A stretch of 33,835 nt of DNA from an uncultured Microbacteriaceae bacterium. Its GTDB lineage: Bacteria > Actinomycetota > Actinomycetes > Actinomycetales > Microbacteriaceae. The translations under genes were made by a program, and so were the position numbers. The notes beneath the pieces are model-generated. The model saw only the letters and a list, made by a program, of their open reading frames with translations. It did not search any database and was not told the origin of the DNA. This document shows, one piece after another, positions 1 to 33,835 of this stretch (its first letter is position 1; each line of letters opens with the position of its first letter). The stretch is taken from NCBI GenBank assembly GCA_903857985.1, contig CAIOGW010000072.1:1-33835 (forward strand). The letters run 5' to 3'.

Positions 1-52
1 CAACAATAACTTTGCGCTGCTCGTTACGGGCAATCTTGCTCTTCTTAGCCAT
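1..52 (-). CDS. rpsN: 30S ribosomal protein S14, C- (zinc-independent) type, N-terminal part only
   Basis: Minus-strand ATG at 50-52 gives MAKKSKIARNEQRKVIV..., the typical S14 N-terminus; runs off the window edge. Confidence 0.85.
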   Translation of the reverse strand, partial: MAKKSKIARNEQRKVIV

Positions 53-220
53 TTAGCGCTCCTCGCGGAATTCCACGTGCTGACGCACGACGGGGTCGTA
101 CTTCTTCAGTACGAGACGGTCAGGGTTGTTACGACGGTTCTTGCGAGTGACATAGGTGTATCCAGTGCCAGCCGTAGACCGCATTTTGATGATGGGACGT
201 ACGTCCTGCGCCTTAGCCAT
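53..220 (-). CDS. rpmG: 50S ribosomal protein L33 (cysteine-free)
   Basis: [55 protein letters not shown]; 55 aa, stop TAA at 53-55. Confidence 0.93.
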
Positions 221-456
221 TAGATCTTCTCCCCACGAGCGAGAATATCCTTGACGACCGACTCGATGCCGCGCGCGTCAATGACCTTGATTCCCTTAGC
301 CGAGAGCGTCAGCGTGACGTTGCGACGAAGCGACGGAACAAAGTACGTCTTCTTTTGGATGTTCGGATCGAAGCGACGCTTCGTGCGTCGGTGCGAGTGC
401 GAAATGTTGTGTCCAAAGCCGGGAGTGGCTCCGGTCACCTGACAGTTTGCTGCCAC
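220..456 (-). CDS. rpmB: 50S ribosomal protein L28 (lacks CxxC pairs)
   Basis: (V/M)[65 protein letters not shown] start; overlaps rpmG start by 1 nt. Confidence 0.93.
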
Positions 457-561
457 GAGTGATTCCCTTCACTACCGCGACACCACCGGATGGTGACATC
501 GCCCAAGATCTCTTGTCTGCGTTCACGGTGGTGAGCCTCACGGCTCTACGGTGCGAACACT

Positions 562-585
562 GCTGTGCAAGGGTTTTTGCACAGC
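562..585. other. Perfect 9-bp inverted repeat (GCTGTGCAA-gggttt-TTGCACAGC), 3' of zur
   Basis: Direct reading; lies 13 nt downstream of the zur stop; no clear U-tract. Confidence 0.5.
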
Positions 586-597
586 CGATTTATGAGT

Positions 598-978
598 CTA
601 CGCGCACGATGCGCAAATGCCAAAAACGTCGACAACGTGGTGGGCGTCGGTGAAGCCGTGGGTCGAAGCGACCGCCTGCGCCCACTGCTCCACAGCATCG
701 GCCTCAATCTCGACAGTCTTTCCGCACTGACGACAAATGAGGTGATGGTGGTGGCCGGAGGTGCTGCAGGCGCGATAGAGATTCTCGCCGTCCGGCGAGC
801 TGAGCACATCGGCTCGGTCATCGTCAACGAGCGACGCGAGAGTTCGATACACCGTGGCGAGGCCGAGGGTGTCGCCCGCGGCCTTGAGCTGGCCGTGCAA
901 ACTCTGTGCCGAAACAAATCCCGCACTGTGTGCCAGGGCTGCCGCCACCGCGTCTCGCTGCCGGGTATTGCGCCTCAC
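598..978 (-). CDS. zur: Fur-family regulator, probably zinc uptake regulator Zur
   Basis: VRRNTRQRDAVAAALAHSAGFVSAQSLHGQLKAAGDTLGLATVYRTLASLVDDDRADVLSSPDGENLYRACSTSGHHHHLICRQCGKT...FGICASCA; GTG start overlaps the stop of the upstream permease; paired CxxC motifs. Confidence 0.9.
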   Translation of the reverse strand: MRRNTRQRDAVAAALAHSAGFVSAQSLHGQLKAAGDTLGLATVYRTLASLVDDDRADVLSSPDGENLYRACSTSGHHHHLICRQCGKTVEIEADAVEQWAQAVASTHGFTDAHHVVDVFGICASCA

Positions 979-1787
979 GCGACGACCTCCCCGCGCAAGC
1001 GCCTGGGCATCCATCGTCCGGCGATGAGGGCCACGCCCAACAGCGCCGTGGCAACAAGGGCGATGCTCGCCCCGGCGCTCACCGAGAACTCGCGAGACAG
1101 CAGCAGGCCGAGAACTCCGGATGCAACTGACAGTGTGGGCGCAATCGCCAGCATCACGCCTAGGCGAGCAGTGAGGGCCCGGGCCGCTGCCGCCGGAGCC
1201 GCAATCAGAGCGATGGTGAGAATGGCTCCCACCGCCGGCATGGTCACCACCACGGTGATGGTGGTGAGCACCATGAGCAGTGCGTCCATGGCTGCCGGCT
1301 CGTAGCCGAGCCCGCGATATCCCTCCGGGTCGAACATCGCGTACACCACGTGCTTGCCAGCAAAGACGAGAGCGAGCAGCGTGAGGACGAGGGCGATGGC
1401 GGCGAGCACCCCGTCGGTGGTACTCACCGAAAGCACTGAACCAAAGAGAAGCGCGGTCATGTCGACCGGCACCGATGAGCCAAACGCCTGCGCGAGCGCT
1501 CCGGCGGCGAAGCCGCCTGCGAGCAAAACTCCGGACGCAGCTCCCGCGCCGCCCGGCGTGATTCGACCGATGAGAGTGATGGTGCCCACAATGAGGGCAC
1601 ATGCCACCACTGCACCCAACTGCATGGAGAAGCCCAGCAGGATTCCGATGACAGCTCCGGGAAACGTTGCGTGTGTGAGCGCCTGGGCAAAGAGAACGCG
1701 CTTGCGCAAGACCACGAACGTTCCCACGAGGCCCGTAAGGATTCCCACAACCGTGATGACGATGAGCGCACGATCGAAATAACTCAT
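975..1787 (-). CDS. znuB: Zinc/manganese-type metal ABC transporter permease (ABC-3 family)
   Basis: MSYFDRALIVITVVGILTGLVGTFVVLRKRVLFAQALTHATFPGAVIGILLGF...; embedded in metal ABC operon. Confidence 0.9.
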   Translation of the reverse strand: MSYFDRALIVITVVGILTGLVGTFVVLRKRVLFAQALTHATFPGAVIGILLGFSMQLGAVVACALIVGTITLIGRITPGGAGAASGVLLAGGFAAGALAQAFGSSVPVDMTALLFGSVLSVSTTDGVLAAIALVLTLLALVFAGKHVVYAMFDPEGYRGLGYEPAAMDALLMVLTTITVVVTMPAVGAILTIALIAAPAAAARALTARLGVMLAIAPTLSVASGVLGLLLSREFSVSAGASIALVATALLGVALIAGRWMPRRLRGEVVA

Positions 1788-2650
1788 CCCATGCCTCCCG
1801 CTTTGGGGCGGCGAACGATGACAAACAGCAGAAGTGCCAAGAGGTACGAGGCCACAAACACCGCCGCGATCGCGGCTCCCGGAGGAATGGGAATATCGAG
1901 GCCCACCGAAATCGTAAAGGCTCCCGCGAGGCCCGCCAGGCCAGCCAGCACCGCAAAGCTCAGCGCAATGGCGAAAAGCGACGTGAGCCGTCGAGCCCAG
2001 ACGCGAGCGAGCGCACCCGGCACAATCAAGAACGCAATAACGAGGAGATTACCCACCGCAATGGATGCGGAGACCACAACGAGTGCGATGGCCACATTTA
2101 GCGAGAGATCGACGAGGGTCACCCGATAGCCCGCTGCACGAGCGGCGTCACGGTCAAACGCTGTCATCACCTGAGCCCGAACGGTGAGGAGAACGGTTGC
2201 GATGGCCAACACGCTGATGATGGCCGTCACCACAACCTCGGTGAGAGACACGGTAAATAGGCGACCAAAGAGTAGTTGCTCGAGTTGACCGGCGGCATCG
2301 TCGGACCTGCTCACGATCAGCACCCCCACGCTGAACATGGCAACGAGCACCACGGCGACGGCGGCGTCTGATGATACGCCGCGCCGGGCCAGCAGACTGA
2401 GGAACACCGTGGCCGCAGCGGCCGCAATGGCGGCGCCCCAGAAAAGACCGCCCGACCCGGCAAACGCTACACCGGCCGCAATGCCGGGAAAAACCGCGTG
2501 GGTCAGGCCGTCGGTGAGGAACTCGAATCCCCGAAGATTCACGAAGACACCCACAATGCCTGCCGTGATACCCAGGGTCACGAGCACAATGACCGCCCGC
2601 ACCATGAAGGGCATGGTCCAAAAGTGCAGGAGCAGATCGAGAGTAATCAC
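1784..2650 (-). CDS. Second metal ABC transporter permease (ABC-3 family)
   Basis: VITLDLLLHFWTMPFMVRAVIVLVTLGITAGIVGVFVNLRGFEFLTDGLTHAVFPGIAAGVAFAG...; GTG start at 2648-2650, overlaps both neighbours. Confidence 0.88.
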   Translation of the reverse strand: MITLDLLLHFWTMPFMVRAVIVLVTLGITAGIVGVFVNLRGFEFLTDGLTHAVFPGIAAGVAFAGSGGLFWGAAIAAAAATVFLSLLARRGVSSDAAVAVVLVAMFSVGVLIVSRSDDAAGQLEQLLFGRLFTVSLTEVVVTAIISVLAIATVLLTVRAQVMTAFDRDAARAAGYRVTLVDLSLNVAIALVVVSASIAVGNLLVIAFLIVPGALARVWARRLTSLFAIALSFAVLAGLAGLAGAFTISVGLDIPIPPGAAIAAVFVASYLLALLLFVIVRRPKAGGMG

Positions 2651-3474
2651 TAGTGATCGTGCCCGGGAATTACGACACGGTGTTCGTCGATCTCCACCTG
2701 AACGTCGCCGAAGGCCGCCTGCAGGTTTTCGAGGGTCAGCACCTCGTTGGTGGCCCCAAACGCCACCTGCGTGCCCGCCAGCAGCAGAACCTTGTCGCAC
2801 ACGTCACGGGCCAGATCAAGATCGTGGGTGGTGACCACAATGGTGACGCCGCGCATCTTGAGTTCGCGGAGTGTGGCCAGGAGGGCCGCTCGGTTGGGTT
2901 GATCGAGCCCGTTGAAGGGTTCGTCGAGCAACAGCAGACGCGGCTTTGCGGCGAGCGCTCGGGCGAGCAAGCCGCGCTGCTGTTGCCCGCCCGACAGGGC
3001 GCCAAACCGGGCGCTTGCTCGCGCGGTCAGGCCCGTCATCTCAAGGGCTTCGTTCACGGCAAGGCGGTCAATGGCTCGGGCAAACCGCCAAAAGCCGATG
3101 CGCCGGTAGCGGCCCATCATCACGACCTGACGCAGGCTGATCGGAAAGTTGGGTTCGGTCGATTCCTGCTGCGGCAGGTAGCCAATTCCCTCGGTAATCC
3201 CCGGGCGTCGCTGGTGACCAAAGACCTTCACGCTGCCGTCGGCCAAGGGAAGCAGGCCGAGCAGGCCCCGCAGCAGGGTCGACTTTCCCGAACCGTTAGG
3301 GCCGATCAGTGCCACCGCTTCGCCGGCGTATGCGCGCAGCGACACGTGATCGAGCGCCACCACGCCCTCGTAGGCGAAGGCCGCGTTGGTGAGTTCGACC
3401 ACGGGGCCGGCGCTGAGTGCAGTGCCCTGCTCGCCGTTGGCTTGCTCATCTTTCCCAGGTGGGGTCTGGCTCAC
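2650..3474 (-). CDS. znuC: Metal ABC transporter ATP-binding protein
   Basis: Walker A GPNGSGKST, signature LSGGQQQR, Walker B LLLLDEP, H-loop TTHD. Confidence 0.92.
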   Translation of the reverse strand: MSQTPPGKDEQANGEQGTALSAGPVVELTNAAFAYEGVVALDHVSLRAYAGEAVALIGPNGSGKSTLLRGLLGLLPLADGSVKVFGHQRRPGITEGIGYLPQQESTEPNFPISLRQVVMMGRYRRIGFWRFARAIDRLAVNEALEMTGLTARASARFGALSGGQQQRGLLARALAAKPRLLLLDEPFNGLDQPNRAALLATLRELKMRGVTIVVTTHDLDLARDVCDKVLLLAGTQVAFGATNEVLTLENLQAAFGDVQVEIDEHRVVIPGHDH

Positions 3475-4460
3475 AGTGTTAATCCTTCCGGAAGGGGCGG
3501 CACCGTTCCTCCCCACGCGGTCACGAGAACCGTAACGTTGTGGATGGTCGCACCGAGGTAGGTGGCGCCGGCTGTGCCCGTGGCGCCAAGTGAGTCGGCA
3601 TAGAGCGTCTCCTCTCCTGAGTAAACAGCAACGCCCGCCTCCCGTGCGATGGTTGTGGCTAATTTATCCGAGAGCGTGCTTTCGCTGAAGACGGCGATAG
3701 CACCCACCTCCTTGATTCGCTCGATGAGGGCGTCAATCTCTAGGGCGCTGGGCTCCGAATTGTCATCAAGGCTGGGCATGATTGATCCGACAAAGCTGAT
3801 TCCGTAGGCGTCAACGAAGTATCCCAAGGCATCGTGATTCGTAATGAGAAGGCGCTTCTCCGGCGCGACGGAAGCAAACGCCTCGGTCGCCCAGCTGTTG
3901 AGCAGCGCCAGTTTCTCAACATAAGCAGCCGCGTTCTGGGAAAAGCTTGCCCGGAGGTCGGGGCGAGCTTCGCTCAAGCCTCGCGCAATGTTGTTGACCA
4001 TAACCGCGGCGTTCTCGGGTGACGTCCACACGTGGGGATCCTTCGCACCACCTTCCCCGTCACGAAGGACGATTCCTTCGGTGGCGACAATCAGGTCGCC
4101 TGAGAAAGCGCCGGCATCTGTGAGGTCTTCGAGCCACGGTTCAAGCCCTACTCCATTGGCAACCAGTGCCTCTGCCTCGCCGACATCCAAGAGGTTCCGG
4201 GCAGATGGGTCGAACTGATGGGCGGAGGCGTTGGGAAGAATCAGCTCGCTCACAACTCCGTCGTCGCCCACTACGGCTGAGGTGAAGTCGGCGAGCTGAG
4301 TGGTTGTTGCCACCACCCTCATTCCTGCGTACGGGCTTGGCGCCACGGAATTGCTGCAACTGGTCACGGCAAGGGCAACTGTTGCCAGAAGTGCGCTGTA
4401 GGAGAGGGTGCGTGCCATCCGTGAGCGTGATAAACGAGCCTTCTGAAGTCTGGAGGTCAT
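3471..4460 (-). CDS. znuA: Metal ABC transporter substrate-binding lipoprotein
   Basis: Signal/lipobox LAVTSC; ligand-type motifs NASAHQFDPS, KDPHVWTSP, LITNHDALGYF; first gene of operon. Confidence 0.9.
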   Translation of the reverse strand: MTSRLQKARLSRSRMARTLSYSALLATVALAVTSCSNSVAPSPYAGMRVVATTTQLADFTSAVVGDDGVVSELILPNASAHQFDPSARNLLDVGEAEALVANGVGLEPWLEDLTDAGAFSGDLIVATEGIVLRDGEGGAKDPHVWTSPENAAVMVNNIARGLSEARPDLRASFSQNAAAYVEKLALLNSWATEAFASVAPEKRLLITNHDALGYFVDAYGISFVGSIMPSLDDNSEPSALEIDALIERIKEVGAIAVFSESTLSDKLATTIAREAGVAVYSGEETLYADSLGATGTAGATYLGATIHNVTVLVTAWGGTVPPLPEGLTL

Positions 4461-4478
4461 TGTCTCAACATACGTCTT

Positions 4479-4497
4479 ATTGAGAATCATTGTCAAT
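4479..4497. promoter_or_regulatory. Zur-box-like palindrome ATTGAGAATCATTGTCAAT
   Basis: Imperfect palindrome (8 of 9 arm pairs minus two mismatched positions) resembling actinobacterial Zur operators, in the divergent znuA/trhO region. Confidence 0.7.
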
Positions 4498-4529
4498 ACG
4501 GATCTCCCGGGCGGGCGTAACATCATCGT

Positions 4530-5435
4530 GTGGCCGTTCCCAAAGTTCTGCTCTACTACGCCTTCACGCCGTTGGCCGACCCCGAAGCCGTGCGCCTGTG
4601 GCAACGCGACCTGTGCCGTTCGCTCAACCTCCGCGGGCGCATCCTCATTTCTCGACACGGCATCAACGGAACGGTGGGCGGCGAGCTGCGCAACGTCAAG
4701 CGCTACCTGCGCACCACGCGGGAATTCGCTGGCTTCGCGAACATAGACGCGAAGTGGAGCGAAGGCTCACCCCTCGACGACAAGGGCTTGAGCACCGACT
4801 TCCCCAAGCTGAGCGTGAAGGTGCGCGACGAGATTGTGAGTTTTGGTGTGCCCGAGGAGATTGTGGTCGGCGCCGACGGCATTCAGGGGGGCGGCACCAA
4901 GCTGAGCCCGACAGAGCTCGAGGCACTCGTGTCCGAACGCGATGTGGTGTTCTTCGACGGGCGCAACGCGTTCGAGGCTGAGATTGGCCGATTCCGCGAT
5001 GCCGTCATCCCCGATGTGCGCACCACGCGCGACTTCGTGGCCGAGCTCGACAGCGGCAAGTACGACCACCTGAAGGACAAGCCCGTGGTTACCTACTGCA
5101 CGGGCGGTATTCGCTGCGAGGTGCTCACCCCGCTCATGAAGGCGCGCGGGTTTACCGAGGTGTACCAACTCGACGGCGGAATTGTGCGCTACGGCGAGCA
5201 CGCCGGCAACGGCGGTCTCTGGGACGGCTCGCTCTATGTTTTTGACGGCCGCATCTCGATGGACTTCGGGCCCGACGCCCTACAGCTCGGCACGTGCACG
5301 CTGTGCGGAACATCGGCCAATCACATGGTCAACTGCCATGACGTTTCGTGCCGCGAGCAGCTGGTGTGCTGCGGGGTGTGTGCACAATCGGTGAGAGCGG
5401 GATGCTCGTCTCACCAGGCCCTGGTGACTAGCTAG
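4530..5435 (+). CDS. trhO: tRNA uridine(34) hydroxylase / rhodanese-domain protein (TrhO/YceA family)
   Basis: [51 protein letters not shown]...; rhodanese active site [14 protein letters not shown] start. Confidence 0.92.
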
Positions 5436-5440
5436 CGGTC

Positions 5441-6229
5441 TTAGGCCGAAGCGAGCGCGTACTCGACGAGCAGACCGACAAGAGCGTCGATGTCTTGCTC
5501 CTCGGCAATCACGTCGATGCGCACGCCGTGCGTGCGTGCATCACGGGCCGTGCGCGGACCCATTGCCGCGGTGAGGGTGATGTCGGGGATGGGGCCGAAC
5601 TGGAAGGCGATCTGCTCAGCTACCGTGCCGGACGTGACGAGCAGGATGTCAAACTCTCCGTCTTTCACGTCTTCAACAATTTCGGGGTCGACCTCAATGC
5701 CAACGGTGCGATAGGCGACCACCGACTGAACATCGTGGCCGATGCGGCGCAGGCCGTCCGTAAGGATCGGAATGGACTGCTCCGATCGAATGGTGAGCAC
5801 CTTGAGGGGAATCACGCCGTCCGTGGCCTCGGCCCACTGCTCGAGCATTGCCTGGACCGTGTTCTCCTCTACCGGCACCAGGTCGGCGCGGTAACCGGCT
5901 GCAGCGAGTGCGGCCGCGGTTGTCTCACCCACGGCGGCCACCTTTGTCGACGAAGGAATGATGGCCCGATAGGCCGCCACGACATCCACCGTGGTTGCGC
6001 TCGAGAAGGTGACCACGTCGAACGTGCCCGCTGCGAGGCTGTTGAGGGCTGTCTGCAGTTCGTCGGCATTCTCCGTGACGACGTAGTTGGTCATGGGGGC
6101 GATAACGGTGGAGGCTCCCTGCGCACGAAGCGCCGAGGCGACCTGATCGCCCCAGGGCCCGCCGCGCGGAATGAGAATACGCTGACCGCCCAGGGGGCGG
6201 GTTTCTATCGGTGCTGTGTGGGCCATCAC
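5441..6229 (-). CDS. hemD: Uroporphyrinogen-III synthase-like protein
   Basis: GGQRILIPRGGPWGDQVASALRAQGASTVIAPMTNYV...DVVTFSSATTVDVV...VAAVGETTAAALAAAGYRADLVPVEENTVQAML; HemD pattern. Confidence 0.82.
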   Translation of the reverse strand: MMAHTAPIETRPLGGQRILIPRGGPWGDQVASALRAQGASTVIAPMTNYVVTENADELQTALNSLAAGTFDVVTFSSATTVDVVAAYRAIIPSSTKVAAVGETTAAALAAAGYRADLVPVEENTVQAMLEQWAEATDGVIPLKVLTIRSEQSIPILTDGLRRIGHDVQSVVAYRTVGIEVDPEIVEDVKDGEFDILLVTSGTVAEQIAFQFGPIPDITLTAAMGPRTARDARTHGVRIDVIAEEQDIDALVGLLVEYALASA

Positions 6230-6349
6230 TGTCTCTCGTCTTAGGGGCGGGTCGCACAGAGAGGACCCGTCGCACAGGGGAAATGCGTCGCGTGGACACG
6301 GGCGCAGTGCCGGTCCACACGGGATGTCATCGTTGACGAGTCAGCGTGA

Positions 6350-6595
6350 TTAACGCTTCGACGTGATTTTAACCACGACATAGGCGGTAACGCCAATCGC
6401 GGCGACCACCCCGGCGGCAATTCCTGCCAAAAGTACGGGGTTCTCTCGGCGCAGCGTCTGCACCCGGCGGCCAAACTGTCGAGACGCCTTGCCCAGCTGC
6501 TTGGGCACATTGACCTTGTCTTCGAGAGCATCGAGGGTCGACGCGAGCTGGGCGCGCGTCTGGGCCCGGTGAGCGCGCAGCTGTTCGAGCTTCAT
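6350..6595 (-). CDS. DUF3618-like membrane protein
   Basis: MKLEQLRAHRAQTRAQLASTLDALEDKVNVPKQLGKASRQFGRRVQTLRRENPVLLAGIAAGVVAAIGVTAYVVVKITSKR; start uncertain (ORF open further upstream). Confidence 0.7.
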   Translation of the reverse strand: MKLEQLRAHRAQTRAQLASTLDALEDKVNVPKQLGKASRQFGRRVQTLRRENPVLLAGIAAGVVAAIGVTAYVVVKITSKR

Positions 6596-6647
6596 CGACG
6601 ACACGTCGGTGCGCGTGCGGTTCGTGACGGGTGCTTTCGTCCTTGGA

Positions 6648-7085
6648 TTACCGGGCGTCGTGGTCAAAGCGGCCCTCCCCCTTAAGTGCGTGTGCGTCCT
6701 CGATGAGGGCGTCAAAGGTTTCGGTGGGCAGCGGCGGGCTGCCCTTCTTGAACGTGCTCACACCCACGGCGAGAAGGATGATCATGAGAATGAGCAGGCC
6801 GCCGGAGACGACGAGGGCGGCCAGCCATGCCGGCATGATCAGAGCAAGGCCGAGGATGGCTGCTGCGATAAGAGTGCCGAGAAGGAAGAGTCCGAGAGTA
6901 GCCGCGATGGAGATGAGGAGCGCGCCGAGTCCCAGTTTCTTGAGCTTGCGACCCATCTCACGTTTGAGCTCTTCGAACTCGATGCGCACGAGCTCCAGCA
7001 GGGTTGCCGGCAGTTCGCGCAACAGCGAGAAGAGCGAACGCGACTCTTCGCGCTCAGCCGACCGCGGGGGCGTGTGTGCAGACAC
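6648..7085 (-). CDS. Phage-holin-superfamily / DUF1469-like membrane protein
   Basis: Two hydrophobic hairpins after ELVRIEFEELKREMGRKLKKLGLGALLI; conserved neighbour of DUF3618 genes. Confidence 0.78.
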   Translation of the reverse strand: MSAHTPPRSAEREESRSLFSLLRELPATLLELVRIEFEELKREMGRKLKKLGLGALLISIAATLGLFLLGTLIAAAILGLALIMPAWLAALVVSGGLLILMIILLAVGVSTFKKGSPPLPTETFDALIEDAHALKGEGRFDHDAR

Positions 7086-7463
7086 TTAGGCTCCCGGTGT
7101 TGCTTTCGGCGTCCGCGGTTTCGCGGTGGCCCGGGCCGCCGCGGCGGCGTCCGGCTTGATGGTCGTGATCGGGGCAGTCATCGGAGAGGTACCTCGAACC
7201 GCGGGCTCTGCTGTGGGCTTGCGAGTGGCAGAGGCGGGCGACTCGCCCGACACCTGGGCGATGACCTTGCGCGCCTGAGCAACGGCCTTGTCGGCAACGT
7301 CCGCGACGGCGTCTTGTGCCTGACCGGCCGCCCACTGAACGGGCTCCGACTCCCAGACGTTTTTGGCAGCCAACTTGATCTGCTCGTAACGCTGACGACC
7401 AGCGCGCGTGCCAAGAACGTATCCCACGGCCAACCCGGCGACAAAAAGAAGTTTGCCTCTCAT
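7086..7463 (-). CDS. YtxH-like membrane-anchored protein
   Basis: MRGKLLFVAGLAVGYVLGTRAGRQRYEQIKLAAKNVWESEPVQ... Confidence 0.75.
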   Translation of the reverse strand: MRGKLLFVAGLAVGYVLGTRAGRQRYEQIKLAAKNVWESEPVQWAAGQAQDAVADVADKAVAQARKVIAQVSGESPASATRKPTAEPAVRGTSPMTAPITTIKPDAAAAARATAKPRTPKATPGA

Positions 7464-7515
7464 TGGAGACTCCCATCGAATATTCCCAGAAGCGCATATG
7501 CGCCCTACGTAAAGC

Positions 7516-8451
7516 CTAGCCCCCTAGGTCGACAGGGCCTACCGGAGGTTTTTCGACCCGAGACAGCAGGGCCGCTCGAACGGAGGCGGCGGCGGCCCGC
7601 GACGCCGGCAGGGCGCTTGACAGGGTGGGCGTTCGCTCACTCACGCCAACGATGCCCGCGGGTAGCCGGGATGATGACATCGTCTGGACAATCTCACTGA
7701 TCGCCAACAGTGCCGCGACGGAAACACTCTCGGCGCGCGCATCCACAGGCTTAAATGTCACTCCGGCGTCGTCGTCGGGTTGCGCGCCGGGCACTACCTG
7801 GGCGTCGGTCACTCGGTGTCGCGTCACCGCAAAGTAGTCGAGGCGTTCGTGAAGTGCTGCTCGCAGCGCGGGCATTCCGCCGGTCACCTCCACCCCCTGA
7901 ATCACGGACGGGTTTGCCGCCATCATCTCGATCACGCCGAGAGTGAGCGATCCCACCCGCGTCGTGGCCTCACTGAGTCCGGGAATGAGATCGGCGACGG
8001 CGACATCCGCGTTGAGGCCGAGGTCGCTTGCCAGCCGTGGCTGCACCAGAAGACGCAACGCTCGAGCGCCCAGGCGGCGGCGCACCAATCGGTGCAGACT
8101 GCGCTCATTGCCCAAGCTCATGATCGGCATGAGCCGGTCAAGATAGACGCGCCACGCGCCACGCCAGCCCAACACCTCGCGCACTCGGGCCGAGAACGGA
8201 TTGGCCGGAATGCCGTAAATGTTCTCTTCTCCCTGTTCGGGTGTGTGAATCGTGACCGTGAGATTAAGATCCCCACACAACTGAGCGACGACGCCCCCCG
8301 CGTTACTGGGCGCTTCACCAAGGGATGCATCGGGAAGTTCCAGCACAATCACACGCAGGCCGATGCGCGCGCAGTCCCACGCAGCCACCAGGGCCGCCGG
8401 GTCGCGCGAGACTACGGCGACATCAAAACGTTCGCGGGATTTCTTGGGCAT
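7516..8451 (-). CDS. Protoporphyrinogen-oxidase (HemG/HemY)-like protein with degenerate dinucleotide-binding motif
   Basis: MPKKSRERFDVAVVSRDPAALVAAWDCARIGLRVIVLE...; similar layout to amine oxidase/PPO family but GxGxxG absent and about 311 aa. Confidence 0.55.
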   Translation of the reverse strand: MPKKSRERFDVAVVSRDPAALVAAWDCARIGLRVIVLELPDASLGEAPSNAGGVVAQLCGDLNLTVTIHTPEQGEENIYGIPANPFSARVREVLGWRGAWRVYLDRLMPIMSLGNERSLHRLVRRRLGARALRLLVQPRLASDLGLNADVAVADLIPGLSEATTRVGSLTLGVIEMMAANPSVIQGVEVTGGMPALRAALHERLDYFAVTRHRVTDAQVVPGAQPDDDAGVTFKPVDARAESVSVAALLAISEIVQTMSSSRLPAGIVGVSERTPTLSSALPASRAAAASVRAALLSRVEKPPVGPVDLGG

Positions 8452-8498
8452 GCACGTGTCCTGCGGTTTACTCGTGGTCCGTGACGACCGTACCCGGC

Positions 8499-9884
8499 CT
8501 AAGCGCCGACCAGCGCCGTGGCAAGGAATGCCGGCAAGTCTGCCATGGGAATGCGCTCTTGCGCCATGGTGTCGCGGTGGCGCACGGTGACCGCCTTGTC
8601 GTCGAGACTGTCGAAGTCGACGGTGATACAGAACGGTGTTCCGATCTCGTCTTGGCGGCGATAGCGGCGGCCGATAGCCCCCGCATCGTCGAAGTCGATG
8701 TTCCACGACTGACGCAGCTGGGCGGCGAGCTCGCGAGCGATGGGCGAGAGCTCCTCGTTACGCGAGAGTGGCAAGACGGCGGCCTTTACGGGCGCCAGGC
8801 GGGGATCGAGCTTGAGCACGGTGCGCTTATCGAGTTCACCCTTGGCGTTGGGAACTTCTTCTTCGGTGTAAGCGTCAACGAGGAAAGCCATCAGCGAGCG
8901 GGTGAGGCCCGCCGCGGGCTCAATCACGAAGGGGATCCAGCGCTCGTTCTTGGTTTGGTCGAAGTAGCTCAGATCTTTACCGGAGTGCTCCGAGTGGGTC
9001 TTGAGGTCGAAATCTGTGCGGTTGGCAATGCCCTCCAGCTCACCAAACTCCGAACCGGAGAAGCCGAACCGATACTCAATGTCAACGGTGCGCTTGGCAT
9101 AGTGCGACAGCTTTTCTTTGGCGTGCTCGAAGAGGCGCAGGTTTTCGGGGTCGACGCCCAACTCGATGTACCAGGCGAGGCGCAGGTCGATCCAGTACTG
9201 GTGCCAGTCTTCGTCGGTGCCGGGCTCAACGAAGAACTCCATCTCCATCTGCTCAAACTCGCGCGTGCGAAAAATGAAGTTTCCGGGAGTGATCTCGTTG
9301 CGGAAGCTCTTGCCAATCTGGCCGATGCCGAACGGGGGCTTCATGCGTGCCGACTGCAAAACGTTCGCAAAGTTCACAAAGATGCCCTGGGCCGTTTCGG
9401 GGCGAAGGTAGTGCAGGCCCGCTTCGTCGTCCACCGGGCCGAGGAACGTCTTGAGGAGGCCCGAAAAGGCGCGCGGCTCGGTCCAAGAATCCTTGTTTCC
9501 GCAGTTGGGGCAGGGAACGCCGGCCAGGCCGCCCTCGGGAGCGCGGCCCTTGCGTTCTTCGAACTCCTCGATCAGGTGGTCTTCGCGGAAACGGCGGTGA
9601 CAGCTCGTGCACTCCACGAGCGGATCACTAAACACCTCAACGTGCCCCGACGCTTCCCACACCTGGCGGGGCAAAATCACGCTCGAGTCGAGACCCACCA
9701 CGTCGTCACGAGACTGCACCATGGCGCGCCACCACTGACGCTTGATGTTCTCCTTCAGTGCCACACCCAAGGGGCCGTAGTCCCACGCCGACCGCGATCC
9801 GCCGTAGATTTCACCCGCCTGATAGACAAAGCCACGGTTCTTGGCCAGCGCAATGACAGCATCGAGTTTTGAGGTGGGCGCCAT
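8499..9884 (-). CDS. glyQS: Glycyl-tRNA synthetase, dimeric type
   Basis: [52 protein letters not shown]...[14 protein letters not shown]... Confidence 0.97.
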
Positions 9885-9955
9885 GACGTAATCCTATTCG
9901 TCGCGTGCTCACCCGCCGGTCAAGGTAAAGCTGAGGGAGAGCGGCGTTGCTTCGA

Positions 9956-11965
9956 CTACCAGATGGTGACGCGCTGATCCTCGTCGAGCCAGAGGGCGTC
10001 GGAGGGGTGCACATCGAAGGCCGAGTAAAAGGCGTCGATGTTGCGCACAATCTGGTTGCAACGGAACTCGGGCGGCGAGTGCGGGTCGATAGCCAACAGG
10101 CGAAGCGTCTCTTCGTCACGCGCGATCTGCTGCCACGACTGGGCCCACGAGAGAAAGAAGCGTTGAGCACCGGTCAGACCGTCAATCACCGGGGGCTCCG
10201 TTCCGTCGAGGGCGATCTGGTACGCCTTCCACGCGATGGCGAGGCCACCGAGGTCGCCAATGTTTTCGCCGATGGTGAGTTCACCGTTGACGGTGTGGCC
10301 AGGTGTGGATGCTGGCTCGAGCGCGTTGTACTGCTCGATGAGAACGGCCGCCCGCTTGTCGAACTGCTTGCGGTCGTGTTCGGTCCACCAGTCGGTGAGC
10401 TTGCCGTCGCCGTCGAACCGCGACCCCTGGTCATCGAATCCGTGGCCAATCTCGTGGCCAATAACTGCGCCGATGGAGCCGTAGTTGGCGGCCGCGTCCC
10501 ACTCGGGACTAAAGAAGGGCGGCTGCAGGATGGCGGCGGGAAACACAATCTCGTTGAAGCCGGGATTGTAATAGGCATTGACTGTCTGCGGCGTCATGAA
10601 CCACTCGTCGCGATCGATGGGCTTGCCGATTTTTCCGAGCTCACGCGTCATCTCGAACTCAGCGATGTTGCGCACGTTGTCCATGAGGTCATCCGGTGTG
10701 ATCTCGAGCGCAGAGTAGTCGCGCCACTTTACGGGGTAGCCCACCTTGGGCGTGAACTTGTCGAGCTTCTCGAGCGCCCGCTTCTTGGTGGCCGGGCTCA
10801 TCCAGTCGAGCCCGTTGATCGAGTCGCGGTAGGCCTCGACGAGGTGGCCCACGAGAACATCCATCGACGTCTTTGCTTCTTCGGGAAAGTGGCGTGATAC
10901 ATAAATCTGCCCCACGGCCTCGCCCATGGCCCCCTCGACGAGCGAGACGCCGCGCTTCCAGCGCTCGCGCTGCTGCGGCGTTCCCGTGAGGGTGCGCCCA
11001 TAGAAGTCGAAGTTGGCCTCGTTGAAGTCGGCCGGAAGATACGGCGCGGCCGAGTGGAGCACCTGCCAGATCAGCCATGCCCGCCAGTCTTCGAGGCGCT
11101 CGGGAACGAGCAGTGCGCCCAGGCCCTCAAAGAAGCTGGGCTGACGAACCACGACCGTCTCGACGGTAGCCTCGTCGGCGCCAAGCGCAATGCGCCAGAG
11201 GTTGAGGTCGGGCTTGTGGTCGGCCGGAGAGGTATTTGCCGCCAGGGCGCACGTCTCGGCCCACGACAACGGGTTGTAGGTGGCCAGGCTGTCGCGACAA
11301 CGCACGTTGTCCCAGTGCACAGCGGCGATGTCGCGCTCGAGGTCAAACACGCGCTGCGCACGAACCGGCGCCGACTCGTCAAAATCAAACGTGGGGAGAG
11401 ATTCGGCAGCCAACTCAAACATGCGCTGAATGTGCGAGACGTACGCCTCACGAATCGAAGCAAAACTGTCTTCGCGAAAGTACGACTCGTCGGGCAGGCC
11501 GATGCCGCCCTGCTCGGCGAAAACGAGGTAGCGGTGGGGGTCACCGGGATCGTTGTCGACAAACAATTGAACAAAGCCGCCCACGCCGTGGCGCTCGAGC
11601 CGGCCTACCGCGTCAAGCACGGCCGAGATGCTGGCCACGTTTGCGGCGAACGCAATCTGCGACTCAATGGGCGCCAGACCGCGCGCTTCAATTGCCGAAG
11701 TGTCCATGAAGCTCGCATACAAGTTGCCCACCTTGCGCTCTGAGGCATCAGCGGCAGCCTTCTGCGAATCCTGAATGATGTCGCGAACGGCCTCCTCGGC
11801 GCGCTCGTGCAGCACGTGGAACGATCCGTAGCGTGCCTTGTCGGCGGGAATCTCGGTGCGGCGCATCCACTTGCCCGTCACGTGCACGAAGAGGTCGTCT
11901 TGTGGGCGCACCTCCGGGTCGAGCTCAGCAACATCGATACCAGAAATAGGGCGCGCAGAAGTCAT
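9956..11965 (-). CDS. M13 family zinc metallopeptidase (neprilysin/PepO-like)
   Basis: MTSARPISGIDVAELDPEVRPQDDLFVHVTGKWM...; VIGHEIGHGFDDQGSRFDGDG active site; internal ATG at 11963-11965 preferred over the longer ORF start. Confidence 0.95.
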   Translation of the reverse strand: MTSARPISGIDVAELDPEVRPQDDLFVHVTGKWMRRTEIPADKARYGSFHVLHERAEEAVRDIIQDSQKAAADASERKVGNLYASFMDTSAIEARGLAPIESQIAFAANVASISAVLDAVGRLERHGVGGFVQLFVDNDPGDPHRYLVFAEQGGIGLPDESYFREDSFASIREAYVSHIQRMFELAAESLPTFDFDESAPVRAQRVFDLERDIAAVHWDNVRCRDSLATYNPLSWAETCALAANTSPADHKPDLNLWRIALGADEATVETVVVRQPSFFEGLGALLVPERLEDWRAWLIWQVLHSAAPYLPADFNEANFDFYGRTLTGTPQQRERWKRGVSLVEGAMGEAVGQIYVSRHFPEEAKTSMDVLVGHLVEAYRDSINGLDWMSPATKKRALEKLDKFTPKVGYPVKWRDYSALEITPDDLMDNVRNIAEFEMTRELGKIGKPIDRDEWFMTPQTVNAYYNPGFNEIVFPAAILQPPFFSPEWDAAANYGSIGAVIGHEIGHGFDDQGSRFDGDGKLTDWWTEHDRKQFDKRAAVLIEQYNALEPASTPGHTVNGELTIGENIGDLGGLAIAWKAYQIALDGTEPPVIDGLTGAQRFFLSWAQSWQQIARDEETLRLLAIDPHSPPEFRCNQIVRNIDAFYSAFDVHPSDALWLDEDQRVTIW

Positions 11966-12016
11966 GTCCCTAAGCCTAAGCAACCGAGGCACCGTGCGCA
12001 CATTACTGTTGCTTTC

Positions 12017-12694
12017 GTGAGCGTCGCATCCTTTCCTCAACCCTCGACGGGCCAGCCCTGGCAACCGGTGTTGTTCGACCTCGACGGAACGCTCCTCGAT
12101 TCGGCACCTGCGGTAATGAGTCGCTTGCGCGACACCTTTGCAGCGTTCGGGGTGCAGCCTCCCGACGACGGCGAGCTGCGTCACCTGATCGGGCCCCCGA
12201 CACCGGTTGCGCTCGGTTCGTGTATTCCGCCCGAACGTCTTGACGAAGGGGTGGCCTTTTACCGGGCCCTCGCCGCGCGAGAAGGGCTGGAAAACATCAG
12301 CCTTTTTGCGGGAATCAGCGACGCGCTTGCCACCCTCCACAATCGTGGGATTCCCTTGGGCGTCGCAACCAGCAAGCCGCAGGGGGAGGCCGAACGCATC
12401 GTGGCGGAGTTTGGCATCGATGAATACTTCGCAGCGGTGGCAGGGGCTTCTGCCGAGCGAATCACAAAGGCAGATGTCGTTGCCCACGCGCTCGATCAAC
12501 TCGAAACGTCGTCAGGCCACTCGCCGTTGATGGTCGGAGACCGCCTGTGGGATGTCGAGGGCGCCGCGGAACACGGGGTTCCCACGGTGCTCGTCTCGTG
12601 GGGGTACGCGCGCGCGACAGAGTTTGATCTCGCGCTGGCTCGCATCGACTCGCCCGACCAACTGGTGTCGTTTGTGCTGGGGCAGACGGCCTGA
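12017..12694 (+). CDS. HAD-family hydrolase (phosphoglycolate-phosphatase-like)
   Basis: [17 protein letters not shown]...[15 protein letters not shown]...[32 protein letters not shown] start. Confidence 0.9.
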
Positions 12695-12695
12695 C

Positions 12696-13391
12696 ATGCG
12701 TCTCGTTATCGCCACGTGCTCGGTGGACTACAGCGGGCGCCTCAACGCGCACTTGCCGCTGGCCACGCGCGTACTCATGCTCAAGCAGGACGGCAGCCTG
12801 CTCGTGCACTCCGACGGCGGGTCATACAAGCCACTGAACTGGATGTCGCCGCCCTGCTTTCTCACCGTGCACGAACCGGATGACGACCTCGTTGCGCAGG
12901 GGGTCTCGCAGGTGTGGCAGGTAACGCAGGCCAAGACCTCCGACATGCTCGTGGTGGCCATTCACGAGATCCATGGCGAACTCGAGCACGAACTGGGCGA
13001 GGATCCCGGGCTCATCAAAGAGGGCGTGGAGGCACACCTGCAACGCCTGCTCGCCGACAACATCGAAGAATTAGGCGACGGCTTCACGCTCGTGCGCCGC
13101 GAGTTCATGACGGCCGTTGGCCCGGTAGACGTGCTGGCCCGTGACGCGGACGGCAATACCGTTGCCGTCGAGATCAAACGGCGTGGTGATATTGATGGCG
13201 TTGAACAGCTCACCCGCTACCTCGAGCTGCTCAACCGCGACCCGCACTTTGCCCCGGTCACCGGCGTATTTGCCGCCCAGGAGATCAAGCCGCAGGCGCG
13301 CAAACTCGCCGAGGATCGCGGTATTCGCTGTCTCGTTCTCGACTACGAACGACTCACGGGCATTGACGATTCACAGGGGCGGCTCTTTTAG
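12696..13391 (+). CDS. nucS: Endonuclease NucS/EndoMS
   Basis: [53 protein letters not shown]...[37 protein letters not shown]. Confidence 0.96.
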
Positions 13392-13409
13392 CCAAGCGGG
13401 CACAGGGGT

Positions 13410-14381
13410 TCACGGACGAAGCTGCCGCGTCTTCCAGCCCACAGTGGCAACGGTGAGTGCCAGTACCATCACGCCCGCGCCTGCGAGGATTGAAAAGGCG
13501 TCAATGGCGGTCTGTGGGAAGAAAATGTCGGCGAGAACGGCCGTCAAGATCTGCCCCGTCGTTGTGGCAAGGCTGGTCACCAGGGCTCCCGTGTGTCGAA
13601 CCGCCCACGCTGTCATCGCAACAAAGAAAACGCCACACAGGCCGCCGAGGTAAAGCCAGCCATCGGTGGGGTAGGTCTCGGGCAAGCCCTGGCTGAGCGT
13701 ATAAATGCCGGCCACAATGGCGAGCACTCCCGTGCCAACGAGAAAGTTAAGAACTGTCGGCGTCAGCGGTGTGCGGGCGACAACCGCCATGGTTCCGTTG
13801 GCGATCTGTTGCCACGCAACCAGGACACCAAAAACAAAAGGCAAAATGAGCAAAACAAGGGTGTCTGCCTGAGCCAAGCGGCCCAGCATCGAAATGCTCA
13901 CAGCCACAATGGCGAGCAGAACGCCAACTGTTCGCTGCGCCGTATACGGCCGGCGCCCAGCCGGACCGATGCCCGCGGCGTCAAGAACGTAGCTGCCGAG
14001 CGTAAGACCGCACACAAAAGTTATGGAAAACAGAGCGACACCGGTGGTACCCACCACGAGCGACTGAGAAAAGACGAACGCGGCGCCGCTGGCCCCCGCC
14101 AGCGTGAAAACCCACGAGGTGCGACGCTCGCGCAGAGAGGTCATAAGAAGACGAAATCCGTTTTGAGTGCGGCGCGAGAAGGCGAGATAGATCAGCAGGG
14201 CGATCGTTCCGGACCCAAACGAAATCAGCGCCGTGAGGGGCGCATCGTCAATTCGCTCCGACAGGTCTCCGTTGATCCGCGACTGTGTGGCCATGAACCC
14301 CCCGGCGAGCAGGGCCACCGACACCGACAGCCACATCGGCACGCGGCGAGAAGACGGTGGCGGAGTGGAGGTCACCTGCAC
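13410..14381 (-). CDS. DMT-superfamily transporter (DUF606/YdcZ-like tandem domains)
   Basis: About 10 hydrophobic segments; WLSVSVALLAGGFMATQSRINGDLSERIDDAPLTALISFGSGTIALL. Confidence 0.85.
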   Translation of the reverse strand: MQVTSTPPPSSRRVPMWLSVSVALLAGGFMATQSRINGDLSERIDDAPLTALISFGSGTIALLIYLAFSRRTQNGFRLLMTSLRERRTSWVFTLAGASGAAFVFSQSLVVGTTGVALFSITFVCGLTLGSYVLDAAGIGPAGRRPYTAQRTVGVLLAIVAVSISMLGRLAQADTLVLLILPFVFGVLVAWQQIANGTMAVVARTPLTPTVLNFLVGTGVLAIVAGIYTLSQGLPETYPTDGWLYLGGLCGVFFVAMTAWAVRHTGALVTSLATTTGQILTAVLADIFFPQTAIDAFSILAGAGVMVLALTVATVGWKTRQLRP

Positions 14382-14411
14382 AGACTAGCCTCTGCCGTTT
14401 TTGGGCACGAA

Positions 14412-14445
14412 AAAGGGGCCCCGACGTGCTCGCCAAGGCCCCTTT
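14412..14445 (-). terminator. Rho-independent terminator of the 14462-14863 lipoprotein gene
   Basis: AAAGGGGCC...GGCCCCTTT inverted repeat followed by a T-run on the minus strand. Confidence 0.75.
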
Positions 14446-14461
14446 GTGGTTCAGAGGGAGA

Positions 14462-14863
14462 TTACATCGTGACGTTCACGGTGAACGTTACGGTCTCGCT
14501 CGAAGCCGAGTTCGTGAGGGTCACTTCGGTCGTACCCTCGGCTACCGGGGTCAGGCCGGGCACGAACGTTGCGCCGCCGTCGGTGCCGCCCGCGGTGAAC
14601 TCAACCACGTCGGAAGTCGAGAACTCAGCGGTCCAGTCGGCCTCTGACCCTTCGGGGACATTGAGGTATCCCATGGAGTTCATGGGAATGTCGTAGGTCA
14701 TGCCGTTGGCCTCGGCAACGGGGATCTGGATGGGCGAAACCACGTCACTGCCCACGGCAGACTCGGTCGGTTCGGGAGCGGGAGTCGAGCAGGCCGTGAG
14801 GCCGCCCACGGCCGCAAACGCGATAGCCGCAACGGCGCCTATCCGTAGGAAGTTCTTGTTCAT
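14462..14863 (-). CDS. Small secreted lipoprotein, predicted beta-rich domain
   Basis: MNKNFLRIGAVAAIAFAAVGGLTACSTPAPEPTES... (lipobox LTAC). Confidence 0.8.
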   Translation of the reverse strand: MNKNFLRIGAVAAIAFAAVGGLTACSTPAPEPTESAVGSDVVSPIQIPVAEANGMTYDIPMNSMGYLNVPEGSEADWTAEFSTSDVVEFTAGGTDGGATFVPGLTPVAEGTTEVTLTNSASSETVTFTVNVTM

Positions 14864-14992
14864 GATTCTCTCTTTTCGTTTCTTGCGCTCAATCGAGCAC
14901 GTTAGCGTCTTCAGGTTATGTGACACCCTCGTCTGCACCGTGTGCGTAGCCTGTGCGTTAACTGAGCGTTATCTGAGCGTTCGGAGAAACAC

Positions 14993-15021
14993 ATAACCCC
15001 CGGCGAGAAGCCGGGGGTTAT
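14993..15021 (-). terminator. Hairpin terminator downstream of tRNA-Leu
   Basis: ATAACCCCCGGC-gagaa-GCCGGGGGTTAT, perfect 12-bp arms. Confidence 0.75.
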
Positions 15022-15027
15022 CGTTCG

Positions 15028-15110
15028 TGCGCGAGGGGGGACTTGAACCCCCACGCCCTTGCGGGCACTGGCACCTGAAGCCAGCGCGTCTGCCATTCCG
15101 CCACTCGCGC
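15028..15110 (-). tRNA. tRNA-Leu(CAG)
   Basis: GCGCGAGTGGCGGAATGGCAGACGCGCTGGCTTCAGGTGCCAG...GGGGGTTCAAGTCCCCCCTCGCGCA; long variable arm, anticodon CAG. Confidence 0.95.
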
Positions 15111-15160
15111 GAACAGATACCGACGTTATCACGCGCCCGTGACGAGCGCACACTCAGCGC

Positions 15161-16741
15161 CTAGAGGTCGAGAGTCAGCTCCGGGGTGCGCGAGCGCGAA
15201 ACACACGGATACATGACGTGGAGCTCATCCTTTTCGGCATCGTCCATGATCGAGTCGAGGTGCTCGGGTTGCCCGTCAAGCACCCGAACTTCGCACGTGC
15301 CGCACAGGCCCTTTTTGCACGAGCCCATAATGGGCACGCCGTCGCGCACCAGGGCGTCGAGGAGCGACTCATCGGCCGCGGCAATTACCTGTCGGTGTGA
15401 CTTCTTGAGATTCATCACGACTGCGCTGGCGGTCGTGGTCGCGCGTTCCACGGCCACGAAACGCTCGAGGTGCATACTCGCCTCGGGAACGTGCGCCGCA
15501 ACCGTGCTCATCAGCGCTTCCGGGCCACAGCAATACACCTCGGCTCCGGGCACGGCGACAATAGCGCGAAGGTCGGGGTCGGCGTCGCGCTCGTCGGCGG
15601 CACTGATGAAGACGCGGTCCGGAAAGTCGGCTTCCAGTTCTGCCGCGAAGGCCATGGTCGTGCGCGAGCGGCCAAAGTAGTGCAACTCCCATTTTCGCTT
15701 GGGCGGCAGCGACTCAATCATCGCCTTGATCGGCGTGATGCCGATGCCGCCGGCCACAAATACGTACTCAGCGGCCGGCTCAAGCTCGAAGTGGTTGCGT
15801 GGCGCAGACACCTCGAGCTGCGTGCCCACTTTCATGTTCTCGTGAATCCACTTACTGCCACCTGTCGACCCGCGCTTTTTGAGCACCGCGATGTCGAAGT
15901 GGCCGCGGTCGGCCGGGTCGCCGCAGAGAGAGTACTGCCGTTCGAGCCCGCTGGGGAGGTAGAGCGTAATGTGCGCCCCGGGGTGCCACACGTCGAGGTT
16001 CCCGCCGGCAACGGGAACCAAACGCACCCCCAAGACGCCCCTGGCGAGAATCTTGGTTTCGGTGGCCCGCATCCTGGTGGTGTCGGTAGGAACGGCGACC
16101 ACGGGCGATGGCCGCGGTGACGCCGATGTCGTTACCGTCGCACCGGAGCGGAATGTGGTGTCTGCCGCTGCCGAACGCGCGGGGCGGGTTTTATTCCCCA
16201 CAATCACGCGAACGAGAATCGCGCCGGCCGCTGCCGCGATCAGAATGATGGACAGGGTTTTGTACCACAGTTGTGACACGTCGGTTCCGGTGAACGCGGC
16301 GTGGAAAGTCACCAGCACCAGGGCGCCGTAAGCGGAGTAGTGCACGCCTTTCCAAAATCGGCGCGGCAGTTTGTCCATGAACCAGGAGGTCACCTGAACA
16401 GCTGCCATGAGGTATAAGGCGAGAACACCGAGGGTCACGGCCAGCGTTTTCGCCTGAACGCTCGACACGCTTGAACCGGCCGTGGCGCCGGGAATGAGCA
16501 ACTCAGCTAGTGAGAAGTGGACGAAGTCGTCGAGCATGAGCGAGACCATGTGAAGGATCACAAAGATGAGCGACAGTCCGCTGATATAGCGGTGCAGGTC
16601 CTGCAGCCACGCGGGGTTGTCGATCTTGCGCATGACGCGAGTCGACAGAAGGATGCCGAGCACGACCGAACCCGTGAGCAACACCCACGCGATGATCGAA
16701 CTGGCGCGCGTCACGTACCACCAAATGTGCGGTTCGTTCAT
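15161..16741 (-). CDS. Membrane ferric-reductase-like domain fused to FAD/NAD oxidoreductase and C-terminal 2Fe-2S ferredoxin domain
   Basis: TM region with spaced His pairs (LHRYISGLSLIFVILH; VHYSAYGALVLVTFH); RQYSLCGDP flavin motif; C-terminal CKKGLCGTCEVRVL...YPCVS. Confidence 0.88.
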   Translation of the reverse strand: MNEPHIWWYVTRASSIIAWVLLTGSVVLGILLSTRVMRKIDNPAWLQDLHRYISGLSLIFVILHMVSLMLDDFVHFSLAELLIPGATAGSSVSSVQAKTLAVTLGVLALYLMAAVQVTSWFMDKLPRRFWKGVHYSAYGALVLVTFHAAFTGTDVSQLWYKTLSIILIAAAAGAILVRVIVGNKTRPARSAAADTTFRSGATVTTSASPRPSPVVAVPTDTTRMRATETKILARGVLGVRLVPVAGGNLDVWHPGAHITLYLPSGLERQYSLCGDPADRGHFDIAVLKKRGSTGGSKWIHENMKVGTQLEVSAPRNHFELEPAAEYVFVAGGIGITPIKAMIESLPPKRKWELHYFGRSRTTMAFAAELEADFPDRVFISAADERDADPDLRAIVAVPGAEVYCCGPEALMSTVAAHVPEASMHLERFVAVERATTTASAVVMNLKKSHRQVIAAADESLLDALVRDGVPIMGSCKKGLCGTCEVRVLDGQPEHLDSIMDDAEKDELHVMYPCVSRSRTPELTLDL

Positions 16742-17697
16742 CGGTAGGTCCCCCAGTTCGCGGATGTTCGGATGTCCCCATCTTCCAGCACCACCATGCC
16801 GACAGCACTCTGCGTCGGCAGCCATTCCAGGAAAGCATCGGGTTCACGCACAAAGGCTGATTTACTCAACCCTTCGGCGTGAGCCCCCGTGCCCGCAATT
16901 ACCGTCGCTGTTTGAACCGGGGTTTGGGCACTCGCGGCGTCGACCGAGCTCAGTAGGTGATGCGCGTCAGCCGGCCCAAAACGGCGCTTACGCTGGCTTG
17001 ATGTCACGATGGCGCCACGTGAAATGCGCACCTGCATGAGCTCTTTGTGGTTATCAAACGGGTCCTCGATGCCCAGCCGCCACGCGACGCCATCGGGCGC
17101 GGCGCCGGCAACCACAATGTCACCGAGAAATTCGGCCATCACACCGAAAGCGCCCAGCTGGAGCGCTCGGGCACACACCAGGTCACCGGCAAGACCCTTG
17201 CCCATTCCCCCCGCATCGATTGTCGTTCCGAGGGGCATCGTGACCGTTGTGCCGTTCGCCACGATTCCGGAAACGTTTCCGGGTGCACGCGCCGATTCGG
17301 GCAACGTGGTCACGCGTTGTTCATCTACTACGGATGCCGCGTATCCCAAATCAAGAAGGACGGGAAGAAGGGTGGGGTTAAAGTCGCCGTTGCTGCGCGC
17401 GTGCGCCTTTTTTAGTTCATCGATGAGGCGCACCGTGAGGAAATTCACCTCCGTGGGTCTACCTTCGGCCCAGTTCAATCGTTGAATGTCACTTGACGAA
17501 TCAAAGCGCGTCCAGAGGCCCTCGAGCTCGTATGCAAGCGCCCAGGCCTCATCGATTACATGTGCGCCGGCTCCCACTAACGTTATGGTTCCCCGGCCGC
17601 CCATGATCTCGCGGCGGTCGGAGAAGGCGACAGGAAGTGCCGTTCCCTGGGCGATAGCGGCTCGCACCGCATCCCGCGCGATGTCGCGCTCATTCAT
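16738..17697 (-). CDS. apbE: FAD:protein FMN transferase (ApbE family)
   Basis: EIMGGRGTITLVGAG...RFDSSSDIQRLNWAEG...FNPTLLPVLLDLGY...IDAGGMGKGLAGDLV. Confidence 0.9.
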   Translation of the reverse strand: MNERDIARDAVRAAIAQGTALPVAFSDRREIMGGRGTITLVGAGAHVIDEAWALAYELEGLWTRFDSSSDIQRLNWAEGRPTEVNFLTVRLIDELKKAHARSNGDFNPTLLPVLLDLGYAASVVDEQRVTTLPESARAPGNVSGIVANGTTVTMPLGTTIDAGGMGKGLAGDLVCARALQLGAFGVMAEFLGDIVVAGAAPDGVAWRLGIEDPFDNHKELMQVRISRGAIVTSSQRKRRFGPADAHHLLSSVDAASAQTPVQTATVIAGTGAHAEGLSKSAFVREPDAFLEWLPTQSAVGMVVLEDGDIRTSANWGTYR

Positions 17698-17736
17698 AAG
17701 GCTCAGGCTACGACGTTCCTGAGGCCAGGGCGTCGC

Positions 17737-18099
17737 TCAGGATCCGCCGGTTGTTCCGTTAGACGGCGCGGGAGCCGGCGCTGGAGCTGGAGCGGGGGCT
17801 GGTGCTGGGGCTGGAGCTGGAGCGGGCTCTGCGGCGGGCGCCGGAACAGCCACCGTTCCGGAGCTCGTTGTGGAGCCTACGCCGGCATCAGCAGCCGGGG
17901 CGGCGGCGGCAGGAGCCGTGACGTCTTGCGCCGCGGTCGTAGCGGTCGAAGCGGTCGTAGCGCTATCCACGCTGGCCGCCCCGTTCTCCTGGGCTACCGC
18001 AGCAATTTGAAAGCCGGTGACAATGCCCACTAGGGCGAGGCCGGCGGCGGCTCCGGTAATCGTGCGCGCCGTCTGTGCGGGATGAATGCGCTTAGTCAT
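17737..18099 (-). CDS. Small secreted/anchored Ala-Pro-rich protein ending in NGTTGGS
   Basis: MTKRIHPAQTARTITGAAAGLALVGIVTGFQIAAVAQENG...(AP)n...PSNGTTGGS; start overlaps upstream stop. Confidence 0.7.
   Translation of the reverse strand: MTKRIHPAQTARTITGAAAGLALVGIVTGFQIAAVAQENGAASVDSATTASTATTAAQDVTAPAAAAPAADAGVGSTTSSGTVAVPAPAAEPAPAPAPAPAPAPAPAPAPAPSNGTTGGS
17766..17830. repeat. Low-complexity (GCTCCAGCCCC-type) region encoding an Ala-Pro tract
   Basis: Repeated ggagctggagcgggggctggtgctgggg units read on the + strand. Confidence 0.75.
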
Positions 18100-18478
18100 C
18101 GTCCTCATCCTCATCCTCATCCTCATCCTCGTCGTCTTCGTACTCGTCATCGTCATCTCCGCCGGATCCGCCGGTCGTTCCGTCTGACGGTGACGGGGCG
18201 GGGGCCGGGTTGACGACAGGGTTGGTTGCGGGCTCGGAAACCCTTCCCGTTGACTGATTCGTCTGCGTGGTCGGAGCGCCGGGGGCCGGAACAGCCGGGT
18301 CAGGAACGAGGAGAGCCGACGTCGCCGAGTCGCTCTGCGTTGCAAGACCTTCGGAAGCAGAAACGGGGTCGCTGGCGTCAAATATTCCGGTCAGGGTGTC
18401 GGTGTTCGCCGCCATGGCCACCGTGGCAGTTCCCAGAACGCCGACGACCGTCAGGACGGTGAGGAGAGGTGATTTCAT
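18092..18478 (-). CDS. Small secreted protein with DGTTGGS motif and poly-acidic C-terminus
   Basis: MKSPLLTVLTVVGVLGTATVAMAANTDTL...PSDGTTGGSGGDDDDEYEDDEDEDEDEDEDDD; signal peptide. Confidence 0.75.
   Translation of the reverse strand: MKSPLLTVLTVVGVLGTATVAMAANTDTLTGIFDASDPVSASEGLATQSDSATSALLVPDPAVPAPGAPTTQTNQSTGRVSEPATNPVVNPAPAPSPSDGTTGGSGGDDDDEYEDDEDEDEDEDEDDD
18103..18130. repeat. Tandem hexanucleotide repeat (CCTCAT)n / (ATGAGG)n
   Basis: cctcatcctcatcctcatcctcatcctc read directly. Confidence 0.9.
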
Positions 18479-18591
18479 ATTTTTAGGTTACGTAAACGCG
18501 TCTTCACAGACACCCGCCCTTCGTCAAAGAAACATCAAAGGTTGCCGGTTTTCCGAAGGGAACCGGGCGCGGCTCAGGTATTACCGGCAGA

Positions 18592-19275
18592 ATGGGGCGC
18601 GTGAAGGTTCTTGTCGTCGAAGACGATGCGTCGGTTGCGGACGGCATCATTGATGGGCTCGCCGACGCCGCTTTTGATGTACACCACAGTTCCACCGGCT
18701 CTGCCGCTCTGGCAGACTTCGAAACGTTCGCACCTGACCTCGTGTTGCTCGACCTCGGCCTCCCCGACATGGATGGAACCGACGTTTGCCGGGCGATACG
18801 TAAAAATTCTTCGGTGCCCATCATTGTGGTCAGCGCCCGCGGCGATGAAATTGACCGGGTCGTGAGCCTCGAAATGGGCGCAGATGATTACGTCGTTAAG
18901 CCATTCGGCATGCGCGAGCTGGTGGCCCGCATTCGCGCGGTCGCGCGTCGAACCGCCCCCAGTGATCTGCCTGCCGGTGGCGCTGAACGCTCATACGGGC
19001 CCCTCAGCATAGACACGAGAACACAGCGGGTCTCCTTGAACGGAACAGACATCCACCTCACGCCCACCGAGTTTGAGCTCCTTGTTTACCTCACCGAGGA
19101 CCCGGGCGCTGTGTGTCGACGCAGCGACATCCTCAATGATGTGTGGGACACCAACTGGTTTGGCACCACAAAAACTCTGGATGCGCACGTTGCGGCAATC
19201 CGCAAGAAGCTGGGCAGCCCCGGCTGGATTGAGTCGGTTCGAGGCGTAGGGTTTCGATTCGGTCAACCGGCATGA
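18592..19275 (+). CDS. OmpR-family response regulator
   Basis: VKVLVVEDDASVADGIIDGL...LLDLGLPDMDGTDV...DDYVVKPFGMRELVARI; winged-helix C-terminus; GTG at 18601 is an alternative start. Confidence 0.93.
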   Translation: MGRVKVLVVEDDASVADGIIDGLADAAFDVHHSSTGSAALADFETFAPDLVLLDLGLPDMDGTDVCRAIRKNSSVPIIVVSARGDEIDRVVSLEMGADDYVVKPFGMRELVARIRAVARRTAPSDLPAGGAERSYGPLSIDTRTQRVSLNGTDIHLTPTEFELLVYLTEDPGAVCRRSDILNDVWDTNWFGTTKTLDAHVAAIRKKLGSPGWIESVRGVGFRFGQPA

Positions 19276-20654
19276 AATGGCGTTTCATGGCCGCCATCAT
19301 GGCCGTGATTCTTCTCGTGGTACTTGTGCAAGACATTCCGCTCGCGGGCTACCTGCAAACCACCGAGCACGCGCGCCTCATCACGAGCCTCGAAAAGGAT
19401 GCCTTCGTTCTCGCGGGGCGATCGCAAGAAGCACTGGGCCAACCTACGCCCGCCGTGATTTCAAATCTGTCATCGGTGGCCCAGACCTACCGAAAGGCTG
19501 GTGGCGCGCGCGTTGTCGTGGTGGACGGCACGGGCATCGCAATCGTGACGAGTGACGACGACCAGGCGAGCGTGGGCAGCGATTACTCCACGCGCCCAGA
19601 AATTGCCACTGCGCTCACCGGGCAAATCGCAAGTGGCGAGCGCTATTCCACGTCGCTGAGCCAGCAACTCGTTTATGTGACCGTTCCTGTTTTGCACGGC
19701 GATCACATTGTTGGTGCCGTGCGACTCACCTTTCCCAATCAGACGGTGGTTGACCAAGTCAATTCGCAACTGCAGTTGCTCATTATCGTTGCGGTCATCA
19801 CGTTGATTTTGGCCGGCATCGTGGGGTTCATTCTGTCTGTCAGCGTGACGCGCCGACTCAAACTTCTCCAACGAGCCACCGTTTTCCTCGCGGAAGGTGA
19901 CCTCTCCGCTCGCGCGGACGAACGTGGAGCTCCCGAGATCAAATCGCTGTCCCGTTCGTTCAACCTCATGGCCGACCGGCTTGACGGGCTCGTGGCGCAG
20001 CAACGGACATTCGCCGCCGACGCCTCACACCAACTGCGTACACCGCTGACGGCGTTACGGCTCAAGCTCGAACGTGCACGAGGCATGGTGACGAAGGATC
20101 CGGCGGGCGCCGAGGTGCGCATCGCGGCGGCAGAAGCCGAGGCGGACCGGTTGGGCAACATCATTGAAGGCCTGTTGATGCTCAGCCGGACCGAAGCGAA
20201 ATCTGCCCCCATTGAGACTTTTGACGTCGCCGCCATTGCGAGGGCCCGCATCGAACACTGGCAACCCCTCGCTGCCGAATCGGCAATCAAGGTTCGCTAT
20301 GAGGGTCCCGTGGCCGCACTCGCATTGGCCGTGCCGACAGCGGTTGAGCAAATCATCGACAATTTTGTCGATAACGCTCTCAGCATTGTTCCCGCGAAGT
20401 CGACCCTCACGGTGAGGGTCGGTAAGTCAGCAACGACGGTTGAGCTTCACGTTCTCGACCAGGGGCCGGGAATGAGCGCCGACGACTGCGCGCGCGCTTT
20501 CGACCGTTTTTGGCGCGCGGCGAGCGACAACAAGGGAAGCGGGCTGGGGCTCGCTATCGTGGCGCAGCTTGCTCGGGCCAGCAGTGCGACCGCGACCCTG
20601 ACGCCGCGACCCGAGGGCGGTATCGATGCCAGCGTACGTTTCAAGGCGCCCTAG
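19272..20654 (+). CDS. Membrane sensor histidine kinase (HAMP, HisKA, HATPase)
   Basis: TM-sensor-TM, HAMP, AADASHQLRTPLTALRLKLE H-box, GPGMSADDCARAFDRFWRA, GSGLGLAIV; ATGA overlap with response regulator. Confidence 0.95.
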   Translation: MKWRFMAAIMAVILLVVLVQDIPLAGYLQTTEHARLITSLEKDAFVLAGRSQEALGQPTPAVISNLSSVAQTYRKAGGARVVVVDGTGIAIVTSDDDQASVGSDYSTRPEIATALTGQIASGERYSTSLSQQLVYVTVPVLHGDHIVGAVRLTFPNQTVVDQVNSQLQLLIIVAVITLILAGIVGFILSVSVTRRLKLLQRATVFLAEGDLSARADERGAPEIKSLSRSFNLMADRLDGLVAQQRTFAADASHQLRTPLTALRLKLERARGMVTKDPAGAEVRIAAAEAEADRLGNIIEGLLMLSRTEAKSAPIETFDVAAIARARIEHWQPLAAESAIKVRYEGPVAALALAVPTAVEQIIDNFVDNALSIVPAKSTLTVRVGKSATTVELHVLDQGPGMSADDCARAFDRFWRAASDNKGSGLGLAIVAQLARASSATATLTPRPEGGIDASVRFKAP

Positions 20655-20745
20655 CGCATTACCCACACACAGCCACGTCTCAGGGGTTTATCCCGACCCG
20701 CCGGTAGCATGGGCATGACCACAACGGCAATCGGGCGAGGTTATT

Positions 20746-21492
20746 TTGGGCATTCTTGACCGCATTGAGCGCGGACTTGAGCGGACGGTAAACACCGCCT
20801 TCGCCAAGACGTTTCGCTCCGGCGTTCAACCGGTTGAGATCACCGCCGCCCTTCGTCGCGAAATCGATACTCAAGCCAGCGTGGTCGCGCGCGACCGCAT
20901 CCTGGTGCCCAACGTCTTCACCATTCGGCTCTCTCGCCCCGACTTCGATCGCCTCGCCGGGATGGGTCGTACCCTGACCGACGAAATCGCCAAGCAGCTC
21001 ACTAAGCACGCGCAGGCCCAGGGCTACCAGTTCGCCGGCGGGATTCGCCTCACCCTCGAGGCCGACGGCTCACTGTCGGTTGGTCTCCTTGCCGTTGACG
21101 CTCTCAATGTTCGCGGCGCCGTTACCTGGTCTGCCGTTATCGACATCAGCGGCAAGCGCCATGTGCTCACCAAGGGAGTCACGGTCGTCGGCAGGGGTTC
21201 CGACGCCGACGTCACGGTCAACGACTCGTCGATTTCGCGCCGGCACATTGAATTCGCCTGGGACGGCTCGCGCGCTCAGGTTCGCGACCTCGGCTCCACC
21301 AACGGCTCTCGCCTTGACGGCGTGCGCCTGAACGTTGCGGGCCTCGAATCTGGTTCGGTCATTGAGATGGGATCTACGCGCGTGGTCTTCCACGTTGTGC
21401 CCCAAACGCGAGGCGGAACGGGCCCGGTTGGTCGAACAGCTGTCGCCGCGCCGCAGGCTCCCGTGCGAGACGCCTTCTGGAGTTCCCGGTGA
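20746..21492 (+). CDS. fhaA: DUF3662 + FHA domain protein FhaA
   Basis: LGILDRIERGLERTVNTAFAKTFRSGVQPVEITAALRREID...; FHA core GRGSDADVTVNDSSISRRHIEF; TTG start. Confidence 0.94.
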   Translation: MGILDRIERGLERTVNTAFAKTFRSGVQPVEITAALRREIDTQASVVARDRILVPNVFTIRLSRPDFDRLAGMGRTLTDEIAKQLTKHAQAQGYQFAGGIRLTLEADGSLSVGLLAVDALNVRGAVTWSAVIDISGKRHVLTKGVTVVGRGSDADVTVNDSSISRRHIEFAWDGSRAQVRDLGSTNGSRLDGVRLNVAGLESGSVIEMGSTRVVFHVVPQTRGGTGPVGRTAVAAPQAPVRDAFWSSR

Positions 21493-21995
21493 GTGAGCTC
21501 ACGCTCTTCGTCTTTCGCATCGCGTTTCTCGTGCTGATGTGGGTCTTTGTCTTTTTTGTTGTTTACGCCGTGCGCAGTGACCTTTTTGGCCAGCGCGCCA
21601 AGCGGCTCACGACAGCAACCCGCTTAACGGCGCCCGACGCATCGGCGTTCCTCACGCAGGCGCACGGTCTCGTCGCTCCTCCGGCGGCCACCTCTTCTCA
21701 AGCGCTCGCCCTTGTTATCACTGCGGGGCCAAAGAAGGGCGAACGCCTTCCGTTGGGAACCGAGGCCGTCACGATTGGTCGCGCCTCCGACTCCACCCTC
21801 GTCATTCGCGACGACTACACATCGACGCGGCACGCTGTACTTGAGTTGCGGCGCGGCGCGTGGCAAATCACCGACCTCGACAGCACCAACGGAACTCTGG
21901 TCGACGGCACGCGTATATCAGATCCGGTTGCCGTTGTTCCGGGTACGCCCATCACCGTGGGTCAAACAGTCTTCGACATTCGGGAGGACTCATGA
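21489..21995 (+). CDS. fhaB: FHA domain membrane protein FhaB
   Basis: N-terminal TM; IGRASDSTLVIRDDYTSTRHAVLELRRGAWQITDLDSTNGTLVDG. Confidence 0.93.
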   Translation: MSELTLFVFRIAFLVLMWVFVFFVVYAVRSDLFGQRAKRLTTATRLTAPDASAFLTQAHGLVAPPAATSSQALALVITAGPKKGERLPLGTEAVTIGRASDSTLVIRDDYTSTRHAVLELRRGAWQITDLDSTNGTLVDGTRISDPVAVVPGTPITVGQTVFDIREDS

Positions 21996-23218
21996 GCCCT
22001 CTGGCGTCCGCCCGTTCCGACGTTGGTCGAGTGCGCACGTCTAACCAAGATTCCGGTTACGCCGGGCAGTTCTTCTTTGTCGTCGCAGATGGCATGGGGG
22101 GTCACGCCGGCGGTGATGTTGCCTCCGGAATCGCGGTGCGAGATCTAGCAATTCTTGACCGGCGCTTTTCATCGGTGGCCGAAGCACGCGCAGCCCTGGT
22201 CGCCCAACTCAAGGCCATCAACGAGAAGCTCTCGCACGTGGTCGACAGTAATCCCGAGCTCGCTGGCCTGGGCACAACGGTGAGTGGCATGGTGCGCGTG
22301 GGCGACCGGTTCGTCGTGGCACACATCGGCGATTCGCGTATTTACCGGCTCTCCAATGGCGAACTCGCTCAGGTCACAGCGGATCACACGTTTGTACAAC
22401 AGCTGATTGACGCGGGTCGCATCACCGAGGCAGAGGCAAAAGATCACCCGCGGCGCTCAGTCCTCATGCGTGTTTTGGGCGATGTCGACGACGATCCCTC
22501 GATTGACACCACTGATGTGCCGGCCATTCCGGGCGAACGCTGGTTGCTCTGCAGTGACGGCCTCACCGGGGTGCTCAACGACGCCGAGGTGCGCGATCTG
22601 CTGGCAGCAGACACAGGGCCCGAGGCAATCTCGGCTCGACTGGTCGACCGCGGCCTGGCCGGTGGCGGGCCCGACAACATCACCGTGATTGTGGTCGACG
22701 TGGCAGGTGAAGACGGTGAGGCCCGCTCCGACTTTGTCGGCTCGGCCGCGACAAAACGCAAGTTTCCCACCGCCCGTTCCGGCGAAACGGGGTCAAGCCC
22801 GCGGCCCAAGACGCGCACGGTCCCGGTGTCCACGAGCGAGTTCCCGCTACCCACCCCGTCGCCCAAATCGAGGGTTGGCAGCGAGCCAGAGCGATCCGGG
22901 CTGTCGGTTCGGGCACGCCGGCGCCTGAGGGCCGGCATCATCTCTCTTATCGTGCTCGCCCTCCTGGCGGCTGCCGTGTTCGGGGCATACAGCTGGACCC
23001 AAACGCGTTTCTATCTCGGTGTCAGCGGAAGTCACGTGGCAGTTTTCCAGGGGATTCCCGCCACTCTTGGCGGCCTGGCCCTCTCTCGGGTCTACCTCGA
23101 CAGTGATGTACGTGTGGCGTCCCTCCCTGCCTACGAGAAATCGCAGGTGATTCAGTCTGTTTCTTTCGACAACGTGTCTGATGCCGTGGCCGCGCTCAAT
23201 CGGATGACCGGTGAGTAA
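21992..23218 (+). CDS. pstP: PP2C-type Ser/Thr protein phosphatase
   Basis: SDVGRVRTSNQDSGY...VVADGMGGHAGGDVAS...AHIGDSRIYRL...GGGPDNITVIVVD; C-terminal TM. Confidence 0.96.
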   Translation: MSPLASARSDVGRVRTSNQDSGYAGQFFFVVADGMGGHAGGDVASGIAVRDLAILDRRFSSVAEARAALVAQLKAINEKLSHVVDSNPELAGLGTTVSGMVRVGDRFVVAHIGDSRIYRLSNGELAQVTADHTFVQQLIDAGRITEAEAKDHPRRSVLMRVLGDVDDDPSIDTTDVPAIPGERWLLCSDGLTGVLNDAEVRDLLAADTGPEAISARLVDRGLAGGGPDNITVIVVDVAGEDGEARSDFVGSAATKRKFPTARSGETGSSPRPKTRTVPVSTSEFPLPTPSPKSRVGSEPERSGLSVRARRRLRAGIISLIVLALLAAAVFGAYSWTQTRFYLGVSGSHVAVFQGIPATLGGLALSRVYLDSDVRVASLPAYEKSQVIQSVSFDNVSDAVAALNRMTGE

Positions 23219-24608
23219 CCAGGCTCTCGATGCGACGAAGGTGGACACCGGGCCCCTCCCGCGCATGATGCGGATTCGCGAACCTCAGCGTATGCGCAAT
23301 GTGGAGCTCGGTCTCATCTCGGTGGCCTTCGGCATCAGTGCGCTTGCCTTGATTCTGGTTCAACTTGCCACGATGGGCGCCGTTCACGCGGGGATTTTTG
23401 CCATGTGCGCAATCATCGCGGCGCTCACGCTGCTCGTGCACGTTTGTTTGCGCTTCGTCGCTCCGCGAGCCGACGCGCTGATTGTGCCGATTGCTGTGAT
23501 GCTCAATGGCTTGGGAATCGCGGAAATTTATCGCATCGACCTTGCACTCGAAAACGTTGGCTGGGATTCGCTCGCCGTCCGACAGATTGCCTGGACCGCA
23601 CTGGCCCTCGCGGCAACTGTCGGCGTGATTCTCGTGGTGCGGTCACCGCGGTCGCTTCAGCGCTACACCTACACGGCCGGACTCATCGCCGTCATTCTCT
23701 TGCTCCTCCCCATGCTGCCGGGGCTTGGTGTTGAGGTAAACGGCGCTCGCGTCTGGATTCAATTGGGCGCGCTCACTTTCCAGCCGGGTGAGATTGCCAA
23801 GATCGCCCTGGGTGTATTTTTTGCCGGCTACCTCGTGCAACACCGCGACAGCCTCTCTATGGTCGGTACGCGTTTCGCGGGTCTGCGTTTTCCGCGTGGG
23901 CGCGACCTCGGGCCCATTCTGGCCGTGTGGGTCTTATCGATGTTGGTGATTGTTTTCCAGCGCGACCTCGGCACCGGGCTTCTCTACTTCGGGCTGTTCT
24001 TGGTGATGCTGTACGTTGCCACCGGGCGATTGTCCTGGGTGCTCATGGGCCTCGGCCTGTTCGTGGCCGGCGCGCTGGCCGCAAACCAGTTTCTGAGTTA
24101 CGTCCGTGACCGGTTCGCCAATTGGTACGACGCCTTCAACCCCAGTATCTACAACGCCGACGGCGGAAGTTACCAACTGGTTCAGGGCTTGTTTGGAATG
24201 GGGCACGGGGGGTTGTTCGGCACAGGGCTCGGCCAGGGCATGCCCTACATCACGCCGGTTTCTCAAAGCGACTACATCATTGCCAGCCTGGCCGAGGAGC
24301 TCGGGCTCGTCGGGCTGTTTGCCATTCTGTGTCTGATCGTGTTGCTCGTCTCTCGCGGGGCCCGCATTGGATTCGCCGCAACCGATGACTTTTCGAAGCT
24401 CCTCTCGATCGGGCTCGCCTTTGTTATTGCGTGGCAAACATTCCTCGTTATCGGAGGCGTGACGCGCATCATTCCCCTTACCGGGCTGACGACACCATTC
24501 ATGGCCGCGGGAGGAAGCTCGCTCGTGGCCAACTGGATGATCGTGGCGATTTTGCTGCGGCTGTCCGACGCGCAGTCTCGTGTGCCCCGGTTGGTGGTTG
24601 AGTCGTGA
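23211..24608 (+). CDS. rodA: SEDS-family peptidoglycan polymerase RodA/FtsW
   Basis: Polytopic; GARVWIQLGALTFQPGEIAKIALGVFFAGYL; GTG start. Confidence 0.95.
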   Translation: MSNQALDATKVDTGPLPRMMRIREPQRMRNVELGLISVAFGISALALILVQLATMGAVHAGIFAMCAIIAALTLLVHVCLRFVAPRADALIVPIAVMLNGLGIAEIYRIDLALENVGWDSLAVRQIAWTALALAATVGVILVVRSPRSLQRYTYTAGLIAVILLLLPMLPGLGVEVNGARVWIQLGALTFQPGEIAKIALGVFFAGYLVQHRDSLSMVGTRFAGLRFPRGRDLGPILAVWVLSMLVIVFQRDLGTGLLYFGLFLVMLYVATGRLSWVLMGLGLFVAGALAANQFLSYVRDRFANWYDAFNPSIYNADGGSYQLVQGLFGMGHGGLFGTGLGQGMPYITPVSQSDYIIASLAEELGLVGLFAILCLIVLLVSRGARIGFAATDDFSKLLSIGLAFVIAWQTFLVIGGVTRIIPLTGLTTPFMAAGGSSLVANWMIVAILLRLSDAQSRVPRLVVES

Positions 24609-26059
24609 ACCGTGAATTGAAACGTGTCAGCGTTGTCATGCTGATTATGTTCTTGGGCCTGCTTGGCGCCGCAACGGTTATTCAGGTCGCTCAGGCTGAC
24701 AGCCTCGCCTCTGACGGTCGCAATACCCGAACCCTCTACGACAGCTTCCGGGCCCAGCGCGGGCCGATCATGGCTGGCGATACCGTGCTGGCTCAGTCGA
24801 TTCCGGTTGACGACGATTTTCGTTTCTTGCGTCAGTACGCAAACCCCCTGGTTTATGCGTCCATCACGGGGTTTTTCACGCTCAACCAGGGGCTTTCGGG
24901 CATTGAATCGAGCGAGAACTCCTACCTGACCGGTAACAACTCCTCCCAGTTCCTCGAGCAGATGAACAGCATCCTCACGGGTCGACCGTCCCAGGGCGCG
25001 TCTGTAAACCTCACGATCCGGCCGGACGTGCAGCAGGTCGCGTGGGATGCGCTCGGTGACTACCAGGGAGCGGTTGTCGTCACCGAAGTCGGTACGGGCA
25101 AGATTCTCGCCATGGTTTCCAAGCCATCGTTCGACCCCAACCTTCTCGCGGGGCACAACTCCGAGGCCGTGATCGCCTACTACGACGCTCTCGACAACGA
25201 TCCGTCGGAACCGCTGATCAATCGTCCCATCGGCGCGCTTAATCCGCCCGGGTCAACGTTCAAGCTGGTCACTGCCGCCGCGCTTCTCGAGTCGGGGCTG
25301 TACACACCCGAGAGCACCGTGCCGAACTTGGCACGCCTCCTCCTTCCCGGAACCGACGTCGAGATTCGTAACTCGGACGGTAAAACATGTGGGCCCGGTG
25401 AGCAGGTTTCTCTCTTTACGGCGGTATCGCTCTCGTGCAATGTGCCGTTGGCCCAGTTCGGAATGGCCCTTGGCTACAAACCCATCGTTGACATGGCAAA
25501 GAAGTTCGGCTTCAACCAATCTTTCGAGGTTCCCATGACTACTGCGCGCAGCTACATCCCACAGGTGATGGATGAGCCCCAAACAGCCCTCGCCTCATTT
25601 GGTCAGTTCGACGTGCGAGCAACGCCCCTGCAGGTGGCGCTGATCTCGGCGGCGATTGCGAACGGCGGCGTCGAAATGTATCCGACCCTGATTGAGAGCA
25701 TCACGGCAAGCGACCTGCGCCCCATCTCCGCCTTCACGCCGCGCGAGTATTCTCGGCCGATCAGTGCCGAAACGGCGGCACAGATCACCGCCATGATGCA
25801 GTCAAGTGTCAGCAACGGAGCGGCAACTAATGCCAGTATTGACAATGTCAGTGTTGCGGGTAAAACCGGTACCGCCGAAAACGGTCCGGGCGAACCATTC
25901 ACACTGTGGTTCACCGGTTTCGCCCCCACAACAGGCGAACCAAAATACGCAATAACCGTGGTCGTAGAAAACGGCGGCGGCATGGGAACCAACGGATACG
26001 GAAACCTAATTGCGGCACCCATCGCGCGTGCCGTTCTAGAGGCGGTGCTACAAAAATGA
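24605..26059 (+). CDS. pbpA: Class B penicillin-binding protein
   Basis: PPGSTFKLVTAAALLESG (SxxK), SLSCN (SxN), VAGKTGTAE (KTG). Confidence 0.96.
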   Translation: MNRELKRVSVVMLIMFLGLLGAATVIQVAQADSLASDGRNTRTLYDSFRAQRGPIMAGDTVLAQSIPVDDDFRFLRQYANPLVYASITGFFTLNQGLSGIESSENSYLTGNNSSQFLEQMNSILTGRPSQGASVNLTIRPDVQQVAWDALGDYQGAVVVTEVGTGKILAMVSKPSFDPNLLAGHNSEAVIAYYDALDNDPSEPLINRPIGALNPPGSTFKLVTAAALLESGLYTPESTVPNLARLLLPGTDVEIRNSDGKTCGPGEQVSLFTAVSLSCNVPLAQFGMALGYKPIVDMAKKFGFNQSFEVPMTTARSYIPQVMDEPQTALASFGQFDVRATPLQVALISAAIANGGVEMYPTLIESITASDLRPISAFTPREYSRPISAETAAQITAMMQSSVSNGAATNASIDNVSVAGKTGTAENGPGEPFTLWFTGFAPTTGEPKYAITVVVENGGGMGTNGYGNLIAAPIARAVLEAVLQK

Positions 26060-27711
26060 GGCCTTCAGCTGGTATGAACTTCGGCGGTCGCTACGAGCTC
26101 GAGTCGCGCATCGCCGTTGGCGGAATGGGCGAAGTGTGGCAAGCCACCGACACCGTCATTGGGCGACACGTCGCCATCAAAATCTTGAAAGATGAGTTTC
26201 TTGGCGACCCCGGCTTTCTCGAACGTTTCCGTGCGGAGGCCCGTCACGCTGCCCTCGTGAACCATGAGGGAATTGCCAACGTGTACGACTACGGGGAGGA
26301 AGACGGAAGCGCCTACCTCGTCATGGAACTCGTCCCCGGCGAGCCGCTGTCGTCCATCATCGAGCGTGAAAAGACGCTGTCCATTGATCGTGTGCTCGAC
26401 ATCGTGGGACAAACCGCGGCTGCTCTTCAAGCGGCTCACGCTGCTGGGCTGGTTCACCGCGACATCAAGCCCGGAAACATGCTCATTACGCCCGAGGGTA
26501 GGGTAAAAATCACCGACTTCGGTATCGCTCGCATTGCCGACCAGGTCCCCCTCACCGCCACGGGTCAGGTCATGGGAACGGTTCAGTACCTCTCCCCAGA
26601 GCAGGCAAGTGGCCACGCAGCTAGCCCCTCAACCGACGTCTATTCGCTGGGCATCGTCGCTTACGAGTGCCTGACCGGAAAGCGCCCCTTCTCTGGGGAG
26701 TCCCAAGTCGCGATTGCGATGTCACACATCAATGACGCACCGCCGCCACTGCCCGATACCATCGCCGAACCCGTTCGCAACCTTGTGATGAGTTGCATCG
26801 CGAAGCGACCGGAAGATCGGCCCGCATCGTCGGCCCATCTCGCTCGCGCCTGCCAAGCCCTTCGACGCGGCGACGTTCAAGGCGCCGCTGCTGCGGTGCC
26901 CGAAATCTTGGGCGGTCTCGCCCCTGACGACGCAACTATGGTGATGCCGCGCACCGCAGAAACGGGCGCGACCACCGTATTGAGCATGCCGGATTCGATC
27001 GAAAAGACGCCACATCCGAAGAAGCGCAATCCTTGGACATGGCCGCTGATAGCGCTGGGTGGCGTTCTCGTGATCGTGCTTGTGGGATCACTCATTGCGC
27101 TGTTCACCGGCAGTGGCCCCCAGCCTGGGCCCACCACGAGCGCGCCTCCGACAAGTTCGACTCCGACGGCATCGCCAACAAAGAAGCCCACCAAAACACC
27201 CACACCCACTCCTACGGCGGCGGCCATTCCCACCGACCTTGTGGGCAAAAACATTGACGCCGTCGAGGCTCAGCTCAAAGCCGCCGGTTGGAAGACCATC
27301 ACCCGTGAGAGCATTGGCGCCGCCCACTATTCGGAAGACGTGTTTACCGTTTCCTACGTTTCGGCTACGGGAATCACGCCCTTCAGTGATCCCATCAACC
27401 TAAAGTTCTATGAGAACACACCCTCGCTCAGCACTCCCGGCGTTGCCGTATTGACCGGCGGCGGCCCTGTCGCCACGGGTAGTTCGTTTGTTGTGTCGTG
27501 GACCGATTACACGTGTCCCGTCTCATTCAACGTGGTCAGCTACACCGTGACGTTTAACGGAGCGGCCATTTCGCCCGCCAACCCGCCCGGAGTGACCACC
27601 GTGACGCTCACAGCCCCCACCACTGCGGGCACATACAACATGACGTACGTCGTGAAATGTGACGGAGTGAACTCGCCGGCGGCATCGAGCCTCCCGATTA
27701 TCGTGACCTAG
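26056..27711 (+). CDS. pknA: Ser/Thr protein kinase PknA with extracellular PASTA-like and Ig-like region
   Basis: GRYELESRIAVGGMGEVWQA, HVAIKILK, HRDIKPGN, DFGIAR, GTVQYLSPEQA; TM then LVGKNIDAVEAQLKAAGW and beta-rich tail. Confidence 0.95.
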   Translation: MRPSAGMNFGGRYELESRIAVGGMGEVWQATDTVIGRHVAIKILKDEFLGDPGFLERFRAEARHAALVNHEGIANVYDYGEEDGSAYLVMELVPGEPLSSIIEREKTLSIDRVLDIVGQTAAALQAAHAAGLVHRDIKPGNMLITPEGRVKITDFGIARIADQVPLTATGQVMGTVQYLSPEQASGHAASPSTDVYSLGIVAYECLTGKRPFSGESQVAIAMSHINDAPPPLPDTIAEPVRNLVMSCIAKRPEDRPASSAHLARACQALRRGDVQGAAAAVPEILGGLAPDDATMVMPRTAETGATTVLSMPDSIEKTPHPKKRNPWTWPLIALGGVLVIVLVGSLIALFTGSGPQPGPTTSAPPTSSTPTASPTKKPTKTPTPTPTAAAIPTDLVGKNIDAVEAQLKAAGWKTITRESIGAAHYSEDVFTVSYVSATGITPFSDPINLKFYENTPSLSTPGVAVLTGGGPVATGSSFVVSWTDYTCPVSFNVVSYTVTFNGAAISPANPPGVTTVTLTAPTTAGTYNMTYVVKCDGVNSPAASSLPIIVT

Positions 27712-27722
27712 ATCGGATTTTT

Positions 27723-29528
27723 GTGAACGAGACGCCGCTCATCGCTGGGCGCTACCGCATTACCGGTCTCCTCGGTCAGGGCATGTTTACCGATGTGTAC
27801 AAGGCGGACGACACGGTTTTGGATCGAAAGGTGGCAATCAAGGTTCTCAAGCTTGAGCTGTCCCGCGATCCTCGCGTTGTTGAACGTTTCACTCAGGATG
27901 CGCGTTTCTCAACCGAACTCATTCACGAAAACATTGCGCACGTACTCGATGTTGGCTCGGCGACATTCGATTCCTCGCCTACCGTCGAGCGGCCGTTTAT
28001 CATCGTGGAGCGCATCTCAGGTCTTGCCCTCACCGATCTCCTCGCTCGCGGGGCGCTCAAACCCGCCGAGGCTTGTCGTATTGCCGACAATGTACTCGCT
28101 GCTCTTGATGTTGCTCACCGCAGGGGAATCACACACCAGGGCATCACTCCCAATAACGTGCTCATTTCAACAAGCGGTTTGGCAAAGTTAAGCGATGTCG
28201 GGCTTTCGGCGGGAGTGCGGGACGCAGCGGGGCTTAGGGTGCCGCAAGACGCGGTCGAGTGGCGAGCACCGGAGTTGGCGACCGGAGCTTCGGCCGATGT
28301 GCGCGCGGACCTGTATTCGGTCGGTGTGCTTTTGTTCACGATGTTGACGGGCGAGGTTCCTTTTCCGGGCGGCTATGCCGGTTCTCGTGCTCCCATGGCG
28401 TCGAGCCTCAACGATCGCGTTCCGGTTGCCCTCAACCTTGTTGTCGCCCGTGCGCTCGAGCCACAACCGCAGTCACGATTTGCCACCTCGGCCGACTTTC
28501 GTGCTGCTCTAGATGGCGTGATTGCCGGTCTCCAGGGCTTGACGGTTACCGAGGCTGACGTGCCCGTGGCCGGCGTCCTCCCGGCTGCTGTTCCGGCACC
28601 CGCTCCGGTACTGACAGGAGCGCTCAGAACGGGGTCTGTTTCAGGCACTGCGCAGATTCTTTCCGATCGAATGGGTACGGACCTTCCGCCGACCGAGCGC
28701 ATGAGCGCTGTTGCCCAGACGGAGACCGACAAACTTGTCTTGCTCTTTGGGCGCAACGCTGTTTCCGCCTCAAGGGAATTCGAAGCCAGCGTCCCGCAGA
28801 AGGGCAGGCAGCGTGGCCGTGTCGTTCTCGGTCTGGTCGTCAGCCTGGTCTTTGTCATAGCCATTTCCATGGTCACGCTCTGGGTGTTGAACATTAAGCC
28901 GGTTGATTTCTTCCCCACGTCGGCGCGCACAATTCCCAATGTTGTGGGTTTTGACTACACCAAGGCTGCCTCCGCCATCACGAAGGTTGGCTTAACTCCC
29001 GTGCGCGTTGACGAGCCAAACGCCAAGGTCCCCGTGGGAGCTGTCATTCGAACTGACCCGAACGCCAAGAAAGAGGTCGATATCGGGACGCGCGTGACCG
29101 TCTATGTGTCTTCTGGCTTGTCCGAGGTTCTCATTCCCAACGTCTCCGGAATGACGGTAGAGCAGGCAACAATTGAGCTCAAAAAGCTCGGGCTTATCAT
29201 CGGGGCCAACGCCAAGGGAAACTCGGCAACGATTGCCCAAGGCGCAGTGGTCGCCACGACGCCTGTGGCAGGAGCCCTGGCAAAGACCGGGGCTTCCGTA
29301 AGCCTCGTTATTTCATCTGGTCAGGTGACTATCCCCGATCTGACCGGGATGACCGTAGACGCGGCGGCCAACCTTTTGGGTGGGTCTGACATTATGATTA
29401 CACCGTCCCTCCAGGCAGATACCAGTTGCCGTATCGGCGCCGGTGGAGTCATCGTAACGTCACAATCGGTAGCTCCCGGCGATACCCCGGCAGGCACCGC
29501 GATTACGCTGACGTATTGTGCTGGATAA
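27723..29528 (+). CDS. pknB: PASTA-domain Ser/Thr kinase homologue in the PknB position; predicted pseudokinase
   Basis: Kinase fold with VAIK but HQGITPNN and DVG replacing HRDIKPxN and DFG; TM; three PASTA repeats (IPNVVGFDYTKAA, IPNVSGMTVEQA, IPDLTGMTVDAA). Confidence 0.93.
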   Translation: MNETPLIAGRYRITGLLGQGMFTDVYKADDTVLDRKVAIKVLKLELSRDPRVVERFTQDARFSTELIHENIAHVLDVGSATFDSSPTVERPFIIVERISGLALTDLLARGALKPAEACRIADNVLAALDVAHRRGITHQGITPNNVLISTSGLAKLSDVGLSAGVRDAAGLRVPQDAVEWRAPELATGASADVRADLYSVGVLLFTMLTGEVPFPGGYAGSRAPMASSLNDRVPVALNLVVARALEPQPQSRFATSADFRAALDGVIAGLQGLTVTEADVPVAGVLPAAVPAPAPVLTGALRTGSVSGTAQILSDRMGTDLPPTERMSAVAQTETDKLVLLFGRNAVSASREFEASVPQKGRQRGRVVLGLVVSLVFVIAISMVTLWVLNIKPVDFFPTSARTIPNVVGFDYTKAASAITKVGLTPVRVDEPNAKVPVGAVIRTDPNAKKEVDIGTRVTVYVSSGLSEVLIPNVSGMTVEQATIELKKLGLIIGANAKGNSATIAQGAVVATTPVAGALAKTGASVSLVISSGQVTIPDLTGMTVDAAANLLGGSDIMITPSLQADTSCRIGAGGVIVTSQSVAPGDTPAGTAITLTYCAG

Positions 29529-30150
29529 GCGGGTTCTTGGTCCGAGCTAGTTCGGCGGCTCCTGTCAGGCCAAGGCTTTCGAGCCAATTGCCCAACATGA
29601 GATACCCGCCCTCGGTCAACACCGATTCTGGATGAAATTGAACACCGTGGATGGGCGCAGTCGTGTGGCGTAACCCCATGATCACGCCGCCGGCGGTGCG
29701 GCTCGTCACCACAAGTTCCGGTGGCACCGTGCCGTCGACCACGGCGAGCGAGTGATACCTGGTGGCGCTAAACGGTTGTCCAACGCCGCGATAAAAATCG
29801 CTGTCATCGTGCCGGATTTCTGATGTCTTACCGTGCATGAGCTCTTCGGCATTCGTGACCGTCGCACCAAACGCCTCGGCGATCGCCTGATGGCCGAGGC
29901 ACACACCCAGCAAGGGTTTGTTAGCGCGTTCGGCAGCCCTCACGATCGCTATGGATACTCCCGCGTCCGACGGCTTTCCCGGACCCGGAGAGACCAGCAC
30001 GCCGTCGTAGTCGGCAATCACGTTGTCGACATCTGCGGCCAGGATGGCATCATTCCGAATCACGTGCGTCTCGGCACCCAGTTCATTCAGATAACCGTTC
30101 AGCGTATAGACAAAGCTGTCGTAGTTGTCGACGACGAGGATGCGCGTCAC
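29503..30150 (-). CDS. Anthranilate/aminodeoxychorismate synthase glutamine amidotransferase subunit
   Basis: TRILVVDNYDSFVYTLNGYL...SPGPGKPSDAG...GVCLGHQAIAEAFG...HGVQFHPES; trpG/pabA type. Confidence 0.95.
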   Translation of the reverse strand: MTRILVVDNYDSFVYTLNGYLNELGAETHVIRNDAILAADVDNVIADYDGVLVSPGPGKPSDAGVSIAIVRAAERANKPLLGVCLGHQAIAEAFGATVTNAEELMHGKTSEIRHDDSDFYRGVGQPFSATRYHSLAVVDGTVPPELVVTSRTAGGVIMGLRHTTAPIHGVQFHPESVLTEGGYLMLGNWLESLGLTGAAELARTKNPLIQHNTSA

Positions 30151-30302
30151 GATGCCACGACCACAGATTGAGTGAGAACGCTATCGACCCAGGGAAAGAG
30201 GAAGAAGATCAGCGCAGCGAGAACTGCCAGGGCGCCGGAAACGACGATAAGAATCCGCGCCCAGAGAGGGCCGGGCAGAACTTTCCACAGGGTTACATAC
30301 AC
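30147..30302 (-). CDS. Small (51 aa) single-pass membrane protein
   Basis: VYVTLWKVLPGPLWARILIVVSGALAVLAALIFFLFPWVDSVLTQSVVVAS; GTG start; stop overlaps start of the amidotransferase; not in ORF track (too short). Confidence 0.7.
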   Translation of the reverse strand: MYVTLWKVLPGPLWARILIVVSGALAVLAALIFFLFPWVDSVLTQSVVVAS

Positions 30303-30309
30303 CGTCTCA

Positions 30310-31260
30310 TTATGCCTTTACCATCGATGCGATTTCTTTGGGCGGGCCAGCATCTTTAGGTTGCCAGCCCACCATAACGGCATAGGTGATGAGTCGCTCG
30401 GCGTTGCCCAATTCGGGGTTGCAGGTGGTGATGGTCATCACACTTTGTCCGTCAACGGCGGTATTTGCGCCGCCGGGAACGGCGTTGACCACTTCGACCT
30501 GACTGGGCTTAACGTATTCGGTGTTGCGAACGCGGTACTCGTAGTAGCCGCTTGCCGTTTGTAGGACGATGAGGTCTCCGGTGCGCAGCGTGGGGGCTGA
30601 CAGGAACGGGCTGCCGTACCCTGAACGGTGAACCGCCAAGGCAACGTTTCCCGGTTCCCCCGGAAGTTGCGAGTCGGAGTAGCGACCAAAGTATCCGCGG
30701 TTTAGCGTGCTTTCCGGTTCGACACCCTCAGCGGCAACCTTGACGTAATCGTTGCCAAATCGAGGGATGTAGATATTGGCAAAGACCTCGCCGTTTGCCG
30801 GCTTACTCATAACCGGCGCCGGCCCGAAGTCGACCACCGCTGCTTCCGATGACGTCGAAGTGGACGTCGACGACGATGTCCACTTAGCCGCGTTTTCCTC
30901 GGCAACAGCTGCCGACTCATTGGTGATGATGACGTCATTGATCCACAGCTGCCATCCGAGGAACAACATGACAATCACGCCGAGCGTGATGAGGGTTTCA
31001 CCAACAACACCCAAGCCGCGAGAGAACCCGCGCGATAACAAGAAGCTGCGAAGGGTAGCCCCCGCGGGTTTTTCTTTCTTGTTATTCGTTGCCTTGTCAC
31101 CCGCCGCAGTTTCGTCGGCCGCGGCTGTCTCCGCGATTACGTCAAAGACGCGATGGAATGCAATAGACTCCACCGCAGCCTCGATGGCCGCGTCACCAGC
31201 GGGCGCCTTCGATCCGGCCTCGTCGGGAGTTGGTGCATCGTCTGGGTGGTGCTCGGTCAC
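30310..31260 (-). CDS. Class E sortase
   Basis: N-terminal cytosolic tail, TM, IPRFGNDYVKVAAEGV..., AVHRSGYGSPF, TITTCNPE, ERLITYAV. Confidence 0.92.
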   Translation of the reverse strand: MTEHHPDDAPTPDEAGSKAPAGDAAIEAAVESIAFHRVFDVIAETAAADETAAGDKATNNKKEKPAGATLRSFLLSRGFSRGLGVVGETLITLGVIVMLFLGWQLWINDVIITNESAAVAEENAAKWTSSSTSTSTSSEAAVVDFGPAPVMSKPANGEVFANIYIPRFGNDYVKVAAEGVEPESTLNRGYFGRYSDSQLPGEPGNVALAVHRSGYGSPFLSAPTLRTGDLIVLQTASGYYEYRVRNTEYVKPSQVEVVNAVPGGANTAVDGQSVMTITTCNPELGNAERLITYAVMVGWQPKDAGPPKEIASMVKA

Positions 31261-31334
31261 GGTGGTAAGTCTACCGCCGGGCTGTAACTGACTCTGTGCC
31301 TGGTCTGTGAACCACCGGCTATACTCGTGGAGTT

Positions 31335-31568
31335 ATGGCAAAGTCACGCGCACCCCAGCCCCGTAAGTCTCGCGACACCGAGGGAAGCCCAAATCCCGTT
31401 TGGTACAAGCCAGTGATGTTTGGCTTCATGCTCCTCGGTCTCGTGTGGATCATCGTTTTCTACATCTCGCAGGCGACCCTCCCCCTAGCCGCACTGGGGC
31501 AGTGGAACATTCTGGTCGGCTTTGGAATCGCCTTTATCGGCTTCCTGATGACCACGCGGTGGCGCTAG
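31335..31568 (+). CDS. crgA: Cell division protein CrgA
   Basis: NPVWYKPVMFGFMLLGLVWIIVFYISQATLPLAALGQWNILVGFGIAFIGFLMTTRWR. Confidence 0.95.
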   Translation: MAKSRAPQPRKSRDTEGSPNPVWYKPVMFGFMLLGLVWIIVFYISQATLPLAALGQWNILVGFGIAFIGFLMTTRWR

Positions 31569-31597
31569 CACTGATTACACGCGTGTGATTCTCCGCA

Positions 31598-31617
31598 TGT
31601 GGATAACCTGTGGATAA
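31598..31617 (-). promoter_or_regulatory. Two perfect DnaA boxes (TTATCCACA) 11 bp apart
   Basis: TGTGGATAAccTGTGGATAA on + strand. Confidence 0.75.
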
Positions 31618-31633
31618 GTAGCTTCTCGCGCCC

Positions 31634-32509
31634 TTAGGCGACAAAGATGGGCGCATGCGCGAGTGCTAGCGCGAGTTCTACTAGCACGAGTCCGCCGATG
31701 AGGTACCGCTGTAGTCGCAGTTTCTCTCGAGGCCGTGTTCGCGTGTAAATGAGTCCAACAATCACGCCGCCAATGAGGCCCCCCACGTGAGCCTGCCACG
31801 ACAGGTTAGACCCGGGAAGGAATCCCAGCACGACGTTGATAGCCACCAGGACAAGCAGTCCGGTCGAGTTACTGCCGAGGTGGCGAAGTATCACGAGGTA
31901 AGCGCCCATCAGGCCAAAGATCGCACCAGACGCACCGACGACGGAAGTGAACTCGAGGCCGAGGGCGAGGTCGAAGTACATCACACCGAGCGAACCGGCA
32001 AGGCCTGCGATGAGGTACAGGGTGATGAATCGGGCGCGGCCGAGAATAGATTCGAGCACCTGGCCGAACATCCACAGCGTGAACATGTTAAACAGAATGT
32101 GCAAGAACGACGTCGGTGAGTGCGCGAAAATCGCCGTGATCATGCGCCAGGGCTCGTAGGGGACGCCCGCCGCTGCATACTCGCCGAGTGAATAATAAGG
32201 CGAGTACAGCACCGCAGACGTCACATTGAGGCCGGGAATGAGTTGGAGCAGGTAAATCAGAACATTGATGCCGATGAGCGTGTAGGTAATGACCGGCCGC
32301 GATGCGCCCGGTCCGCGGAAAAATCTGCTTACCCCGCTCGAGCGTCGCGCCGTCGCGCCTCTACCGGCGCACGTCGGACAGAGCACACCAACCGGTGCCG
32401 GGTTCTGACACTGAGGGCACACCGGAGTTCCACATCGCTGGCACGTGATGAAGGTTAGTGTCTGCGGGTGCCGCGGGCACGCCGTCGGCTGTGGATCGGC
32501 ACTGCTCAC
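31634..32509 (-). CDS. Rhomboid-family intramembrane serine protease with N-terminal zinc-ribbon
   Basis: CPRHPQTLTFITCQRCGTPVCPQCQNPAPVGVLCPTC; VVGASGAIFGLMGAYL; WQAHVGGLIGG. Confidence 0.95.
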   Translation of the reverse strand: MSSADPQPTACPRHPQTLTFITCQRCGTPVCPQCQNPAPVGVLCPTCAGRGATARRSSGVSRFFRGPGASRPVITYTLIGINVLIYLLQLIPGLNVTSAVLYSPYYSLGEYAAAGVPYEPWRMITAIFAHSPTSFLHILFNMFTLWMFGQVLESILGRARFITLYLIAGLAGSLGVMYFDLALGLEFTSVVGASGAIFGLMGAYLVILRHLGSNSTGLLVLVAINVVLGFLPGSNLSWQAHVGGLIGGVIVGLIYTRTRPREKLRLQRYLIGGLVLVELALALAHAPIFVA

Positions 32510-32512
32510 GTT

Positions 32513-33052
32513 CTAGGCGACAGGCGTAATGGTAATCGACTCAATCACCACGGCGTCTAGGGGACGATCGCGGCCATCGGTGGCAGTTGCGCCGATCTCG
32601 TCGACAATCGCGCGCGATGCGTCGTCGGCAACTTCACCGAAAATAGTGTGCTTGCCGTTGAGCCACTGGGTAGCGGCAATCGTGATGAAGAACTGAGAGC
32701 CGTTGGTTCCGGGGCCGGCATTGGCCATGGCCAACAGATAGGGGCGGTCGAATAACAGCTCCCCGTGAATCTCGTCGTCGAACCGATAACCCGGTCCGCC
32801 CGTTCCGGTTCCGAGGGGATCACCACCCTGAATCATAAAGTCGGGGATGACGCGGTGAAAAACCACTCCATTGTAGAGCGGAGAATTCGAGCTAGCGCCC
32901 GTTTCGGGGTGTGACCACTCCTTAGTGCCAGTCGACAGTCCGACGAAATTGTCGACCGTGTGTGGCGCGTGGTGTCCAAACAGATTTACGCTGATGTTCC
33001 CTCTGTTTGTGGCAATTTCGGCTACGGCTGTGTGCAGAGTCATGTCATTCAT
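32513..33052 (-). CDS. ppiA: Cyclophilin-type peptidyl-prolyl cis-trans isomerase
   Basis: NRGNISVNLFGHHAPHTVDNFVGL...VVFHRVIPDFMIQGGDPLGTGTGGPGYRF...NGSQFFIT. Confidence 0.95.
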   Translation of the reverse strand: MNDMTLHTAVAEIATNRGNISVNLFGHHAPHTVDNFVGLSTGTKEWSHPETGASSNSPLYNGVVFHRVIPDFMIQGGDPLGTGTGGPGYRFDDEIHGELLFDRPYLLAMANAGPGTNGSQFFITIAATQWLNGKHTIFGEVADDASRAIVDEIGATATDGRDRPLDAVVIESITITPVA

Positions 33053-33144
33053 TTTGTCACACCCGGAGATGTTCCTTTGCGCGGGCTCAAGGGGTGGCAA
33101 GATGGTGTGAGAGACGTTACTCGTTCCCGTACAAGGAGATGCGC

Positions 33145-33606
33145 ATGGCCAGCAGGAAGCCCACCGCCAAAGAGCTCCGGCGCGACGCCGATCGTTTGCT
33201 GCGTCAGCAACGCGAGGTTTTGGCCGAGGCAGGAACCGTGCTGCGGGCGGCTGGTCGTGAGGCCGGTCGCTATGCCCAGGACGATCTCTACCCCCGATTT
33301 TCTGAGGGCACCCGGCGCACGGCACGAACGGCACGTGATCGACTCGTGGGTGATGTCATACCCTCCATCGCCTCTGTCTTAGGCTCGACCATGTCTGTCG
33401 TCGACGCGGCCCGTGGCAAGCAGTCTCTGCTCGGGCGAGCCTTGGCTTCGGCGCCCGCTCGCGTCCTCCCCGTTGCCACCAAGGCTGGCGCAGGTAAGTA
33501 CATCGCCATCGGTCTCGGTGTGGCGGTAGCGCTGGGAGTGGGATACGTGATCTACCAAACCTTCCGTGCCGACGATGAGCTCTGGGTCGAAGAAGACCTC
33601 GACTAG
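33145..33606 (+). CDS. Conserved hypothetical, C-terminal TM
   Basis: MASRKPTAKELRRDADRLLRQQREVL...; AAGGAGAT Shine-Dalgarno just upstream. Confidence 0.75.
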   Translation: MASRKPTAKELRRDADRLLRQQREVLAEAGTVLRAAGREAGRYAQDDLYPRFSEGTRRTARTARDRLVGDVIPSIASVLGSTMSVVDAARGKQSLLGRALASAPARVLPVATKAGAGKYIAIGLGVAVALGVGYVIYQTFRADDELWVEEDLD

Positions 33607-33646
33607 GCCGCCCGTATCCACATTGTTCCTACGCACCTCACTGAGA

Positions 33647-33662
33647 TGTTTCACGTGAAATC
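33647..33662. promoter_or_regulatory. parS-like ParB-binding site TGTTTCACGTGAAATC
   Basis: 14 of 16 positions identical to TGTTTCACGTGAAACA; contains the 12-bp palindrome TTTCACGTGAAA. Confidence 0.75.
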
Positions 33663-33715
33663 GCAATAACCGGAACAGACCTTTTTGCCGAGGCAGTGCG
33701 CTCGCACTCGGGAAG

Positions 33716-33749
33716 CGAAAAGACCCGCCGTGGAGGGCGGGCCTTTTCG
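33716..33749. terminator. Bidirectional-looking terminator CGAAAAGaCCCGCC-gtggag-GGCGGGcCTTTTCG
   Basis: Inverted repeat with one internal mismatch, between hypothetical gene and tRNA-Ala. Confidence 0.75.
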
Positions 33750-33753
33750 TTTG

Positions 33754-33826
33754 TGGAGCCTAGGAGAATCGAACTCCTGACCTCCTGCTTGCAAAGCAGG
33801 CGCTCTACCAATTGAGCTAAGGCCCC
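33754..33826 (-). tRNA. tRNA-Ala(TGC)
   Basis: GGGGCCTTAGCTCAATTGGTAGAGCGCCTGCTTTGCAAGCAGGAGGTCAGGAGTTCGATTCTCCTAGGCTCCA; G3:U70 pair. Confidence 0.97.
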
Positions 33827-33835
33827 CTACGGGAG

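Follow-up and report, generated by a model that had tools for sequence, protein, structure and literature searches.

A tandem pair of DnaA boxes in a composite element

The question raised by this locus is what two perfect DnaA boxes are doing in a short gap between the 3′ ends of two convergent genes. The window (the whole 33,835-bp stretch of DNA that was analysed) is contig C72 of a metagenome-assembled genome (MAG), and all 1,608,400 bases of the MAG, in 212 contigs, were searched. In the window, the cell division gene crgA (31335 to 31568, plus strand; Pfam CrgA, E=3e-29) and a gene for a rhomboid family protease (31634 to 32509, minus strand; Pfam Rhomboid, E=1e-32) converge on a gap of 65 bp (31569 to 31633). 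Positions 31598 to 31617, TGTGGATAACCTGTGGATAA, contain two exact copies of TTATCCACA on the minus strand, located by sequence match at 31598 to 31606 (box II) and 31609 to 31617 (box III). They are 11 bp apart start to start, with 2 bp between them, and re-reading of the sequence confirmed the preliminary description of two exact boxes in the same orientation at this spacing in a 65-bp intergenic gap.

Boxes II and III are the only exact copies of TTATCCACA in the window. When one mismatch was allowed, nine boxes were found in the window, compared to a mean of 2.5 and a maximum of 7 in shuffled sequences. The MAG contains eight exact copies, relative to four in the reversed control, and therefore single boxes are not clearly enriched. 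The genome-wide scan for box clusters that had been proposed in the preliminary description was run, and the crgA–rhomboid pair was found to be the sole tandem pair in the MAG. A lone exact TTATCCACA is present just upstream of dnaK in the MAG (L019, 2434–2442; G000:C159:7033–7041).

The box pair is the right half of a larger composite element of about 43 bp, the other parts of which, a palindrome and an inverted box, had been overlooked. The palindrome, TTACACGCGTGTGA (31575 to 31588; family consensus TTACACSSGTGTAA, 14 bp), is the presumed site of a dimeric regulator. It is followed by box I, TTCTCCGCA (31589 to 31597, plus strand), which was recognised from the aligned family consensus as a degenerate form of TTATCCCCA inverted relative to boxes II and III. 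Palindrome, box I, and box pair are contiguous in the gap. The corresponding layout after crgA in Microbacteriaceae is the palindrome TTACACSSGTGTAA, the abutting inverted box TTATCCCCA, and then TGTGGATAA-cc-TGTGGATAAC. The consensus of 64 aligned elements was AATTACACSSGTGTAATTATCCCCA, usually followed by 11 to 14 bases that include the second box, often degenerate (e.g., TGTTAATAA), and then by TGTGGATAAC. Box III was the best conserved box, and TGTGGATAA was exact in 51 of the 64. The genus of the window has the same layout, with box III changed in three of six genomes.

Conservation of the element downstream of crgA

A lack of conservation in relatives had been named as evidence that would count against the site. 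Reading of the crgA-side gap in related genomes showed the opposite: the composite is strongly conserved, being common to most of the Microbacteriaceae genera sampled. In 82 distinct gaps, the density of boxes with up to one mismatch was 18.9 per kb, compared to 0.40 per kb in dinucleotide shuffles and 0.80 per kb upstream of crgA, and the palindrome was present in 83% of these gaps versus 0% of the control. Pairs of TGTGGAYAA boxes gave matches in 64 of 300 family genomes and none in the reversed control, mainly at oriC (dnaA–dnaN), in the crgA–rhomboid gap, and upstream of dnaB. The palindrome together with box I was matched 30 times over 395 genomes of the class (control, 0), and 29 of these matches adjoin the 3′ end of crgA.

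Beyond the family, the sequence downstream of crgA in 61 genomes from 32 other families contained 8.4 boxes per kb compared to 0.26 per kb in shuffles, with box order and spacing varying among the families; a recognisable element was not found downstream of crgA in some genomes (L219, L262, L263, and L270). A search of all GTDB species genomes with the full composite pattern yielded at least 120 matching stretches. Among the matches listed, 80 composite loci were examined, of which 68 were within 4 to 250 bp downstream of crgA, and the record titles of all 80, some MAG names aside, are actinobacterial. Acidimicrobiia are represented as well (L336, L361, and probably L290); in these, crgA is followed after about 130 bp by AATTACATGTATGTAATTATCCCCA...TGTGGATAAC. 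When phylum genomes from outside the class were added, just two of them (L440 and L441) showed the strict palindrome-plus-box-I pattern, and no CrgA match was found on the stretches examined around these two elements. Because patterns and not profiles were used, close matches are over-represented in these counts.

One alternative is that two boxes occur here by chance, as might be argued from the lack of a clear enrichment of single exact boxes in the MAG. The conservation of position and architecture over dozens of genera and many families, together with reversed controls of zero, makes the probability of this negligible; chance is refuted by the crgA-side position of the composite loci and by the box density of the 82 gaps.

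Independence of the element from the flanking genes

It had been suggested that DnaA acts here on the expression of crgA or the rhomboid gene, a claim that found no support. Both genes have the element at their 3′ end, the wrong end of each for a promoter, and a promoter role was rejected. Furthermore, the element is not tied to either neighbor: in genus g33 it lies beside the rhomboid gene although crgA is about 2 to 2.2 kb away (L417), in Gulosibacter its orientation relative to crgA is reversed (L289), and outside Microbacteriaceae the gene on its far side differs between families. Therefore, the element appears to be independent of neighboring genes, which argues against its serving as a promoter or a terminator. 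In M. tuberculosis dnaA mutants, the expression of both genes flanking the corresponding site, Rv0010c–Rv0011c, was unchanged (PMC7738170). A wider form of the suggestion, in which DnaA controls transcription of crgA, the rhomboid gene, or whichever gene is downstream in other families, could draw on the activity of DnaA as a transcription factor elsewhere and on family f11, in which the site is upstream of a bPH_6 gene (L216), but given the observations above we regard it as improbable.

Even less probable is a transcription terminator or RNA element serving the convergent genes. A palindrome in a convergent gap is what such an element might look like; however, there is no run of T residues after it, many genomes have separate GC-rich hairpins with T-runs that precede the element, the composite can be inverted, as in Gulosibacter, and the same palindrome recurs in promoters. 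An Rfam search of the element gave no match, and on this result, the inverted copy, and the separate visible hairpins, an RNA element or terminator was discarded.

Other locations of the palindrome

In the MAG, the crgA copy is the sole match to TTACACNNGTGTAA at up to one mismatch, and copies at whiB2 or nrdHIE were not found in the MAG at this threshold. In 60 genomes of the family, we found 30 occurrences of TTACACNNGTGTAA (reversed control, 0), of which 12 were in the crgA element, nine in the promoter of a WhiB gene, four upstream of nrdH-nrdI-nrdE, and five elsewhere or unclassified. The WhiB-promoter copies (L404, L406, L408, L413, L415, L416, L419, L421, and L423; site at 1501) come from nine genera and are located just after a TTGAC motif; we take this gene to be whiB2/whmD. 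At the nrdHIE copies (L405, L411, L414, and L424; site at 1501), an exact TTATCCACA directly follows the palindrome in L405, L411, and L424, and in at least two of the four loci the palindrome adjoins what we presume to be an NrdR box. The arrangement suggests a possible DnaA input to ribonucleotide reductase.

The simplest reading of these sequences is that a shared dimeric regulator would bind the palindrome at crgA, whiB2, and nrdHIE. Known regulators were compared as candidates. The BldD box, TNAC(N)5GTNA, differs from the palindrome, TNAC(N)6GTNA, the center of which is one base longer, and the BldM site, TCACcCgnncGgGTGA, was not matched. For HigA2, binding to ATCAC(N)6GTGAT at Rv0010c requires micromolar concentrations (PMC11205783), and this protein is not proposed here as the general palindrome binder.

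Distance of the element from oriC

In relatives that have both on one contig (G278, G149, G047, G106, and G223), the element is about 12 to 24 kb from oriC. In the MAG, dnaA is on contig C92 and hence on a different contig from the window. The gene order of C92 to its end is dnaA-dnaN-recF-gyrB-gyrA and the window ends in tRNA-Ala, so that the two contig ends are compatible with adjacency. The preliminary description had proposed an origin-proximal DnaA titration or regulatory site in addition to control of the flanking genes; of these, the origin-proximal DnaA site is supported, with the distance of 12 to 24 kb in the linked relatives and a DnaA-bound mycobacterial ortholog (PMC7738170) in its favor, and the control of crgA/rhomboid expression is not. 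The element is not oriC itself, as an oriC-like array is present on C92 between dnaA and dnaN. In this dnaA–dnaN gap (L016, 2223–2275; G000:C92), TTACCCACA, TTATCCACA, and CTATCCACA are exactly 22 bp apart and in one orientation. At a distance of about 2 kb from the box pair, positions 33647 to 33662 of the window read TGTTTCACGTGAAATC, which matches 14 of the 16 bases of the parS consensus, TGTTTCACGTGAAACA, and is likely a ParB site near the origin.

Correspondence to the mycobacterial Rv0010c–Rv0011c site

From gene neighborhood, we take family f11 to be mycobacterial and its bPH_6 gene to be the Rv0010c ortholog. The f11 sequence on the crgA side, before this bPH_6 gene (e.g., TCACACCGATGTGATTCATCCCCATTGGGGATAGCACTTGTGGATAAC, L216), fits the published description of the Rv0010c–Rv0011c (crgA) site and, as judged by alignment, matches the window element part by part. 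DnaA binding has been mapped across the M. tuberculosis genome, and binding at this site, both in vitro and in vivo, was seen by EMSA and IDAP-seq and by ChIP-seq in M. smegmatis, which yields the homologous five DnaA sites (PMC7738170). The locations at which we mainly found box pairs, oriC, crgA, and dnaB, are three of the five top M. tuberculosis DnaA sites (PMC7738170). Recurrent SNPs and IS6110 insertions are found at Rv0010c–Rv0011c in clinical isolates, nearly all of the mutations being inside a small palindrome of two DnaA-like boxes, and reconstruction of three of the SNPs led to longer cells and to an isoniazid shift of the kind seen in dnaA mutants (PMC7738170).

On the evidence of sequence and position, the window element is a positional ortholog of the Rv0010c–Rv0011c site of M. 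tuberculosis. Both are on the 3′ side of crgA, and both have a box cluster in which an inverted pair precedes a third box, with box I degenerate in the window; the mycobacterial site is near oriC, as the window element probably is, judging from the linked relatives. They differ in box sequences and spacing, in the downstream neighbor (bPH_6 there, rhomboid here), and in that DnaA binding has been shown in mycobacteria (PMC7738170), whereas it is predicted from sequence here. Given the exact boxes and this orthology, DnaA very probably binds the element in the organism of the window.

The authors of the mycobacterial study saw no obvious correspondence of the site in other species, and neither conservation outside mycobacteria nor the shared palindrome is described there (PMC7738170). 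The element is real, conserved, and partly known from one mycobacterial study, and within the literature searched, its Actinomycetota-wide conservation, composite layout, and shared palindrome are new.

A model for the function of the element

The crgA-side element is probably an old replication-control site. The fuller reading that we prefer, and which we hold to be somewhat better than an even bet, is that it is an ancient origin-proximal DnaA control site, orthologous to Rv0010c–Rv0011c, equipped with a palindrome regulator, and independent of the genes around it. In this model, DnaA would load on the head-to-tail boxes II and III, facing the weaker inverted box I, and a regulator dimer would occupy the palindrome beside box I. 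The element would serve as a gene-independent chromosomal handle that tunes how active or how available DnaA is close to oriC. In relatives, the promoters of whiB2 (division) and nrdHIE (dNTP synthesis) may be further targets of the palindrome regulator, which would tie the element to the cell cycle. That the element controls DnaA and not the local genes is, as a separate proposition, likely. Counter-evidence to a control site consists of the degenerate box I in the window, the changed box III in half of the genus members, genomes in which the element is unrecognisable, and the unchanged initiation rate of M. tuberculosis dnaA mutants (PMC7738170).

Known loci that modulate DnaA were compared with the element. 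DARS1 and DARS2 of E. coli are non-coding, with a core of three boxes, two of them opposed (PMC8682772). The element is likewise non-coding with a three-box core, and boxes I and II are opposed in the family consensus; however, the opposed boxes here abut or are 0 to 2 bp apart, compared to about 5 to 8 bp in DARS2 as read, and no IHF or Fis sites were recognised at the element. Because the spacing and accessory sites differ, we do not class the element as DARS, and to our knowledge DARS loci have not been described next to crgA. The E. coli locus datA, which shares with the element that it is non-coding and modulates DnaA through DnaA boxes, requires two boxes with an IHF site between them (PMC4585315). 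In contrast, boxes II and III are 2 bp apart with nothing between them and no flanked IHF site was seen, which excludes the element from the datA class.

The Streptomyces DnaA-box clusters H69, H24, and D78 are also near oriC in an actinobacterium. Boxes follow crgA in the large-genome family f26 as well (L240, L241, and L255), which we take to be Streptomyces, and these might be one of the three clusters. In f26, however, tens of bp separate the opposed boxes, and a clean palindrome is missing.

The direction of the control is a matter of lower confidence. One option is negative control by titration, similar to datA, in which a high-affinity sink that is duplicated soon after initiation would lower free or ATP-bound DnaA. 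Exact, closely spaced boxes near oriC would suit a sink, the DnaA boxes of E. coli are densest near oriC (PMC12371093), and titration was named as an option for the mycobacterial site (PMC7738170). Against it, mycobacterial site mutants form longer cells, like hypomorphic dnaA strains, which is not the over-initiation that loss of a sink should cause, and a pure sink would not need a fixed palindrome and inverted box; we consider the sink unlikely. A DnaA-supporting, DARS-like direction is favored over it with low confidence, because mutants of the mycobacterial site behave like strains with hypomorphic dnaA alleles (PMC7738170), with the provisos that a loss of DnaA binding by these SNPs is assumed and that the dnaA mutants themselves initiated at an unchanged rate.

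Also unlikely is that the locus represents an ancestral, origin-proximal Actinomycetota locus at crgA that is functionally analogous to DARS, with a dedicated palindrome regulator whose targets also include whiB2 and nrdHIE, and that this is the locus repeatedly mutated in clinical M. tuberculosis. If true, the locus and its regulator would couple initiation, division, and dNTP supply. For the preferred model of a DnaA control site, the conserved composite allows the mechanism of the M. tuberculosis site to be tested in harmless, fast-growing actinobacteria, its layout indicates the parts to mutate (the palindrome, box I, and boxes II/III), and the shared palindrome predicts a regulator that links DnaA, whiB2, and ribonucleotide reductase.

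DnaA-box loci upstream of dnaB

With this comparison, the DnaA-box loci of Microbacteriaceae outside oriC (crgA and dnaB) are mapped across genomes for the first time. In the MAG, no box at up to one mismatch was found in the stretch examined directly upstream of dnaB. Paralleling the DnaA site that M. tuberculosis has upstream of dnaB, tandem box pairs are present upstream of this gene in many Microbacteriaceae (L026–L029, L045, L046, L089, L092, L093, and similar loci).
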